Assembly: GCA_002011745.1 (NCBI GenBank)
Contig: MTOU01000012.1
Location: 186,001-250,000, forward strand
DNA length: 64,000 nt
From: Nitrospirae bacterium JdFR-85
GTDB lineage: Bacteria; Nitrospirota; Thermodesulfovibrionia; Thermodesulfovibrionales; JdFR-85
Direction: 5' to 3'
Within the stretch, counting starts at the first letter, position 1, and every line of letters begins with the position of its first letter. Made by a program: the position numbers and the translations under genes. The notes beneath the pieces were generated by a model, which saw only the letters and a list, made by a program, of their open reading frames with translations, ran no database searches and was not told where the DNA came from. Shown here piece after piece: positions 1 to 64,000 of the stretch.

Positions 1-74
1 GTAGATCTGTAGTGGTGTATGTTATTGCAGGAATGGTGGCAGGGGTTCTGCCAAGGGTGATTGGCATTGAATAA
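1..74 (+). CDS. 3' end of an unidentified membrane protein (truncated by window start)
   Basis: One open frame runs from the window edge (first full codon at base 3) to a TAA at 72-74. It encodes about 23 residues, including the hydrophobic stretch VVVYVIAGMVAGVLP followed by RVIGIE. This looks like the last transmembrane segment and short tail of a membrane protein. Too little is present to name a family. It converges on the lipid kinase gene, with two bases between the stop codons. Confidence 0.45.
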   Translation, partial: RSVVVYVIAGMVAGVLPRVIGIE

Positions 75-76
75 TC

Positions 77-934
77 TTAGTAGACCATTCTGAGTGCCTT
101 TCTCTCAAGCCTCACCTCTGCTGGTCCCTTACCAAAATAATCACCGTCTATTTGGATATGGGGACCGCCCTCTATCAGTACTCTGTCTGAAGAGGTATAG
201 ATCAGGTCTTTATACCTGAGGTGTCTACCTAAGAGTACGCCACCCACATATCTGAGGATATCCTTTCTTGAGCCATTTGGCATGATGCATACATAGAGGA
301 TGTCAGAGAAGGGCGAGGCATCAGGGCAGACCTTTAAGTTCCCTCCATAACAGGCAGAATTACACACAATTGCGGTGTAACACTCATACTCATCCTTGTC
401 TGTCTTTACAGAGAACTTCTTTAAGCCTCCCCCTATCCATACCTTCAGACCACTTAGTATATAAGCACCTTTACCAGATAATCTCTTCAGGGTACTGTTG
501 AGGCCGTACACTGTCTCTCCATCAAACCCTGCTCCTGCCATAAGCAGAAAATACCTATTGTTTATAATTCCGAGGTTAAGCTCCCGTACCTTGCCTTTCA
601 GAATCTGCAGTGCAGCTCCTTCATAGTCTTCGATTATATTGAGTTCCTTTGCTGCCACATTGGTTGTACCTGCGGGGATAAACCCTATGGATGTCTCGGT
701 TTTTGCCACCCCATTTATAGCCTCATTGAGAGTGCCATCCCCTCCTACCACAACCACGAGTCTCTCCCCCTTGGTGGCAAGTTCTCTACAGATCCTTTCA
801 GCATCACCACGGGCTTCTGTATAAAGGAGTCTCACCTCTGAGAATTCATTCTTAAAGAACCTGATAGCATTCCTCAGTCTTCTCTCAGAGTATCTCCTGG
901 CTATAGGGTTAACAACCACATAAAGCGATGACAT
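77..934 (-). CDS. YegS/DgkB-type lipid kinase (diacylglycerol kinase catalytic domain)
   Basis: The 285-residue product carries the diacylglycerol-kinase catalytic fold: an N-terminal NPIARRYSERR nucleotide-binding segment, the GGDGTLNEAING loop typical of the family, and a C-terminal beta-rich domain ending in an IDGDYFGKGP motif. Family members phosphorylate diacylglycerol or related lipids at the inner membrane. The frame is open further upstream, but the start at 934 (MSSLYVVVNP) is chosen because the NP motif normally lies within ten residues of the N-terminus and the extension only covers the end of bioW. It overlaps bioW by 26 bases, so the two are probably co-transcribed. The exact lipid substrate cannot be read from sequence. 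Confidence 0.87.
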   Translation of the reverse strand: MSSLYVVVNPIARRYSERRLRNAIRFFKNEFSEVRLLYTEARGDAERICRELATKGERLVVVVGGDGTLNEAINGVAKTETSIGFIPAGTTNVAAKELNIIEDYEGAALQILKGKVRELNLGIINNRYFLLMAGAGFDGETVYGLNSTLKRLSGKGAYILSGLKVWIGGGLKKFSVKTDKDEYECYTAIVCNSACYGGNLKVCPDASPFSDILYVCIMPNGSRKDILRYVGGVLLGRHLRYKDLIYTSSDRVLIEGGPHIQIDGDYFGKGPAEVRLERKALRMVY

Positions 935-1700
935 GTTCTGGTTCCACCTCTCCGTGGAATTCACCAAGTCTGTTTATCATTACAGGGGTCCTTTCTAAAT
1001 ATTCAATAATCTCTTTTGGATTACAGTCCTCATCCACAAAGAAGACCCTACCCCCTTTTAAAGATCCCTCCTCTTTTATCATTGGGACCCTTATATATCC
1101 CACCTTGGGGGAGGAGAGATAGCCTGTGGTGTAGTAAGGATCATCAGATACACATATCTCTCCGATCACCGAAGGAGCTGATGCCACTTTTGAGGCAAGA
1201 ATAAGTGCCTCTTTGACTACTGTTATGTTCACACCCATCTCATCCAGTATCCTGTTGAGTCTTTCTTCTGCCTCCTTTGTTATACCAAGTCTTGTTGCCC
1301 TTACGCCTCTTCTGGTATCTGGTTCTACTCTCCTGGCATTTATTGCTGTCATAAGAGAAGCCCCTCTCATCTGTTCTGTATGGATAATCTCCTCTGCCTT
1401 CTGTACTGCATCTACAGAGATACCCAGCCTCTGTAGTGCCTTTCTTATAAAATTCCAGGCATCAGCATGACTCTGGAGTTTTATGGTATAAACAGGAAGT
1501 GAGCTTATATAGAGCGGTGGCTGTTTTAACTCCTCTATGGTAATATGAATAGTGTCTGGTCTACCTCGGCTGTGGTTAAGCGCCCTCTTTATGAACGCTT
1601 CAGCCTTCTCAAGTATATCCTCTTCAGGTACGATAGCCTCTGCACCTGAGATGTGTCTTTCAGCCTCTTCTGCCCTCATTCGTATGCTCCAGAAAGACAT
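909..1700 (-). CDS. bioW: 6-carboxyhexanoate--CoA ligase (pimeloyl-CoA synthetase) BioW
   Basis: BioW activates pimelate to pimeloyl-CoA with ATP and CoA, feeding biotin synthesis. Recognised from the family blocks: WSIRMRAEEAERHISGAE at the N-terminus, SHSRGRPD-like NHSRGRPDTI, GVRATRLG, EALILASKVASAP, and SDDPYYTTGY followed by GGRVFFVD. The product is 263 residues, the usual family size. The frame stays open to 1853, but that extension translates the tRNA-Leu gene; the ATG at 1700 has a GGATAAAG ribosome site and gives the canonical BioW N-terminus. No other bio gene is in the window, so pimelate would come from another source or pathway. Confidence 0.93.
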   Translation of the reverse strand: MSFWSIRMRAEEAERHISGAEAIVPEEDILEKAEAFIKRALNHSRGRPDTIHITIEELKQPPLYISSLPVYTIKLQSHADAWNFIRKALQRLGISVDAVQKAEEIIHTEQMRGASLMTAINARRVEPDTRRGVRATRLGITKEAEERLNRILDEMGVNITVVKEALILASKVASAPSVIGEICVSDDPYYTTGYLSSPKVGYIRVPMIKEEGSLKGGRVFFVDEDCNPKEIIEYLERTPVMINRLGEFHGEVEPEHVIALCGC

Positions 1701-1765
1701 TTCTTTATCCTTAAATCCTCTTGACTCCTGATAAGTCTTTATGATACTTTGAAAATAGAGACGGT

Positions 1766-1852
1766 GCCGAAGTGGTGGAATTGGTAGACACGCAAGATTC
1801 AGGATCTTGTGGGGGCAACCCCGTGGGGGTTCGAATCCCCCCTTCGGCACCA
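1766..1852 (+). tRNA. tRNA-Leu (CAG)
   Basis: An 87-base gene including an encoded CCA. The acceptor arms GCCGAAG (1766-1772) and CTTCGGC (1842-1848) pair. The anticodon stem CAAGA/TCTTG encloses TTCAGGA, giving anticodon CAG at 1800-1802. A long variable arm and the GGTTCGAATCC T-loop are present, as expected for a class II leucine tRNA. It lies opposite to and upstream of bioW. Confidence 0.97.
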
Positions 1853-1868
1853 TGAATAATATTATGTT

Positions 1869-2456
1869 TCAGAAGCTCCTTCTGCCCTCCAGTGCCTTTG
1901 ATACAGTTACCTCATCAGCAAATTCTATATCTCCTCCCATGGGCAGTCCATAGGCGATCCTTGATACCACAACACCAAGAGGCTTCAGCATATCTCTTAT
2001 ATACTGCGCAGTCATCTCGCCCTTTGTGTTTGGATTTGTTGCTACTATTACCTCCTTCGGTTTAATTCTTTCTACCCTCTCTCTGAGTTCTCTCAGCTTT
2101 AGTCTTTCAGGTGTAATACCATCCATTGGTGATAGGGCACCGAGGAGGACATGGTAGAGACCATTGTATATATTGGTCCTCTCTATTACCTGTATATTAC
2201 TCGGCTCTTCAACAACACATATCCTTGTTCTGTCTCTAGAGGGATCTTTACAGTATTTGCAGAGATCTTCGTCAGTGAGATTGAAGCACTCCCTGCAGAA
2301 ATGGGTCTTTGTCTTGACTGTGAGGATTGCCTCAGCAATTGCCCTCGCCTCTGCTTCAGACATGGAGACGATAAAGAATGCCAATCTCTGTGCCGTTTTT
2401 CTTCCTATACCCGGTAGCTTGGTTAGCTCCTGGATCAGTTTCTCTAATACATCCAT
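1869..2456 (-). CDS. recR: Recombination protein RecR
   Basis: RecR works with RecO and RecF to load RecA at gaps. The 195-residue product has the helix-hairpin-helix LPGIGRKTAQRLAFF (residues 14-28), a four-cysteine zinc finger (C54, C57, C66, C69) and a Toprim domain beginning ICVVEEPSN, ending with the usual GGDIEFADEVTVSKAL region. It is the last gene of a dnaX-ybaB-recR set on the minus strand, a very common bacterial order, with only seven bases to ybaB. Confidence 0.97.
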   Translation of the reverse strand: MDVLEKLIQELTKLPGIGRKTAQRLAFFIVSMSEAEARAIAEAILTVKTKTHFCRECFNLTDEDLCKYCKDPSRDRTRICVVEEPSNIQVIERTNIYNGLYHVLLGALSPMDGITPERLKLRELRERVERIKPKEVIVATNPNTKGEMTAQYIRDMLKPLGVVVSRIAYGLPMGGDIEFADEVTVSKALEGRRSF

Positions 2457-2463
2457 TTCTGTA

Positions 2464-2811
2464 TTACGTTAGTCCTCCGAAGATGTCTCCAAGGCCACTC
2501 AGCCCTGGTAGTTGGAGTCCTCCTGTAATCTTTGCCATCTCTGATTGTACCATCTCCTCTGCCCTTTTGAGGGCTTCATTACAGGCAGCTACAACCAGGT
2601 CTTCCAGCATCTCTACATCATCAGGATTCACCACCTCTGGGTCAATCTTTATAGAGACGATCTTTCCAGCTCCATTGGCAACTGCAGTTACCATTCCTCC
2701 ACCGACAGTGGCCTCAACAGTCTTGTTTTTTGCCTCCTCTTGGATTTTTACAATCTCCTGCTGGAGTTTTTGGGCCTGTCTCATTATGTCTCCAAGCATC
2801 TTCTTAGACAT
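2464..2811 (-). CDS. ybaB: Nucleoid-associated protein YbaB/EbfC
   Basis: The 115-residue product is a typical YbaB/EbfC protein: an N-terminal coiled helix (DIMRQAQKLQQEIVKIQEE), the core GGGMVTAVANG and KIDPEVVNPDDVEMLEDLV, and a Gly-rich tail. Family members bind DNA as dimers. The start overlaps the end of dnaX by eight bases, so translation is likely coupled. Confidence 0.96.
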   Translation of the reverse strand: MSKKMLGDIMRQAQKLQQEIVKIQEEAKNKTVEATVGGGMVTAVANGAGKIVSIKIDPEVVNPDDVEMLEDLVVAACNEALKRAEEMVQSEMAKITGGLQLPGLSGLGDIFGGLT

Positions 2812-4405
2812 TTAACTTCCTCCTTTCAATGATTCTTCCTCCAAAGGTCTCAAGGACCATTTTTTCTTCCTCTGAGAGAGGCTCTGTGTTTCTTAGGAGA
2901 GGGGTCTGAATCGTTTGAGCTGTTTGAACCGTTTCAATCAGGACCTCTCTTATTTTATTTTCACTTACTTCTGATACGATCTCTGATACTTTCTTAAGCT
3001 GCTTCTTTACTGCATCTGCATGTATGGAGTGTCCACCATTGAACTGGAGTATGAGTCTGCTTCCCTCAACAACAGGCATGGCATGAACTATTCTGGATGC
3101 AAGCACTGGTGAGTCTTCCTCAATTCTTGATATAACCACATCCCAGGCTATCTCACCTGTTTGAGTTTGAGAAAGGGATTCTGAGGAGCTGTTTGTTTTT
3201 TTATCTTCTCCTTTTTTTATATCTTCTCTAATAACGGATTCAGGATGCTCGCTCTGTTCAGATACTGTTGTTTCAATGAAGTTATTGAGCCTTTTTAAGG
3301 ATTCAGTGACGGGTTTTAGTGTTTTAAGCATCGTGGCCCTTATTAGTCCTAATTCAAAAGCTACCCTTGCTGAGAATGCGCTTCTTAGTTCAGATTCTGT
3401 CTTAATAAGTTCATTTAGATAAAGGGCAAGTTCCTCCTCTGTGAGTTCAGGAAGGGTTCTCTTTATGAATTCTCTCTCAGTCTCTGAGAGTTCAGGATTT
3501 ACTATGCCCGTGATTTTTATAACTAACATTGTCCTGGTGAGATCTATCATATCCAGTATAAGTGCCTTGAAGTCTATACCAGCCTCATGGGTCTGTTCTA
3601 TAACCTCCAGAAGTCCCTTTTTATCGTCAGAGAATACCTTTTCTAAGAGGGTTATAATTACCTCAGTATCTGTGATACCTAACAGTGTTTTGATCTCTTC
3701 TTCTGTAATCCTCTCAGAAAAAGAGGCAACCTGATCAAGCAATGTAAGGGCATCTCTCATACTTCCGTCAGAGGCCTTTACGAGCAGTTCTATGGCCTGT
3801 TCTGTAATATTTATCTTCTCCTCAGAGGCTATCCTTTTTAGGTGATCCTTTATTGTAGAAGAGGGTATCCTCTTGAAAGGGAGGTGTTGGCATCGGGAGT
3901 GTACAGTTACAGGTATTTTGTGGGGTGCGGTAGTGGCAAGGACGAATATCACATGAGGAGGTGGTTCTTCCAAAGTCTTCAGCAGGGCATTAAATGCAGA
4001 CTGGCTGAGCATATGTGCCTCATCAATTATGTATACTTTGTATCTTCCTGTAGAGGGTGCAAACTTGACCCTTTCTCTGAGATCTCTTATATCATCTACA
4101 CTGTTGTTTGAGGCGCCGTCAATCTCTATCACATCAACAGAATGGCCCTCTATGACTGATATACAGTTGATACAGAGATCGCAGGGAGAGGGAGTCGGTC
4201 CCTTCTCACAGTTCAGGGCCTTGGCAAGTATTCTGGCAGTGGTTGTCTTGCCAACCCCTCTGGGACCGGAGAAGAGGTAGGCATGGGCGATCCTGTTCTG
4301 TGAGATAGCGTTTTTAAGAATTCTTACTATTGTTTCCTGTCCGGTGAGTTCTTCAAAACTCTGGGGACGCCACTTTCTGGCAAGAACAAGGTAGCCCAAC
4401 CTCAC
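2804..4405 (-). CDS. dnaX: DNA polymerase III subunit gamma/tau
   Basis: DnaX is the clamp-loader ATPase of DNA polymerase III. The 533-residue product shows Walker A GPRGVGKT (47-54), zinc-binding cysteines C66, C75, C78 and C81, DEAH at 128-131 and the sensor-like SRC at 170-172, followed by domain III and a long tau-like tail rich in Glu and Ser (about 370-430) with a further folded segment after it. It heads the dnaX-ybaB-recR operon. The gene follows the SRP RNA gene on the same strand, separated by a hairpin. No A-run typical of gamma-producing frameshifting was noticed. Confidence 0.96.
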   Translation of the reverse strand: MRLGYLVLARKWRPQSFEELTGQETIVRILKNAISQNRIAHAYLFSGPRGVGKTTTARILAKALNCEKGPTPSPCDLCINCISVIEGHSVDVIEIDGASNNSVDDIRDLRERVKFAPSTGRYKVYIIDEAHMLSQSAFNALLKTLEEPPPHVIFVLATTAPHKIPVTVHSRCQHLPFKRIPSSTIKDHLKRIASEEKINITEQAIELLVKASDGSMRDALTLLDQVASFSERITEEEIKTLLGITDTEVIITLLEKVFSDDKKGLLEVIEQTHEAGIDFKALILDMIDLTRTMLVIKITGIVNPELSETEREFIKRTLPELTEEELALYLNELIKTESELRSAFSARVAFELGLIRATMLKTLKPVTESLKRLNNFIETTVSEQSEHPESVIREDIKKGEDKKTNSSSESLSQTQTGEIAWDVVISRIEEDSPVLASRIVHAMPVVEGSRLILQFNGGHSIHADAVKKQLKKVSEIVSEVSENKIREVLIETVQTAQTIQTPLLRNTEPLSEEEKMVLETFGGRIIERRKLNV

Positions 4406-4430
4406 GCCTCCTGATAGTTTATGTATAAAT

Positions 4431-4453
4431 GCAGTCAGGCAACAGCTGACTGC
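4431..4453 (-). terminator. Hairpin after the SRP RNA gene
   Basis: Perfect 8-base arms, GCAGTCAG at 4431-4438 and CTGACTGC at 4446-4453, enclose a 7-base loop. On the minus strand it directly follows the closing stem of the SRP RNA and is followed by ATTTAT rather than a strict U-run. It probably terminates or trims the small RNA transcript ahead of dnaX; the missing U-tract lowers confidence. Confidence 0.5.
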
Positions 4454-4543
4454 GGCACCGGGCTCAGATGCTTACCGTTGCTTCCTTCCGGACCTGGCGG
4501 GGTTCACATCCTGCCCGTGCGCAGGGCTGCTGCCCGACCGCAC
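4452..4543 (-). ncRNA. ffs: Signal recognition particle RNA (4.5S, bacterial small type)
   Basis: Read on the minus strand, the apical part contains the SRP domain IV signature CCAGGTCCGGAAGGAAGCA with the downstream strand GGTAAGCATCTGAG. The ends pair (GCGG..GGGC against GCCC..CCGC), giving a short hairpin RNA of about 92 bases, as in Gram-negative bacteria. It lies between tRNA-Ser and dnaX on the same strand. Confidence 0.95.
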
Positions 4544-4557
4544 ACTTATCAAACTCT

Positions 4558-4652
<95 letters not shown>

Positions 4653-5061
4653 GTATCTTTATAATAAAATTTCGGATAAATTACCCAATTTTTGGGGACG
4701 GTATACGCACACTCATCTCTTTCAACATTTACTATATTGATTTCATTTTGATACCTTCATGCTTATGATAAATTTTTTAGGATATTATATTATGTAACTT
4801 TTGAGAGCTGAGTATCACAAAATTTTAGTATACTTCACTTTTTAATAACTGTCGCCTTTCATTATAAATACCTTACAAAACTATCTTATAAGACCCTTTC
4901 AAATTTTTTCAACCATTATTTACTAACAATCTATTTCTTCTTGTGTATTTAAAAAAGTTTCTGAAACTTTTTGTTCTTAAAAATACCTCAAATGGGGGAA
5001 GACAGTAAGAAAAGTTTTTGATAGAATAGATGCAAATTTGCAGAAAAATGGAGGTAGAGTG
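4653..5061. other. AT-rich intergenic region with two palindromes
   Basis: No convincing gene is visible in these 409 bases. Two palindromes stand out: a 21-base one at 4952-4972 with arms AAAAAGTTTC and GAAACTTTTT around a single T, and TGCAAATTTGCA at 5031-5042, just before the ribosome site of the next gene. Both could be operator sites for the small-protein gene at 5062. A TATTAT (minus strand, 4661-4666) sits suitably as a -10 box for tRNA-Ser. Confidence 0.4.
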
Positions 5062-5448
5062 ATGAAGGGATTCATGAAACTCAAAAGGTTAATAATATGG
5101 TTTTTGATTTTTACTTTTCTTAATTCAGTAATTATGCACAATTTTGTTGCTGCAGAAACTGTACCGGCATATAACCGAGGATCTGCTGCATCCACATTTG
5201 ATGAATTTATGGAAGAAGCAGAAGAAGAACAGTATGAAACTATGCTTATAGGTTCTTTGATAGTGCTTGGAAGCCTGCTTCTTCTTTTCGTTATAGTTAA
5301 AGAAGTCACCTCTGACAACTCTAACACACCTGAGAGAGATAAATCTTCAGAAGAACTTCAAGCCAGTGAAGAGCAAAATACATTTATATCTATTTCTGAG
5401 GAAGAGATAGTTGCTCCAGATGGGATGTTTGTTGTTTATAAATGGTAG
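5062..5448 (+). CDS. Small exported single-pass membrane protein, unknown function
   Basis: The 128-residue product begins MKGFMKLKRL, then has a hydrophobic signal-like segment ending near FVAAETV, an acidic stretch (DEFMEEAEEEQYE), a transmembrane segment (MLIGSLIVLGSLLLLFVIV) and a Ser/Glu-rich tail. The ATG at 5062 is preferred over an upstream start because GGAGGTAGAG lies seven bases before it. No family was recognised. Its ribosome-site region closely matches that of the next gene, suggesting shared translation control or common origin of the leaders. Confidence 0.6.
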   Translation: MKGFMKLKRLIIWFLIFTFLNSVIMHNFVAAETVPAYNRGSAASTFDEFMEEAEEEQYETMLIGSLIVLGSLLLLFVIVKEVTSDNSNTPERDKSSEELQASEEQNTFISISEEEIVAPDGMFVVYKW

Positions 5449-5603
5449 TTATGAATAATATGTAGGAGGAGCAGAAATAGAAATGAAGAGATAAAAAACA
5501 TTTAAAAAGAAACACAGTTAGCTTTCAGAATTAAAAGTTCTTTTTTTTGTTTTTAAATAAACTCTTAATTCTCTTGTAATTTCTAAAAAATGGAGGTGGA
5601 GTT

Positions 5604-6197
5604 ATGAAAGGGCACAAAAGTTTGATAAGGGTTTTTCTTTTTGTTATATTGGGTATCCTGGTCTCTTGTGGTGGAGGTGGAGGAGGTAGCGGTAGCAATA
5701 TTGGTGGAGAAGAATGTGTCAATATTGCTGGTGAATGGGATTATTATGAAACACTAACTTATACATGTACATATGCTGGAGAAACAGAATCAGAAACTGT
5801 TAGTGGTTCGGGCACATTAACTATTTATCAGGATGGTTGTAATGTGAGATGGACAGTCCCTGGGTTTGATGTGGATAGGACAGGTACAATTGAAGGAGAC
5901 AATATACAAGTTTCTGGTGAGTTTATGGTTCCTCTTGTGGGCGGGATTAACTTAACAGAGAATATCTTTACTGCATCTGGAACTATTAGTGGAGATGAAA
6001 TCAATATGAGAGGAACAGGTAGTGCTAAAGGCACATATGAAGGTATGAGCTTTTCTTGTACAGGTACTTCTACTCTTGCATTAACACGTGTGAGGTCATC
6101 ATCTATCTTTAATGTAGATGAAGAAATACAGATATATGGAAAACCTAACTTGTTATTTAATGGTGCTATGCAGTTATTAGGTATTGTGTTACCTTAA
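5604..6197 (+). CDS. Predicted outer-membrane or surface lipoprotein, unknown function
   Basis: The 197-residue product has a signal peptide with lipobox LVSC (cysteine at about residue 22) followed directly by a Gly-rich linker, then a Thr/Gly-rich beta domain with repeated short strands (GSGTLTIYQDG, TASGTISGDEINMRGTGSAKGTYEG) resembling lipocalin- or META-like beta sheets. That resemblance is only structural intuition. GGAGGTGGAG precedes the start. A second lipoprotein with the same Cys-polyGly N-terminus lies at 16306-17046 on the other strand, though the bodies differ. Confidence 0.65.
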   Translation: MKGHKSLIRVFLFVILGILVSCGGGGGGSGSNIGGEECVNIAGEWDYYETLTYTCTYAGETESETVSGSGTLTIYQDGCNVRWTVPGFDVDRTGTIEGDNIQVSGEFMVPLVGGINLTENIFTASGTISGDEINMRGTGSAKGTYEGMSFSCTGTSTLALTRVRSSSIFNVDEEIQIYGKPNLLFNGAMQLLGIVLP

Positions 6198-6622
6198 TAG
6201 TGGAACATAGTTTTTAACTCGTTAGTTTTTCCTGGTTTTGTTCAGGTAGTTTCATTAAGGAATCTTAAATGTATGATAATGGGATTCTATTCAGCAGGTG
6301 TCTGAACAGCGGAAATCATGAGAATAACGAAATAATGGCAAGATTTGCGACATAGTCCTACAAGATATATTGCATTATAGATCTTGTAACATATAGAAAG
6401 TGCTTATATGTCTCCCTTTCGATAACCATAAGTGTTTCTTTTTAAAAGTCCTTTAAGAGAAAAGAAGATTGTACAAAGTTTCTTGTATTTTAAGCCTGAA
6501 TCTTACGATGCTTATACCATATATGTTGTAGGTTTTAGGGAAAGTGAAAAAGTTTTGTTATAATAAAAAAATTTTAATGATGTTCTTTGTTTATACTACT
6601 ATTAACTGGAAATTAAGATAAT
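6198..6622. other. Intergenic region with hairpin and kinase promoter
   Basis: No gene is visible in 425 bases. ACAAGAT (6360-6366) and ATCTTGT (6381-6387) form a 7-base stem with a 14-base loop. Near the 3' end lies the extended -10 promoter listed separately. The rest is AT-rich and featureless. Confidence 0.4.
6556..6564 (+). promoter_or_regulatory. Extended -10 promoter for the histidine kinase gene
   Basis: TGTTATAAT is an exact extended -10 (TGN-TATAAT). It would start transcription near 6571, about 50 bases before the kinase ATG. No good -35 was seen, as is usual for extended -10 promoters. The same motif occurs ahead of vapB (36642-36650). Confidence 0.5.
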
Positions 6623-8248
6623 ATGTGGTCTCATTTTCATGAAAGGTTTTTTGTATTTCTTGCACTTATAGCGATACCTTTTATGGGACTTGGTATTTAC
6701 ACTCTTTCTACTTCTCCTATTCTTATTTCAGGGTATATCCTTCCTGCAACAAGATACCATATACAAAGAATTGAGACTATAGAACTTGATCATTCTTTCT
6801 CTAAGGATTTCCCACAATTTTTTACTCTGAAAGAAGAAACCAGATGGTGGCAGATACATGAGAAGGTATATAATCTGCTCATGAAAAAAGATGTTGTTAT
6901 TGTTAGATTTAAAGGAAAGTATTCAGAAGAGGTAAAAGCAAAAGTTGGCGTGATGTCTCTTACAGAAACATTAAAAAGAGTATTTCCTCTCTATGGAGTA
7001 GCAATTATATATATTGTAAGTGCTATTTCAGTTTTTAGAAGGCACCGTTCTATAGCTGGTGTAGTTCTTGCTTTCTTTTTTGTATCAGCCGGTTTGTATT
7101 TTATTAACTGTGCTCCTATGGTAAGTAGAAGTATAACCCTAAGCCCTTTTTATCTTAGGTTTTTCACATTTGCTTCTTATATATCTGCAGGTGGATTGAT
7201 AGCACTTGCCTATTTTGCTCTTGTGTTTCCAAGGAAGAAGAAAATACTGGAAAGACTGCCATGGATACCTTATGTTTTTTATACATATTTAATTTTGAAA
7301 GTTATCATTCACTTTTCTGGATTAGTTCCTTTTGGATTTTCTATCCCCATTGTCTGCATTTGGACTTTTATAATGACCTCTGCATTTATTCATTCACTTA
7401 TTAAAGAGGAGGACCCCTTTCTCAAAAAACAGATATTTTTGGGACTTCTTGCTCCATTATTGGGTGGTGGTGTTTTTATCATGCTATATTTTATTCCTCA
7501 AGTAATAGGTATAGATCATATGAACTTCTCCTCTCTTGTTTTATTTTCCCTCATTCTTCCTTTTACTTTATCTGCTGCACTGGATAATTTTCACCTTTAT
7601 CAAGAAAGACTCAAGATAGAAAGGGCTTCTATCAGAGAAAAAGAGCAAATCTGCCAGGCACTGCATGATAACATAGGAAGCGATCTCATGAATATAAGAT
7701 TTCTAAGTGAAGCTGCAGATCAAACCTTTGCTACTGAGCCTGAGAAAGCAAAAGAGATTATCCAGAATATAAAACAGACCGCCTTAACAAATATAGAACG
7801 ATTAAGGGAGTTCCTCTGGGCAGTGGATATAGAAGAAGATACAGTGAATGATTTAATCTCTTATCTTAAGTCCTACTCTACAAGGGTCTTAGAGCCTTTG
7901 AATATAGATATTGAATTTAATCAGTTGCATAATTCTGAGAATCCTCATCTTGCCCCCATCATAAGATTTAACCTTATTAGTATTTATAGAGAGGCAGTTA
8001 CAAATATTATTAAGCATTCAGGAGCAGAAAAAGTAGAGGTTGAGGTTTTTGTTGATGAGAGTGGTCTGAAGATGAAGATAACAGATAATGGGTGTGGATT
8101 TGATCCTAAGGTCAATTTAACAGGTCATTATGGATTAAAAAATATGAAAAAAAGAGCAGAAGAGATGGGAGGGATGTTGAATATACTATCTACAAAAGGC
8201 AAAGGAACAGAAATCTGTCTTATATTGTCTCGTAAATACCTCAGATGA
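6623..8248 (+). CDS. Membrane histidine kinase, NarX/DegS type (HisKA_3)
   Basis: The 541-residue sensor kinase starts with a transmembrane segment (about 9-31), an extracytoplasmic loop of roughly 90 residues, then about six more membrane spans up to residue 318. The cytoplasmic part has the HisKA_3 phosphoacceptor motif ALHDNIGSDL (His348), an N-box REAVTNIIKHSGA (Asn461) and the G1 box DNGCGF (488-493). It pairs with the NarL-type regulator 69 bases downstream. The signal is unknown; the loop plus multi-span layout suggests sensing of a periplasmic or membrane cue. Its last codons form part of a palindrome found again at 18.26 kb. Confidence 0.9.
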   Translation: MWSHFHERFFVFLALIAIPFMGLGIYTLSTSPILISGYILPATRYHIQRIETIELDHSFSKDFPQFFTLKEETRWWQIHEKVYNLLMKKDVVIVRFKGKYSEEVKAKVGVMSLTETLKRVFPLYGVAIIYIVSAISVFRRHRSIAGVVLAFFFVSAGLYFINCAPMVSRSITLSPFYLRFFTFASYISAGGLIALAYFALVFPRKKKILERLPWIPYVFYTYLILKVIIHFSGLVPFGFSIPIVCIWTFIMTSAFIHSLIKEEDPFLKKQIFLGLLAPLLGGGVFIMLYFIPQVIGIDHMNFSSLVLFSLILPFTLSAALDNFHLYQERLKIERASIREKEQICQALHDNIGSDLMNIRFLSEAADQTFATEPEKAKEIIQNIKQTALTNIERLREFLWAVDIEEDTVNDLISYLKSYSTRVLEPLNIDIEFNQLHNSENPHLAPIIRFNLISIYREAVTNIIKHSGAEKVEVEVFVDESGLKMKITDNGCGFDPKVNLTGHYGLKNMKKRAEEMGGMLNILSTKGKGTEICLILSRKYLR

Positions 8249-8260
8249 GGTATTTACATA
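8231..8260 (+). repeat. Dispersed palindrome at a gene 3' end, copy 1
   Basis: Arms GTAAATACC (8232-8240) and GGTATTTAC (8249-8257) flank an 8-base centre, preceded by C and followed by ATA. The kinase stop codon TGA (8246-8248) ends the 8-base centre. The same framework, with identical arms and flanks but a different centre, occurs on the minus strand at 18261-18290. Confidence 0.7.
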
Positions 8261-8317
8261 AGGATGGATAGGTGATAAAATAAAGTGATTTTTAATATAG
8301 AATAGTCAGGATAAACG

Positions 8318-8950
8318 ATGAAAATTAGAGTAGCTCTTGTAGAAGATCAAAAAAAGACACGGGAGGGATTATTCTTTTTGTTAAAAAATGCAATGGGAAT
8401 AGAGGTGGTAGGTATGTTTAGCACAGGAGAAGAGGCTATAGATGAGATTCCTAAACTTAAACCAGATGTAGTTCTTATAGATCTCGGTCTTCCTGGAATT
8501 TCAGGGATGGAAGTAATAAAAAGATTGAAAGAGCATTTTCCTAAGATGGAGATGCTTGTTCTTACTGTATACGAAGACAGAAAGCATCTGTTTTCAGCTC
8601 TCAAAGCAGGTGCGTCAGGTTATTTATTAAAGGATTCAAGACCTGAAGAGATTGTGAAGGCAGTAAGGGAAATATGTAGTGGAAGTTCACCAATGTCACC
8701 AAAGGTAGCAAGGTATGTAATAGAGTTCTTTCATGGAATGAGGAGGAAAGATGGAACAGAAATTTTGACCAAAAGAGAAAGAGAAATATTAAGTGGTATA
8801 GCTGATGGGCTTACATCTAAAAAACTTGCAGAAAGACTTTATATTAGCCCCCATACAGTGAGGACTCATATAAAGAAAATTTATGATAAGTTACATGTGC
8901 ACTCAAAAGTAGAAGCGGTAATGAAGGCAAAAGAGAAGGGGATATTGTGA
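8318..8950 (+). CDS. NarL/LuxR-family response regulator
   Basis: The 210-residue product has a receiver domain with acidic pocket E9/D10, phosphoacceptor D55 in VVLIDLGLPG, and the K of YLLKDSRP, followed by a LuxR-type helix-turn-helix (LTKREREILSGIADGLTSKKLAERLYISPHTVRTHIKKIY). It should be phosphorylated by the kinase encoded just upstream. Targets are not evident; nearby candidates are the exported proteins at 5.0-6.2 kb and its own operon. Confidence 0.93.
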   Translation: MKIRVALVEDQKKTREGLFFLLKNAMGIEVVGMFSTGEEAIDEIPKLKPDVVLIDLGLPGISGMEVIKRLKEHFPKMEMLVLTVYEDRKHLFSALKAGASGYLLKDSRPEEIVKAVREICSGSSPMSPKVARYVIEFFHGMRRKDGTEILTKREREILSGIADGLTSKKLAERLYISPHTVRTHIKKIYDKLHVHSKVEAVMKAKEKGIL

Positions 8951-9094
8951 TTTGCTCTTAAAAAAGTTTACTTATCCTTGATATTATGCCCTCATGTAAA
9001 GAGCTCAGCTTTTAACAGGATTTTCTTATATTAGAAACCTAACCTTTTAATTGGAGAGTCTTATGATATTGTAACATCTTAAAAGAAAGAGTAC

Positions 9095-9131
9095 TTGACA
9101 AAAATATTATAATATTGTAATATTATAATAT
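9095..9131 (+). promoter_or_regulatory. Promoter with overlapping tandem palindromic operators
   Basis: A consensus -35 TTGACA lies at 9095-9100, with TAATAT at 9118-9123 after a 17-base spacer. The region 9103-9116 is the perfect palindrome AATATTATAATATT, and a second near copy fills 9119-9131. The repeats cover the spacer and -10, ideal for an ArsR-type repressor to block RNA polymerase. The predicted start point, about 9130, almost coincides with the ATG at 9132. Confidence 0.75.
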
Positions 9132-9473
9132 ATGCGAGCGATTGGGCTTCAAGCAGAGATACTTAAGGTGATAGGGCATCCGGTGAGACTCAGGATCTTG
9201 GAGGAACTCACAAAGGGTGTGAAGTGTGTGAGTGACCTGGAGGAGTTCCTTGAGGTAAGTCAGTCCAATGTCTCACAGCATCTGGCTATACTCAGACGTT
9301 ATGGACTGATTGACTACTATATGGATGGGAGACTGAGGTGTTACTACCTCGTGGATCCCATGATACCAGACCTGCTGGAGGTGTTGAAGAGAGACTATCA
9401 TGAACAACTTCCACCACCTGCATGCTGTCCTGTAACCCGAAGGGGAAAGTATCCTGGTAAAAGGAGACGTTAA
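9132..9473 (+). CDS. ArsR-family transcriptional repressor of the sulfur cluster
   Basis: The 113-residue protein has an ArsR winged helix: GHPVRLRILEEL, recognition helix VSQSNVSQHLAILRRYGLI (about 43-60) and the wing DGRLRCYYLV. Cysteines C32, C70, C98 and C99 could sense a thiol, persulfide or metal; the CC pair near the tail is notable. It is the first gene of a same-strand series of sulfur genes and probably represses that series and itself through the operators over its promoter. No Shine-Dalgarno precedes the ATG and no plausible internal start exists, so the message is probably leaderless. Confidence 0.88.
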   Translation: MRAIGLQAEILKVIGHPVRLRILEELTKGVKCVSDLEEFLEVSQSNVSQHLAILRRYGLIDYYMDGRLRCYYLVDPMIPDLLEVLKRDYHEQLPPPACCPVTRRGKYPGKRRR

Positions 9474-9500
9474 ATTTAACCTAAACAAAGGGGAGGGTTT

Positions 9501-9851
9501 ATGGCAAAGACTTTTACAATATTCTTAACCACACCACCTTATTCGTCAGAGAATACCCTTACTGCAGTAAGAATCGCAGACAGTGCTCTCAGAAAGGGTC
9601 ATAGTGTGAACCTGATAGCCTCAGGAGATGGTGTTTACTGTTTCTTAAAAAAGCAGAAGGCAAAGGGTCTGCCCCATGCCGGAGACCTCTTCTCTGAGCT
9701 GATTGAGAAGGGGCTCAAGGTCTACCTCTGAGGGGGCTGTCTAAACTATCGCCGTGCTGCGAAAGAGGATTATCTTGATGGTACAGAGGTGGGTTCCTTA
9801 AAAGGACTATTCCAGACAATGGAAGAGACAGACATCTGGATCAATCTTTAA
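9501..9851 (+). CDS. DsrE-family sulfur-relay protein, predicted selenoprotein (in-frame UGA = Sec)
   Basis: The first 76 codons encode a DsrE/TusD-like fold (TIFLTTPPYSSENTLTA, LIASGDGVYCFL, DLFSELIEKGLKVYL). Codon 77 (9729-9731) is TGA. The same frame then continues for 39 codons with clear coding character, starting GGCLNYRRAAKEDYLDGTEV and ending at TAA 9849-9851. The full protein is 116 residues, the same length as the DsrE paralogue that follows. Reading TGA as selenocysteine gives U77-G-G-C80, a UxxC redox motif at the place where DsrE proteins carry their active cysteine. A SECIS-like hairpin follows at the right distance. DsrE proteins carry sulfur as persulfide. DsrE-like selenoproteins are known from genome surveys; function here is inferred. 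The alternative is a nonsense-mutated gene. Confidence 0.78.
9746..9765 (+). promoter_or_regulatory. SECIS-like hairpin downstream of the in-frame UGA
   Basis: CTATCGC (9746-9752) pairs with GCGAAAG (9759-9765) except for one A-A mismatch, enclosing a 6-base loop CGTGCT. The loop begins 21 bases after the UGA and has a G at its second position. Both features agree with the bacterial SECIS pattern (loop about 16-37 bases after UGA, G among the first two loop bases). It lies inside the coding sequence, as bacterial SECIS elements do. Confidence 0.65.
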
Positions 9852-9866
9852 ATTAAGGAGGTTTTT

Positions 9867-10217
9867 ATGAGGCTCGCAGTAATATTAACCAAGGCTCCCT
9901 ATGGTGATACCCAGGCTGCTGAGGCAGTAAGACATGCCATAGGGGCCACTGGAGAGGAGATAGAGGTGAAGCTACTGCTTGTGGATGATGGGGTGTATCT
10001 TGCAAAGAAGGGACAGGATGAGGCAGCATCTGGTTATACCAACCTTGGTGAAACACTGAAAGATATTATAGACCTGGGTGGAGAGGTCTTTGTTGAGAAG
10101 GCTTCTTTAAAGGACTCAGGCCTTGAGACGGAGGACATTATTGAAGGGCTTAGTATAGTAAATGGCTACGAACTGTCGCAAATCCTCTTAGATGTAGATA
10201 AAACCATGATTTTTTAG
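9867..10217 (+). CDS. DsrE/DsrF-like protein
   Basis: The 116-residue product starts MRLAVILTKAPYGDTQAAEAVRHA and contains VKLLLVDDGVYLAKKG, the DsrE/F core strand-helix pattern. It has no cysteine at all, so it cannot itself carry persulfide and may be a structural or partner subunit of the Sec-containing DsrE protein. TAAGGAGG precedes the start. It lies between the selenoprotein and a DsrH-like gene, mirroring the DsrE-DsrF-DsrH (TusDCB) three-subunit arrangement. Confidence 0.8.
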   Translation: MRLAVILTKAPYGDTQAAEAVRHAIGATGEEIEVKLLLVDDGVYLAKKGQDEAASGYTNLGETLKDIIDLGGEVFVEKASLKDSGLETEDIIEGLSIVNGYELSQILLDVDKTMIF

Positions 10218-10226
10218 GAGGCCAGT

Positions 10227-10502
10227 ATGCTTGTGTTGATAAAAAGCAGTCCCCATACTAGTGAAGGCAAAAGGGGGCTCAAAATAGCAAGAGACACCTC
10301 ATCAGACATTGTGTTGCTTCAGGATGGGGTGTACTTCATGATTAATGATATGCTTGATGGGTTCTGTGGTACTGCATATGCTGTTAAGGAAGATGTGGCC
10401 TTGAGAGGGCTTTCAGATGTTATAAGAGGGGTGAAGATTATTGACTGGGATGATTTGATTGATAAAATGGTAGAGGAAGATAAGGTGGTTGGCATGTTTT
10501 AG
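10227..10502 (+). CDS. DsrH/TusB-like protein
   Basis: The 91-residue product (MLVLIKSSPH start, DIVLLQDGVYFMI core, short C-terminal helix) matches the size and pattern of DsrH/TusB proteins. It starts nine bases after the previous stop and has AGGAGG before the ATG. DsrH normally joins DsrE and DsrF in a hexamer that hands sulfur to DsrC/TusE-type acceptors. No dsrC is in the window. Confidence 0.8.
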   Translation: MLVLIKSSPHTSEGKRGLKIARDTSSDIVLLQDGVYFMINDMLDGFCGTAYAVKEDVALRGLSDVIRGVKIIDWDDLIDKMVEEDKVVGMF

Positions 10503-10533
10503 AGCAAGCCGACCCCACTAAGGGGAGGTAACA

Positions 10534-11724
10534 ATGGCAGAGAAGATTGTTATCTTAGGTGGTTCCTTTGGGGGACTTACCACTGCTTTTGAACTAAAAA
10601 GACTTCTTGGGAAAAGGGTTGAGATAACCGTAGTGTGTGATCAGGACAAATTTGTCTTTATACCCTCGCTGCCCTGGGTTGCTATGGGCTGGCGTAAGCC
10701 AGAAGATATAGTACTTCCCCTTAATAGAGTACTAACCCCTAAAGGGATTTCCTTTATAAATGAAGAGGCGATTAGTGTTGATCCAGACTCCTCAAAGGTT
10801 CTAACCAAAACAAAACAGCTCCAGTATGACTACCTTGTAATTGCTACAGGTCCTGCACTGGTATTTTCTGCAGTGCCTGGTTTTGGTCCAGAAGAGGGAT
10901 ACACAGAGTGTATATTCACCCTGGAGCAGGCATTGAGATGTAATGAGGCGTGGAAGAGGTTTCTTGAAGACCCGGGTCCCATAGTTGTGGGTTCTGTACA
11001 GGGTGTGAGCTGTTTTGGTCCTCCCTATGAGTATGCCTTTGAGGTTGAAACAGAGTTGAAAAAGAGAAAGCTAAGACACAAAGTACCCATAACCTTTGTG
11101 ACATCCGAACCCTATATTGGACACTTTGGTATTGGTGGTCTGGGAAACTCAAAGAGGGTTATGGAGGATGAGTTTGCAAGAAGAGAGATCAAGGTGGTTA
11201 CCAACACGGCGGTTGAAGAATTTACCCCTCAGGAGGTGAGACTAAAGGATGGCACAAAGATACCCTTTAAACTTGCCATGTTTGCACCACCAATGTCAGG
11301 TGTGAAAGCGGTGTATCATCTTGGTAATGAAAAGGGTTTTATACCTGTTGATTCAAACTACAGACACAAGAACTACAAAAACATATTTGCAGTAGGTGTT
11401 GCTGTTGCCATGGCTCCTCCTGAAAAAACTCCTATTCCCACAGGCCTTCCAAAGACAGGATACATGACAGTGGAGATGGCAAAGGATGCAGCAAAAACTA
11501 TTGCATCCGATATACTTGGTAAGGCTCCACCTGAAGTGGAACCTGTAGGTGCAGTCTGTATTATGGATATGGGTAACACGGCTGCCATGATGATTGCAAG
11601 ACCTGTGACACCACCAAGGCAGGTGTCTAAATTAAAATCAGGTATTCATTACAAGTGGCTTAAGGCCGCCTTTGAGAAGTACTATCTATGGAAGATAAAG
11701 CGGGGGCTTACACAACTACCATAG
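10534..11724 (+). CDS. sqr: Sulfide:quinone oxidoreductase
   Basis: The 396-residue flavoprotein has an N-terminal FAD dinucleotide-binding motif (IVILGGSFGGLTTAFEL), a second nucleotide motif (YDYLVIATGPA), and three cysteines at C126 (TECIF), C160 (GVSCFGPPYEYAFE) and C342 (GAVCIMDMG). These match the three redox cysteines of structurally studied SQRs. The C-terminus is amphipathic and basic (WLKAAFEKYYLWKIKRG), suited to membrane association. SQR oxidises sulfide to polysulfide or persulfide and reduces quinone. Position after DsrE/F/H genes suggests its sulfane sulfur is passed to those proteins. Confidence 0.88.
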   Translation: MAEKIVILGGSFGGLTTAFELKRLLGKRVEITVVCDQDKFVFIPSLPWVAMGWRKPEDIVLPLNRVLTPKGISFINEEAISVDPDSSKVLTKTKQLQYDYLVIATGPALVFSAVPGFGPEEGYTECIFTLEQALRCNEAWKRFLEDPGPIVVGSVQGVSCFGPPYEYAFEVETELKKRKLRHKVPITFVTSEPYIGHFGIGGLGNSKRVMEDEFARREIKVVTNTAVEEFTPQEVRLKDGTKIPFKLAMFAPPMSGVKAVYHLGNEKGFIPVDSNYRHKNYKNIFAVGVAVAMAPPEKTPIPTGLPKTGYMTVEMAKDAAKTIASDILGKAPPEVEPVGAVCIMDMGNTAAMMIARPVTPPRQVSKLKSGIHYKWLKAAFEKYYLWKIKRGLTQLP

Positions 11725-11737
11725 AAGGAGGCTTTAG

Positions 11738-14011
11738 ATGTTTATTGGTTTCTCTTTAAGGTATCCGAAGACTGTCATTGTTCTGACTCTTGTAGTGACT
11801 GCCTTCCTATTAATTCAATTCCCGAAGATAAAGATTGATACAGATCCTGAGAATATGCTTTCAGAGGATGAGCCTGTAAGGGTGTTTCATAGGGAGGTGA
11901 AAAAGGAATTCGGGATTCATGAGATGATTGTCCTTGGTATTGTGAGAGATGATGGCATATTCCATTCTGATACCCTCAAAAAGATAAGCGAGATAACCAG
12001 AAAGGTTATGCGTATAAAAGGTGTGATAGCCGATGATGTGATGAGCCTCAGTGTTACAAACAATGTTATTGGCTCAGGTGGGCTTCTGGAGGTGAGGCCG
12101 CCGCTTCAGAGGGTGCCTGAGACAGAGGAGGAGCTGGAGGCATTAAAAAAGGAGGTGCTTGGGAATCCCCTTTTTAAAGACAGGCTTGTCTCCTCTGATG
12201 GAAAAGGGGCGGCTATTTATATTCCTGTAGAGAGTAAAGATGTTGCCCATGAGGTTGCCCAGGAGATAAAGAAGATATACGAGCCACTGAAGGGAAAAGA
12301 AAAATTCTACATGGGAGGGCTTCCTCTTGCAGAGGATACCTTTGGGGCGGAGATGTTCAAACAGATGGCGATTGTTGCACCCCTTGCCGGTGGCTTTCTG
12401 ATGCTTATCCTTCTGATCATCTTCAGACGGATAATGCTTGTAGTGCCTTCAATGGCAGTGGCCATGCTGTCAGTGCTCTGGACTATGGGAGCCATGATAG
12501 GGCTCGGGTTTACTGTACATATAATGTCGTCAATGATACCAGTGTTTCTCATGCCCATTGCGGTATGTGACAGTGTCCATGTGCTCAGTGACTTTTATGA
12601 GAAATACAGAGGCAGAGACAGAGAGGGTGTGCTCAGGGATGTCTTCCGAGAACTATTTAGACCGATGCTTTATACATCACTCACTACTGCCGTGGGTTTT
12701 GCAAATCTTGCATGGGCAAAGATACCACCTGTAAGGGTGTTTGGACTCTTTGTGGCCCTTGGTGTTATGGTCGCATGGCTGCTCAGTGTAACCTTTTTGC
12801 CTGCCTTCCTCAGGCTTCTCAGCGAAAAGAGACTGAAAGGGCTGAAGAAGGAGGAGTCCCGTAGCAGGGTGCTTTCTGCTATGGCTGATCTGTCACTCAC
12901 AAAGAGTAAGGCCATTGTTGTGGTGGGTACCATACTGCTTGTTGTGGCTATATATGGAGTAAGTACTCTGAGGGTTAATGACAATCCAGTAAAGTGGTTT
13001 AAAAAAGACCATCCTATAAGGGTTGCAGATACCGTTCTAAACAGGATTATAGGAGGCACATATATATCCTATCTCGTCTTTGAGGGCAAAAACACAGGAG
13101 ATATAAAAAGGCCAGAGGTTGTAGAGTATATTGACAGGCTTCAGCGGTATCTTGAATCACACCATCTTGTGGGCAAGACCACCTCAGTGGCAGATGTGGT
13201 GAAACGGATAAACTATGTGCTCCATGATGAGGACCCTGCATATGAGAAAGTACCAGCAGACAGTAGCACCATTGGGCAGTATCTCTTTCTGTTTCTTATG
13301 TCCAGCAAGCCTGATGAGCTGGACAATCTCGTGGATTATGATTACAAGAAGGCAAACCTCTGGGTACAACTCCGCTCAGGTGACAACAGAGACATGACAG
13401 AGGTTGTCAGAGCTGTGGAAGAGTATGTGAGGAAGACTCCACTGCCAGAAGGGATCAGTATAAAATGGTCTGGGCTACCCTATCTGAACATTATCTGGCA
13501 GAAGCTCATGGTTAAGGGTATGCTTAAGGCAACTATTGGTTCCTACTGGGTGGTATTTATACTGCTGATGTTTCTCTTCAGGTCTTTCTGGTGGGCCCTT
13601 GTGGCAATACTGCCACTCAGCTTCTCTATACTTTTCAGTTATGGACTTATAGGCTTTGGTGGAAAGGATTACGATATGCCAATAGCAGTATGCTCAACCC
13701 TCACCCTTGGTCTCGGAATAGACTTTGCAATACATTTCTGTCAAAGGTTCAGAAGTTACTTAAGCCAGAGTGGTGACCTTAAGAAGGCGATGCTTTGGGT
13801 TACAAAGGGTGAACCATCTGTTGCAATTGCGAGGAATGCTGTAGTTGTGGGTCTCGGATTTCTTCCACTGGTGCTTGCCACATTGACACCTTATGTAACT
13901 GTGGGCCTCTTTTTCGGTTCTCTTGCCTTCTTTGCAGGTATTACTACCATCTTCTTCCTACCTGCACTAATTGAGACATTCAGAGGCAGACTACTGAAAG
14001 GAGGTTATTAA
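11738..14011 (+). CDS. MMPL/RND-family transporter
   Basis: The 757-residue protein shows two repeats, each with one N-terminal transmembrane helix, a large extracytoplasmic domain, then a bundle of membrane helices. The intramembrane acidic positions VCDSVHVLSDFY (first half) and LGIDFAIHFCQRF (second half) are typical of MMPL/HpnN-like exporters. It starts 13 bases after sqr with GGAGG before the ATG. Together with the next two genes it resembles the RND + LolA-like + outer-membrane barrel trios implicated in moving hydrophobic molecules across the envelope. The cargo is unknown. Confidence 0.85.
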   Translation: MFIGFSLRYPKTVIVLTLVVTAFLLIQFPKIKIDTDPENMLSEDEPVRVFHREVKKEFGIHEMIVLGIVRDDGIFHSDTLKKISEITRKVMRIKGVIADDVMSLSVTNNVIGSGGLLEVRPPLQRVPETEEELEALKKEVLGNPLFKDRLVSSDGKGAAIYIPVESKDVAHEVAQEIKKIYEPLKGKEKFYMGGLPLAEDTFGAEMFKQMAIVAPLAGGFLMLILLIIFRRIMLVVPSMAVAMLSVLWTMGAMIGLGFTVHIMSSMIPVFLMPIAVCDSVHVLSDFYEKYRGRDREGVLRDVFRELFRPMLYTSLTTAVGFANLAWAKIPPVRVFGLFVALGVMVAWLLSVTFLPAFLRLLSEKRLKGLKKEESRSRVLSAMADLSLTKSKAIVVVGTILLVVAIYGVSTLRVNDNPVKWFKKDHPIRVADTVLNRIIGGTYISYLVFEGKNTGDIKRPEVVEYIDRLQRYLESHHLVGKTTSVADVVKRINYVLHDEDPAYEKVPADSSTIGQYLFLFLMSSKPDELDNLVDYDYKKANLWVQLRSGDNRDMTEVVRAVEEYVRKTPLPEGISIKWSGLPYLNIIWQKLMVKGMLKATIGSYWVVFILLMFLFRSFWWALVAILPLSFSILFSYGLIGFGGKDYDMPIAVCSTLTLGLGIDFAIHFCQRFRSYLSQSGDLKKAMLWVTKGEPSVAIARNAVVVGLGFLPLVLATLTPYVTVGLFFGSLAFFAGITTIFFLPALIETFRGRLLKGGY

Positions 14012-14803
14012 ATGAAGAGATTCTTAGTGCCTTTCATCATACTTTTTATTCTGATAACATCAGTTTATGCCCAGGATGCAAGAGAGATTATGACAAAGTC
14101 ACAGAAGGCATTCCTCTATGCAGGTGAGGATCTCAAAGTCAGGGTCACTATGAGACTGATATCCTCCACAGGGAAGGTCCGTCTGAGAGAACTAACCATG
14201 CTGAGAAAGAACATCGGTCCTGCAGGAGGCAAGCAGAAGTACTATATATACTTTCATGCACCTGCAGATGTGAAGGGTATGACCTTTATGGTTTATAAAT
14301 ACCCAGAAAGGGACGATGACCGATGGCTCTTTATTCCAGCTCTTAATATGGTGAGAAGGATTGCAGCAAGAGACAAGGCATCCAGCTTTGTTGGTTCAGA
14401 CTTTACTTATGAGGATGTCTCTGGCAGAGATATTGATGATGACCTTCACGAACTATTAAAGGAGGACATGCTAAATGGGGAAAAGTGTTTTGTGATAAAG
14501 AGCACGCCCAGAAAGGCGGATGTGGATTATGCCTACAGGGTGTCCTGGATTTCAGAGGAGAGCTTTTTACCACTGAAGGTGGAGTACTATGACCTGAGTG
14601 GGCGACCCTACAAGCTCTTTACAGCAGATGAAATAGAGACGGTTAAAGGATTTCCCACTGTTGTAAAAAGAACCATGAAGAATCTACAGAGTGGTCATAG
14701 GACAGAGGTGGTATTCACAGAAGTTGATTATAACATCGGACTGCCAGAGGCACTCTTTTCTGAGAGATTCCTGAGAAGAGCACCCCAGAAATGGATAAAA
14801 TAG
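14012..14803 (+). CDS. Periplasmic LolA-like outer membrane lipoprotein-sorting family protein
   Basis: The 263-residue product has a signal peptide cleaved near VYAQDA and the features of the LolA-like family that accompanies MMPL transporters: repeated strands such as KYYIYFHAPADVKGMTFMVY, DDRWLFIPALNMVRRI, SSFVGSDFTYEDVSGRD and a GFPTVVKRTMKNL C-terminal strand. The ATG follows the transporter stop without a gap. It likely acts as a periplasmic carrier between the transporter and the outer membrane; substrate unknown. Confidence 0.82.
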   Translation: MKRFLVPFIILFILITSVYAQDAREIMTKSQKAFLYAGEDLKVRVTMRLISSTGKVRLRELTMLRKNIGPAGGKQKYYIYFHAPADVKGMTFMVYKYPERDDDRWLFIPALNMVRRIAARDKASSFVGSDFTYEDVSGRDIDDDLHELLKEDMLNGEKCFVIKSTPRKADVDYAYRVSWISEESFLPLKVEYYDLSGRPYKLFTADEIETVKGFPTVVKRTMKNLQSGHRTEVVFTEVDYNIGLPEALFSERFLRRAPQKWIK

Positions 14804-14843
14804 TTCTAATCTGTTGTTTGACTGGCGTACAAAACCAATGGAA

Positions 14844-14994
14844 GGTAGGTTGGTCTGCTGAAGAACAGGATTTCAGCGACACCGACAGTGCCTCTGTAAA
14901 TCTAACCATCTTCACTCAATAGGTAAAAAAGGTTCAGGATATTTATGAATAAAATTCGTCGCATAAATCCTGTGATAAGGCAGACCAACCTGCC
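14844..14994. repeat. Inverted repeat flanking the barrel-protein start
   Basis: GGTAGGTTGGTCTGC at 14844-14858 and GCAGACCAACCTGCC at 14980-14994 are inverted copies with one mismatch, about 120 bases apart, spanning the intergenic gap and the first codons of the next gene. No target-site duplication is visible. It may be a regulatory stem or the trace of a small element. Confidence 0.45.
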
Positions 14995-16255
14995 TATTAA
15001 AAGCGATAAAATAGACAGAAGAGTGAATGTAAAAGGGTGTTTGATATGTATAATTTTACTGTTAGCCTCAACTGTAGCAGAGGGTTTTGAATTCTCTCTT
15101 AATGGTTTTCTTCAGGGCAACTATTCTTTTAATACCGCCTCAAGCAGTCCCGATGGAGGAGACCTCAAGTGGGCAGAGGAGCGGATACAGTTAAAGCTTG
15201 ACATAAGCAATGAACAACTGAGACTCTTTTCAAAAACCGGACTTTACTATGACAATATAGACAGAGATGTAGGAGTTGATTTCAGAGAGGTATATTTTGA
15301 TTATACAGGTATCTCTTTTGACCTCCGTGCAGGCAGGCAGATAATTACATGGGGGCTTGGTGATCTTGTTTTTATAAACGATATATTTCCAAAGGACTAT
15401 GAGGCATTCTTTTCAGGAAGGCCTTTGGAGTATCTGAAACTCCCGGTGGATGCACTGAAGATCGGTCTTTATCCTGCTCTGCTCTCCATAGATATCGTGA
15501 TTCTACCCTTTTTTGAACCAAACAACCTGCCTAACAGACAGAGGTTCTGGCTCTATGACCCTATGGAGGGTATCTCAGAAAGGAAGGAGCTGAAGCCCTC
15601 TAAGAGTCTGAAAAATACAGAGATAGCCATGAGGTTTTATAGGAACCTCGCAGGTGTGGATGTAGCAGTATACTTTTATCGGGGGTTTTACAGAATGCCC
15701 TCTGCAGAGCCTGCCATCCTTTCGGGTCTCAGACTTTTTTATCCATCACTTTCTGTTTACGGGGTGAGTCTTCAGTACAGTGCACTGAAAGGTGTGATGA
15801 GTGTTGAGGCTGGTTATTATAACTCAAGAGAAGACAGAGAGGGTACTAATCCTTTCATTCCAAACTCAAGCCTGAAGTTTCTCATCGGATATCAACAGCA
15901 GCTATGGGAGGACTTTACTGTGACACTCCAGTATTTTGGAGAGTACATGGAGGATTACTCTGAGTATCTTAAAACCCTTCCTGAAGGTGTTCCAAAGATG
16001 AGGAGGTTTACTGATCTTCTCTCTATAAGGCTCACCCAGTTACTGATGCATCAGACACTCAGGCTCTCATACTTCTCGTTCTGGAGCCTCTCAGATGGAG
16101 ACTATCTTCTTAACCCTGAGATAAGATACAGTTTTACTGACAGTGTCTGGGCCTCTTTTGGTGCAATGGTATTCGGAGGAGGTGAGCCTTGGAGCCAGTT
16201 CGGAAGCCTTGATAGGAATGATAATGTTTATGTTCAGATGAGGTATGAGTTTTAG
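14945..16255 (+). CDS. Outer-membrane beta-barrel protein (DUF1302/porin-like)
   Basis: The 436-residue product has a signal peptide (CLICIILLLASTVAEG) and then alternating amphipathic strands (FSLNGFLQGNYSF, LSVYGVSLQYSAL, FTVTLQYFGEYME) ending in a terminal aromatic (VQMRYEF), the outer-membrane insertion signature. About 27 residues precede the hydrophobic core, long for a signal peptide; a GTG at 15023 is an alternative start. It completes the RND/LolA-like/barrel trio. It is probably the outer-membrane acceptor or channel, but this is inference. Confidence 0.72.
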   Translation: MNKIRRINPVIRQTNLPIKSDKIDRRVNVKGCLICIILLLASTVAEGFEFSLNGFLQGNYSFNTASSSPDGGDLKWAEERIQLKLDISNEQLRLFSKTGLYYDNIDRDVGVDFREVYFDYTGISFDLRAGRQIITWGLGDLVFINDIFPKDYEAFFSGRPLEYLKLPVDALKIGLYPALLSIDIVILPFFEPNNLPNRQRFWLYDPMEGISERKELKPSKSLKNTEIAMRFYRNLAGVDVAVYFYRGFYRMPSAEPAILSGLRLFYPSLSVYGVSLQYSALKGVMSVEAGYYNSREDREGTNPFIPNSSLKFLIGYQQQLWEDFTVTLQYFGEYMEDYSEYLKTLPEGVPKMRRFTDLLSIRLTQLLMHQTLRLSYFSFWSLSDGDYLLNPEIRYSFTDSVWASFGAMVFGGGEPWSQFGSLDRNDNVYVQMRYEF

Positions 16256-16265
16256 GAATACTTTA

Positions 16266-16298
16266 CAAGGGGCGGGCAACATTGTTGCCCGCCCCTTG
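16266..16298. terminator. Strong GC-rich hairpin between convergent genes
   Basis: Perfect 15-base arms CAAGGGGCGGGCAAC (16266-16280) and its complement (16284-16298) enclose a 3-base loop, between the barrel gene and the convergent lipoprotein gene. No U-run follows on either strand, but position and strength suggest a bidirectional terminator or transcript-end stabiliser. Confidence 0.75.
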
Positions 16299-16305
16299 AA
16301 GGAAC

Positions 16306-17046
16306 TTATTGCTGTGGATAGCTTACTCCTCCCACAGTGGCACTCATGAGCTCGTCTGTATAAGTATAAGATGTCCCATCCTCTGTTCCTTCACAAGTCT
16401 CTTTAACCTTACCAACACCCTTTGCAAACCATATAGTGATAGTCCCTGAGGAAACTTCCTGACCAGAGGAATCTTTTATGCTGAAATTCATCTTTGCCTT
16501 AAGGCAATCCTTAAAGGTTCCTGCAGGAACGGTTACATCTTCTACTCCTTCAACCGTTGTCTCAAAAGAGAATGTTCCTGTCATTGAAGCACCTCTACTG
16601 TCAGTGTAAATCATGGTAGAACTTCCTGAATGTTTTGTTCCTATTGATACCTCTCCTGGTATGAGATTCAGAGGTGGGTTATACTCTATCTGAGACCAGC
16701 CCCCATTTTCTATATGGTACTCTAAATACCATGTTATTCCATTGTCATCTGAAGTCCATAGATCATAATCACCGTTGTTTTTAACCACCTTTACTGCCTC
16801 TACTCCATTTATGGTCTCTGTGCCTGAGACTGTTAGTGTTTCTGTTTCCTGCCAAGCGGGTTGTATCTCCTCTCCCGTGCTGCTATAGGTCCATGTGTCA
16901 CCCTGTCCTAAGGGATAGTATTCTGAAGTTTTATAGGTCGTAACACCACTTCCCGTACTTTCATCTCCACCTCCACCACAGCCTACAATTAGAAAGAGAC
17001 TCAAGACGAGAATTACCCCTACCAGAATTTTACCCTTTCCTCTCAT
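16306..17046 (-). CDS. Predicted lipoprotein with polyglycine linker, unknown function
   Basis: The 246-residue product has a signal peptide and lipobox (IVGC) followed by GGGG, then a Tyr/Thr/Gly-rich beta domain (YYPLGQGDTWTYSSTG, ETVPAG-like VEDVTVPAGTFKDCLKAKM, WFAKGVGKVKETCEG). That layout is common in secreted proteins whose conserved core contains G.G.W.Y and VPAGTF.DC. The start at 17046 is chosen because AGGAGGG lies just upstream; the frame stays open to 17103. Function unknown. Confidence 0.68.
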   Translation of the reverse strand: MRGKGKILVGVILVLSLFLIVGCGGGGDESTGSGVTTYKTSEYYPLGQGDTWTYSSTGEEIQPAWQETETLTVSGTETINGVEAVKVVKNNGDYDLWTSDDNGITWYLEYHIENGGWSQIEYNPPLNLIPGEVSIGTKHSGSSTMIYTDSRGASMTGTFSFETTVEGVEDVTVPAGTFKDCLKAKMNFSIKDSSGQEVSSGTITIWFAKGVGKVKETCEGTEDGTSYTYTDELMSATVGGVSYPQQ

Positions 17047-17167
17047 TTTTCTACCCTCCTTTTTATTTATATATTTAAAAACTTGAGATTCAAAAATCAA
17101 CATACCCTATTTTTTACTTATGTTAAACTCAGATAATTAGTTTTCTAAAGAAAGCAATCAAAATTCT

Positions 17168-17617
17168 CTATTTATTAAATTCTGTGCCTATATACCTTAG
17201 TTCCTGCATTTCTGATTCTCCAATGGATGGATCAACCAATTCTGGATAAACTCGGTAAACGAGTATACCTAAACCAACTGACATGCGAACATATCGTATC
17301 TGTCCTTTATCGAGAGTGAAAGTAAGTTTTTTATCGACTTCAGTGGAAAGAAGTACTTCATAGTTGCCAGCAGGACGGTCAACAAAAAAGAATCCTCCTG
17401 GAACAGAACGACCAACTTTTTTACCATTGAGGTATACAGATGGCTGGATTCCTGAACCAAACAGATTGGCTTTTCTGTAAAAGTATATCCTCCCTTCTTC
17501 AGGATTAATCATGGGTAAGGATGTTTTAATCTCTGAATATTTTGGTCCGGTAGTGGCGCAACTTAGAAGGATTAAAGTGAGAAAAATTGACACAGAAGAG
17601 CTTATAAATCGATACAT
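17168..17617 (-). CDS. DUF2846-like lipoprotein
   Basis: The 149-residue product has a lipobox (LLSC, about residue 19) and a compact beta domain with GRIYFYRKANLFGSGIQPSVYLNGKKVGRSVPGG.. and RPAGNYEVLLST, the pattern of DUF2846 proteins. The function of that family is unknown. It sits 16 bases downstream of another lipoprotein gene on the same strand, so the two are likely co-transcribed. Confidence 0.68.
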   Translation of the reverse strand: MYRFISSSVSIFLTLILLSCATTGPKYSEIKTSLPMINPEEGRIYFYRKANLFGSGIQPSVYLNGKKVGRSVPGGFFFVDRPAGNYEVLLSTEVDKKLTFTLDKGQIRYVRMSVGLGILVYRVYPELVDPSIGESEMQELRYIGTEFNK

Positions 17618-17633
17618 AATTGACCTCCTATTT

Positions 17634-18020
17634 CTATTTTATTGGCTCAATTGGTAATAAGGGTTTAGATAGAATTGGTGAAAAGGCATTTTCAACAGGT
17701 AAATAGAACCCAACTAATTGCCTATTAGAGATTACAAGATAAGCTTCATGTATATGAGCTCCTTCAATAGTAAGCACTTGATCAAGTGGCTTATACACAC
17801 TTCCTTGAGGTATTTTGCCAATGAAAAGCCACCTTGACTTATGTTTGAGTATCCTTTTATAACCTGTAGGTAAATTAATTATTACATCTTTTGTCAGATA
17901 AAAAGACTCAGTGTTTTTTCCCGATGCCATTGGCACTAATGTAGAAGGAATTTTTTTAATCTCAGGTGCACAACCTATCAGAATCAACAAAGTGCATAGC
18001 AAAAAAATTTTTTTAAACAT
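17634..18020 (-). CDS. Small lipoprotein, unknown function
   Basis: The 128-residue product starts MFKKIFLLCTLLILIGC, giving a lipobox cysteine at residue 17. The mature part has hydrophobic strands (DVIINLPTGYKRIL, SRWLFIGKIPQGSVYKPL, EAYLVISNRQLVGFYLP) suggesting a small beta fold. No family was recognised. It is upstream of the DUF2846-like gene. Confidence 0.6.
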   Translation of the reverse strand: MFKKIFLLCTLLILIGCAPEIKKIPSTLVPMASGKNTESFYLTKDVIINLPTGYKRILKHKSRWLFIGKIPQGSVYKPLDQVLTIEGAHIHEAYLVISNRQLVGFYLPVENAFSPILSKPLLPIEPIK

Positions 18021-18260
18021 ATTACTCTTCTCCCACTGCAGGTACTATCCTCTCTTTTTAGGAGTTATAGTAAATGTCTCTTCTGTCCATACTATCATCA
18101 GTGAAGAACTTACTGTAAATTCATCTGCTTAACTTAAAGCATGACATGCTTTGACTGAATATGTTATCCCCAGTTGCTTTCTATACGTTTTAACTACCTT
18201 CACGAAATCCAAATTATTACTACTTTTATTAACGTTTTAAATATATCACAGATATTTTTC

Positions 18261-18290
18261 TATGTAAATACCACAATTGTGGTATTTACG
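18261..18290 (-). repeat. Dispersed palindrome at a gene 3' end, copy 2
   Basis: Minus-strand arms GTAAATACC and GGTATTTAC (plus coordinates 18264-18289) enclose ACAATTGT, so the whole 26 bases form a perfect palindrome. The flanking C and ATA match copy 1 at 8231-8260. It begins one base after the stop codon of the membrane protein gene, in the same orientation relative to the gene as copy 1. The rest of the gap 18021-18291 holds nothing else recognisable. Confidence 0.7.
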
Positions 18291-18291
18291 T

Positions 18292-19377
18292 TTAAAGAAT
18301 GATTTCTTTTACTGTTTTAGTAATCATCTCGATCTGTTCCTTTATTAAGTCTTTATAAAAGGTTGAAATCACAAAGTTTAAGAAAGAAATAAATATCTGT
18401 AGTCCAAATCTCTGTAATAGTCTATTCAGAGCAAAAGGATACTTTGGCAACTGAAGTGATTTAAGGCGGTCATATTGACTTTGATAAAAAACTAAATTCT
18501 TATAATCTTCAGATTTGTAACATTTATTCATCTTTTCAGATAATTCATTCATGAGTTCTATTTTCCGTTTATGAACAATCTTTGAGGCAGGCCAAAGGGT
18601 TGTTAGATATCCATAAATTGGAAAGAAGAAATAGATGCTCCATACAGCAAATGAAAGCCATTTTTTTATATTTGGATCAATATTTAAAAATACCTGATAA
18701 TAAAAAAGATAAGCACCTATGATAAGAATATAGAGCAATAAAAAACTATAAGTGTGTTCGATCAAGGGCTTAAGTCCAAAGGCATTTTCATAATCAAATA
18801 AATTTAGCCTTTTGAATAATTTAGTAGTGTATAAAAAATGTCTGTAATCCCAAAATACTAATATTGCCATCTGTAAAGTTCTTATTATAAAGTACCACCA
18901 TATGCTGCTTCCTATTAGTAAAATCCAATTTTCAACAAGCTGCATATCAACTTCTTTATTTAAAAAATAATTAATCATAGCAAGACAAAGGGTTGCTACT
19001 ATTGTAAATATATAAAATAGTGGATGACTCATATACTTTGCTGTAGTATTAAAATTGTTATTTGATTCCAGTAAATCCTTCTCTTTAATAAGTAGGTGAG
19101 GGACTCGGACTATAGAAACGAACCATTTATATCCTAACCAGGAACCAAGAGGAGGAAATAAGACACGAGGGATATACACATATATTCTATATTTAAACTC
19201 TTGTCCAAGTACGATAGACAAAAATAAAGGAAATCCAGCCATGATAAAAAACCATAGAACTGTATAAGTACATAATGATAAATGGCAATATAACCATATC
19301 ATCCATCGGCATATGGGATCATTACCAAATAGATTTTGGACTTCATCACAGTATTGTAATTTAAAATTGTTTTTCAT
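18292..19377 (-). CDS. Multi-pass membrane protein, unknown function
   Basis: The 361-residue product has about six hydrophobic spans (near residues 28-56, 65-85, 115-137, 148-180, 210-232 and 238-262) and a C-terminal basic cytoplasmic region with a final hydrophobic stretch (QIFISFLNFVISTF). Aromatic content is high. No family was recognised. The gene is more AT-rich than the operons around it, as is the adjacent methyltransferase gene. Confidence 0.6.
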   Translation of the reverse strand: MKNNFKLQYCDEVQNLFGNDPICRWMIWLYCHLSLCTYTVLWFFIMAGFPLFLSIVLGQEFKYRIYVYIPRVLFPPLGSWLGYKWFVSIVRVPHLLIKEKDLLESNNNFNTTAKYMSHPLFYIFTIVATLCLAMINYFLNKEVDMQLVENWILLIGSSIWWYFIIRTLQMAILVFWDYRHFLYTTKLFKRLNLFDYENAFGLKPLIEHTYSFLLLYILIIGAYLFYYQVFLNIDPNIKKWLSFAVWSIYFFFPIYGYLTTLWPASKIVHKRKIELMNELSEKMNKCYKSEDYKNLVFYQSQYDRLKSLQLPKYPFALNRLLQRFGLQIFISFLNFVISTFYKDLIKEQIEMITKTVKEIIL

Positions 19378-19484
19378 TTGTGAGTTATCTCTCGGTTTAA
19401 GCCTGAAAGGCTTTAGATATCTCCACTTGATACTAAATAAATCAACTTCCCCTCCCGAAGATTATATCGTAACTTGAAAATATT

Positions 19485-20477
19485 CTAATCTAACTTAAAG
19501 TGTAAAATTTCTTTATTATAATAATAATCAAGAATTTCTTTCCCTCTTGAAAAGCCTCTGATAGCCTTTCTTTCATTTATTATTCTCTTTATTTTCTTTA
19601 AAAATCTTGAGTATGGATATGGAGATATATAGTGATGAATGTTTGTATGCTTTTTGAGTATTTTAATAATATTTTGAGCATTCCCTTTAATCTTCCAGTT
19701 ATCTTGAACTTTATCTACTTTTGTTTTTTGGAATATGATAAATAAGTTGCCCCCATCTGCAGAGATTTCTTGGACTATAGGATAAAAACCGGCCTTTATT
19801 CCTATCTTCTCAACGGTTTTTAAATTAAAACTGTATAGATGGGCGAAATGGAATCTATTTATAGGAGCTTGACAGATGGCTTCAACATTAGGCACCTCTA
19901 TAAACAGAGTTCCTTCATTCTTTAGCCATCTGTTTATATGGGAAAGTACTAAGAAGGGGTTATCTGTATGTTCTAAAACATGCCACATGGTAACTACATC
20001 ATACTCAGATGCTGACATGTCTATATCCTCAACAAGCCCTGTTATGATATTTAATCCATATTCGCGCCTTGAGTATTTGGCATAACCAATATTAGGTTCA
20101 ATACCTGTTGTTTCATAACCAAGTTTGGTTAGCAGATACATGAATTCTCCCCCTCCACTACCAATGTCTAAGATCTTTGCTCCTTTATATAAAAAACTTT
20201 CAATCTTTTTAAAACGGTCTAATGCAACTATACCAGCACGATATATGTGTTTCAGTTTAGGCTCAATAACACCTTTGTATTCCATCCGATACTTATCTTT
20301 ATAGTATTTTCGGGGGTCCATAGGCCGAGGGTCTGACCAAATCAGACCACATTCTTTACATATTACAGTTCTTAAATATTTCCTTTCTCTTCCGATCAGA
20401 GAAAGTTCTTCGATATTACGGGATTCACAGAGATTACAAGGGATTGAACAGAGCTTTTGTATAGATTGATTATTCAT
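19485..20477 (-). CDS. Class I SAM-dependent methyltransferase with N-terminal zinc-binding motif
   Basis: The 330-residue product begins with a four-cysteine motif (C14-x2-C17 in IPCNLCES and C40-x2-C43 in VICKECGLIW), then motif I AKILDIGSGGGEFMYLLTKLGYETTGIEP and the post-I block YDVVTMWHVLEHTDNPFLVLSHI characteristic of Methyltransf_23 proteins. Proteins of this layout often act on sugars or lipids in surface polysaccharide synthesis, but no such genes surround it. It is divergent from the histidine kinase at 20600. Confidence 0.8.
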   Translation of the reverse strand: MNNQSIQKLCSIPCNLCESRNIEELSLIGRERKYLRTVICKECGLIWSDPRPMDPRKYYKDKYRMEYKGVIEPKLKHIYRAGIVALDRFKKIESFLYKGAKILDIGSGGGEFMYLLTKLGYETTGIEPNIGYAKYSRREYGLNIITGLVEDIDMSASEYDVVTMWHVLEHTDNPFLVLSHINRWLKNEGTLFIEVPNVEAICQAPINRFHFAHLYSFNLKTVEKIGIKAGFYPIVQEISADGGNLFIIFQKTKVDKVQDNWKIKGNAQNIIKILKKHTNIHHYISPYPYSRFLKKIKRIINERKAIRGFSRGKEILDYYYNKEILHFKLD

Positions 20478-20584
20478 AAATAAGAATATAATACATGCCC
20501 TGTGATTTTCAAATAAATTTTTCCATTTTTAAATATTAAAGAAAAACTTTGGGGAAAATTGTGGAATTTTATTGTTCATAATAG

Positions 20585-20599
20585 TATAATTATAATACC
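20585..20599 (+). promoter_or_regulatory. Possible -10 boxes directly before the kinase start codon
   Basis: Two TATAAT hexamers (20585-20590 and 20591-20596) lie within 15 bases of the ATG at 20600, and there is no Shine-Dalgarno. The first would start transcription close to the ATG. No convincing -35 was found, so this is a weak call. Confidence 0.35.
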
Positions 20600-21682
20600 A
20601 TGGCTGTTGGTGTCTTTAAGGAGTATGAAGTTTGTCCTACAAGCAATTTTCAACATTCTAATGAATGCGTTTATGTTAATATTCTTGAAAATATAAGCTT
20701 GGGAATAATAGGGTTAGATGTTAAAAAAGAGACTGTAATCTTCCAAAATAAATTTGCTATTGATCTTTTTAAGAGCACTATTAAACCAAAAGATTATAAG
20801 GCTCTCTGTGCGCTTCTGTTGCCTAATATTGAAGAGTATTTTACCTCTAATAGTCCGAGTATCTCTAAAACACTCCGTTACGGGAACAGATTCATAGGTT
20901 ACACAGTCTATCGAGTATCTGATCGATATCTCTGGATATATGCTACAGATGTCACAGAAAAGGTGCGATTGGACTCGATAGCTGAAGCAGTGAATACCAT
21001 GAATAATATTGGATACATATTTTCAGGCATAAGACATGAAATAGGGAATCCTATAAACTCTATAAAGATGACAATGAGCGTACTTAGGGATAACATAGAT
21101 ACATATCCCAAGAAGAAGATATTGGAATATATAGACAGGGTGTTAACCGAGATAAGTCGTGTAGAGTACCTCCTTAAGGTTCTAAAATCTTTTAGTATGT
21201 ATGAGAGTATGGAACTACAGGATGTACAAATCTCTTATTTTATGAAGAAATTCCTCTCTATGGTTGTGAGTGATTTTGAGGAGAAAGGGATTAAAATAAA
21301 GACCCTTATTCGTAAAGAAGCAGAGTGGGTACATGCAGATCCCCGGGCACTTCAGCAAGTGATGTTGAATATTCTCACTAATGCTTCAGATGCATTGAAA
21401 GACAGAGAAGATCCAGAGATTTTTATCAGTGTGCTCAAGATTGATAAAAGGGTAATGATAAGAGTGGAAGACAATGGTTGTGGAATGTCTGAAGAACAAC
21501 AGAAAAATCTTTTTAAACCTTTTTATACTACCAAGCCAAATGGTACGGGTCTTGGTCTTGTAATCGTGAAGAAGATGCTGGCAAGTATGGATGGGACGAT
21601 AGAGGTAGAGAGTCGTGAGAATCTCGGTACTGTGGTAACCATAACCTTGCCAGAAGGGCGGAACAGGATTGCAGAAAGGTAG
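20600..21682 (+). CDS. Soluble NtrB-like sensor histidine kinase
   Basis: The 360-residue kinase has no transmembrane segment. Residues 25-120 form a PAS-like sensor (NISLGIIGLDVKKETVIFQNKFAIDLF). The phosphoacceptor motif is FSGIRHEIGNPINSIK (His146), followed by N-box NILTNASDAL and G boxes VEDNGCGM and GTGLGL. It overlaps the sigma-54-type regulator gene by 14 bases, so the two form a two-component pair sensing a cytoplasmic signal. Confidence 0.9.
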   Translation: MAVGVFKEYEVCPTSNFQHSNECVYVNILENISLGIIGLDVKKETVIFQNKFAIDLFKSTIKPKDYKALCALLLPNIEEYFTSNSPSISKTLRYGNRFIGYTVYRVSDRYLWIYATDVTEKVRLDSIAEAVNTMNNIGYIFSGIRHEIGNPINSIKMTMSVLRDNIDTYPKKKILEYIDRVLTEISRVEYLLKVLKSFSMYESMELQDVQISYFMKKFLSMVVSDFEEKGIKIKTLIRKEAEWVHADPRALQQVMLNILTNASDALKDREDPEIFISVLKIDKRVMIRVEDNGCGMSEEQQKNLFKPFYTTKPNGTGLGLVIVKKMLASMDGTIEVESRENLGTVVTITLPEGRNRIAER

Positions 21683-23027
21683 TAAAACTATCCTAATTAT
21701 TGATGACGACAAAATATTATGTGACACAATTAGAGATTATTTTAAAAATGCTTCCTTGGAAATTATTACTGCTTCTACTGGCAGAAAGGGGTTGCAGATT
21801 TGTTCTAAGAGAAAGATAGATATAGTTTTATTGGACCAAAGACTTCCAGACGCAGAAGGTCATAGCCTCTGTCCCTCCATTCTCAGATACAACGAACAGA
21901 CCAAAATCATCTTCATTACAGCCTATCCCAGTTTTGACAATGCTGTGAAGGCTATTAAGGCAGGGGCTTATGAGTATCTTTCAAAACCTTTTGAATTAGA
22001 AGAGTTAAAACTTACCATACATCGAGCCTTAAGAACCTTGGAACTGGAAAGGACAGAGCAACTCCAAAACTACAGAAACATCAAAGAGAGCGAGGAAGCA
22101 GTTTTAATTGGCAGTTCTTCTGGTATTGCTGAGGTTAAGAAATTGGTACATTTAGCAGCATCAGTTGATGCTCCTGTGCTTATCACAGGTGAAACAGGTA
22201 CAGGAAAAAACTTAGTGGCAAAGGCTATTCATTTCAGTGGTCTGACCGCTAATGCCGCTTTTGTATCTATAAATTGTGCTGCTATCCCAGAGAATCTTAT
22301 AGAGGCTGAGCTGTTTGGATATGAAAGAGGGGCTTTCACAGGTGCATTAACAACAAAGAAGGGTATATTTGAGATGGCTGAAGGGGGCACCCTTGTCTTA
22401 GATGAAATAGGAGAGATGCCCCAGTATCTACAGACAAAGCTTTTGGGTGTTTTAGATGATAAGAAGATAAAGAGGCTTGGAAGTGATTATATAAGAGATG
22501 TGAATGTGCGTATAATAGCCACAACCAGCGTTGATCTGGAGAAGGCAATAAAAGAGAAAAGATTCCGTGAAGATCTGTATTACCGACTTAGTGTTATAAG
22601 AATACACATACCTCCATTGAGACAGAGACGTCAAGACATTCCTGAATTGTGTGATTATTTTATTCAAAAGATAGCAAAAGGACGTGAGGTGAGACTTCCT
22701 GGGTCTGAAATAGATCGTTTAATGGAATATAACTGGCCAGGAAATGTGAGGGAATTAAAAAATATTCTGGAGAGGGCCATTATTCTTTATAGGGGAACGA
22801 CTATCAGGCCATCTGAACTTCTTGTGAAGACAGGAGAAATGTCTGAGACTTCTCTGTTCTATTCCAATCCTAACAGTAGCACTTTTCCTACATTAGAAGA
22901 GGTAGAAAAAAATCACATAAAGTACGCCCTTAATCACTTTTCTGGAAATTATACTAAGACAGCTAAGGCATTAGGTATATCTCTGTCCACCCTTAAAAGA
23001 AAGATAAGACGTTATGGTATTGTTTAA
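21669..23027 (+). CDS. NtrC-family sigma-54-dependent response regulator
   Basis: The 452-residue product has a receiver domain (acidic IIDDD near 10-14, phosphoacceptor D56), an AAA+ domain with Walker A GETGTGKN (174-181), the sigma-54 contact loop GAFTGA (221-226), a Walker B-like GGTLVLDEIGEM, and a C-terminal Fis-type helix-turn-helix (NYTKTAKALGISLSTLKRKIRRYGI). It would activate sigma-54 promoters when phosphorylated by the adjoining kinase. A good sigma-54 promoter lies just 116 bases after its stop codon. Confidence 0.95.
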   Translation: MQKGSKTILIIDDDKILCDTIRDYFKNASLEIITASTGRKGLQICSKRKIDIVLLDQRLPDAEGHSLCPSILRYNEQTKIIFITAYPSFDNAVKAIKAGAYEYLSKPFELEELKLTIHRALRTLELERTEQLQNYRNIKESEEAVLIGSSSGIAEVKKLVHLAASVDAPVLITGETGTGKNLVAKAIHFSGLTANAAFVSINCAAIPENLIEAELFGYERGAFTGALTTKKGIFEMAEGGTLVLDEIGEMPQYLQTKLLGVLDDKKIKRLGSDYIRDVNVRIIATTSVDLEKAIKEKRFREDLYYRLSVIRIHIPPLRQRRQDIPELCDYFIQKIAKGREVRLPGSEIDRLMEYNWPGNVRELKNILERAIILYRGTTIRPSELLVKTGEMSETSLFYSNPNSSTFPTLEEVEKNHIKYALNHFSGNYTKTAKALGISLSTLKRKIRRYGIV

Positions 23028-23051
23028 GAGATGTTCAGAATGGACTACCTA

Positions 23052-23076
23052 TTCAAAATGAACCATTCATATTGAA
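23052..23076 (+). promoter_or_regulatory. Candidate enhancer (upstream activating) palindrome for the NtrC-type regulator
   Basis: TTCAAAATGAA (23052-23062), CCA, TTCATATTGAA (23066-23076) form a 25-base palindrome with one mismatch. Its centre is about 105 bases upstream of the start point predicted for the sigma-54 promoter at 23143, the usual distance for an enhancer-binding site. Confidence 0.6.
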
Positions 23077-23142
23077 CTAATCTGAAAGCTTATTTTAAAG
23101 AGATATTTGCTAATTCCTTGATATTAAAGGATAATTCGGCTC

Positions 23143-23158
23143 TGGCATATTCCTTGCT
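23143..23158 (+). promoter_or_regulatory. Sigma-54 (-24/-12) promoter
   Basis: TGGCATATTCCTTGCT matches the sigma-54 consensus TGGCAC-N5-TTGCW at all but one position, with exactly ten bases between the GG (23144-23145) and GC (23156-23157). Predicted transcription start is near 23169, immediately before the downstream regulator gene. Confidence 0.8.
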
Positions 23159-23175
23159 GAAAGTAATAATTGATT

Positions 23176-24324
23176 ATGAGAAAAAGGAAGATGAAAAATG
23201 TATTAATTGTGGATGATGAAAGGTCTTTTCTTTCCAGTGTTTCAGAGGGTCTTAGTGCATATGCTGCTGAGTTTAATACATTGACTGCAGAAAATGGTAA
23301 AAAAGCTATAGAAATTCTTAACTCTACACAGGTGGACCTCGTTGTAACAGATCTAAAGATGCCAGAGATGGATGGTTTTGAACTACTGGCATATATGAGT
23401 AGACAATTCCCTGATATTCCTGTAATTGTTATGACCGCCTATGGTACACCAGAAATAAAAGAGAGAGTTCAAAGCATGAGGGTATCTCAGTATCTGGAGA
23501 AACCTCTGGACTTCAAGGAACTGGTAGATAAGATTTTTCTTGAGTTAGCAGCCAGCTCAGAGGGATATATCCGAGGTATTACTTTGCCCACATTCCTACA
23601 ACTGGTGGAGATGGAGAGAAAGACCTGCACTTTAAAAATTACCTCTAAAGGAAGAATAGGTTATCTCTATTTCAATGAGGGTCAATTAATAGGTGCAGAA
23701 ACCGAGACTGACAAAGGTGAAAAGGCTGCTTATGAGATTGTATGTTGGGAGGATGCAGAGATAGAGATAGAAAGTATTTGTAGACGGAAACATAGGAATA
23801 TCAGTACTACTCTTGGCCATATTATTATGGAAGGGTTCAGACTTAAAGATGAGAAAGAGAGGGCGGTGGAAAAGGAGAATATAATTGAAGTAGGCATTGA
23901 AGAGACTGGAGAGGTTGATGGAGAAGAAGAAATAATTTTAGAAACACTTGAAAAGGAGGAAAAGATGAACACTTTAAAGGACATTCTTAATGAGTTTACA
24001 AAGTTACAAAGTGTTACTGCCGTGTGTCTTGTGGGGCGTGATGGGTTCTTACTTGACAGTATTGCGAGAACAGGCATTGATACTGAAATGGTAGGTGCTA
24101 TTGCATCAAGTGGATTTGGTGCAGCGGAGTCTATGGGCAGGCAGCTTGGTAAGGGCGAACTCACCATGAGTATGCTTGAATTTGAGAATGGTCCTGTTAT
24201 GTTCTCACCTGTGGGAGAGAATGCATTTCTTGTTATTGTCGCTGAGAAGGATGCAAATCTGGGAATGATAAGGCTTAAGCTCAAGAAACACAGCCATGAG
24301 CTTGCAGCCGTGGCAGCAATATAA
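23176..24324 (+). CDS. Receiver - PATAN (DUF4388) - roadblock/LC7 fusion regulator
   Basis: Three modules are visible in about 382 residues. First is a receiver domain with VDDE and phosphoacceptor D59 in DLVVTDLKMPEMDGFELL. Next is a DUF4388/PATAN-like segment (about 133-225: GITLPTFLQLVEMERKTCTLKITSKGRIGYLYFNEGQLIGAET). After an acidic linker comes a roadblock/LC7 domain (about 265-382: SVTAVCLVGRDGFLLDSIA, FENGPVMFSPVGENAFLVIVAE). Roadblock proteins act with small Ras-like GTPases; none is seen nearby. Start choice is uncertain: TTG 23170, ATG 23176 or ATG 23191 (MKNVLIVDDE, AAGGA very close). It is driven by the sigma-54 promoter. Confidence 0.82.
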   Translation: MRKRKMKNVLIVDDERSFLSSVSEGLSAYAAEFNTLTAENGKKAIEILNSTQVDLVVTDLKMPEMDGFELLAYMSRQFPDIPVIVMTAYGTPEIKERVQSMRVSQYLEKPLDFKELVDKIFLELAASSEGYIRGITLPTFLQLVEMERKTCTLKITSKGRIGYLYFNEGQLIGAETETDKGEKAAYEIVCWEDAEIEIESICRRKHRNISTTLGHIIMEGFRLKDEKERAVEKENIIEVGIEETGEVDGEEEIILETLEKEEKMNTLKDILNEFTKLQSVTAVCLVGRDGFLLDSIARTGIDTEMVGAIASSGFGAAESMGRQLGKGELTMSMLEFENGPVMFSPVGENAFLVIVAEKDANLGMIRLKLKKHSHELAAVAAI

Positions 24325-24348
24325 AAATTTAAGGAAGTGAGGTGAATT

Positions 24349-24966
24349 ATGACTGAAGGAAAGATTCTTGATATTGCGCACATAAGTTTTTTAGATATGA
24401 TAAAGGTGATGATTACGTTAAGTGGTGCCCCTAGTGCGAAGGGGACTCTCATCAGAAATGCTATAAAAACAGCAGAGAAGATACCAAAGGTCAATTATAA
24501 TTCCTTTGATGATTATCTTACTGCTATAGAGAATGCTACTAATCCAATTGCAATGATAGAGGGTAAATCATCCCATCAGGGAGATTTTGTTTTTGGTCTA
24601 AAAGCCTGCCCTTTTGGTCCCTCTATAAAAAATTATACAGAGGTGTTTGGTAAGCTGCCCGAAGGGTTTGCAGACTTCACTGTAGAGTTTAATAAACCAA
24701 GTCCTGTAACAGATCAGTACCGTGTTGGAGAAGGGGCTGGTGTGAGTCCTTTCTGTGCAGTACATCAACCTATGAGGAGTGCCTTTGCTGATAAAATCAC
24801 AATAGATGGCAAAAAGATAAAGATTTATCAACTCGGTTGTAAGTCTGGAGCAGGCAAGAAAGGATTTGCTGAAAAATGGATAAGTGAGACAGGTGTTTCA
24901 AAGGATGTGGTGGACAGGGTGCTTGATGACCATATGTGTTGTTATTATTTAAAGATAGTTGATTAA
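24349..24966 (+). CDS. Cysteine-rich cytoplasmic protein of unknown function
   Basis: The 205-residue protein starts 24 bases after the roadblock regulator, with AGTGAGGTGA before its ATG, so it is probably in the same operon. No signal peptide or membrane span. Conserved-looking cysteines and histidines occur as KACPFGPS, SPFCAVHQPMR, YQLGCKSGAGKKGF and DDHMCCYYL. This spacing suggests a metal- or cofactor-binding fold closing around the Cys pair at the end. I do not recognise the family. Its sigma-54 context suggests a role in the same response as the NtrC pair. Confidence 0.6.
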   Translation: MTEGKILDIAHISFLDMIKVMITLSGAPSAKGTLIRNAIKTAEKIPKVNYNSFDDYLTAIENATNPIAMIEGKSSHQGDFVFGLKACPFGPSIKNYTEVFGKLPEGFADFTVEFNKPSPVTDQYRVGEGAGVSPFCAVHQPMRSAFADKITIDGKKIKIYQLGCKSGAGKKGFAEKWISETGVSKDVVDRVLDDHMCCYYLKIVD

Positions 24967-25053
24967 GGCATAGTAGGTTTTATAGATTTTGGTGAACCCC
25001 CGAGGCTTCCTGGGTTGACTGGTAGCGTAAAATCCCTTTAAAATCAAACTAAT

Positions 25054-25129
25054 GCCAGGGTAGCTCAGGCGGTAGAGCAGCTGATTCGTAATCAGCAGGT
25101 CGGGGGTTCAAAGCCCCTCCCTGGCTCCA
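25054..25129 (+). tRNA. tRNA-Thr (CGT)
   Basis: A 76-base gene with encoded CCA. Acceptor GCCAGGG (25054-25060) pairs with CCCTGGC (25119-25125), with discriminator T. The anticodon stem GCTGA/TCAGC encloses TTCGTAA, anticodon CGT at 25087-25089. D-loop and GGTTCAAAG T-loop are normal. Confidence 0.97.
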
Positions 25130-25162
25130 TCCTGATAATAATATGGTAATATTAATTAAGGT

Positions 25163-25219
25163 CTTTAACAAAGTGGGGGGAAGGTAGAAGTTTTTGATTC
25201 TATTTAAACTTTGTAAAAG
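25163..25219 (+). promoter_or_regulatory. Leader stem before the DUF6765 gene
   Basis: CTTTAACAAAGT (25163-25174) and ACTTTGTAAAAG (25208-25219) are inverted 12-base arms with one mismatch and a 33-base loop. The 3' arm ends right before the ribosome site GGGAGGGG of the next gene, so folding could affect translation. Confidence 0.4.
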
Positions 25220-25230
25220 GGAGGGGTAAG

Positions 25231-26292
25231 ATGCAGATTGATATGCATTTCTATGGGGTCTATGCTTTGGCCCGTGCTGCTGGTATTAAAGATGAGACAG
25301 CACGAACCATAGCTTATGCTTCACAATTTGTTGATGACTCAATTGATGATGATGCTGTGGTGTTGTCAGATGAGAAGGCTATACTGCCTACCATGACAAG
25401 TCATAAACCACTGGATTACAAAAACACAATCCCAGGTGATCAATGGAAGGTATGGATTCCCTTTCATTTTCTTCCAGGTAATCAAGGGGAGAGTTTTATT
25501 GAGAGAATGATCTGTAGAAAGAACAGTCAGCCAGCACAAAAGATGATAAAAGATGTTTTGGCCTCTTCAAACAGAGAATACTGGCCTCACCTTATAGGTA
25601 TTGTTACTCATGTTTATGCTGATACTTTTTCACATTTCGGATTTATTGGTTTTGCTCATCCTTGGAATAAAGTAAGACAAGAATCTATTGAGGTTTCAGA
25701 AAAGCATTCTAAGGATATCCTCAGCTATATAAAGACGAAGTTTGAGGAATTTAAAACAAGATTTGTAGGCAATTTTGCTGAAATTGTTCCAGTAGGTCAT
25801 GGTGCAGTTGCAACCTATCCTGACAGACCATATTTAGAATGGAGATTTGAGTATGAAACAGGTGAACACAATGAGAGTGATTCAGAGAGAAACAATTTTG
25901 AAAGCTTCTTTGAAGGATGCGAGTGTCTATATCAATTCTTTTCTGAGTATCTTGAGGTTAGTCCTGAAGATAGAGATCCCAATGGGCCGAGGAGTTGGGA
26001 AGAGATTTCAGATTATATAAAGGAGATTCTAAAAAAAGAGGCACCTAAGAATGAAAGAATAAGGCTATGGAAGGAGAATATTAGAGGGGGTGTATTTTGT
26101 AAAGTAACAGATATAGATAGAGAGATAGAGTATGATGAGGGCCTGTGGCGTCCAAGAAGGATCGAGTATGAGCTTAAAGAAGGACAGAATATTGAGGATT
26201 CAGATGCCTGTCGGTTTATTCGGGCAGCGTGGAGACATAGAGAGTATGTACTCCATGAGCTTCTTCCAAGTGTTGGTTTAATTATATATTAA
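25231..26292 (+). CDS. DUF6765 family protein, paralogue 1
   Basis: The 353-residue product begins MQIDMHFYGVYALARAAGI and contains TIAYASQFVDD, WIPFHFLPG and IVTHVYADTFSHFGFIGFAH. I recognise these as the layout of the uncharacterised DUF6765 family. The His/Asp set (H6, D39-D40, PFHF, HVYADTFSH) resembles the metal-ligand pattern of zinc-dependent phospholipase/nuclease folds; that comparison is inference. No signal peptide. GGGAGGGG precedes the start. A second paralogue follows 32 bases downstream. Confidence 0.7.
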   Translation: MQIDMHFYGVYALARAAGIKDETARTIAYASQFVDDSIDDDAVVLSDEKAILPTMTSHKPLDYKNTIPGDQWKVWIPFHFLPGNQGESFIERMICRKNSQPAQKMIKDVLASSNREYWPHLIGIVTHVYADTFSHFGFIGFAHPWNKVRQESIEVSEKHSKDILSYIKTKFEEFKTRFVGNFAEIVPVGHGAVATYPDRPYLEWRFEYETGEHNESDSERNNFESFFEGCECLYQFFSEYLEVSPEDRDPNGPRSWEEISDYIKEILKKEAPKNERIRLWKENIRGGVFCKVTDIDREIEYDEGLWRPRRIEYELKEGQNIEDSDACRFIRAAWRHREYVLHELLPSVGLIIY

Positions 26293-26324
26293 AACAAATA
26301 TAAAAATATTTTAGGAGGGAACAA

Positions 26325-27335
26325 ATGCAGAAAGACTTTCACTATTATATCATCTATGTAGTGGCCAGACACCTGGGATACAGTGCTCAAGAAAGTTACA
26401 TAATTGCTTATGCTTCTCAATATGTGGATGACAATACAGATAGGTACTATGAAGTAGAAGACAGTTATGGTAGATTTTACATAAAGTTTCCCGAGAAAAT
26501 AGAAGACAATCATAAGAGATTTCATCCCATTATTACACAAGCACTCAGTCTGGATTATAGAGATATAGCAACACAGAGATATGTATATGCACCTTTTCAC
26601 TTCTTGCCAGCTGAAGATGATGAAAAGAATATTTTTACAATAGAAGGTAGGTATAATCCACTTTGTACTGTGAGGGATTGTGAAAACGCGAGAGTGCTTC
26701 TCGGAAAAGCTTTGGATAGCAAGGACCCTTATCGTATCGGTATAGCCCTACATACATATGCTGACACCTGGTCACATGAAAATTTTAGTGCCTTTGAAGA
26801 AAACTGGAATAGTCGTAGAGATTTTTCTATAAAAAAGCTGATGCCCAGCATAGGACATGCTGAATTCACTCATGATCCTGATATAATTTCCAAAGAATGG
26901 ATAGACAATAGATTTGATGAAGAAAGACCACCAATTAGCAACCAGCAAAGGACCCTTGAATGCTTAGAAACTCTATGTAAATTTATAAGACCTGAAAATA
27001 ATTGGGATAGTATAAAGAGAGAGCTTAGATCCCTTGTTGAGGCTCCTGATATGAAGAGTAGAATTAAAATGGTAAAAGAGATGTATAATGAGATCCCTAC
27101 ATATGATGAGAATAGATGGATTCAGGAGGCTTTAAAGTTTGAAAGAGACCCTTCAGAAGCAGTTGAAGGAGATGATAATAGTTCTTCAGATATTATGGGA
27201 GAAGTGAATATAAGATATCCGAGGTTTGTAGAGATTAAATTTAGGGATAATTTTGAGCAGTCTCATTGGTATAGATTTCAGATAGCTGCTAAGAAACATT
27301 TATCGCTTGTAATAAGCATGATTAAGGTTCTGTGA
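26325..27335 (+). CDS. DUF6765 family protein, paralogue 2
   Basis: The 336-residue product aligns by eye with its upstream neighbour: MQKDFHYYIIYVVARHLG, IIAYASQYVDDNTD, YAPFHFLPA and IALHTYADTWSHENFSAF. The retained His and Asp positions argue that both paralogues keep the same chemistry, while sequence between motifs has diverged widely. AGGAGGG precedes the ATG. Same operon as paralogue 1; function unknown. Confidence 0.7.
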   Translation: MQKDFHYYIIYVVARHLGYSAQESYIIAYASQYVDDNTDRYYEVEDSYGRFYIKFPEKIEDNHKRFHPIITQALSLDYRDIATQRYVYAPFHFLPAEDDEKNIFTIEGRYNPLCTVRDCENARVLLGKALDSKDPYRIGIALHTYADTWSHENFSAFEENWNSRRDFSIKKLMPSIGHAEFTHDPDIISKEWIDNRFDEERPPISNQQRTLECLETLCKFIRPENNWDSIKRELRSLVEAPDMKSRIKMVKEMYNEIPTYDENRWIQEALKFERDPSEAVEGDDNSSSDIMGEVNIRYPRFVEIKFRDNFEQSHWYRFQIAAKKHLSLVISMIKVL

Positions 27336-27400
27336 GAAGATAAGAGAAGGTTGTTAAGTTTAGACGGCTAAATTTGCCGAAAATAGCTATTAATTAAAAT

Positions 27401-27429
27401 TTGACAATTGAGGAGATGTTATTTAAAAT
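27401..27429 (+). promoter_or_regulatory. Consensus sigma-70 promoter for the second ArsR gene
   Basis: TTGACA (27401-27406), 17 bases, TAAAAT (27424-27429). The predicted start point, about 27436-27437, falls on the ATG at 27437. An AATAGCTATT palindrome lies just upstream at 27382-27391. Confidence 0.72.
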
Positions 27430-27436
27430 ATATGGC

Positions 27437-27766
27437 ATGGAAGACTTGGATAAAAAAATTTTTGAGCTTCAGGCAGAGATATGTAAAACTCTTACAAATC
27501 CCAAGCGTTTGGAGATAATTCATGCCCTAAAGAACGGGGAGAGGACGGTTACAGAACTTGTAAATATACTTGGTATTCCGAAGGCAAATGTATCACAGCA
27601 TCTGGGAGTGCTCAGAACAAAGGGTATCTTAAAGGCAAGAAGAGAAGGAGTGAATATATACTACAGTATCTCTAATCCAAAGGTGATCCAGGCCTGTTCA
27701 CTCATGAGAGAGGTCCTTATAGAACAGTTCAGGGAGAAGAACTCAATACTCTGCAACCGAAAGTAG
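27437..27766 (+). CDS. ArsR-family transcriptional regulator
   Basis: The 109-residue product starts [31 protein letters not shown] and has the ArsR recognition helix [20 protein letters not shown] and wing [11 protein letters not shown]. Cysteines are at the N-terminal helix (EICKTL), QACSLM and near the end (ILCNRK). A longer frame exists, but its first codon is the TTG of the -35 box; the ATG at 27437 is at the predicted transcript 5' end, so the mRNA is probably leaderless. It converges on uvrB and overlaps it by 24 bases. Its target is not evident; the DUF6765 pair upstream is one option. Confidence 0.83.
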
Positions 27767-29734
27767 TCTTTCTTTCAGTGCTTTGATTCTGTCTCTTAGC
27801 TCTGCAGCTCTTTCAAATTCTAATCTCTCCGCTGCCTGTCTCATCTCCTCTTCAAGGGTTTTTATTGTTTCTTCGTCTGCATCATAGGTTGTTGCAGGCT
27901 CTTCAACTGCTGGAACTGTCCAGTAATCAGCCTCGTAAATAGAACTCAGTATATCCTTGATCTTACTTTTTACAGTCTCAGGAGTGATCCCCATTTTTTC
28001 ATTATATTCCATCTGTATTTTTCTCCTTCTCTCTGTCTCTTCAATTGCCCTTTTCATAGAGCCTGTAATGGTGTCAGCATAAAGAATCACTTCTCCATTA
28101 ATATTCCTTGCAGCCCTTCCGGCTGTCTGTATCAGTGCCCTTTCTGATCTGAGAAAACCCTCCTTGTCCGCATCAAGCACAGCCACAAGGGACACCTCTG
28201 GTAGATCAAGTCCCTCTCTAAGGAGATTTACTCCTATAAGGACATCAAACTTGCCAAGCCTAAGGTCTCTGATAATCTCCACCCTTTCAAGTGTATCTAT
28301 GTCTGAATGGAGGTATCTTGTTTTTATGCCAAGGTCTGAATAATAATCTGTTAAGTCCTCTGCCATCTTTTTTGTAAGAGTAGTTACAAGCACTCTTTCA
28401 CCTCTTGATACCCGTTTCCTAATTTCGCCCAGAAGATCATCCACCTGTGCCTTGGCAGGTTTAACAGTGATCTTAGGATCAACGAGTCCTGTAGGTCTAA
28501 TAATCTGTTCTACCACCTTGCCTCCAGATTTCTCAAGTTCATATGGACCAGGTGTTGCCGAGACATAGATCACCTGATTTATTCTGTGTTCAAATTCTTC
28601 GAATTTTAAAGGACGATTATCAAGGGCAGAAGGCAGTCGGAAACCGTATTCCACAAGTGTCTCCTTTCTTGAACGGTCACCTTCATACATTCCTCTCAGC
28701 TGAGGGACTGTAACATGGGACTCATCTATAATCATCAGATAGTCTTCAGGAAAATAGTCTATCAATGTATATGGTGGTTCCCCAGGTGCGCGTCCACTGA
28801 GATGTCTTGAATAGTTTTCAATACCATGGCAGTATCCAAACTCTCTCAGCATCTCAAGGTCAAATCTTGTTCTCTGTTCAATCCTTTCCGCCTCAAGATA
28901 CTTGCCCTGTTTCAGAAAAAACTGTATCCTCTCTTCAAGTTCTTCTTCTATTGCCTCAATAGCCCTCTCGAGTCTGTTTCTGGGGGTTATCCAGTGGCTA
29001 TTAGGATAGATGGCAATCTTCTGAAGTCTTTGTAGTTTTTCTCCTGTTAATGGATCAAACTCCTGTATCTGGTCTATCTCATCTCCAAAAAACTCTATCC
29101 TGATACCTTTGTCGAGAGAGAACGAGGGATACACCTCGATTATATCTCCTCTCACTCTCATGTTGCCCCTTCTGAAATCCCTTTCTGACCTTTCATATAG
29201 CATCTCTGCAAGCTTTCGCAAGATGGCATTTCTTTCAGTCTTCATACCTTCTTCTACTATCAGATGCATTGCCATGTAGTCATCGGGTGAGCCGATTCCA
29301 TATATACAGGAGACAGAGGCAACAACTATGGTGTCTCTTCTTTCAAGGACAGCCCTTGTGGCAGAGTGTCTCATTCTGTCTATATCGTCATTAATGAGGG
29401 CGTCCTTCTCTATATAGGTATCACTTTCTGGTATGTATGCCTCTGGTTGGTAGTAATCATAGTAACTAACAAAGAACTCCACTGCATTGTCAGGAAACAG
29501 TTCTTTAAATTCTCCATACAGTTGAGCAGCAAGAGTCTTATTATGGGCGATTACAAGGGTTGGTCTATTTATGTTTGCTATAACATTTGCAATAGTGAAG
29601 GTCTTGCCTGAACCTGTTACACCAAGAAGTACCTGGTGTTTTAGTCCCCTTAAGACCCCTTCTGTGAGGGCTTCGATAGCCTTTGGCTGATCACCCTTGG
29701 GAGTAAATTCAGTTCTTAGATAGAATTTATCCAT
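27743..29734 (-). CDS. uvrB: UvrABC system protein B
   Basis: UvrB verifies damage and loads UvrC in nucleotide excision repair. The 663-residue product is full length: Walker [10 protein letters not shown], the beta-hairpin region [22 protein letters not shown], helicase motifs ([63 protein letters not shown]) and the C-terminal UVR motif ([24 protein letters not shown]). It stands alone on the minus strand. Confidence 0.98.
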
Positions 29735-29831
29735 TTATAATGCTGGACCTTACGGGCAAGACTCCCCTGCTAAGCTCCCTTTTTAATCTAAACCACTTGT
29801 TCTCTATGTGTCAATATCAGTAATATTTTTT

Positions 29832-30536
29832 ATGGATCTAAAAATTGGTTGTTGTGGATTTCCTGGATCAAGGAGTAAGTACTATAAAGAGTTCAAGGTT
29901 GTTGAGGTACAACAGACCTTCTACAATCCTCCAGAGCTTTCTACACTGAAGAGGTGGAGACAAGAGGCGCTTGAAGATTTTGAATTTACAGTGAAGGCAT
30001 GGCAGATTATCACCCATCCTTTTAGCAGTCCCACATACAGAAGGCTTAAGAAAAAGATAGGCAATCCAGAGAACTATGGATTCTTCAGACCTACAGAAGA
30101 GGTGATGGAAGCCTGGAAGGTTACATCTGCTGTAGCAGAAGCCTTGAAAGCGAGGATTATACTTTTTCAGACTCCACGGAGTTTTAAGTCTGAGAAAGAG
30201 AATGTCAATAATCTGTGTGAGTTTCTTCAGAAAATAAAAGATGCTGGATTTATTATAGCCTTTGAGCCAAGGGGATGGGATAAGGAGAGTATTCTTAAGG
30301 TGTGTAAAGAGTTTAATCTTGTCCATGTGGTTGATCCCTTTGTTGATGAGCCTCTGTATGGAGATATACTCTACTGGAGACTGCATGGCATAGGTGGTTA
30401 CAGGTATAGATATACTGAGAAAGACCTATTAGAACTTAAGAACAGAGTAGTTAGTATCTCTAAGAAAGGATATATTTTCTTTAACAATATATCAATGCTT
30501 GAGGATGCCAGGAGGTTTAGAGCCTTAATCCTGTGA
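29832..30536 (+). CDS. DUF72 family protein
   Basis: The 234-residue product starts MDLKIGCCGFPGSRSKYYKEFKVVEVQQTFYNPP and continues FEFTVKAWQIITHP, LFQTPRSF, IAFEPRGWD and YWRLHGIGG. These are the conserved strands of the DUF72 TIM-barrel family. The ATG at 29832 is chosen since it begins the canonical N-terminus; the open frame reaches 29808. The biochemical role of DUF72 is not established. It lies between uvrB and purM. Confidence 0.85.
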   Translation: MDLKIGCCGFPGSRSKYYKEFKVVEVQQTFYNPPELSTLKRWRQEALEDFEFTVKAWQIITHPFSSPTYRRLKKKIGNPENYGFFRPTEEVMEAWKVTSAVAEALKARIILFQTPRSFKSEKENVNNLCEFLQKIKDAGFIIAFEPRGWDKESILKVCKEFNLVHVVDPFVDEPLYGDILYWRLHGIGGYRYRYTEKDLLELKNRVVSISKKGYIFFNNISMLEDARRFRALIL

Positions 30537-30610
30537 TTGGCTTCGGTCAAACTTTTTAAAGGGGGCAGGGCTGCTTCAGGTCAATTGCAGGATGGGGTAG
30601 AGAATTCTTG

Positions 30611-30640
30611 TTGACATGTGAGGGGGATGGCTTTTATACT
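30611..30640 (+). promoter_or_regulatory. Sigma-70 promoter for the purM operon
   Basis: TTGACA (30611-30616), 18 bases, TATACT (30635-30640). The expected start point near 30647 leaves only about five bases before the purM ATG at 30652, and no Shine-Dalgarno precedes that ATG. Confidence 0.65.
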
Positions 30641-30651
30641 AACTGAGTATC

Positions 30652-31689
30652 ATGGAGGATGGGTTAACATACAGGGATGCAGGAGTGGACATTGAAGAGG
30701 GTGAAAAGCTTGTAGATGCAATAAAACCCTTTGTAACAAGTACATTTCGTGAAGGTGTTCTCTCAAAGATAGGCCATTTTGGGGCACTTTTTGAGATAGA
30801 TACATCTAAGTATAAGAGCCCTGTTCTTGTAAGCAGTACAGATGGTGTAGGCACAAAACTGAAGATCGCCTTCATGATGGGTAGACATGATACTGTGGGG
30901 ATAGACCTTGTTGCGATGTGTGTGAATGATATCCTTACTCTTGGTGCTGAGCCACTCTTCTTCCTTGACTACTTTGCCACAGGTAAGCTTCAGACAGGGG
31001 TAGCAATGAAGGTTATAAAGGGTATCACAGAGGGATGCAGACAGGCAGGATGTGCATTGATTGGTGGTGAGACAGCAGAGATGCCAGGGTTTTATAGAGA
31101 GGGTGAGTATGACCTATCCGGGTTTGTAGTAGGTATTGTGGAGAAGGATAAGATGGTCAATGGTAGAGATGTGAAAGAAGGGGATGTGATGGTAGGAGTT
31201 GCCTCAAGCGGTCTTCACAGTAATGGCTACTCCTTGGTTAGAAAGGTCTTCTTTGAGATGAACAAATATACCATAGATACATATATCCAAGAACTGGGAA
31301 GGGCCCTTGGTGAGGAACTCCTTGAACCCACCATTATCTATGTTAAAGGTATTAAAAGGATTTTAAGCAATGGTATCTCTATAAAAGCCATGGCACACAT
31401 TACAGGAGGTGGAATGCCTGGAAACATACCAAGGGCAATCCCTAAAGGGTTCAGAGTGATTATTAAACAGGGTTCATGGCCTGAGCATCCCATATTTAAG
31501 ATAATCCAAGAATTGGGTAAAATTTCTGATGAAGAGATGCGGAGGACTTTTAATCTCGGTATAGGATACATAGTTGTGATAGATGAATCAGATGCAGAGA
31601 GGACGTTAAAGTTACTGGAAGAAGAAGGTTATAAAAGTTTTATAGTGGGCAGGGTTGAGAAAGGAGAGGGAGGTGTTATTTATGAGTAG
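30652..31689 (+). CDS. purM: Phosphoribosylformylglycinamidine cyclo-ligase
   Basis: PurM (AIR synthetase) makes aminoimidazole ribonucleotide in purine synthesis. The 345-residue product shows YRDAGVDIEEG at the N-terminus, the signature SSTDGVGTKLKIA, GIDLVAMCVNDILTLGAEPLFFLDYFATG, GGETAEMPGFY and HITGGGMPGNIPR. First gene of a run of five overlapping genes; its last eight bases overlap the M23 peptidase start. The transcript probably has a very short leader. Confidence 0.97.
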   Translation: MEDGLTYRDAGVDIEEGEKLVDAIKPFVTSTFREGVLSKIGHFGALFEIDTSKYKSPVLVSSTDGVGTKLKIAFMMGRHDTVGIDLVAMCVNDILTLGAEPLFFLDYFATGKLQTGVAMKVIKGITEGCRQAGCALIGGETAEMPGFYREGEYDLSGFVVGIVEKDKMVNGRDVKEGDVMVGVASSGLHSNGYSLVRKVFFEMNKYTIDTYIQELGRALGEELLEPTIIYVKGIKRILSNGISIKAMAHITGGGMPGNIPRAIPKGFRVIIKQGSWPEHPIFKIIQELGKISDEEMRRTFNLGIGYIVVIDESDAERTLKLLEEEGYKSFIVGRVEKGEGGVIYE

Positions 31690-32545
31690 ATTGAGGAGAT
31701 TTATAAGATTTATCTTTACACCTCTTACAGTAATGATAATTCCTCATTCAACAAAAAGACCTGTAAGCCTGAGACTTCCTTCAATAGCAGTAATCCTAAC
31801 AATTTTACTATGGACCGGTTTTACTGTATATATTGCATCCGTGGGGATAACAACCAAAGAATACTATGCTCTAAAGAAGCGTCTCGATTTTTACAGAGAT
31901 GAATTCATGGATATTACAGCCACTGTGAAATCCTTAAAACAGGCTGACGCTGAGTTTAAAAGACTATTCTCCTTAAACACAAAAGAGGAGATATTTGAGA
32001 CCTTAGATACCTCGGATACCGGTTCCATAGATGTAGATCTAATTAAGAAACAGATAGAAAAGAGTATGAACAGGATCGGGGAGATCAGGGATTACATAAG
32101 AAAGCAGAGGGATATTTACTTCGCAACTCCTATGGGGTTGCCTGTAGATGCAGGTTATATAAGCTCGGGTTTCGGATGGAGGAAGCATCCTAAGACAGGA
32201 CGGAAGGTCTTCCATTCAGGTGTTGATGTAGCAGCATGGCCAGGCACTCCTGTAAGGGCTACTGCGGATGGAATAGTGAGTTTTGCAGGCTGGAGCGGAG
32301 GTAGTGGAAGACTCGTGGTTATAGAGCATGGTTTTGGCTACAGAACCTGTTATGCCCATAATAAGAAGATTGTAGTAAAGGTGGGGCAGATTGTGAAGAG
32401 GGGAGATATTATAGCCTATGTGGGATCAACAGGTAATACCACAGGTCCTCATGTCCATTACGAGGTCTGGATTGATGGAAAGCCTGTAAACCCAAAGTCA
32501 TATATAGGGAGGAATTATGTTGGGGAAGAAGACAGACAGGGTTGA
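31682..32545 (+). CDS. Membrane-anchored M23 (LytM-type) peptidoglycan endopeptidase
   Basis: The 287-residue product has an N-terminal cytoplasmic stub, one transmembrane helix (AVILTILLWTGFTVYIA), a coiled-coil-like segment, and a C-terminal M23 domain with zinc-ligand motifs HSGVDVAAWPGTPVRA and HVHYEVW. The ATG at 31682, overlapping the purM stop and preceded by GGGAGG, is preferred to the longer frame. It overlaps the bactofilin gene by 29 bases. M23 peptidase-bactofilin pairs are common and act together in cell-wall shaping. Confidence 0.9.
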   Translation: MSRLRRFIRFIFTPLTVMIIPHSTKRPVSLRLPSIAVILTILLWTGFTVYIASVGITTKEYYALKKRLDFYRDEFMDITATVKSLKQADAEFKRLFSLNTKEEIFETLDTSDTGSIDVDLIKKQIEKSMNRIGEIRDYIRKQRDIYFATPMGLPVDAGYISSGFGWRKHPKTGRKVFHSGVDVAAWPGTPVRATADGIVSFAGWSGGSGRLVVIEHGFGYRTCYAHNKKIVVKVGQIVKRGDIIAYVGSTGNTTGPHVHYEVWIDGKPVNPKSYIGRNYVGEEDRQG

Positions 32546-32894
32546 GACCATTATAGGTGTCAACTCAACAATAAAAGGTGAGACAAATGTGAATGGCACC
32601 CTTAGGGTGGATGGAATTTTTGAGGGTAATATTAATGCAGACTGGGTAGTTATAGGAGAGAAGGGGAAGGTAAAAGGCGATATTAAAGCAAAAGGCGTGG
32701 TTATAGGTGGAACGGTTGAAGGTAATATAAATGCGGAGGATGCGATTGAGATAAGGGCAAAGGGTAGGGTGCTGGGAGATGTTCATACAAAAAAGCTCAC
32801 GATTATTGAAGGAGGAATATTCGAGGGCAGGTCATATATGAGTGGTGGAGATAGCACAAAGGTGGTCGAGATACAGAAGAACCAGCAGATGTGA
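32517..32894 (+). CDS. Bactofilin
   Basis: The 125-residue product shows the bactofilin beta-helix: repeated short strands (TIKGETNVNGTLRVDGIFEGNI, VIGEKGKVKGDIKAKGVVIGG, RAKGRVLGDVHTKKL). Bactofilins form filaments without nucleotide that scaffold cell-wall enzymes. The adjoining M23 peptidase is the probable partner. Confidence 0.93.
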   Translation: MLGKKTDRVETIIGVNSTIKGETNVNGTLRVDGIFEGNINADWVVIGEKGKVKGDIKAKGVVIGGTVEGNINAEDAIEIRAKGRVLGDVHTKKLTIIEGGIFEGRSYMSGGDSTKVVEIQKNQQM

Positions 32895-34810
32895 AACCTG
32901 CTCAGAGAATATATCTACAGACTACACCCCTCAGTAAAGCCCTTCAGAGATGGAGAGAATTTCTTAAGGGAATTTCTCTTATTGATGAAGAGCTTATAAA
33001 GGTTACCAATGCACTTGACAGAATAACCTCAAGGCCGGTCTTTGCCAGAATGTCTTCTCCCTTCTTTACAGCCTCTGCGATGGATGGCTTTGCAGTCAGG
33101 TTTCAGGATACCTTTGGTGCCTCAGAGGTCTCACCATTGAGGCTAAAGCTTGGGGAACAGGCTGTGGAGGTTAGTACAGGAGAGCCCCTGCCTAAAGGTT
33201 TTAATGCAGTGATCATGGTTGAGGATACTCATCAAGAGGGAGACTGTATTGTTATACATCAGCCTGTGACACCCTATCAGAATGTGAGGACCGTAGGAGA
33301 GGATATAGTGCAGACAGAGTTAATACTTCCTGAAAGACACAAAATAAGACCAGTGGATATTGCTGCTATGCTTGCAGGAGGAAACAGTGAGGTATGGGTA
33401 CGAAGAAAGCCTTTGGTGAGTATAATACCTACAGGAAGCGAGGTTATAGACCCTTGGGAGAAACCAGAGGTGGGGTCTGTACTTGACTATAACAGTTTTA
33501 TGTTAGGGAACATGATTGTTCAGTGGGGAGGGGTATTCCATAGATTAAGCCCCGTTGCTGATGATATGGTTATTCTCAGAGAGACGATTATGAGGGCTGT
33601 TGAGGACTCAGATGTGGTTGCTGTGATAGCTGGTTCATCTGCGGGTAAGAAAGACCTTACCCCAGATGTGGTGGCAGCACTTGGAGAGATAATTGTACAC
33701 GGGGTCAGTATGAAACCGGGCAAACCGGTGCTTCTCGGAAGGGTAAAAGACAAACCAGTGATTGGGGTACCAGGCTACCCAGTAAGTGCCTATATAGTGT
33801 TTGAGCTATTCTGTAAACCCTTAATCTCTCACCTTCTCGGTCTTCAGCCTGAGGAGCCAGAGACCATAAAGGCAAGGATGTCAAGGCCTGTAACTTCTCC
33901 ACTGGGGCAGACAGAGTTTCTAAGGGTCAAGGTAGGCAGAGTGGATGATAAGTTTATTGCTACACCTGTGGGAAGAGGAGCCGGGGCACTGATGACCATC
34001 CAGAGGGCGGATGGAATTATCCAGATACCAGAGGAGAGCGAGGGGATAGGGAGTGAATCTGAGGTGAATGTGGTATTGCTACGAGGTGTCAGAGAGATAG
34101 ACAACACTGTTGTCTGTATAGGTAGTCATGACAACACCCTTGATCTGCTTGCAAATTACCTGAGAAGGAGATATCCGGCATTCAGTTTGTCATCTGCCCA
34201 TGTGGGCTCAATGGGAGGAATAATGGCTATAAAACGCAGGGAGGCTCATATTGGAGGTACCCATCTGTTTGATGAAGAGACAGAGGAGTATAATATTCCC
34301 TTTATCAAAAGGCTTCTCAAAGATGTGTCTCTAAGACTTATAAACCTCCATTACAGACAACAGGGACTAATTGTCAAAAAAGGGAATCCAAAAGGAATAA
34401 AGGGTATTGAAGACCTCAGAAGAGAGGACGTAGTGTTTGTTAACAGACAGAGGGGTTCAGGCACAAGGCTTTTAACAGACAAAGTGCTAAGGGAGGCAGG
34501 GATATCATCCTCTGAGGTGAATGGGTATGAGAGGGAGGAGTTTACCCACATGGGGGTTGCTTCTAAGGTTGCCTCTGGAGCGGCTGATGTAGGTATGGGG
34601 ATACTCACAGCAGCAAGGGCACTTGATCTTGATTTTATACCTGTAACAAGGGAGCGTTATGACCTCATATTTCCAGAGTACTCTCTAAGATTGGATTCTG
34701 TTAAAGCAGTTCTTGATATAATAACCAATGATAGGGATTTCCGTAAGGCTGTGGAAAGCCTTGGAGGCTATGATACTAATGACATGGGTAAAGTGATGTA
34801 TGAACAATGA
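32891..34810 (+). CDS. Molybdopterin molybdotransferase MoeA fused to a periplasmic-binding-like domain
   Basis: The 639-residue product starts with GTG overlapping the bactofilin stop. Residues 1-400 are MoeA: SPFFTASAMDGFAV, GEDI, IIPTGSEVID, AGSSAGKKD, SMKPGKPVLLGRV and GVPGYPVSA. MoeA inserts molybdate (or tungstate) into the pterin cofactor. Residues about 408-639 form a PBP-like (LysR-substrate or molybdate-binding type) domain (IGSHDNTLDLLANYL, VFVNRQRGSGTRLL, GAADVGMGILTAAR). Such fusions occur in anaerobes and archaea, where the extra domain may bind oxyanion. It points to molybdo- or tungsto-enzymes elsewhere in the genome. Confidence 0.9.
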   Translation: MKPAQRIYLQTTPLSKALQRWREFLKGISLIDEELIKVTNALDRITSRPVFARMSSPFFTASAMDGFAVRFQDTFGASEVSPLRLKLGEQAVEVSTGEPLPKGFNAVIMVEDTHQEGDCIVIHQPVTPYQNVRTVGEDIVQTELILPERHKIRPVDIAAMLAGGNSEVWVRRKPLVSIIPTGSEVIDPWEKPEVGSVLDYNSFMLGNMIVQWGGVFHRLSPVADDMVILRETIMRAVEDSDVVAVIAGSSAGKKDLTPDVVAALGEIIVHGVSMKPGKPVLLGRVKDKPVIGVPGYPVSAYIVFELFCKPLISHLLGLQPEEPETIKARMSRPVTSPLGQTEFLRVKVGRVDDKFIATPVGRGAGALMTIQRADGIIQIPEESEGIGSESEVNVVLLRGVREIDNTVVCIGSHDNTLDLLANYLRRRYPAFSLSSAHVGSMGGIMAIKRREAHIGGTHLFDEETEEYNIPFIKRLLKDVSLRLINLHYRQQGLIVKKGNPKGIKGIEDLRREDVVFVNRQRGSGTRLLTDKVLREAGISSSEVNGYEREEFTHMGVASKVASGAADVGMGILTAARALDLDFIPVTRERYDLIFPEYSLRLDSVKAVLDIITNDRDFRKAVESLGGYDTNDMGKVMYEQ

Positions 34811-36285
34811 AAGAATATCCACTGGTTTTCAGAATAACATTAACCCTTCCAAGACCACACTCCAATGATAAAAGGGCAGATGTAGAAAGACTGAAGGATG
34901 TTCTGTCTCTGAATTCCTTAGAGATCCCTTTGTGTGTAATGAAGGAATTGCCCGATGTGTTAAGAACCCAATCGTTCAAGACAAGTCCTCTCATAGGAAG
35001 ACTTCAGAAGGGATACATAATGATAGAGCCACATTCTAATTCTGAACCCTATGGAGTTGCAGTTGACATAGGCACCACTAACATCACCGCCTCTTTATGG
35101 GAGCTTTCAACACACCAGATGTTATCAAGGAAGAGCATTGTTAATCCCCAGATAGAATATGGAGTTGACATTCTTAGCAGAATCCATCATTCAATGCTTG
35201 GCGGGGGAGAGCAACTCCACAAGTCTCTTCTAGAAGGAGTCAACTCACTTGTAGAGGAACTTTCTGGAGAGACGGCAGTACCGGAAAGGAATCTTTGTGC
35301 CTGTAGTATAGCTGCGAATACCACAATGACCCATTTTTTAATGGGACTTGAGGTGAAGAATATACCGGTGGAGCCCTATATACCCGTGGTGTATTCTCCA
35401 GGTGTGAGGATTGCAGATGAAATGGGTATAAGAATAAACCCTCGTGGTGTGGTTTATATATTCCCTAATGCCGGGAGCTATGTAGGTGGAGACATAATAG
35501 CCGGTATTTTAGCAACAGGTATTCATAAGAGTGAGGAGGTTTCTGTCCTGATTGATGTGGGCACGAATGCTGAGATTGTGGTGGGAACAAAGGATTGGAT
35601 AATGGTGGGGGCAGGTGCGGCTGGGCCTGCTCTTGAGGATGGAATCCTTTCCTCTGGTATGAGGGCAGAAGATGGAGCTATATACAGGATTGATATTAAA
35701 GATAAGAGGATAGTGTATAAGACTATCGGGGACGCCCCTGCAAGGGGTATCTGTGGTTCGGGTGTGATAGACCTGATTGCAGAGCTTTACAGAACAGGTA
35801 GGATTGACTCTTTGGGGAGGTTTACAAACAAAGCAGAGGTTGACACCCAGGGCGAAGAACCTTTTTTTGAAGTAACTAATGTTAACGGCAGGAGGATAGG
35901 AATAACCGAAAGAGAGATAAACAACTTCCTCAGAACAAAGGCTGCTATGTTTACCTCTCTGTATGTGTTGCTTCATGATCTGGGGCTCAGTTTCTCTGAT
36001 GTTTATAGATACTATATTGCAGGTGCAATGGGCAGTGGTGTAAGGATTGAGAAGGCCCAACTGCTCGGGATGCTACCACTGGTGCCAGAGGATAGATTTA
36101 CTCCAGTGGGCAACTCCGCCCTAAAAGGTGCAGAAGCGGTTCTTCTTAATGGAGATTTGATTAAAGAGGCCGAAGAGATACGCTCTATTATTACATATAA
36201 AGAGATGAATACAGAGCCTGAATTCATGAAGAATTTCCCTTCTGCCCTGTTTATTCCCCACTCTGATCCTGAAATACTGAAATAA
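34807..36285 (+). CDS. RACo-like ASKHA ATPase (DUF4445), lacking the ferredoxin domain
   Basis: The 492-residue protein has the ASKHA phosphate-1 motif GVAVDIGTTNITASL (near 79) and matches the large C-terminal domain of corrinoid-protein reductive activators (NPQIEYGVDILSRI, CSIAANTTMTHFLMGL, IFPNAGSYVGGDIIAG, GTNAEIVVG, GAGAAGPALEDG, YIAGAMGSGVRIE). These proteins use ATP and an N-terminal [2Fe-2S] ferredoxin to re-reduce Co(II) corrinoids. Here the ferredoxin domain is absent; only a short 75-residue N-terminal segment precedes the ATPase. The ATG overlaps the moeA stop. It may use a separate electron donor. Confidence 0.85.
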   Translation: MKEYPLVFRITLTLPRPHSNDKRADVERLKDVLSLNSLEIPLCVMKELPDVLRTQSFKTSPLIGRLQKGYIMIEPHSNSEPYGVAVDIGTTNITASLWELSTHQMLSRKSIVNPQIEYGVDILSRIHHSMLGGGEQLHKSLLEGVNSLVEELSGETAVPERNLCACSIAANTTMTHFLMGLEVKNIPVEPYIPVVYSPGVRIADEMGIRINPRGVVYIFPNAGSYVGGDIIAGILATGIHKSEEVSVLIDVGTNAEIVVGTKDWIMVGAGAAGPALEDGILSSGMRAEDGAIYRIDIKDKRIVYKTIGDAPARGICGSGVIDLIAELYRTGRIDSLGRFTNKAEVDTQGEEPFFEVTNVNGRRIGITEREINNFLRTKAAMFTSLYVLLHDLGLSFSDVYRYYIAGAMGSGVRIEKAQLLGMLPLVPEDRFTPVGNSALKGAEAVLLNGDLIKEAEEIRSIITYKEMNTEPEFMKNFPSALFIPHSDPEILK

Positions 36286-36672
36286 TTCTCCACATTTCAA
36301 TCCTGAATTGGCATCCATATCTCTGTCCTCAGGTTTTTTAGGTCTCGTCTCTATTTTATCCTCCTTTTCCGGTAGTTTTAGGTCATGGAGCCCCCTTTGC
36401 CAGGGACTATTTTATGAGATTTCCTCTTTCTGGACTCTGTGGGGGCATGCTAAAATGTTGCCTGAAAGCCCTGGTGAGTGAAGAATGAGTCTCATATCCT
36501 GCTGACAGAGATATATCAGTTACAGCATTTGTGCTTTATGTTAATAATATAAGCAGTTTTTTAGAAAGACTATGCCATTTTTGCGATTTTCAGAGATTTA
36601 CGACCACTTGCATTTATATGCTCCAAACATACATAAATTTTTGTTATAATATATGCATAAAGGAGGTGCTTA
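36286..36672. other. Intergenic region before vapBC
   Basis: No gene was found in 387 bases between the RACo-like gene and vapB. An extended -10 promoter TGTTATAAT lies at 36642-36650, with a TATGCATA palindrome at 36653-36660 that could be part of a VapB operator. GGAGG follows at 36662-36666. Confidence 0.4.
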
Positions 36673-36879
36673 ATGAGGACTACAATAGACATTGATGATA
36701 AACTCCTTGAAGAAGCAAAAAGGCTTACATCTGTGAAGACTAAAAAGGAATTGATAAATCTCTCACTGAGGGAGTTGATCAGGAAAAAGCGCCTGGAGCA
36801 TCTGTTGAGTCTGTTTGGTGCCAGTCCTGTTGAGTTGACGCTAAGAGATATAGAAAAATTCAGAGAAGATGAACTCTGA
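36673..36879 (+). CDS. vapB: Type II antitoxin, VapB family
   Basis: The 68-residue product starts MRTTIDIDDKLLEEAKRLTSVKTKKELINLSLRELIRKKR, the ribbon-helix-helix pattern of VapB antitoxins, with an acidic tail for toxin binding. GGAGG precedes the start. It overlaps the toxin gene by 11 bases, the usual coupled layout. Confidence 0.9.
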   Translation: MRTTIDIDDKLLEEAKRLTSVKTKKELINLSLRELIRKKRLEHLLSLFGASPVELTLRDIEKFREDEL

Positions 36880-37270
36880 TAAGTTTCTTGTTGACACCAC
36901 AATATGGGTTAAATTTTTCAGAGGTGAAGATGAGAGATTAAAAGAGAGACTCTCCTCTCTTGTACTTCAGAACCAGGCATGCATTTCGGAAATAATAATT
37001 ATGGAGATTCTGAGAGGTGCCAGGTCTGAGAAGGAATACAAAATGCTTTATGATGACTTTATGGCACTTCCCCTTCTTTCAATTAATAAAAATGTATGGG
37101 AACTGGCATGGGAAATGGTATATAAACTAAAGAAAAAAGGCATAACTATTCCTCTGGCAGATGTAATAATATCTTCTACAGCGTTGTACTACAATTGTAC
37201 TTTAATACATTCCGATAAACACTTTGATCTCGTCAGCAAATATCTAAAACTTAGAACGATAAAGGTGTAA
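36869..37270 (+). CDS. vapC: Type II toxin, VapC PIN-domain ribonuclease
   Basis: The 133-residue PIN domain keeps the acidic active-site residues: D9 in FLVDTTIWVKFF, E46 in IIMEILRG, D98 in IPLADVII and D116 in IHSDKHFD. VapC toxins cut specific RNAs such as tRNA when not bound by VapB. It lies at the edge of a decaying locus; downstream on the other strand are remnants of two genes. Confidence 0.92.
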   Translation: MNSDKFLVDTTIWVKFFRGEDERLKERLSSLVLQNQACISEIIIMEILRGARSEKEYKMLYDDFMALPLLSINKNVWELAWEMVYKLKKKGITIPLADVIISSTALYYNCTLIHSDKHFDLVSKYLKLRTIKV

Positions 37271-37271
37271 T

Positions 37272-37425
37272 TAAAATAATCCTTATAAAGGTCATGAAAG
37301 ACTACATCGTGTCTATTGGCTTTCAATGTGTGTACAACCATTTCGGCAATAGCATGATTAAAGGCTGCCTTTCTGTGGATGTCCAAGTATTACTGGAATT
37401 GCAAGGATTATTCCTTACCTACCAT
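37272..37425 (-). pseudogene. Remnant of a flavodoxin-like NAD(P)H:quinone reductase (Flavodoxin_2)
   Basis: Two minus-strand frames join across a shift near 37370. The first gives ILAIPVILGHPQKGSL, the second NHAIAEMVVHTLKANRHDVVFHDLYKDYFN. Together they match the N-terminal FMN-binding part of Flavodoxin_2 proteins (usually ILGHP..GSFNHAIAE...L...GHEV...DLY). A further shift is needed after the possible start ATG at 37425. Homology stops after about 45 residues. It is a frameshifted and truncated relic. Confidence 0.6.
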
Positions 37426-37496
37426 CTTTACACCAAGGCAGTTGAACAACCGCTTATAAATTCTACCAGTATCTCTGATTCATGACAACATCCTTT

Positions 37497-37722
37497 CGAT
37501 TCATTGTGGCCCACATTTTTGCTGCATAAATTGCTATAGTGCCTGTAGCATATCCTGTATCAAGCACGCGGCCTCTTGCTCTTACAGTTATATCAACCAG
37601 AAGTCTTCTTCCTCTGTCATCTGGACCAGCAGGGTAAGGAGGCTGTGCAGCCAGTTGTCTCTCTCTGCACTGTGGTCATAAACAGAGCGTAAAATCTCTA
37701 TGTCAAGTCCCTTTTTACTGAC
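37497..37722 (-). pseudogene. Remnant of a UbiE/MenG-like methyltransferase
   Basis: Minus-strand frames split around 37620 read SVYDHSAERDNWLHSLLTL and then PDDRGRRLLVDITVRARG followed by RVLDTGYATGTIAIYAAKMW, recalling the N-terminus and SAM-binding motif I of UbiE/MenG-type methyltransferases (motif I usually VLD.G.GTG). Stop codons interrupt each frame and nothing follows the AAKMW segment. It sits directly after the intact methyltransferase gene and before the flavodoxin remnant, so an operon appears to have decayed from its 3' end. Confidence 0.5.
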
Positions 37723-38467
37723 ATGGTGGTTTTTTTGCAATTATGATCTCTGTGCCTGTAAGAAGGTTCAATAAGAAAAAGCTTCTATTTTTTCTATAAA
37801 AACGCTGTACATTTCGAAAGCCTGTTTCATGCAGATAAGGCTTAAGATAAACGGGCCTGCATCCTCCAGAGGCGAATCCCAGTAGTCCTTTTTCATATAA
37901 AAATTCATATAGTGTCTTATTCTTTTTGTCCTTACTCATGTTGATAAGAATTAACTTCCCACCTGGTTTTAGAACTCTTTTAAATTCCTGTAAAATGGTA
38001 GAGAAATCTGGCATATCTATCAGATCAAACATATAAGCATTATAGAGTAAATCAAACTCTTCATTAGAAAAGGGGAGATTCCTGGCATCTGCAACAGAAA
38101 ACTCTATTTTGTCCAGCAGCCCCTCTTTCTTTGCCCTTTTCTGAGCTTTTTTAAGCATTTCTTCTGTAAGGTCAATTGCATTTAATTGGCCTTTTTTGAG
38201 TAATTTTGCAAGTTCTACAGTTGCTCTTCCTGTTCCACATGCGACTTCAAGGATCTTTTCTGTTCCCTTTATGTTCGCAAGTCTTATTGCTTCTAAGTGA
38301 TGATCCATTTCATGGTCAGTAAATAGATCATAAAGCCATGCCAATCTGGAGTAAAGTCTGGTTATTCTGTCAGAGTGAGAGGACTCCTTAATAATATAGT
38401 ATTTATCTTTTGTAGATTGTTCACTTATACAACACTTCAGGCCACAACATGAAAAAGATATCACCAT
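37715..38467 (-). CDS. Class I SAM-dependent methyltransferase with N-terminal cysteine pairs
   Basis: The 250-residue product has a UbiE-like fold: Y-rich entry YSRLAWLYDLFTDHEMDHH, motif I KILEVACGTGRATVELA, then NAIDLTEEMLKKAQKRA, FSVADARNLPFSNEEFDLLYNAYMFDL and RVLKPGGKLILINM. Residues 7-13 read CCGLKCC, an unusual double Cys pair. The ATG lies two bases after the AbrB stop, with GGAGGAA inside that gene's end. The Cys-pair AbrB partner suggests methylation or sensing of a thiophilic metal or metalloid; the substrate is not known. Confidence 0.8.
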   Translation of the reverse strand: MVISFSCCGLKCCISEQSTKDKYYIIKESSHSDRITRLYSRLAWLYDLFTDHEMDHHLEAIRLANIKGTEKILEVACGTGRATVELAKLLKKGQLNAIDLTEEMLKKAQKRAKKEGLLDKIEFSVADARNLPFSNEEFDLLYNAYMFDLIDMPDFSTILQEFKRVLKPGGKLILINMSKDKKNKTLYEFLYEKGLLGFASGGCRPVYLKPYLHETGFRNVQRFYRKNRSFFLLNLLTGTEIIIAKKPPCQ

Positions 38468-38468
38468 T

Positions 38469-38744
38469 TTATTCCTCCTGCATAATTTCCTTTAATATTG
38501 GACCAAGCCTTTCTTTAAGGATATCTGTGAGTTCTTCAAGTTTGACAATACCGAGACAACAGACTCGCCCGTCTTTAAGCCAGCTAACCAGGGCGAGTTT
38601 ATCCCCTGCACGGATGCCTGCCTTTTCTCTCAGGTCCTTAGGGAGCACCATTTGTCCCCTGGCATCCACACTTACCAGTGCTTCTACCCTGAAATCAACC
38701 ACGGTTTTTAACCCTGTTTTACAGCACTGTTTTTTCTTTCTCAT
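38469..38744 (-). CDS. AbrB/SpoVT-type regulator with cysteine pairs
   Basis: The 91-residue product carries a SpoVT/AbrB swapped-hairpin domain (ALVSVDARGQMVLPKDLREKAGIRAGDKLALVSW) preceded by KQCCKTG and containing GRVCCLGIV, two Cys pairs placed to bind a metal or metalloid. AAGGAGAGG precedes the ATG. It is the first gene of a minus-strand operon with the CC-containing methyltransferase and probably autoregulates through the palindromes over its promoter. Confidence 0.82.
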   Translation of the reverse strand: MRKKKQCCKTGLKTVVDFRVEALVSVDARGQMVLPKDLREKAGIRAGDKLALVSWLKDGRVCCLGIVKLEELTDILKERLGPILKEIMQEE

Positions 38745-38769
38745 AGCCTCTCCTTGTATTCAGTTTTTT

Positions 38770-38809
38770 CTGATATTTCAGAATATACTGAATAAAATTA
38801 TTTTGTCAA
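38770..38809 (-). promoter_or_regulatory. Promoter with overlapping palindromes upstream of the AbrB-type gene
   Basis: On the minus strand TTGACA (38809-38804) is followed after 16 bases by TATATT (38787-38782). Two interlocked inverted repeats cover the -10 region: CTGATATTTCAG at 38770-38781 and TTCAGAATATACTGAA at 38777-38792. They share a half-site, as expected for an operator bound by a dimeric repressor. Confidence 0.6.
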
Positions 38810-38867
38810 GAGTATGAATAGTAGTACTACAGTATTTTTTGCCTCCAGAATTATCTCCTCCTCTGCG

Positions 38868-39162
38868 TCAATCCCCAAGACCCTTCTCGAAGTCTTTCTC
38901 TCTTATTTTCATCGTCAGAGTCCCTCCCTCACAGGTCCATCTTTTACGGGATTTGATGTCCTTAATAATCTCCTCAGCAGTTCTATCATCCTGCCAGGCA
39001 CTACAAAGGCCGGTCTCATCCGACTTTACAAAGTCTTTTTTCTGAAAGGTATTTCATTACGAATTCAGTTATTACACTTTTTAGCGTTCTCTGTTGTATT
39101 GTAGCCTTTTTCTTGAGTTCTCCATGAAGATGGTCTGGTAATTCCACTATAAGTTTGGCCAC
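38868..39162 (-). pseudogene. Frameshifted antitoxin gene of a toxin-antitoxin pair
   Basis: From a GTG at 39162 the minus strand reads VAKLIVELPDHLHGELKKKA then TIQQRTLKSVITEFVMKYLSEK, a typical antitoxin N-terminus, but stops at 39016. In the neighbouring frame the expected antitoxin tail follows: FVKSDETGLCSAWQDDRTAE and EIIKDIKSRKRW, with a stop at 38868. The switch lies at a run of six A (plus-strand T 39036-39041); one base fewer would restore the frame. No toxin gene follows. It is probably a dead antitoxin, or an assembly indel. Confidence 0.6.
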
Positions 39163-39502
39163 TGTATCACTTCTTCAATTAAAAGGTTTCTAAATATTCA
39201 AAAGTTGTTTTCTGCTTGCATGGTTGTGGATACATCGTCCACCAAAGAGCCAGAGCAGTCTGTCCCTCAGACTCATGCCTGATCAGTGGAAAGTGATAAG
39301 AAGGACAATTCAGAAAACAGATCTGATTGATAATCTCATGTTTTTCTCAGGCAGTGGAATTCTGTAAGGAGTAAATAAAGATAGCATTTCTACTAAAGGT
39401 CAGTTTTAAGACATTTCTGAGATGGTCAAGTCTGATATACTCTGGTGATGGTTTTTAAAGAGGTTTTTGATTGGCTAATTCTTTGAATTTTAAATAAATT
39501 TT
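39163..39502. other. Featureless intergenic region
   Basis: I see no coding frame, RNA or clear repeat in these 340 bases between the antitoxin remnant and the tmRNA 3' end. An AT-rich stretch after the tmRNA may hold its terminator, but no strong hairpin was found. Confidence 0.3.
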
Positions 39503-39850
39503 TGGTGGAGGCGGTGGGAATCGAACCCACGTCCGGAAGTACTACACCCAGGCTTCTACATGCTTAGTCTGTCTTTTAAAATTCAGGTATCAGGTCGCCG
39601 ACAGACAGGCTACCTAATACCCTATCCCCTTTCATTCTCGTCCTACCTCCAGGGGAAGGAGGTGAGGACCAGCCTGCTGACCGACACTGCTCTGAGATAG
39701 CAGGCGTCTCTCAGGCAGTGCGCTGCTATTTATTAAGCAGCGAGTGCGAGTTCAGAGTTGGCGTTTGTGTTTTTCCCGCCTTTTTACGTGGTGACGGGAC
39801 CACGGCATGCCACCTGAGCTTCGTTACCCCCGTCGAATCCATTCGCCCCC
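39503..39850 (-). ncRNA. ssrA: Transfer-messenger RNA (tmRNA)
   Basis: Minus-strand 5' end GGGGGCGAATGGATTCGAC and 3' end GGTTCGATTCCCACCGCCTCCACCA-type tail (written in parts: GGTTCGATTCCC, CGCCTCC, A, CCA) form the tRNA-like domain; acceptor arms GGGGGCG and CGCCTCC pair with one G-U. The tag frame reads KNTNANSELALAA followed by two stop codons, ending in the usual ALAA degron. Length is about 348 bases. It rescues stalled ribosomes with SmpB, whose gene ends one base upstream. Confidence 0.95.
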
Positions 39851-39851
39851 T

Positions 39852-40295
39852 TCAGAACCTTCTCAGTGCCCGTTCTATTTCTCTCTTGACCTCTCTCTCT
39901 CTTATTTTATCACGTTTCTCATAGATTTTTTTACCTTTTGCAAGGGCAATCTCAACCTTTGCCCAGGGCCCCTTAAAGTATATCTTAAGAGGTATAAGGG
40001 CAAACCCCTTCTGTGCCACTTTACCCATCAGTTTCTGTATCTCTCTTTTGTGAAAGAGCAATTTTCTTGTCCTTACAGGATCATGGTTCATGATATTGCC
40101 ATGACTGTAAGGACTGATATGACAATTCAATAAAAATGCCTCACCATCTTTAATGATTACATAACTGTCTTTCAGATTTGCCCTTCCTTCTCTTAGCGAT
40201 TTTACCTCTGTGCCTGTAAGTACAATACCTGCCTCATAAGTCTCAAGGATCTCATAGTCATGAAATGCCTTTCTGTTCTGACATACTACCTTCAT
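39852..40295 (-). CDS. smpB: SsrA-binding protein SmpB
   Basis: The 147-residue product is a full SmpB: NRKAFHDYEILETYEAGIVLTGTEVKSLREGRANLKDSYV (as the family's opening block), PYSHGN, RTRKLLFHKREI and the basic tail KGKKIYEKRDKIREREVKRE. It partners tmRNA in trans-translation. The stop codon is at 39852-39854 and the tmRNA acceptor stem begins at 39850, so both lie on one strand with virtually no gap. Confidence 0.97.
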   Translation of the reverse strand: MKVVCQNRKAFHDYEILETYEAGIVLTGTEVKSLREGRANLKDSYVIIKDGEAFLLNCHISPYSHGNIMNHDPVRTRKLLFHKREIQKLMGKVAQKGFALIPLKIYFKGPWAKVEIALAKGKKIYEKRDKIREREVKREIERALRRF

Positions 40296-40387
40296 TTAAT
40301 ATTATACCATAAAAAGTGTGGTTGTAAATTGAGGGTAAATTATATTATTTTTAATAGTCTAAGAGAGTACGATAAGGAGGTAGTTTA

Positions 40388-41686
40388 ATGATATGGGAAC
40401 CCGAGTATGAGACTCTAAGTAGAGAGGAGCTTGAACAACTGCAGCTTGAAAGACTGCAGTCTACTGTGAATAGGGTATATATGAATGTGCCTTTTTATAG
40501 GAGAAAATTTGATGAACTTGGCATAGATCCTGAAGATATCAAAAGTCTCGATGATCTTAAGAGACTCCCCTTTACCACAAAGGAAGACATGAGAGAGAAT
40601 TATCCCTATGGGATGTTTGCTGTGCCCCTGAGAGAGATTGTAAGGATTCATGCCTCTTCTGGAACCACAGGTATGCCAACGGTTGTGGGTTATACAAAAG
40701 GAGACCTCAAGACATGGTCTAATCTTGTGGCAAGAATACTTGCTGCTGGTGGAGTTACAAAGGACGATGTAATACAGATATCCTTTGGATATGGGCTATT
40801 TACAGGAGGCTTCGGAATCCATTATGGTGCAGAGAGGATTGGCGCTTCTGTTATTCCTATCTCAAGTGGGAATACTCGCAGACAGATAAAGATAATGCAG
40901 GACTTCAGAACAACCACCCTTGTCTGTACGCCAAGTTATGCTCTTGTAATAGCAGATACCATTTATGAAATGGGTATTAATGTGAATTCCCTTTCATTAA
41001 AATATGGACTCTTTGGAGCAGAACCCTGGTCAGAGGCTATGCGCCAAGAGATACAGGAGAAACTAAAGATAATAGCCACAGACAACTATGGACTCAGTGA
41101 GGTTATGGGGCCTGGTGTTGCAGGAGAGTGTCTTAAACAGAATGGGCTTCATATAAATGAGGACCACTTTCTGGTTGAAGTGATTGATCCAGAAACACTT
41201 GAACCTGTGAAGCCTGGTGATGTGGGGGAGTTGGTCATAACTACACTCACCAAGGAGGCATTCCCTGTTATAAGGTTTAGAACAAGAGACCTTACAAGGC
41301 TAATAACTGAGCCCTGTGAATGTGGAAGAACCTTTGTGAGGATGAGCAGAGTTATGGGAAGAACAGATGATATGTTAATTGTGAAGGGAGTGAATGTCTT
41401 TCCTTCACAGATTGAAGCTGTACTATTTGAGATTGAAGGGACAGAGCCCCATTATCAGATCGTAGTAGAAAGGAAGGGAAGACTCGATGAGATCACAGTT
41501 CTTGTAGAGGTCTCAGAGGAGATCTTCTTTGATGAGATGAAAAAGCAGCAGGAACTTATAGATACTATAAAAAAGAGGCTTTCAGCAGAGCTGGGTATCT
41601 CTGTAGAGGTGAAACTGGTGGAGAAAAAGACACTTGAAAGGTCAGAGGGTAAAGCAAAGAGGGTTATTGATAAGAGAAGGTTTTGA
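40388..41686 (+). CDS. paaK: Phenylacetate--CoA ligase family protein
   Basis: The 432-residue adenylate-forming enzyme starts near [22 protein letters not shown], has the phosphate-binding loop [51 protein letters not shown] and the C-terminal [21 protein letters not shown]. These are PaaK-type blocks. It activates an aryl acid such as phenylacetate to its CoA ester. No other aromatic-degradation gene is near; in anaerobes such stand-alone ligases can serve amino-acid fermentation or detoxification. AAGGAGG lies before the ATG. Confidence 0.88.
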
Positions 41687-41736
41687 TTTGCCATATAAAT
41701 TCTCATCTTATGCCATATTGACCAAATTTAGTAAAA

Positions 41737-41765
41737 TTGACAAACCTACTCACCAATATTTAAAT
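41737..41765 (+). promoter_or_regulatory. Sigma-70 promoter for the tig-clpP-clpX operon
   Basis: TTGACA (41737-41742) is followed after 17 bases by TTAAAT (41760-41765), about 44 bases before the tig ATG at 41809, which has GGAGGAG as ribosome site. Confidence 0.55.
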
Positions 41766-41808
41766 TAAAAAGAGTGGTTAGGAAGAGAAAAATTTTGAGG
41801 AGGAGTAG

Positions 41809-43080
41809 ATGCAGAAGACTGTTGAGAAACTGAATCCTACAAAGAGACGATTCACTGTAGAGATTCCTGCAGAGGAGATTGAAGGTAGAATAACAAAGGC
41901 ACTGATGAATTTAAGAAGAACTGTAAAGATTCCAGGGTTTAGACCTGGAAAAGCCCCTCTGTCTCTGCTTGATAGAAGATTTGGGAAAGAGGTGGAGACA
42001 GAAGTTCTGGAGAAGGTGATACCTGAATACTATGCCAAGATTTTAGATGAAGAAAATCTGGTTCCAGTAGCGCCTCCTGTTTTTGAAGACTACAACTATA
42101 AGAGGAATTCGCCCCTTAAAATGACTTTTACAGTGGAGATAAGACCTGAGGTGGAGGAGATTAAATATGAGGGTTTTGTTGTAGAGGATGAAAAGATAGA
42201 GGTGAGTGATGAGGATATAAAGAGAGGACTTGAGAGATTACAAATTGAGAAGTCTACATATGAGGATGTGGACAGAGAGGCTCAAGAAGGTGACTTTGTG
42301 ATAATAGATTATAAGATTCTGGAAGAAGAGAAGGACTTAGAAGGACAGATAGTAAAGATAGGCAGTGAGCTTGTACCTGCAGAGCTTTCTGAGGCATTGA
42401 AGGGCAAGAAAAAAGGAGAAGAGTTTGAATCCAGGGTGAATTTCCCCGAGGATTTCCCCAATAAGAATCTTGCAGGTAAGATCCTCACCCTTAAGGGAAG
42501 CGTAAAAGAGATAAAGGTGATGAAAAAACCAGAGATCAATGATCAGCTGGCAAAGGATCTCGGATATGAGAATCTTGAGAAACTAAAAGAGGCTCTTAAG
42601 GAAGCGATTGAGAGGACAAGAAGACAGATGTTGGAGGACAGACAGAAAGAAGAGATATTGAAACAACTGTTGGATGAGAATGAGATAGAGGTGCCTGAGA
42701 GCCTGTTGCAGGAGGAGCTTGATCTGCTTGTTTCAGAAGAGAAGCAGTCCAATCCGGATGCTAATGAAGAAAAACTCCGAGAGGAACTGAAGGAAAGGGC
42801 TGTAAGAAATGTTAAGGTGAGTTTGCTTCTGGATATCATTGCTGAGCGAGAGAAGATAAATGTTACAGAAGAGGAGATAAAGAACAGGATTATGAGGCTT
42901 TCTGCTGAGATGTATGTAACACCAGAGGTATTTATGCAGATGTATCTGCCAGATCAGGCAGCATTTTATAAGTTTCGACAGGCTATGATAAGGGAGAAGA
43001 CCTTACAGATGCTTCTTGAGAAGGCAGAGAAGAAAGAGAAAAAGGAAGAAATACAACAACAGGAGGACAAAGATGAGTAG
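41809..43080 (+). CDS. tig: Trigger factor
   Basis: The 423-residue ribosome-bound chaperone has the ribosome-binding signature [20 protein letters not shown], a PPIase-like middle domain ([18 protein letters not shown] .. [15 protein letters not shown]) and a long helical C-terminal domain ending in a lysine/glutamate-rich tail. It is followed by clpP and clpX in the standard tig-clpP-clpX order, with an 8-base overlap to clpP. Confidence 0.96.
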
Positions 43081-43681
43081 TATAATTCCCATTGTTATAG
43101 AACAGACAGGAAGAACCGAACGTGCCTATGATATATACTCAAGGCTTCTGAAAGACAGGATTATATTTATTGGAACACCAATTGATGATCATGTGGCAAA
43201 TACTGTTATTGCACAGCTGTTGTTTCTTCAGACAGAAGACCCTGAGAAGGATATTCATGTCTATATAAACACTCCAGGTGGGATGGTTCCGGCTGGACTG
43301 GCAATCTATGACACCATGCAGTATGTAAAACCAGATATAGCCACATACTGTCTCGGGCAGGCTGCCAGTATGGGAGCCCTTCTGCTTGCAGCAGGCACTC
43401 CGGGTAAGAGGTTTGCACTTCCTCACTCAAGGATTATGATTCATCAGCCCATGGGAGGTTTTTATGGACAGGCAACTGATGTGGAGATTCACGCAAGAGA
43501 GATACTTAAAATGAAGAAGACCCTGAATGAGATACTCTCAAAACATACTGGACAGCCCTTTGAGAAGATCCAGGCTGACACAGAAAGGGATTTCTTCATG
43601 TCTGCTTCAGAGGCAAAAGAATACGGTATTGTAGATGAGGTGATCCACAGTATAAAGAAGAATGAATCAAGACAGAACTAA
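43073..43681 (+). CDS. clpP: ATP-dependent Clp protease proteolytic subunit
   Basis: The 202-residue serine protease carries the triad S99 ([11 protein letters not shown]), H124 ([11 protein letters not shown]) and D173 ([12 protein letters not shown]). The frame is open further 5', but that part is the shadow of the trigger-factor tail; the ATG at 43073 overlapping the tig stop gives the usual [22 protein letters not shown] start. It forms the ClpXP protease with the next gene. Confidence 0.97.
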
Positions 43682-43696
43682 TTAGGAGGCAGTTTT

Positions 43697-44929
43697 ATGT
43701 CTAAGAAGGAGAAGGATAAACTTCACTGTTCTTTCTGTGGTAAGAGTCAAGATGAAGTAAATAAGCTTATTGCAGGTCCTTCAGTGTATATATGCAATGA
43801 ATGTGTGGAGCTCTGTAATGAAATCCTCGAAGAGGAGCTTGAGGCACAGAAAGAGACTGCTGTTCCCTCTCTTCCCACTCCAGTAGAAATCCATGCAATG
43901 CTTGATGAGTATGTGATTGGTCAGGAAAGGGCAAAGAAGATCCTCTCAGTGGCTGTACACAATCACTACAAGAGGATTTATAGTCCATTAAAAAAGGATA
44001 TAGAGATACAGAAGAGTAATATCTTACTTATAGGTCCTACAGGGACGGGCAAGACACTTCTTGCGCAGACCCTTGCTAAGATACTGGATGTACCACTGGC
44101 AATTGCAGATGCTACAACTCTTACAGAGGCAGGTTATGTGGGAGAGGATGTGGAGAATATAATCTTAAAGCTTCTGCAAGCTGCAAACTATGATGTGGAG
44201 AGGGCACAGAGAGGGATCATCTATATAGATGAGATAGACAAGATAAGCCGGAAGCTGGATAGCCCATCTATTACCAGGGATGTATCCGGTGAGGGAGTAC
44301 AGCAGGCACTGCTTAAGATAATAGAAGGTACTATAGCAAATGTACCACCCCAGGGAGGCCGGAAGCACCCTCAACAGGATTACATTCAGGTTGACACCAC
44401 CAATATACTCTTCATCTGTGGTGGTGCCTTTGTGGGGCTTGAAGAGATTATCCAGAAGAGAATAGGACAGAAGACAGTCGGATTTGGAGCCACTCTGACT
44501 ACCACAAGAAGGGCAAGTAATATACTCTCCATGGTTGAGCCTGAGGACCTTATCAAGTATGGGCTTATACCTGAGTTTGTGGGTAGATTGCCTGTGGTGG
44601 CCATACTTGAGGAGTTGAATGAAGATGCACTTGTGAAGATACTTGTAGAGCCGAAAAATGCGCTTACTAAACAGTTTGAAAAGCTCCTGTCTCTGGAAGG
44701 GGTGAAACTCAGATTTACAGAGGGAGCTCTTCATGCGATTGCGAAGAAGGCGATTGAGCGTAAAACAGGGGCAAGGGGTCTGAGAGCGATACTTGAGGAT
44801 ATAATGTTGGATGTGATGTACGAAATTCCTTCAAAGAAGAATGTGCTTGAGTGCATAATAAATGAAGAGGTGATTACCAAAAAGATGAATCCTATCTTGA
44901 TCTATAAGGAAACGGCGAGGTCAGCCTGA
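43697..44929 (+). CDS. clpX: ATP-dependent Clp protease ATP-binding subunit ClpX
   Basis: The 410-residue AAA+ unfoldase has the four-cysteine zinc domain (HCSFCGKSQ and CNECVELC), Walker [19 protein letters not shown], Walker [12 protein letters not shown], the pore loop GYVGEDVEN and the ClpP-contact IGF-type loop ([11 protein letters not shown] region). It starts 15 bases after clpP with AGGAGG. ClpXP degrades tmRNA-tagged proteins; the tag producers lie at 39.5-40.3 kb. Confidence 0.98.
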
Positions 44930-45352
44930 ATGTCTACTCATGGATGCTGAGATCGCCTTTATAATAGTCTGTTTTAGTGCCTTATCCTTGATGTAGTTGT
45001 CTACAATGGTTAAGATATCTGGAGGGAGGGAAATTGCTCTTTCTGGTTCAGAAGGAGGGGAGATATCTTTTTCTATTCTTACCCTACCTATTCTGAATCT
45101 CAGAGATTTGACACCGAACTCCTTAAGTGAATTTAGAAGCTCCTGTTCAAGGGATTTTAGTGTAAACATCAGTTGTCTGGAGTCAACAATTATAACAAGC
45201 TGTCCATCTTTGAGAGAAGAGAGATAGAGGTGTCTATCGATGGGCTCTTTCAGCAGAGTTTTTATCTTTCTCCTCAGGAGCTCAAGGCGGTATTCCTCAA
45301 GCAATCCGAGCTGTTTTAGTATTTCTTCAATATCCTCTACAGCCCTCTTCAT
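44921..45352 (-). CDS. DciA/DUF721-like protein
   Basis: The 143-residue product has a DUF721-like block: a helical start ([25 protein letters not shown]), then [39 protein letters not shown] and [11 protein letters not shown]. This is the KH-like core of DciA, the ancestral loader of the replicative helicase. The C-terminus has an additional helix pair. It overlaps rpmB by four bases and converges on clpX with a 9-base overlap. Confidence 0.75.
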
Positions 45353-45537
45353 ATAGCCTTCTGGACCAAACCAGACCTTATACAGCGGGTGCAGACATAG
45401 GTTTTTCTTGGGCCTTTATCTGTTATAATTTTGATCCTCTGGAGGTTGGGTTTAAAGACCCTCTTTGTCTTTCTGTTGGAGTGACTTACATTGTGTCCTA
45501 CCATCCTTTTCTTCCCACAGACATAACATGTTGCCAT
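45349..45537 (-). CDS. rpmB: 50S ribosomal protein L28
   Basis: The 62-residue protein starts [26 protein letters not shown] and ends [16 protein letters not shown]. This is a zinc-binding (CxxC..CxxC) L28 of normal length, a C+ type ribosomal protein. It is transcribed divergently from infB. Confidence 0.97.
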
Positions 45538-45649
45538 CTTTAAACCTCCCTGTATATTGATAAATTCTTGATCGAATTTGAATTAATAAGACTAATTATG
45601 ATAACATTTTAGATAAGTTCTTGCAAGAGCGATTCAAGAAAGGAGCAAG

Positions 45650-47905
45650 ATGAAAAAGATCAGGATCTATGAACTCTCAAAACAGATCAATGTGAGCAAT
45701 AAGGATATATTGAAGGAACTGGAAAAGATGGGCATAACAGGCAAGACCCATTCTTCCAATATTGATATGCAAACAGCCGAGGAACTTAGAGACCGTTTTG
45801 GCAAGAAGGAAGAGCCGAAAGAAGAAAGGGTTGTTGAAGAAAGGACAGAGGAGAAAGAGAAGGTATCTGAAGACAAACCAGCAGTGGCTGTTGAGGAGGT
45901 GGAGGAAGATGAAGAGGAGATTGTGATACCAGATAGGTTTAAGAAGGAGATTGTAGATCAGAAGATAGAGAAACTGAAGTCAAAGAGTCTGCAGAGGGCA
46001 TTTCAGGCGATAAGGAAGATTGAACCAAAGAGGAAGTTTGAACCTAAGCCTCATAGGAAGGCTGCAAAGACAAAGTCTCAACCAGCAGAGAAGGTCTTTC
46101 AGCCACAACAGCCTATCTCCACAGCAGCTCCACGTAAGAAGGCTATAAAGATAGCAGAAGGAACAACAGTAAAGGAGTTTGCAGAGTTGATAGGCAAGAA
46201 GGTATCGGATGTGATAAAGAAGTTTATGGAACTGGGCAGCATGGTTACTATAAACCAGCCTGTTGATCTGGATGCTGCTGTGTTAGTGGCAGACAGTTTT
46301 GGTATTAATATAGAGACTGTTTCAGAGCCTGATCTGGAGGCAGAGGAGATCGTAAAGGTAGAGGATAGACCAGAAGATCTTAAATCAAGGGCGCCTGTTG
46401 TGACTGTTATGGGTCATGTTGACCATGGTAAGACCTCTCTGCTTGATGCAATCAGGCAGACAAAGGTTACAGAGACAGAGGCAGGCGGCATTACACAGCA
46501 TATTGGAGCATACAAGGTCAATCTCAAGGGTAAAGATATTGTATTTCTTGATACTCCAGGACATGAGGCTTTCACCACAATGAGGGCCAGGGGTGCACAG
46601 GTTACTGATATAGTGGTGCTTGTGGTTGCTGCAGATGATGGGGTGATGCCTCAGACGGTCGAGGCTATCAATCATGCAAAAGCAGCAGGGGTTCCTATAG
46701 TGGTGGCTGTTAATAAGATAGACAAACCAGAGGCGAATCCACAAAAAGTGAGAACCCAGTTGGCAGAGTATGATATTGTACCTGAGGAGTGGGGTGGAAA
46801 GAATATATTTGTTGATGTCTCGGCAAAAAAGAAGATGGGTATAGAAGACCTCCTGGAGATGATATTGCTTCAGGCAGAGATAATGGAGTTGAAGGCAAAT
46901 CCCAATAGACCTGCTATGGGTGTGATCATAGAATCGAAGCTTGACAGAGGAAGAGGGCCTGTGGCCACTGTTCTTGTGCAGCAGGGTACTCTTAAAATTG
47001 GAGATCCCTTTGTTTCAGGTACCACATATGGGAGGGTAAGGGCATTAATTGATGATACAGGTAACAGAATAGATGAGGCAGGTCCATCAACACCTGTAGA
47101 GGTGATTGGGTTCTCAGAGGTACCTCAGGCAGGAGACCAGTTTGTGGTGGTTGAGAATGAGAGGACCGCAAAACAGATAGCAATGCAGAGACAACACCGT
47201 CAGAGGCTTGCTCAGGTGGCAAAGACAAGAAAGGTAAAACTGGATGAACTCTTCAAACAGATTCAGGAAGGACAGATAAAAGAACTGAATATTATTATAA
47301 AAGGTGATGTGCAGGGTTCTGTTGAGGCGATTAAGGGTGCCCTTGAGAAGATTCAGCATCCAGAGGTTAAGGTGAATGTTATTCATACTGCTATTGGTGG
47401 AATAACAGAGTCTGATGTGATGCTTGCCTCTGCATCAAAAGCGATTATTATTGGATTTAACGTGAGACCAGAGCCGAAGGCAGTGAAGGCAGCAGAAAAA
47501 GAAGGCGTGGATGTGAGACTGTACAATGTGATATATGAAGCGATAGAGGATGTCAAGAAGGCATTGGAAGGACTTTTAGAGCCAACCTTAAGAGAGAAAG
47601 TGATTGGAAGGGCAGAGGTGAGGCAGCTGTTTCCGATCTCCAGGATTGGTACTGTTGCAGGATGCTATGTGCTTGAGGGGGTAATACAGAGGGCAAGTGA
47701 CGGAATCAGAGTGGTTAGAGACAATATAGTTGTTTATGAGGGCAAAATAGCCTCTCTGAAGAGGTTTAAGGAGGATGTTAGAGAGGTCCAAGCAGGTTAT
47801 GAATGTGGCATTCTGATTGAGAACTTCAATGACATAAAAGTGGGAGATATTTTGGAGAACTTTATAATAGAGAAGGTCAAACAGACACTGGATTCCAAGA
47901 AATAA
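45650..47905 (+). CDS. infB: Translation initiation factor IF-2
   Basis: The 751-residue GTPase has an IF2_N module ([25 protein letters not shown]), a charged linker (50-150), a second IF2_N-type module ([19 protein letters not shown]), and the G domain with GHVDHGKT (255-262), DTPGHEAF and NKIDKPEAN, then domains II-IV. It heads infB-DUF503-rbfA-nrnA-truB. The usual upstream nusA and rimP are not adjacent; the gene instead begins right after the divergent rpmB. Confidence 0.97.
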
Positions 47906-47914
47906 CAACTCATA

Positions 47915-48190
47915 ATGATTGTTGGGCTTTTAACTCTTGAATTGTATTTCCCTACAGCTGGGTCTTTAAAGTCCAAGAGATACGTTCTCAGGTCAATAAA
48001 GGACAGACTAAAAAAGTTTAATGTTTCGGTGGCTGAAGATGCCAACAACCTATGGCAGAAGAGTACGCTGGCAATAGCCTGTGTGAGTAATGATAGTGCG
48101 CATCTGTACAGTGTATTTGAGAAGGTAAAGAAGCAGATCCTTTCTAATGCAGAGGTAGAGATTATAAGAATAGATATGGAGATACTTTAG
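47915..48190 (+). CDS. DUF503 (YlxP-like) protein
   Basis: The 91-residue product (MIVGLLTLELYFPTAGSLKSKRYVLRSIKDRLKKFNVSVAE) matches the DUF503 family, usually encoded between infB and rbfA as here. It is probably linked to ribosome assembly through this constant context; the biochemical role is not established. Confidence 0.9.
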   Translation: MIVGLLTLELYFPTAGSLKSKRYVLRSIKDRLKKFNVSVAEDANNLWQKSTLAIACVSNDSAHLYSVFEKVKKQILSNAEVEIIRIDMEIL

Positions 48191-48192
48191 CC

Positions 48193-48543
48193 ATGTTGCC
48201 TTATAAACGTTCAGAGAGAGTTTCTGATCTCCTGAGAGAGGAGATTGCAGAGATAGTAATGCACAGGGTGAAAGATCCAAGGGTGGGGTTTGTCACGATT
48301 ACAGCTGTGAAGGTGTCAGATGACTTGAGGATTGCCAAGATATACCTTACAGTACTTAACAAGGAGGAAGAGTCTGAGACCCTTGTGGCTCTGAATTCAG
48401 CAAAGGGATTTATTAGGTCAGAACTGGCAAAGCGGTTAAGAATAAAAGTGCTTCCCAAGCTTGAGTTTTACAGGGATGATTCTATTGAGTATGGTATGAA
48501 GATAGATGAGCTGTTGAAGAAGATAAGGGAAGAGAATAAATGA
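48193..48543 (+). CDS. rbfA: Ribosome-binding factor A
   Basis: The 116-residue KH-fold protein shows RSERVSDLLREEIAEIV, VKDPRVGFVTITAVKVSDDLRIAKIYLTVL and LRIKVLPKLEFYRDDSIEYG. RbfA matures the 16S rRNA 5' end in the small subunit. It overlaps nrnA by four bases. Confidence 0.96.
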   Translation: MLPYKRSERVSDLLREEIAEIVMHRVKDPRVGFVTITAVKVSDDLRIAKIYLTVLNKEEESETLVALNSAKGFIRSELAKRLRIKVLPKLEFYRDDSIEYGMKIDELLKKIREENK

Positions 48544-49508
48544 AAGTTCCTGAGAGACTTATCCAAATCCTTCGATCAGAGAAACATTTCACAATAGCTT
48601 CTCATATAAATCCTGAAGGAGATGCGATTGGTTCTGCAATAGCCCTTGCTCTTGTGCTGAAAAGACTGGATAAGGATGTATCTGTTTATATTCGTGACGG
48701 GGTCCCAGAGATTTACAAATTTCTGCCCCATTGCGATATTGTGGAGGATACTCTGGATGTGGGCTCTCTCCAAAAAAGGGTCCTTATTATTGTGGATTGT
48801 AATGAACCAAAGAGGATAGGGTTTGAGGGGGAACTGAAGTGTAAGACCTCCATAGTGATTGATCATCATGAGACCAGAAAGGATTATGGAGATATAAGAT
48901 GGATAGAGCCTGCCTGTGCAGCCACGGGCCTAATGATATACTATCTTATTAAAGAACTGAGGGTGGTTATTACACCTGATATTGCCACCAATCTATATGT
49001 GGCTATTGCAGTGGACACAGGGACATTCCGTTATGAAAATACCACTTCAGAGGTCTTCAGGACAGTAGCAGATCTTGTGGACAAAGGAGCATCACCTGGC
49101 TGGATTGCCATTAACCTCTATGAGTCATGGTCCACAAAAAGATTCAATCTTTTGAGAGAGATGCTTAACACGCTGGAGATACATAACTCTGGCCCTCTGA
49201 AGGTGGCTATAACTGTGATCACAGAGGATATGTTTAAGAAGACAGGTACAGACGCTTCGGATACAGAGGATTTCTCAAATGTGCCGAGAATACTCAAAGA
49301 AGTGGATGTTTCTGTGCTTTTCAGACAGGATGGGCCTAATAAGTGGAAGGCGAGTATGAGAAGTAAGGGTGATGTTAATGTGGCAACTGTGGCAAAGGAG
49401 TTTGGAGGCGGTGGTCATAGGAATGCTGCTGGTTTTATCACCGAGGGTGATCTGGAGAAGATAAAGGCAGAGGTGATTGATAAAATAAAGAGACTTGGGA
49501 ATAATTAA
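48540..49508 (+). CDS. nrnA: DHH-family bifunctional oligoribonuclease/PAP phosphatase
   Basis: The 322-residue product has the DHH phosphoesterase motifs ASHINPEGDAIGSAIAL, IVDCNEPKRIGF, VIDHHETRKDYGDIRW and a DHHA1 domain ending in FGGGGHRNAAGF. NrnA cleaves nano-RNAs and 3'-phosphoadenosine 5'-phosphate. It sits between rbfA and truB in the usual order. Confidence 0.93.
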   Translation: MKVPERLIQILRSEKHFTIASHINPEGDAIGSAIALALVLKRLDKDVSVYIRDGVPEIYKFLPHCDIVEDTLDVGSLQKRVLIIVDCNEPKRIGFEGELKCKTSIVIDHHETRKDYGDIRWIEPACAATGLMIYYLIKELRVVITPDIATNLYVAIAVDTGTFRYENTTSEVFRTVADLVDKGASPGWIAINLYESWSTKRFNLLREMLNTLEIHNSGPLKVAITVITEDMFKKTGTDASDTEDFSNVPRILKEVDVSVLFRQDGPNKWKASMRSKGDVNVATVAKEFGGGGHRNAAGFITEGDLEKIKAEVIDKIKRLGNN

Positions 49509-50361
49509 CCTCAACAAACCACCTAGAATCACCTCTCACAAGGCAACAAAGAAGGTACAGAAGATACTGAGTGCATACAGGGCAGGTCATGCAGGCACTC
49601 TTGACCCTGATGCAGAGGGAGTACTGATTGTATGTCTCAATGAGGCGACCAGGATTACAGAATATTTGGCTGACCTGGACAAGGAGTATCTTGTACAGAT
49701 ACAGCTGGGCCTGAAAACAGATACCCATGACCTGAGTGGTAGTATACTCTCTGAAAAAGACCCTTCTCACATTACTGAGGAGAAACTGAAGGAAGTGATA
49801 AAAGAATTCATAGGAAAGATACAGCAGGAGCCCCCAATGTACTCTGCGATTAAAAAGGATGGGATACCTCTGTACAGGCTTGCAAGAAAGGGTATTACAG
49901 TAGAGAGGAAGAAGAGGATTGTGAGGATTCAGAACATCTTGGTACTCGGGTTCTCATTGCCAGAGGCTATACTCAGGGTGAGGTGTTCAAAGGGTACATA
50001 TATAAGGAGCCTTGTGAATGACATAGGGGAAAGACTCGGGGTAGGTGCTGTTGTAAAGAGGCTTCAGAGGACCAGAGTAGGGCATTTCAGAGTAGAGGAG
50101 GCTGTGGGTTTTGAGGACCTTGAAAGGGGCACCTATAGTCTGATAACAATTGATGAGGCACTCAGGCATGTTCCCTCCCTGAAACTTACTCCAAAACAAT
50201 ACAGACTTGCCCGGCATGGTACAGGGTTTAATATTACTATGGATCTTCCAGAGAATACACTTCTGAGACTTCTTGACCCTGAAGAGGAGAAGACCTTTGC
50301 GATTGGCAGGCTCAAGGATTCCAGAATGGTAAAGATCGAGAAGGTTCTCATCCCTTTATAG
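49495..50361 (+). CDS. truB: tRNA pseudouridine(55) synthase
   Basis: The 288-residue product has IINLNKPPRITSHKATKKVQKIL, the catalytic block AGHAGTLDPDAEGVL (D37), the QQEPPMYSAIKKDGIPLYRLAR motif and a C-terminal PUA-like domain. The start codon is TTG at 49495, chosen because it begins the canonical N-terminus and no ATG is available; it overlaps nrnA by 14 bases. It converges with the sugar ABC operon (14-base overlap). Confidence 0.95.
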   Translation: MGIINLNKPPRITSHKATKKVQKILSAYRAGHAGTLDPDAEGVLIVCLNEATRITEYLADLDKEYLVQIQLGLKTDTHDLSGSILSEKDPSHITEEKLKEVIKEFIGKIQQEPPMYSAIKKDGIPLYRLARKGITVERKKRIVRIQNILVLGFSLPEAILRVRCSKGTYIRSLVNDIGERLGVGAVVKRLQRTRVGHFRVEEAVGFEDLERGTYSLITIDEALRHVPSLKLTPKQYRLARHGTGFNITMDLPENTLLRLLDPEEEKTFAIGRLKDSRMVKIEKVLIPL

Positions 50362-51169
50362 CACCTGCAGACAGACCTGTGACTATTCTTCTCTGGAACA
50401 GAAATACCAGAAGAACCAGTGGTACAGTTGCCACTGTGGATGCAGCAGCGATCTCCCCCCATGGCAGTGTATACTGCCCTTGAAAGAGTGCTATTCCAAC
50501 AGGCAGGGTCTGAAACTTCTTCTGGGTCATTACAAGAAGGGCAAAGAAGAATTCATTCCATGCGTATATAAAGACCAGTATAGAGGCAGTAAAGACACCT
50601 GGCAGTGAGAGGGGCAGTATTATTCTCAAGAGTGTTTGTAAATAACCACAACCATCAACCCTTGCAGATGCCTCCAGTTCTTCAGGAAGCTCAGAGAAGA
50701 AACTGGTGAGTATCCAGACCCCAAGAGGGAGGGTGAGTGTAACATAGGGGAATATAAGACCTGGATAGGAGTTGAGCAGATTTATCTCTGAAAGGATCCT
50801 CCATACAGGTCCTGCAATTGATATCTGGGGGAACATGGAGACAACAAGAAGTCCCTGCAAGATGTGTCTATGGAATCTGAATCTCAGCCTTGAAAGGGCA
50901 TAGCCTGCAAAAGTAGATAGGGTGATGGTTATTATGGTTGTCAGTGAGGCAACAATTGCACTGTTTTTCAGAAAGTGCAGTAGACCATAGTCTCTTACGG
51001 CTGATATATAGAACTTCAGAGACCATGAAGGGATTATCACAGGGGGTATCGCTGTCACCTCCAGCTCGGTCTTAAAAGAGGTGTCAACAAACCAGAGAAA
51101 GGGGAAAAGGCTGAAGAGTATTACAACTCCCACAATTCCAGAAAACCCTATCCCTTTTAAAAGCTTCAT
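50348..51169 (-). CDS. Carbohydrate ABC transporter permease, MalG type
   Basis: The 273-residue membrane protein has about six transmembrane helices and the cytoplasmic EAA loop ELEASARVDGCGYLQTLLRIILPLSLPG that docks the ATPase. Its start overlaps the MalF-type permease stop by four bases. Third gene of a minus-strand binding protein-MalF-MalG operon. Confidence 0.92.
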   Translation of the reverse strand: MKLLKGIGFSGIVGVVILFSLFPFLWFVDTSFKTELEVTAIPPVIIPSWSLKFYISAVRDYGLLHFLKNSAIVASLTTIITITLSTFAGYALSRLRFRFHRHILQGLLVVSMFPQISIAGPVWRILSEINLLNSYPGLIFPYVTLTLPLGVWILTSFFSELPEELEASARVDGCGYLQTLLRIILPLSLPGVFTASILVFIYAWNEFFFALLVMTQKKFQTLPVGIALFQGQYTLPWGEIAAASTVATVPLVLLVFLFQRRIVTGLSAGAIKG

Positions 51170-52068
51170 GTTCTGGCCTGGAGGAATTTTACTCTTATAG
51201 TTCTTATATAGAGGATGGAGACAATAAGACTTATTATGAATACCAGTACTGATATTGTGGAGCCATAACCCATCATTCCTTCTGCAAAGATCTTCTTATA
51301 CCCATAAAACTGTAGCACATTTGTTGCATCAGCAGGGCCCCCCTGGGTCATTACAAATACAAGGTCAAAGACCCTGAAGGCATCCATTGTCCTGAAAAGC
51401 AGTGTAACGAGTATCGCAGGTTTAAGCAGGGGGAGGGTTATTGTCCTGAACCTCTGCCAGGCCCCTGCTCCATCTATCCTTGCAGCTTCATAGAGTTCTT
51501 CAGGGATTGTCTGAAGCCCTGCAAGAAGCAGAAGTGCGGCAAAAGAGGATGTCTTCCACACATCTGCTATTACCACTGCTGCAAAGGCATACATCGGCTC
51601 TGCAAGCCATGCCTTGTACTTTGTTACATCAGAACCGTAGAGTATGAAGTTGAGAAAGCCATATTTGTCGTTAAATATGAATCGCCACATCTGAGATGAG
51701 ACAACAGTAGGAATCGCCCATGGCACCAGCACAGCAGCCCTAATAAACCCTCTCCCTTTGAACTGCTTGTGTATGAGAAGGGCTATTGCGAGTCCTATAA
51801 TAAGCTCAAGCAGGGTTGAGATAAACACAAACATGAAGGTATTAACAGTGGCATGTAGAGCCACCCTGTCCTGCAGAAGTGCCTTGTAGTTGTCAAGGCC
51901 TACAAAACTCTTCCCAAGATCAGGCAGTCCAATTACCAGCCTGTGCAGACTGAGCCAGAAGGAGTATCCAATGGGATAAAAGGCAAATATTACGACAAAT
52001 ACCAGACAGGGAAGAACCAGCAGGGTGGCAAATATATTCTCCCTTGCTGTCTGAGAGAGCAGTCTCAT
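51166..52068 (-). CDS. Carbohydrate ABC transporter permease, MalF type
   Basis: The 300-residue permease has six predicted helices and the EAA motif YEAARIDGAGAWQRFRTITLPLLKP. It belongs to the sugar-type (CUT1) family. Adjacent to the binding-protein gene with a one-base stop/start overlap. Confidence 0.92.
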   Translation of the reverse strand: MRLLSQTARENIFATLLVLPCLVFVVIFAFYPIGYSFWLSLHRLVIGLPDLGKSFVGLDNYKALLQDRVALHATVNTFMFVFISTLLELIIGLAIALLIHKQFKGRGFIRAAVLVPWAIPTVVSSQMWRFIFNDKYGFLNFILYGSDVTKYKAWLAEPMYAFAAVVIADVWKTSSFAALLLLAGLQTIPEELYEAARIDGAGAWQRFRTITLPLLKPAILVTLLFRTMDAFRVFDLVFVMTQGGPADATNVLQFYGYKKIFAEGMMGYGSTISVLVFIISLIVSILYIRTIRVKFLQART

Positions 52069-53375
52069 TATCTGCCCATGGATATGATCTCTTCAATCTG
52101 TCTGCTGGCCTCTTCCGCCTCTTTCAGGATATCTGACTGAGGGTCAGAGAGCACTTTGCTGAAGTATCTCTGCAGGACATTTGATATAGCAGGATACAGA
52201 GGGCTTCTTGGTCTGGGAAAGGCTGTCAAGAATACATCCTTCATCTCCTTGAACTGGGGATTTACTTTCAGTATGTCAGGGTCATCGTAAAGTGCCTTTC
52301 TGGAAGGGGCCTTTGATGCCTTCAGGGCTATGAGTTTCTGTATCTCAGGGCTTGTTAGGAATTCTGCAAATAGCCATGCTTCCTCTTTATGCTCTGAGAA
52401 GCTGCTTATACCCACCTGCCATCCTCCAAGAGTTGAATAACTCTTGCCACCAGGGAAATGAGGAAGTCTTGCTACACCCACCTTGCCCACAATCTTTGAC
52501 TTATCCGGATTGTTTGATACGCTCCATGCATAGGGCCAGTTACGGTGGAATACCACCTTGCCCTGTACAAAGATATCAAGAGATTCGGGTTCCTGATAGG
52601 TAAGCACACCTCTTGGAGCAATCTTCCCGATGATATAGTCTCTCACAAACCTTACTGCCTCAATTGATTCCTTGGTGGTTAATCCTACCTTGTTGGTTTG
52701 GGGGTCAATTATATATCCGCCATTGCTCAGTATAAACTCCATCATATCACAGACAAGTCCTTCGTACTGCTTAAACTGGCCTGAGTATCCGTAGATTTCT
52801 CTTCCTTGAGCCTTTTCCTCTTTTACGATCCTTGTTGCCTGTTCCACAAGCTCCTGCCATGTCTGTGGAGGCTGGTATCCGTATTTCTGCAGAAGGTCCT
52901 TCCTGTAGAAGAGCATACCACTGTCTATAAACAGAGGTATACCATAGATACGCCCTTTGTAGGTGTTGGCAAGAATCGGTCCTTTCAGGAATTTCTCCTG
53001 TTCAGAAGGTGGGAACAGTTCATCCAGAGGCATTGCCCATCCAGCAGATGCGAATTCAGGTGGCCAGATAACATCCATCAGGAAGACATCCACATCCTTG
53101 CTCCGGTTTTTTAACTTCTGTGTGAGCATATCATGGAATGCTGTTGAGGAGTGGGGTCCTATCTCCTTTATCAGTTCTATGTGAGGGTATCTTTCTTCAA
53201 ATCGCCTGTATATCTCATCCCAGACCTCGGGTATATTAGGCTTCCAGGTAACAAAATGTATCCTTATCTTCTCAGGCTTGGATTCCTCTGCCTTTTTACA
53301 AGAATAAAGAAAAAATATCAAAAGAGAGATAAGAATAAATAATGGAAGGACTATGTAGCTTTTAGTCTTAAACAT
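52068..53375 (-). CDS. Carbohydrate ABC transporter substrate-binding lipoprotein
   Basis: The 435-residue product has a signal peptide with lipobox FLYSC (Cys26) and a CUT1 extracellular-binding fold: RIHFVTWKPNIPEVWDEIYRRFEERYPHIE, DVFLMDVIWPPEFASAGWAMPLDELFP, YGIPLFIDSGMLFYRKDLL, LGGWQVGISSFSEHKEEAW. It resembles trehalose/maltose-type binding proteins. No ATPase gene is adjacent, so a shared MsmK-like ATPase encoded elsewhere would be required. Confidence 0.88.
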   Translation of the reverse strand: MFKTKSYIVLPLFILISLLIFFLYSCKKAEESKPEKIRIHFVTWKPNIPEVWDEIYRRFEERYPHIELIKEIGPHSSTAFHDMLTQKLKNRSKDVDVFLMDVIWPPEFASAGWAMPLDELFPPSEQEKFLKGPILANTYKGRIYGIPLFIDSGMLFYRKDLLQKYGYQPPQTWQELVEQATRIVKEEKAQGREIYGYSGQFKQYEGLVCDMMEFILSNGGYIIDPQTNKVGLTTKESIEAVRFVRDYIIGKIAPRGVLTYQEPESLDIFVQGKVVFHRNWPYAWSVSNNPDKSKIVGKVGVARLPHFPGGKSYSTLGGWQVGISSFSEHKEEAWLFAEFLTSPEIQKLIALKASKAPSRKALYDDPDILKVNPQFKEMKDVFLTAFPRPRSPLYPAISNVLQRYFSKVLSDPQSDILKEAEEASRQIEEIISMGR

Positions 53376-53384
53376 TTTTCCCTC

Positions 53385-53834
53385 CTACTGAATCCATAGC
53401 AGTTTTTTATAAATCCATCCTACCTCTCCAAACTCATCCACCACCTTCACCCAGTTTCCTTTAATTTTTATCACCTTAAAGGTATCATATTTAATTGCAG
53501 GACTGAGATCGGTCTTTTTGTATTTTGTTCCAGGCCCTTTACGGATATTTGCCTCACGTGCCTTTACTACAGCACATCTGTATTTACTGGTTACAAGTTT
53601 TTTATAGATCCAGTGGACATCACCATCTACATCCCTGACCTTATACCAATTACCCTTAGAACCTATCTTTTTAAGAGGCATATACTTGAAGACCTGCCAT
53701 GTCTTCTCATATTTGGTGCCTGGACCACTTCTCAGGTTTGCGGTCTGTACCTTCACACAGAGGGCTAAGGTATTTGAAGAGATGAAAAACAGAAGAACAA
53801 TAAATAATACTGTTAATAAAATAAATCTCTGCAT
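53385..53834 (-). CDS. Secreted protein with two bacterial SH3 domains
   Basis: The 149-residue product has a signal peptide (FILLTVLFIVLLFFISSNTLA) and two SH3b repeats: TANLRSGPGTKYEKTWQV..GNWYKVRDVDGDVHWIYKKL and EANIRKGPGTKYKKTDLS..GNWVKVVDEFGEVGWIYKKL. SH3b domains usually bind peptidoglycan. It lies upstream of the sugar ABC operon on the same strand, ten bases away; whether it is functionally linked is unclear. Confidence 0.87.
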   Translation of the reverse strand: MQRFILLTVLFIVLLFFISSNTLALCVKVQTANLRSGPGTKYEKTWQVFKYMPLKKIGSKGNWYKVRDVDGDVHWIYKKLVTSKYRCAVVKAREANIRKGPGTKYKKTDLSPAIKYDTFKVIKIKGNWVKVVDEFGEVGWIYKKLLWIQ

Positions 53835-53903
53835 AATATAAGTTATGGTATCAAATCTTTACTCTCCTTTTCAACCTTATTGTAAAATATATAAAATAAA
53901 CTC

Positions 53904-55529
53904 ATGACGAGGATTTCAGGCAATATAGTAGATGTGCTGAATTCATCCATATATCCAGGCACATTGGAGATCAAAGATGGCAGAATTATAAATATTCTAA
54001 AAGATTATGGAAAGTACAATATTTTTATAATTCCTCCTTTAGTGGACTCTCATATTCATATTGAAAGTTCAATGTTAGTCCCTTCTGAGTTTGCCCGTAT
54101 AGCAGTAAGACACGGTACTGTGGCAGTAGTGTCAGATCCTCATGAGATAGCCAATGTGTTGGGCAGAGAAGGGGTGATTTATATGATAGAAGATGGGAAA
54201 AGGGTTCCATTCAGATTCTATTTTGGTGCTCCTTCATGTGTTCCTGCAACCAGGTTTGAGACATCAGGTGCAGTCTTAGGTCCTCAGGAAGTAGAAGAGT
54301 TGTTGAACAGAGAAGAGGTAAAGTACCTGAGCGAGGTGATGAACTTTCCAGGAGTTATAAATAAGGATCCAGAGGTTATGGCCAAGATAGAACTTGCAAA
54401 GAGGTACAGAAAAAAGATAGATGGACATGCTCCTGGCCTTAGAGGAGATACCCTCAAAAAGTATGTTGAGGCAGGAATAAGTACAGACCATGAGACTGTT
54501 CAGCCTGAGGAGGCTCTGGAGAAATTGAAGGCTGGAATGAAGTTACAGATCAGAGAAGGCTCTGCAGCCAGGAGTTTTGATGCACTCGTCGACCTGATAG
54601 AGGATTATCCTGATGAATGTATGTTCTGTAGTGATGATAAACATCCAGACGAACTACTTAGAGGGCATATCAATAAACTGGTTAAAAGGGCCTTAAATAT
54701 GGGATATGATATTATGAAGGTGCTTAGGGCTGCCTCTTTGAATCCAATAAGACACTATGGGTTAGATGTAGGTCTGCTTCAGAAGGGTGATTATGCAGAT
54801 TTTGTTATTGTTGACAATCTCAAGGATTTCAATATTCTTGAGACATATATAAAGGGAGTGCTCGTATCAAAGAATGGAGAGACAATGTTGCCAGAGTTTC
54901 CAGTGGATATAGTGAATAACTTTAAGACAGAAGAAAAGAGGGTCTCTGAGATTTCAGTAAAGAAAAAGAGTAGAATGATAAATGTTATTGAAGCAATAGA
55001 TGGCCAGTTGATTACAAGAAAGATTAAGGAAGTTCCAAAAACTTCAAATGGCTATGTTGTCTCTGACCCTGAAAGAGACATCCTGAAGATTGTGGTAGTG
55101 AATCGTTATAGAAATGCTCCACCTGCTGTAGGCTTTATCAAGAGTTTTGGTCTAAAAAGAGGAGCAATTGCCACCTCTGTAGCCCATGACTCTCATAATC
55201 TGATAGCTGTGGGAGTAAGGGATGAGGATATTGTGGAGGCGTTGAATCTGCTTATAAAGAATAAAGGTGGTCTTGCTGTTGTCTGTGGTACTTTGCAGGA
55301 GGTTCTTCCTCTTCCTGTAGCAGGTCTCATGTCAGACAGAAACGGATTTGAAGTGGGGCAGAGATATTCTCAACTGGATAGCCTTACCAAAGAGCTTGGA
55401 TCCACATTAAGTGCTCCTTTTATGACTCTCTCTTTTATGGCACTTCTCGTTATTCCTGAACTAAAACTGAGTGACAAAGGGCTGTTTGATGGAAAGAGGT
55501 TTGAATTTATAGATTTATTTACCCTATAA
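53904..55529 (+). CDS. ade: Adenine deaminase
   Basis: The 541-residue amidohydrolase converts adenine to hypoxanthine. Visible motifs: the metal-binding VDSHIHIESSMLVPSEFARIAVRHGTVAVVSDPHEIANV, DGHAPGL, STDHETVQPEEALEKL, CSDDKHPDEL and the C-terminal domain with VAHDSHNLIAVG. Length is slightly below the usual 550-600. It belongs to purine salvage and is separate from purM at 30.6 kb. Confidence 0.95.
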   Translation: MTRISGNIVDVLNSSIYPGTLEIKDGRIINILKDYGKYNIFIIPPLVDSHIHIESSMLVPSEFARIAVRHGTVAVVSDPHEIANVLGREGVIYMIEDGKRVPFRFYFGAPSCVPATRFETSGAVLGPQEVEELLNREEVKYLSEVMNFPGVINKDPEVMAKIELAKRYRKKIDGHAPGLRGDTLKKYVEAGISTDHETVQPEEALEKLKAGMKLQIREGSAARSFDALVDLIEDYPDECMFCSDDKHPDELLRGHINKLVKRALNMGYDIMKVLRAASLNPIRHYGLDVGLLQKGDYADFVIVDNLKDFNILETYIKGVLVSKNGETMLPEFPVDIVNNFKTEEKRVSEISVKKKSRMINVIEAIDGQLITRKIKEVPKTSNGYVVSDPERDILKIVVVNRYRNAPPAVGFIKSFGLKRGAIATSVAHDSHNLIAVGVRDEDIVEALNLLIKNKGGLAVVCGTLQEVLPLPVAGLMSDRNGFEVGQRYSQLDSLTKELGSTLSAPFMTLSFMALLVIPELKLSDKGLFDGKRFEFIDLFTL

Positions 55530-55661
55530 ACCAGCTTATAACTTCAGTCTTTTTCTGAAATTACTGCTTTGTCCAGAGGCGGATCATTTTTTAATGATAA
55601 TTTCTAAAGAATTTCTAAGATAATTGACTTTATCAGGAATAATCTGGTTAAATAGAGATTG

Positions 55662-55985
55662 CCTGTCAGAGGATTTTCCTTATGGCAGGCACAGGCGGAT
55701 GCGTGGAAGAGGGGTGTAACCGAGCATTGAGAGATGTTAGTGCTCGGTGAGTCCTCCGCTGCCCCGCAGCCGTGAGGGGAACGAAAACCCGTAAGCCACT
55801 GGTAGAGTGGTTCGAATAGCTTAAATGTTTAAACACTTCGGGCTGTTCTACTGGGAAGGCGGGTGAGTAGGACAGCGGAAGTCGGTAGTTAGAGGTCAGT
55901 GGTCTGAAGCAAATATTCCAGACCTCTGACACTAAACATCCGACTCCGTAAGCCCCGAGCCGGAAGACCCATCCGTCTGGTAAAC
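55662..55985 (+). promoter_or_regulatory. Cobalamin (B12) riboswitch
   Basis: The region has the cobalamin aptamer landmarks in order: the central block CTGCCCCGCAGCCGTGAG with GGGGAACGAAAACCC and GTAAGCCACTGG, the stem ACTGGGAAGGCGGGTGAG, and the B12 box AGCCGGAAGACC (55958-55969; consensus AGCCAGGAGACC). An inserted stem CGAGCA/TGCTCG occupies a variable arm around 55720. Before the btuB ATG (56004) CCTCGAGGGAGG places an anti-ribosome-site CCTC next to the Shine-Dalgarno, suggesting translational control when B12 binds. Ends are approximate. Confidence 0.9.
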
Positions 55986-56003
55986 CTCGAGGGAGGTGTA
56001 TTT

Positions 56004-57845
56004 ATGAGGTTTTCACTTCTTACTGCATTCCTTTTATCCTTCTCCATTTTATTTGTTTCAACTACGCAAGCAGGTGATGAATTCCTGCAAGAAACTCTAC
56101 CAGAGATTGTGGTTACAGCTACTAAGATGGAGGAGCCCGAAAAAGAGACAACACAGGATATCACGATTATCACAGCAGAAGAGATCAGAAAAAGAGGGGT
56201 AGAGTTTGTAGTGGATATATTGAGACAGGTGAGTGATATCAATGTGGTACAGAATGGTGGTTTTGGTAAGAATGCCACGCTATTTCTGCGAGGAGGTTCT
56301 CCTAATCAGACAGTAATAATGATTGATGGAGTTAAAGTAAAAAGTCCCACCACAGGTTCTTTTGATTTTTCAGGCCTCACAGTGGATGATATTGAAAGGA
56401 TTGAGATTGTTAAAGGAGCTCAGAGTACTTTGTATGGTTCTGAGGCAATGGCAGGTGTAATAAATATTATCACAAAAAGAGGTAAGGGTAAGCCAAAGAT
56501 TACACTAACTCTGCAGGGAGGCTCTTATACTACTGCAAAAACGTCATTTGATCTCTCAGGCAGTAGCAGTGCTGTTGACTATAGAGTAACTGCTTCTTAT
56601 TTCAATACAAAAGGGATATCAGCTGCTAAGGCAGGCACAGAGGATGACAGTTACAGAAATGTTAGTTTCTCTACGAAGGTAGGTATAAATCCCTTTGAAA
56701 ATCTCTTTGTTGATCTGAACCTCCGATATTACAGGGACACCTCTGAACTTGACAGTTTTGAATTCGGTGTAGGAATGGTTGATGACCTTAATTTCACTCA
56801 GGAAGGGGAACATTACCTTTTTTCTGTAAAGGGAAATCTTTCCCTTACAGACAATTATGAACAGATACTCAATGTTTCCTTTGTAAAGGATTATTTAAGC
56901 TTTAAAGATCCAGACACTCTCTTCAATAATGCCACAATAGACACAAATATGAAGAGCATTGACTGGCAACATAATATCTATTTTGATGGGGTTGTTTTGA
57001 CTGCAGGGGCAGAGTATCGTAAAGAGTCAGGAGAGAATGTAGGTAATTTTGATGTAACAGTAGATGCCAAAGCAGTATATTTGAACACAAAAGTTACACT
57101 GCTACACAGGAATCTCATAATAAATGCAGGTGCAAGATATGACGACCATGAGTTTGGTGGAAATAGGATTACCTATAGGACAGGACTTTTATATAGATTC
57201 CCCTTTTATGGACTCCGTTTAAGGGCCTCATATGGTACAGGTTTTCGTGCTCCTACACTCAATGAACTCTTCTTTCCCTTCTTTGGAAATCTTGAGCTTA
57301 AACCTGAAAAGAGCAGAAGTTTCGATATAGAGGTGAGTAAGGACTTCTATAATGGGCTATTCACCCTAAGTGCTAACTATTTTGAGCAGAGGTATCGTGA
57401 TCTGATAGAGTATGATTTCAATACCTTCACTGCACAGAATATCGGAAAGGCCGAGGTAAAAGGATTTGAGATAGAATCTGAGATAAGGCCTTTTGAAGGT
57501 TTAGCTATTGTAGCATCTTACACCAACCTTGATGCTGAGGATAAGGATACAGGAGCACCTCTGACCAGAAGACCTCATCATAAATTTGTGGTTAATACCA
57601 CCTATGTACTTAATAGACTTATGCTACATGCACAGTTTTTATATGTATCTGAGAGATACGATGCCGCCACTGATAGAGATCTCTCCTCTTTTAGTCTCGT
57701 AAATCTAAGCGGTAGTTATGAGTTAAAAGAGAATCTATCCTTCTTTGCACGGATTGATAATCTTCTTGACGAAGATTATGAAGAGGCGGGTGGATATTCA
57801 ACACCAGGACGCTGTCTGTTTGGAGGTTTGAGAGTTACTTTCTAA
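56004..57845 (+). CDS. btuB: TonB-dependent vitamin B12 receptor BtuB
   Basis: The 613-residue outer-membrane receptor has a signal peptide, a TonB box (LPEIVVTAT, about 32-40), a plug domain (VVDILRQVSDINVVQNGGFGKNATLFLRGGSPNQTVIMIDGV, IEIVKGAQSTLYGSEAMAGVINIIT) and a 22-strand-type barrel ending LFGGLRVTF. The B12 riboswitch directly upstream and the BtuFCD genes downstream identify the ligand as a corrinoid. Confidence 0.93.
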   Translation: MRFSLLTAFLLSFSILFVSTTQAGDEFLQETLPEIVVTATKMEEPEKETTQDITIITAEEIRKRGVEFVVDILRQVSDINVVQNGGFGKNATLFLRGGSPNQTVIMIDGVKVKSPTTGSFDFSGLTVDDIERIEIVKGAQSTLYGSEAMAGVINIITKRGKGKPKITLTLQGGSYTTAKTSFDLSGSSSAVDYRVTASYFNTKGISAAKAGTEDDSYRNVSFSTKVGINPFENLFVDLNLRYYRDTSELDSFEFGVGMVDDLNFTQEGEHYLFSVKGNLSLTDNYEQILNVSFVKDYLSFKDPDTLFNNATIDTNMKSIDWQHNIYFDGVVLTAGAEYRKESGENVGNFDVTVDAKAVYLNTKVTLLHRNLIINAGARYDDHEFGGNRITYRTGLLYRFPFYGLRLRASYGTGFRAPTLNELFFPFFGNLELKPEKSRSFDIEVSKDFYNGLFTLSANYFEQRYRDLIEYDFNTFTAQNIGKAEVKGFEIESEIRPFEGLAIVASYTNLDAEDKDTGAPLTRRPHHKFVVNTTYVLNRLMLHAQFLYVSERYDAATDRDLSSFSLVNLSGSYELKENLSFFARIDNLLDEDYEEAGGYSTPGRCLFGGLRVTF

Positions 57846-57863
57846 CTGAAATAAACCGTTGTT

Positions 57864-58625
57864 ATGGATTCGACTTATAAATACTATCTTATAGGGATAC
57901 TGACATCCCTGATTCTACATGTATCTGTAATGGGTATTCCTCTGGCGGGTTCTGTAAAAACTCCCGCGTCTGAGGTATATCCTTTTATAAAACTATCCTT
58001 TGAGTACAGCAGTCCTATATTATCAGAACCTAAGCATGTGAAAAAGGATAATAACAGAAAAGCTATCAAGAAGACTAAAAGGAAAAACTCTAAGAAACAG
58101 AAAAAGCAGCAACAACAACCTCTTAATCCTTTAGTTAATAACACGGTAGAGAATAGAGATTCGACCATAGAGTCAGCTAAGGAAACAAAACCAGACACTT
58201 TTCACAAAGAGGAGAGAGAAATCTCTCACCAGATGGAGACCATTTCTGCTGAGCCTGTACAAACAGATACAGATGAAGAAACTGTTACAGGAGTATCTGC
58301 ACCAGCAAGAGATGATGAGAAAAAGGAACACACAACAGTATTTGGGGCTATTGATGGTCCCAGATTCCTTTACAGGGTAATACCTCGGTATCCGAGAATA
58401 GCAAAAAGGCTTGGAGTGGAAGGCAAGGTGGTACTGATGCTTACAATTGATGAGAAAGGCAATCTCATAGATGTAGAGATAATTGAAAGGGCTGGTTATG
58501 GTTTTGATAAAGAGGCGGTTAAAGCAGTAAAGGAATCCACTTATCTACCAGCACATAAAGATGGAATACCTGTAAAATCTAAGGCACTTCTGACTGTAAG
58601 ATTTATAATGAAAGAGGGAGGTTAA
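57864..58625 (+). CDS. tonB: TonB-family energy transducer
   Basis: The 253-residue protein has one N-terminal membrane helix (LIGILTSLILHVSVMGIPLAG), a Lys/Gln-rich periplasmic spacer (55-100) and a C-terminal TonB domain (RVIPRYPRIAKRLGVEGKVVLMLTIDEKGNL, FDKEAVKAVKESTYLPA). It starts 18 bases after btuB and is a dedicated transducer for B12 uptake. Confidence 0.92.
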   Translation: MDSTYKYYLIGILTSLILHVSVMGIPLAGSVKTPASEVYPFIKLSFEYSSPILSEPKHVKKDNNRKAIKKTKRKNSKKQKKQQQQPLNPLVNNTVENRDSTIESAKETKPDTFHKEEREISHQMETISAEPVQTDTDEETVTGVSAPARDDEKKEHTTVFGAIDGPRFLYRVIPRYPRIAKRLGVEGKVVLMLTIDEKGNLIDVEIIERAGYGFDKEAVKAVKESTYLPAHKDGIPVKSKALLTVRFIMKEGG

Positions 58626-59168
58626 ATGATAGAGTTTTTCCAAAAGGGCGGACTTCTTATGTATCCTATACTTTTCTGTTCCATGGCGGGTGTGGCAATT
58701 ATAGTGGCCAAAGCAGTAGAGTACAGTAGAGTCCTGAGGAGATTGAAGAGAGACTTTAATAAAATAAGAGAGAATCCCCCTTCTCAACTTCATCCTATTA
58801 TAAAAGTTATAGAGGAAGGTGGTACTGAAGAGGAGGTTTCTGTGGTTGGAACAGGAGTGGTCAGAAAACTGGAGCAGGGATTAAGCTGGCTTGGGTTGAT
58901 TGCACTTATTTCACCACTGCTTGGGCTTACAGGAACTGTTATAGGAATGATAAGGGCATTTATGGTTATCTCTGAGAATCCCTATCCCTCACCATCCATG
59001 CTCGCAGGAGGCATCTGGGAGGCATTGATTACCACTGCAGCAGGACTTATTGTAGCAATTCCTATTTATATAGGACATCACTGGTTGGAAAAGAGGGCGG
59101 ATGATATAGCCTTTCTTCTGAGAGAGATATCCCTTAGTTTTTACAGGAGACACAGAGGTGGAGTTTAA
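58626..59168 (+). CDS. exbB: Biopolymer transport protein ExbB (MotA/TolQ/ExbB family)
   Basis: The 180-residue product has three membrane segments (MYPILFCSMAGVAIIVAKAVE, GLIALISPLLGLTGTVIGMIRAF, WEALITTAAGLIVAIPIYIGH) with the family's SPLLGLTGTVIGMI signature. It provides the proton channel with ExbD. Its ATG follows the tonB stop directly; it overlaps exbD by 11 bases. Confidence 0.93.
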   Translation: MIEFFQKGGLLMYPILFCSMAGVAIIVAKAVEYSRVLRRLKRDFNKIRENPPSQLHPIIKVIEEGGTEEEVSVVGTGVVRKLEQGLSWLGLIALISPLLGLTGTVIGMIRAFMVISENPYPSPSMLAGGIWEALITTAAGLIVAIPIYIGHHWLEKRADDIAFLLREISLSFYRRHRGGV

Positions 59169-59556
59169 AAGGAAGAGGTATAACCACCAGATTATGAATA
59201 TTGCACCCTTAGTGGATGTGGTCTTTCTGTTACTTCTGTTTTTTCTGCTTTCCTCTCATTTTATTCAGGAGTCTTCAATAAAAGTGGAACTGCCCCGGTC
59301 AGAGACTGCTGAGAGAGAGTCCGAAAGACAAAGAACCATTACCATCACCCGTGATGGAAAGGTATACTTTATGGATAAAGAGGTTCAGGTTGAAAAACTG
59401 GATGTGATAATAAGACAGAACCTAAGACAGCCTGCGAAAGAAGGTGTCAGGATCAAGCCAGACAGGAATGTAAATGTGGGACTGCTTGTAAGTGTGATTG
59501 ATGAAGTAAGGTCTGCAGGAGTTAAATATTTCACCATAATTACTGAGAGAAGATGA
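59158..59556 (+). CDS. exbD: Biopolymer transport protein ExbD
   Basis: The 132-residue product has the single TM block MNIAPLVDVVFLLLLFFLLSS with the essential aspartate, then a periplasmic ExbD/TolR domain (TITRDGKVYFMDKEVQVEKL, VRIKPDRNVNVGLLVSVIDEVRSAGV). It starts with GTG at 59158, with an AGGAGA ribosome site, inside the exbB 3' end. Confidence 0.93.
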   Translation: MEFKRKRYNHQIMNIAPLVDVVFLLLLFFLLSSHFIQESSIKVELPRSETAERESERQRTITITRDGKVYFMDKEVQVEKLDVIIRQNLRQPAKEGVRIKPDRNVNVGLLVSVIDEVRSAGVKYFTIITERR

Positions 59557-60398
59557 GAAGGTTCTTTCTCTTATTAACTCTTTTGTTGATTTTTTCTTGC
59601 TTAGCCTACTCTGAGCCACCAAAAAGAGTTATCTCGCTTGCCCCCAGTATCACTGAGATACTCTATGCCCTTGGAATGGAAGACAGGATCGTAGGGGTTA
59701 CAAACTTCTGTGACTATCCACCAAGAGCAAAGGACAAACCCAAGATAGGAGGAATGTCAAACCCCTCTGTTGAGGCTGTAGTGAGACTCAGGCCTGATAT
59801 TGTTATACTGACAGTAGATGGAAATCCCAAGGAGTTTGAAAGAAGAATCCGTTCTTTCGGTATCAGCACCTATGTATTCAAAGCAAGAAGACTTACAGAA
59901 CTGGCAGATGAGATAAGAAGATTAGGAGAGGCTCTTGGTGTTAGTGATAGGGCAGAGGAGCTTGCAGAAGAGATCGAGAGCACCATAAAGAGATACTCTA
60001 TTAGGTCTACCAAAGAGAGAGTCTCTCCATATTCTTTGCGAAAAAAGGCAGTCTTTATTATCTGGCCTGAACCTTTAATTGTTGCAGGCCCTGCTACAGC
60101 GATTGATGATACATTAAGGTTGCTTGGATGGGAGAATATTGCCTCTGATGTAAAGACGAGGTATCCAAAATACTCTATAGAGGAGTTATTACATCGGAGG
60201 CCTGATGTAATTCTTATTGGTAAAGGTCATATTGATATGAGAGAGGTATCAAAGGGTCTTCTTAAGAAACTTCATATGCTTGATGCTGTAAAAGAGGGAA
60301 GGGTCTATTTTGTGAGTGATGCATTGTACAGACTTGGTCCTAGAGTTCTGGAAGGGATAGAGGAACTCCATAGAATACTAAATCAGGCTAGCAGATGA
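59553..60398 (+). CDS. btuF: Corrinoid ABC transporter periplasmic binding protein BtuF
   Basis: The 281-residue product has a signal peptide and a cobalamin/siderophore type III binding fold: PPKRVISLAPSITEILYALGMEDRIVGVTNFCDYPPRA, GGMSNPSVEAVVRLRPDIVIL, and IDDTLRLLGWENIA. The FSCLAYS junction could be a lipobox. The ATG overlaps the exbD stop. Corrinoid specificity is inferred from the riboswitch and operon. Confidence 0.9.
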   Translation: MRRFFLLLTLLLIFSCLAYSEPPKRVISLAPSITEILYALGMEDRIVGVTNFCDYPPRAKDKPKIGGMSNPSVEAVVRLRPDIVILTVDGNPKEFERRIRSFGISTYVFKARRLTELADEIRRLGEALGVSDRAEELAEEIESTIKRYSIRSTKERVSPYSLRKKAVFIIWPEPLIVAGPATAIDDTLRLLGWENIASDVKTRYPKYSIEELLHRRPDVILIGKGHIDMREVSKGLLKKLHMLDAVKEGRVYFVSDALYRLGPRVLEGIEELHRILNQASR

Positions 60399-61360
60399 AG
60401 AAGTCCCTTTTAATACTAATGTTTCTTTCAGCAGGGTTATTTGTAGGGGCTCTATTTATAGGTCCTAAGATAATAAATCCCTTCTCATTGTCACCTCTGT
60501 CACTGAAGATACTTATTTATATTCGACTGCCCAGAGTGGTTGTATCCATACTCATGGGTGCAGCCTTAGGAGCATCAGGGGCGGTGTTACAAGGGTTTCT
60601 CAGGAATCCCCTTGCTGACCCCTATATACTCGGTCTGTCCGGTGGTGCAGCACTTCTTGCTACAGGAGGTATTCTCCTTGGAGCTACAGGATTTGGACTC
60701 TTTACAATTCCTTTACTTGCTTTTAGTGGATCTATACTTACAGGTATTATGGTTGGGCTTCTGGGATACAGAAGGGGTATGCTTCTGCCTGAGAGACTGT
60801 TGCTTGCAGGTGTTGGTCTCGGTTTTCTGTTTTCAGCACTCCTTATGCTCCTGATGAGTATATCTTCAGATGAGGGACTGAGGAGGGCTATACTATGGAT
60901 TTTTGGTGACCTTTCAATGGCAGATTGGTCATTAATACCCTATGGTATGGTGATAATAACTGGAGGACTGATTCTATCAATCTGGAGAGCAAAGGGTCTT
61001 AATGCATTGATGCTTGGTGATGAGATAGCTCACAGTCTCGGTTTTTCTCCTTACAGGGAAAGGCTTCTTTTATTTATCTCGGTCGGTCTGATGACAGCAG
61101 CATCTGTTTCACTTGGAGGATTGGTAGGTTTCATAGGGCTACTGGTACCTCATATAGTGAGGTTTCTCGCTGGAGCAGATGCCAAAGTGGTAATACCCTT
61201 TAGTGCTCTTACAGGAGGTGTTATGCTATGTATTGCTGATACAGTGGGAAGAACAATAATGGCTCCAATGGAATTGCCCTCAGGGATTATTACTGCGATT
61301 ATTGGAGCCCCCTATTTCCTTTATCTGCTTAGAAGGAGGGAGATACTGGGAGGAGGATGA
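60395..61360 (+). CDS. btuC: Corrinoid ABC transporter permease BtuC
   Basis: The 321-residue FecCD-family permease has about ten hydrophobic helices, with RLPRVVVSILMGAALGASGAVLQGFLRNPLADPYILGLSGGAAL, LGFSPYRERLLLFISVGLMTAASVSLGGLVGFIGLLVPHIVR and ELPSGIITAIIGAPYFLYLLRR as family blocks. It overlaps btuF and btuD by four bases each. Confidence 0.93.
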   Translation: MKKSLLILMFLSAGLFVGALFIGPKIINPFSLSPLSLKILIYIRLPRVVVSILMGAALGASGAVLQGFLRNPLADPYILGLSGGAALLATGGILLGATGFGLFTIPLLAFSGSILTGIMVGLLGYRRGMLLPERLLLAGVGLGFLFSALLMLLMSISSDEGLRRAILWIFGDLSMADWSLIPYGMVIITGGLILSIWRAKGLNALMLGDEIAHSLGFSPYRERLLLFISVGLMTAASVSLGGLVGFIGLLVPHIVRFLAGADAKVVIPFSALTGGVMLCIADTVGRTIMAPMELPSGIITAIIGAPYFLYLLRRREILGGG

Positions 61361-62103
61361 ATATACTGCAGCTTGACAGGGTGTACTTCTCTTACAATAG
61401 CAATTACTTTATAGAGGACCTCTCAATAGATATAGAAGAGAAAGAGTTTATAGGTCTAATAGGCCCTAATGGTTCAGGTAAATCAACTGTACTTAAACTC
61501 TGTGCCGGAATTCTTAAACCATCCTCAGGAAGGGTGCTTCTCTGGGGCAGACCTCTACATGAGTACCAAGGTCGTGACAGAGCAAAACTGATAAGTTATC
61601 TTCCTCAGATGCTTTATACTAATCTGCCTTTTACTGTTAAAGAGATAGTGAATATGGGTCTTTATCCCTATAGGATTATGCCCTCTACCACGCCCGACGA
61701 GGCACTCCAGATGGCAGGTCTACTTGATAAGTCAGAACAGTTAATAACGGAACTGAGTGGTGGGGAAAGGAGAAGAGTTTTTATAGCAATGACACTCCTT
61801 CAGGGAGCAGGGCTACTGCTTCTGGATGAGCCTTTAGCCAATCTGGATATAAAGTATCAGATAGAATTAATTACTCTACTGAAGAGACTAAGAGACGAAA
61901 AAGGTATCTCTATTTTTATGGCACTACACGATATAAACCTTGTCCATCACTTTGACAGAGTGATAGTTATAAAAGAGGGAAGTATAATAACCACAGGCTT
62001 TCCAAAGGAGGTTATAACAGAGGAGCTTATCAGTAATGTCTATGGTATCAGTGTAAGGATTCATAAACAGGAAGATGGTTCTTTTCTAATCGGATTCAAT
62101 TAG
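61357..62103 (+). CDS. btuD: Corrinoid ABC transporter ATP-binding protein BtuD
   Basis: The 248-residue ATPase has Walker A GPNGSGKST, the signature LSGGERRRVFIAMTLLQG, Walker B LLLLDEPLANLD and an H-loop FMALHDINLVHHFD. Final gene of the B12 operon; its last four bases overlap the end of the convergent P-type ATPase gene. Confidence 0.94.
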   Translation: MNILQLDRVYFSYNSNYFIEDLSIDIEEKEFIGLIGPNGSGKSTVLKLCAGILKPSSGRVLLWGRPLHEYQGRDRAKLISYLPQMLYTNLPFTVKEIVNMGLYPYRIMPSTTPDEALQMAGLLDKSEQLITELSGGERRRVFIAMTLLQGAGLLLLDEPLANLDIKYQIELITLLKRLRDEKGISIFMALHDINLVHHFDRVIVIKEGSIITTGFPKEVITEELISNVYGISVRIHKQEDGSFLIGFN

Positions 62104-64000
62104 CTTTCTTGATAATCCCTTAGTATCCGTGTTGAGTTCAGGATTGCGAGGATTGCTACTCCTACGTCTGCAAATACAGCCTCCCACATAGTTGCTATTC
62201 CAATAGCTCCAAATATAATAAAGATGCCCTTTATAGTAAGAGCCATTGTTATATTCTCAAAGACAATGCCTTTCGTCCGCCTTGAGATATGCATAGCATC
62301 CAGCAAGGCAGAGAGTTTGTCCTTCATTAGTACAACATCAGCAGCCTCTATGGCAGCATCAGAGCCAAGTCCCCCCATGGCTATTCCTATATCAGATGCC
62401 ATTAGCACAGGGGCATCATTTATTCCATCACCAACAAAGGCTATTTTGTCCTTTTTCCTGTTAATCTCTCTTTCGAGTTTTTTCACAAGCTCTATTTTAT
62501 GCTGAGGAAGAAGCTCTGCATGAAACTCCTCTATACCCAATTCCCTTGCCACAGGTTCTGCAGCTTCTCTGCCATCTCCAGTAAGCATTACCATACGCTT
62601 TATACCCTCTCTCTTCAGAGATATTATGGTTTCTTTAGCATCTTCTCTTATCCTATCAGCAAGCACTATAAATCCAGCATATCTCCCATCAATAGCTACA
62701 TGGACAACAGTGCCTTCTACTTTACAGGTATCATGTTCTATATTGTAACCATCCATATGAAGAATCCTGTCATTACCCGCCAGTATTTCCTTACCTTCCA
62801 ACACGGCTCTCACACCATAGGATGGAATCTCTTCATAATGCTTAATCTTGTGTTTGTCGATTCTGTTTCTGTAGGCATTGACAATGGATTTTGCAATAGG
62901 ATGATTGGAAAGACTTTCAGCTAAAGCAGCAAATCTGAGCAACTCTTCTGAAGAGAATCCATTATAAGGTTTTACATCCACTACCCTAAAGCTGCCTTCA
63001 GTAAGGGTGCCTGTTTTATCAAATACCATGGTATGAATACTTCTGAATGCTTCAAGATAATTGGAACCCTTGAAGAGTATACCTCTTTTTGCTGCAGCAC
63101 CGATACCACCGAAGAATCCTACTGGTATTGAGATAACCAGGGCACAAGGGCATGCAATGACAAGAAATACAAGAGCTCTGTATACCCACTCGGAGTAAGT
63201 TTCTGTATGTGAGAAGAGGGGCATCAGGACAGGAATCTGGTAAAGTAGGGGAGGCAGAATGGCTATCAACAGCGCTGCCGAAACAACTACAGGAGTATAG
63301 ACCTTTGAAAACTTGGTTATAAACTTCTCTGTGGGAGCCTTTTGTGCAGCTGCTTTCTCTACAAGATTAAGAATTTTGTTTACAGTAGATTCTTCAAAAG
63401 GCTGTGTAACTCTAACTGTAATAACTGCATTGCTGTTGACCATGCCTGAGAGGGCATTATCTCCTGGTTTTAATAATCTTGGTATTGATTCACCTGTAAG
63501 GGCGGATGTATCGACAGTGGTTTCCCCTTGTATTACTACTCCATCAAGAGGGATCCTTTCGCCAGGCATTATGAGTATAGTATCTCCAACCTTGACTTCT
63601 TCAGGAGGAACCTTTATAATTTTGTTGTTTTTCTGCAGATTGGCATAGTTTGCCTTAATCCTTAGTAGATTCTTTATAGATCTTCGTGAGTGGCTTAATG
63701 CCTTGTTTTCGAGATATTCACCTACCTTAAAAAATAACATTACTCCTACGGCTTCTGGGAATTCCTTTATTACAAAGGCACCAATAGTGGCAATACTCAT
63801 TAGGAGGTTCTCACTAAAGTAGTCTCTTTTTATCATGCCCTTTATTGCCTTTGTAAGAATATCATATCCGGCAATTAAGTATGCTGTAATATAAGGAAGA
63901 AGGATTAACCAGAAAGAGAGACTGTAAAATTTTAGCTCTGCGTTGGCATAGAGAAGATTTTGGATTATGAGACCGATGAGAAAGAATACCCCAGCAAGTA
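62100..64000 (-). CDS. Heavy-metal-translocating P-type ATPase (CadA/ZntA-like), 5' end beyond window
   Basis: The frame is open to the window edge (its first internal ATG at 63836 is not the true start), giving over 630 residues of the C-terminal part. It has the membrane CPC motif (VIACPCALVISIPVGFFGGIGAAAKRGILFKG), phosphorylation site DKTGTLTEG, SNHPIAKSIV, MLTGDGREAAEPVARELG and GDGINDAPVLMASDIGIAMGG. The pattern SENLLMSIATIGAFVIKEFPEAVGVMLFFKVGEYLE is usual for Zn/Cd/Pb exporters. Any N-terminal metal-binding domain is out of view. Confidence 0.92.
   Translation of the reverse strand, partial: LAGVFFLIGLIIQNLLYANAELKFYSLSFWLILLPYITAYLIAGYDILTKAIKGMIKRDYFSENLLMSIATIGAFVIKEFPEAVGVMLFFKVGEYLENKALSHSRRSIKNLLRIKANYANLQKNNKIIKVPPEEVKVGDTILIMPGERIPLDGVVIQGETTVDTSALTGESIPRLLKPGDNALSGMVNSNAVITVRVTQPFEESTVNKILNLVEKAAAQKAPTEKFITKFSKVYTPVVVSAALLIAILPPLLYQIPVLMPLFSHTETYSEWVYRALVFLVIACPCALVISIPVGFFGGIGAAAKRGILFKGSNYLEAFRSIHTMVFDKTGTLTEGSFRVVDVKPYNGFSSEELLRFAALAESLSNHPIAKSIVNAYRNRIDKHKIKHYEEIPSYGVRAVLEGKEILAGNDRILHMDGYNIEHDTCKVEGTVVHVAIDGRYAGFIVLADRIREDAKETIISLKREGIKRMVMLTGDGREAAEPVARELGIEEFHAELLPQHKIELVKKLEREINRKKDKIAFVGDGINDAPVLMASDIGIAMGGLGSDAAIEAADVVLMKDKLSALLDAMHISRRTKGIVFENITMALTIKGIFIIFGAIGIATMWEAVFADVGVAILAILNSTRILRDYQES

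Follow-up and report, generated by a model that had tools for sequence, protein, structure and literature searches.

The window, i.e. the whole stretch of 64,000 nt of DNA from Nitrospirae bacterium JdFR-85 that was analysed, carries a DsrE-family gene with a single in-frame TGA, placed between the gene of an ArsR-type repressor and genes for DsrF-like, DsrH-like and sulfide:quinone oxidoreductase (SQR) proteins (Table 1). This order, often followed by MMPL, LolA and porin-type genes, points to an operon, for which we infer co-transcription. Past the TGA the frame stays open for 39 codons up to a TAA at 9849-9851, and with the TGA read as selenocysteine (Sec) the product comprises 116 residues with Sec77 embedded in Y-L-U-G-G-C. 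The coordinates, the length and the motif given in a preliminary description of the locus are exact in all these points. In the Pfam DsrE profile the read-through protein scores 66 bits (E 4.4e-18; cut-off 22.7) and is matched up to residue 114, as compared to 45.4 bits for the form truncated at 76 residues. It combines a DsrE match above the cut-off with a U-x-x-C motif, as the PF02635 UxxC selenoproteins do (variants UGGC, UTGC and USGC). Further frames in the window that are broken by one TGA and have a Cys close to it were judged by eye, and none resembled a conserved coding frame.

Table 1. Features of the locus, with positions in the window
Feature	Position	Strand	Support
Inverted repeat, perfect over 13+13 nt, immediately 5' of arsR; likely operator	9104-9131		
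ArsR/SmtB-family repressor	9132-9473	+	NCBIfam NF033788, 80 bits (cut-off 55)
DsrE-family selenoprotein gene, 116 aa with Sec	9501-9851	+	Pfam DsrE, E 4.4e-18; homologues with one TGA
In-frame UGA, predicted Sec77, first residue of UGGC	9729-9731	+	92/92 Sec-type sequences; YchN alignment
Predicted bacterial SECIS hairpin, loop CGTGCT	9746-9765	+	Pairing over 92 sequences; compensatory pairs; codon constraint
DsrF/TusC-like subunit, no Cys in window copy	9867-10217	+	TIGR03010, E 3.4e-13, below equivalog cut-off
DsrH/TusB-like subunit	10227-10502	+	Pfam DsrH, 39.9 bits; TIGR03011, 48.2 bits (cut-off 49.2)
Sulfide:quinone oxidoreductase (SQR)	10534-11724	+	Aquifex aeolicus SQR 3hyv, E 1.4e-105
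MMPL/RND-superfamily transporter	11738-14011	+	Pfam MMPL, E 1.9e-40; 35/52 loci
LolA-like outer-membrane lipoprotein-sorting protein	14012-14803	+	Pfam PF17131, E 2e-65; 25/47 loci
DUF1302-like putative outer-membrane barrel	14945-16255	+	Pfam PF06980, E 1.6e-4, just under cut-off; 26/45 loci

Gene neighbourhoods were compared on 74 titled contigs, all from Nitrospirota except for one labelled Nitrospinota and two labelled "uncultured bacterium"; only loci with enough sequence entered the denominators. A DsrF-like gene lies 3' of the Sec-type dsrE in every locus (72/72), a DsrH-like gene follows in 66/67 and SQR in 52/62, and arsR is found 5' in 44/55. The MMPL, LolA-like and barrel genes are less constant than the DsrF- and DsrH-like ones. 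The adjoining gene of 116 codons, previously taken for a DsrE paralogue, has the length that was claimed, but its product is DsrF/TusC-like and not a second DsrE. Three adjacent genes of the types E, F and H are thus present, as in DsrEFH and TusBCD gene sets; the F- and H-like partners stay under their equivalog cut-offs, and complex formation is therefore not certain. The SQR has conserved Cys126, Cys160 and Cys342, the three cysteines expected of such an enzyme, and its closest similarity is to the solved Aquifex SQR.

In the repressor Cys 32, 70, 98 and 99 are invariant (59/59 loci). An assignment to the SqrR/BigR type of persulfide sensor by Cys spacing was considered and found unsupported, as C32 does not stand opposite an SqrR cysteine in the alignment. 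The inverted repeat abuts the arsR start so closely that an ordinary ribosome-binding site would not fit in between; judged from its sequence it is likely an operator, and the arsR mRNA is possibly leaderless. Genes for a histidine kinase and a response regulator (6623-8950) lie directly 5' of arsR, a placement that few relatives share.

Decoding of the in-frame UGA

A search of 396 genomes of the same phylum (threshold E <= 1e-15) returned homologues in 96 genomes, with exactly one TGA inside the match in 92 and no TGA in four. Among the 96 distinct sequences extracted, codon 77 is TGA in 92 and TGC or TGT in four, the latter all from one family (f23), and not a single sequence ends naturally at this codon. 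All 92 distinct Sec-type sequences have a Cys three residues after the TGA. The Cys at residue 77 that the preliminary description had called for in an alignment is found in these four homologues, in a paralogue in the same genome (CEAC) and in YchN of Escherichia coli. Sequence 3' of the TGA is under the same selection as that 5' of it (pN/pS 0.07-0.25, window versus relatives). The Sec-type sequences form two subfamilies of about 116 and about 111 residues, both of which sometimes occur within one genome, and the Cys clade is separate from the Sec clades with 97/80 support in a tree with very distant outgroups. In one relative (L055 / L145) the frame is shifted by a few bases just past the TGA, by assembly error or in a decaying copy. 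The CEAC paralogue, a second YchN-like DsrE only distantly related to the Sec protein, is encoded at C2:24185-24463 (L002), some 0.5 kb from a tusA gene (C2:24991-25206, L167).

The hairpin 3' of the UGA reads CTATCGC-CGTGCT-GCGAAAG, with seven stem positions, one A.A mismatch and a G as second loop base, all as first described; its starting distance, formerly given as 21 bases, needs correction, since, counted from the last base of the UGA, the stem begins at 15 nt and the loop at 22 nt. The window hairpin has little stability when folded by itself (-3.9 kcal/mol, z -1.26), and an Rfam scan of the region recognised neither a SECIS nor any other credible RNA, so that the case for a SECIS depends on comparison. 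Over the 92 Sec sequences 6.17 of the 7 stem positions pair on average, against 4.09 +/- 0.08 in synonymous-codon shuffles, an effect far outside an SD that overstates independence because the sequences are related; with the arms slid against each other the pairing drops to 2.6-4.0. Compensatory changes are seen at three stem positions (T-A/A-T, T-A/G-C/C-G and T-A/C-G), and loop positions 2-3 are GT in 86/92. In the 45 sequences first examined the Arg codon at +7 is CGC in 44/45 and the Ala codon at +10 is GCG in 43/43, as opposed to CGC in just 11/90 Arg codons located 5' in the same genes. The Cys homologues (n=4) have lost the hairpin and retain only 3-4 of the 7 stem pairs. Constraint at the RNA level and covariation among relatives hence agree with the SECIS proposed near the UGA. 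A conservation of the hairpin that goes far beyond what the protein requires identifies it, on comparative grounds, as a SECIS.

The genome itself (2.3 Mb, estimated 100% complete) encodes the machinery that had been named as a check on the proposal, with selA (621 bits), selB (395) and selD (325) all scoring above their family cut-offs, plus a tRNA-Sec of 73.6 bits with anticodon TCA. The selD gene (L020, C13:6948-7868) holds one in-frame TGA near the N-terminus; SelD is therefore probably a selenoprotein, too. In two drafts with the Sec gene, G034 (L043, 77% complete) and G041 (L052, 96% complete), the latter with the gene on a 5.3-kb contig, no selA or selB over the cut-off was found, probably a matter of assembly or binning gaps. 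The presence or absence of selA was also tried as a discriminating test and proved uninformative, as selA occurs almost throughout the phylum and also in 3/4 of the Cys-type genomes.

A true stop, a pseudogene or a sequencing error, leaving a protein of 76 residues or nothing at all, could draw on the weakness of the single hairpin and on the fact that TGA is the normal stop of other genes in the window. It can hardly be reconciled with an exact TGA in 92 distinct sequences, selection after the TGA, the codon constraint and the Cys homologues, and its probability is negligible. That the codon is a natural stop, or the gene a decayed one, is excluded because the TGA is conserved and the sequence after it is under purifying selection. 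A reassignment of TGA is rejected as well, given that TGA ends neighbouring genes as a normal stop. Taken together, the comparisons identify 9501-9851 as a DsrE-family selenoprotein gene, with the UGA predicted to be decoded as Sec77.

Fold and proposed role of the Sec protein

An AlphaFold2 monomer model (pLDDT 90, pTM 0.84) predicts a strand at 73-77 followed by a helix at 78-83, which puts Sec77 at the strand-helix junction. The best PDB matches to the predicted fold are YchN (TM 0.89), TusD (0.89), DsrF of DsrEFH (0.88) and DsrE of DsrEFH (0.87), and in an alignment with E. coli YchN (PDB 1jx7) Sec77 stands opposite the leading Cys of LCKTC. With 22.1 bits the protein lies far under the cut-off of the TusD/DsrE equivalog TIGR03012 (89.25) and is therefore DsrE-fold and YchN-like rather than DsrE proper. 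It is predicted to work like DsrE, yet it is not filed as TusD/DsrE proper.

DsrEFH and TusBCD have an established role in persulfide transfer. Across the three Dsr-like subunits no Cys or Sec is invariant other than Sec77 and Cys80, and with this pair as the sole conserved chalcogen centre a selenium-dependent step in sulfane-sulfur transfer would, considering the operon context, be the likeliest role. In the mechanism we propose, SelB and tRNA-Sec would insert Sec at UGA codon 77, guided by the SECIS that starts 15 nt later. The Sec protein would take the place of the catalytic subunit in a DsrE-DsrF-DsrH-like set, presumably as a hetero-oligomer with its partners, and this set would be made together with SQR under a thiol-rich ArsR repressor. 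Sulfane sulfur originating from SQR, the presumed donor, would be accepted on Sec77 as Se-S (selenopersulfide) by way of a putative persulfide chemistry, Cys80 would assist as resolving residue, and the sulfur would be passed on, probably to a TusA-type carrier. The same genome contains dsrAB and six tusA genes. As a whole, Sec decoding combined with a selenopersulfide relay from SQR through the DsrE-F-H-like set is in our estimate the best explanation of the locus, with a probability of about 0.72.

DsrE members may also be plain thiol-redox proteins. A genuine selenoprotein that acts as a thiol-disulfide or metalloid-detoxifying UxxC redox enzyme, with ArsR sensing metal or arsenite, is unlikely. 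In its favour, UxxC is the classic redox motif, the repressor with its four invariant cysteines fits the metalloregulator subfamily NF033788, and numerous bacterial selenoproteins are linked to Hg/As resistance according to a recent review (PMC13188914). The operon speaks a different language: its nearest conserved neighbours (DsrF-like, DsrH-like, SQR) are sulfane-sulfur proteins, and neither an arsenic nor a mercury gene is among the genes identified in it. In an export scenario SQR would form polysulfide or S0, the Sec-DsrE-F-H set would handle it, and MMPL, LolA and porin would expel hydrophobic sulfur or a lipid carrier from the cell. The three genes do stand 3' of the set in roughly one half to two thirds of the loci, but they are absent or displaced in many others, and genes of this type are common elsewhere in lipid transport; we consider export highly improbable.

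Only slightly better are the prospects of a selenium carrier as proposed for YedF, in which Sec77 or the complex would convey selenide to the synthesis of selenoproteins. YedF, in which a TusA-like domain is joined to a DsrE domain, occurs together with selD (PMC5322559), and the Sec protein shows a weak similarity to TIGR03527 (E 0.009). However, the operon is built around SQR, no sel gene or selenocysteine lyase is among its identified genes, and a Sec-dependent carrier would be required for its own synthesis, all of which makes such a function very unlikely.

The selenopersulfide relay may extend beyond the window. According to a 2024 survey of the phylum, which also treats its sulfur physiology, the majority of Thermodesulfovibrionia that carry reductive dsrAB "possess dsrFH, but no dsrE" (PMC11033732). 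The Sec protein may explain this observation by filling the dsrE slot, although that survey could just as well have missed it on account of its distance from DsrE proper. A phylum-wide selenium relay of Nitrospirota, with Sec in the catalytic subunit of a DsrEFH-like set that constitutes the UGA-hidden, divergent "missing dsrE" of Thermodesulfovibrionia, is a tentative idea to which we give somewhat less than an even chance. In many Nitrospirota genomes standard gene callers would cut the protein at 76 residues, and its active site would be lost. If the relay reading is true, selenium would take part in the sulfane-sulfur path of a major group of subsurface bacteria that cycle sulfur, and a selenoprotein family already known but still without an assigned function would acquire a testable role.

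Relation to known systems

DsrE-like UxxC selenoproteins were reported from the Sargasso Sea metagenome in 2005 (PMC1088965), from Desulfovibrio vulgaris in 2006 (PMC1794560) and in the GOS survey (PMC2398784), in line with the earlier remark that surveys had already met with them. They reappear in a 2022 review (PMC9312934), and the 2026 review (PMC13188914) still counts DsrE-like proteins among the largely uncharacterised selenoproteins. The cited portions of this literature describe no operon or function for them, and we found no report of DsrE-like selenoproteins in Nitrospirota in the open-access literature. The protein type has thus been known since 2005; new is that very many Nitrospirota share it, and in a conserved sulfide-oxidation cluster. 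Compared by the descriptions in those cited portions, the earlier proteins have PF02635, UxxC and a bacterial SECIS directly 3' in common with ours but comprise few sequences, whereas the type found in the window is phylum-wide and associated with DsrF/DsrH-like proteins, SQR and ArsR.

With DsrEFH of A. vinosum (2hy5) and TusBCD of E. coli (2d1p) the system shares the fold, the E-F-H order and a single catalytic chalcogen on E; it differs in a YchN-like E subunit with UxxC and in partners below or just at the equivalog cut-offs. E. coli YchN (1jx7) is the best match both in sequence and in fold, its LCKTC standing opposite L-U-G-G-C, but has Cys where the window protein has Sec. The selenium-metabolism protein YedF (TIGR03527) has a DsrE domain, a CGxC motif and a link to selenium in common with the window protein, which in contrast lacks the TusA-like domain, scores 15.8 bits against a cut-off of 110 and has the Sec within its own chain. 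NCBIfam NF049943 (SQR_III_seleno) represents a further selenoprotein in sulfide oxidation, to which the window SQR is a weak match (119 bits, cut-off 525); the window SQR has Cys and no TGA, and the Sec is located in its DsrE partner instead.
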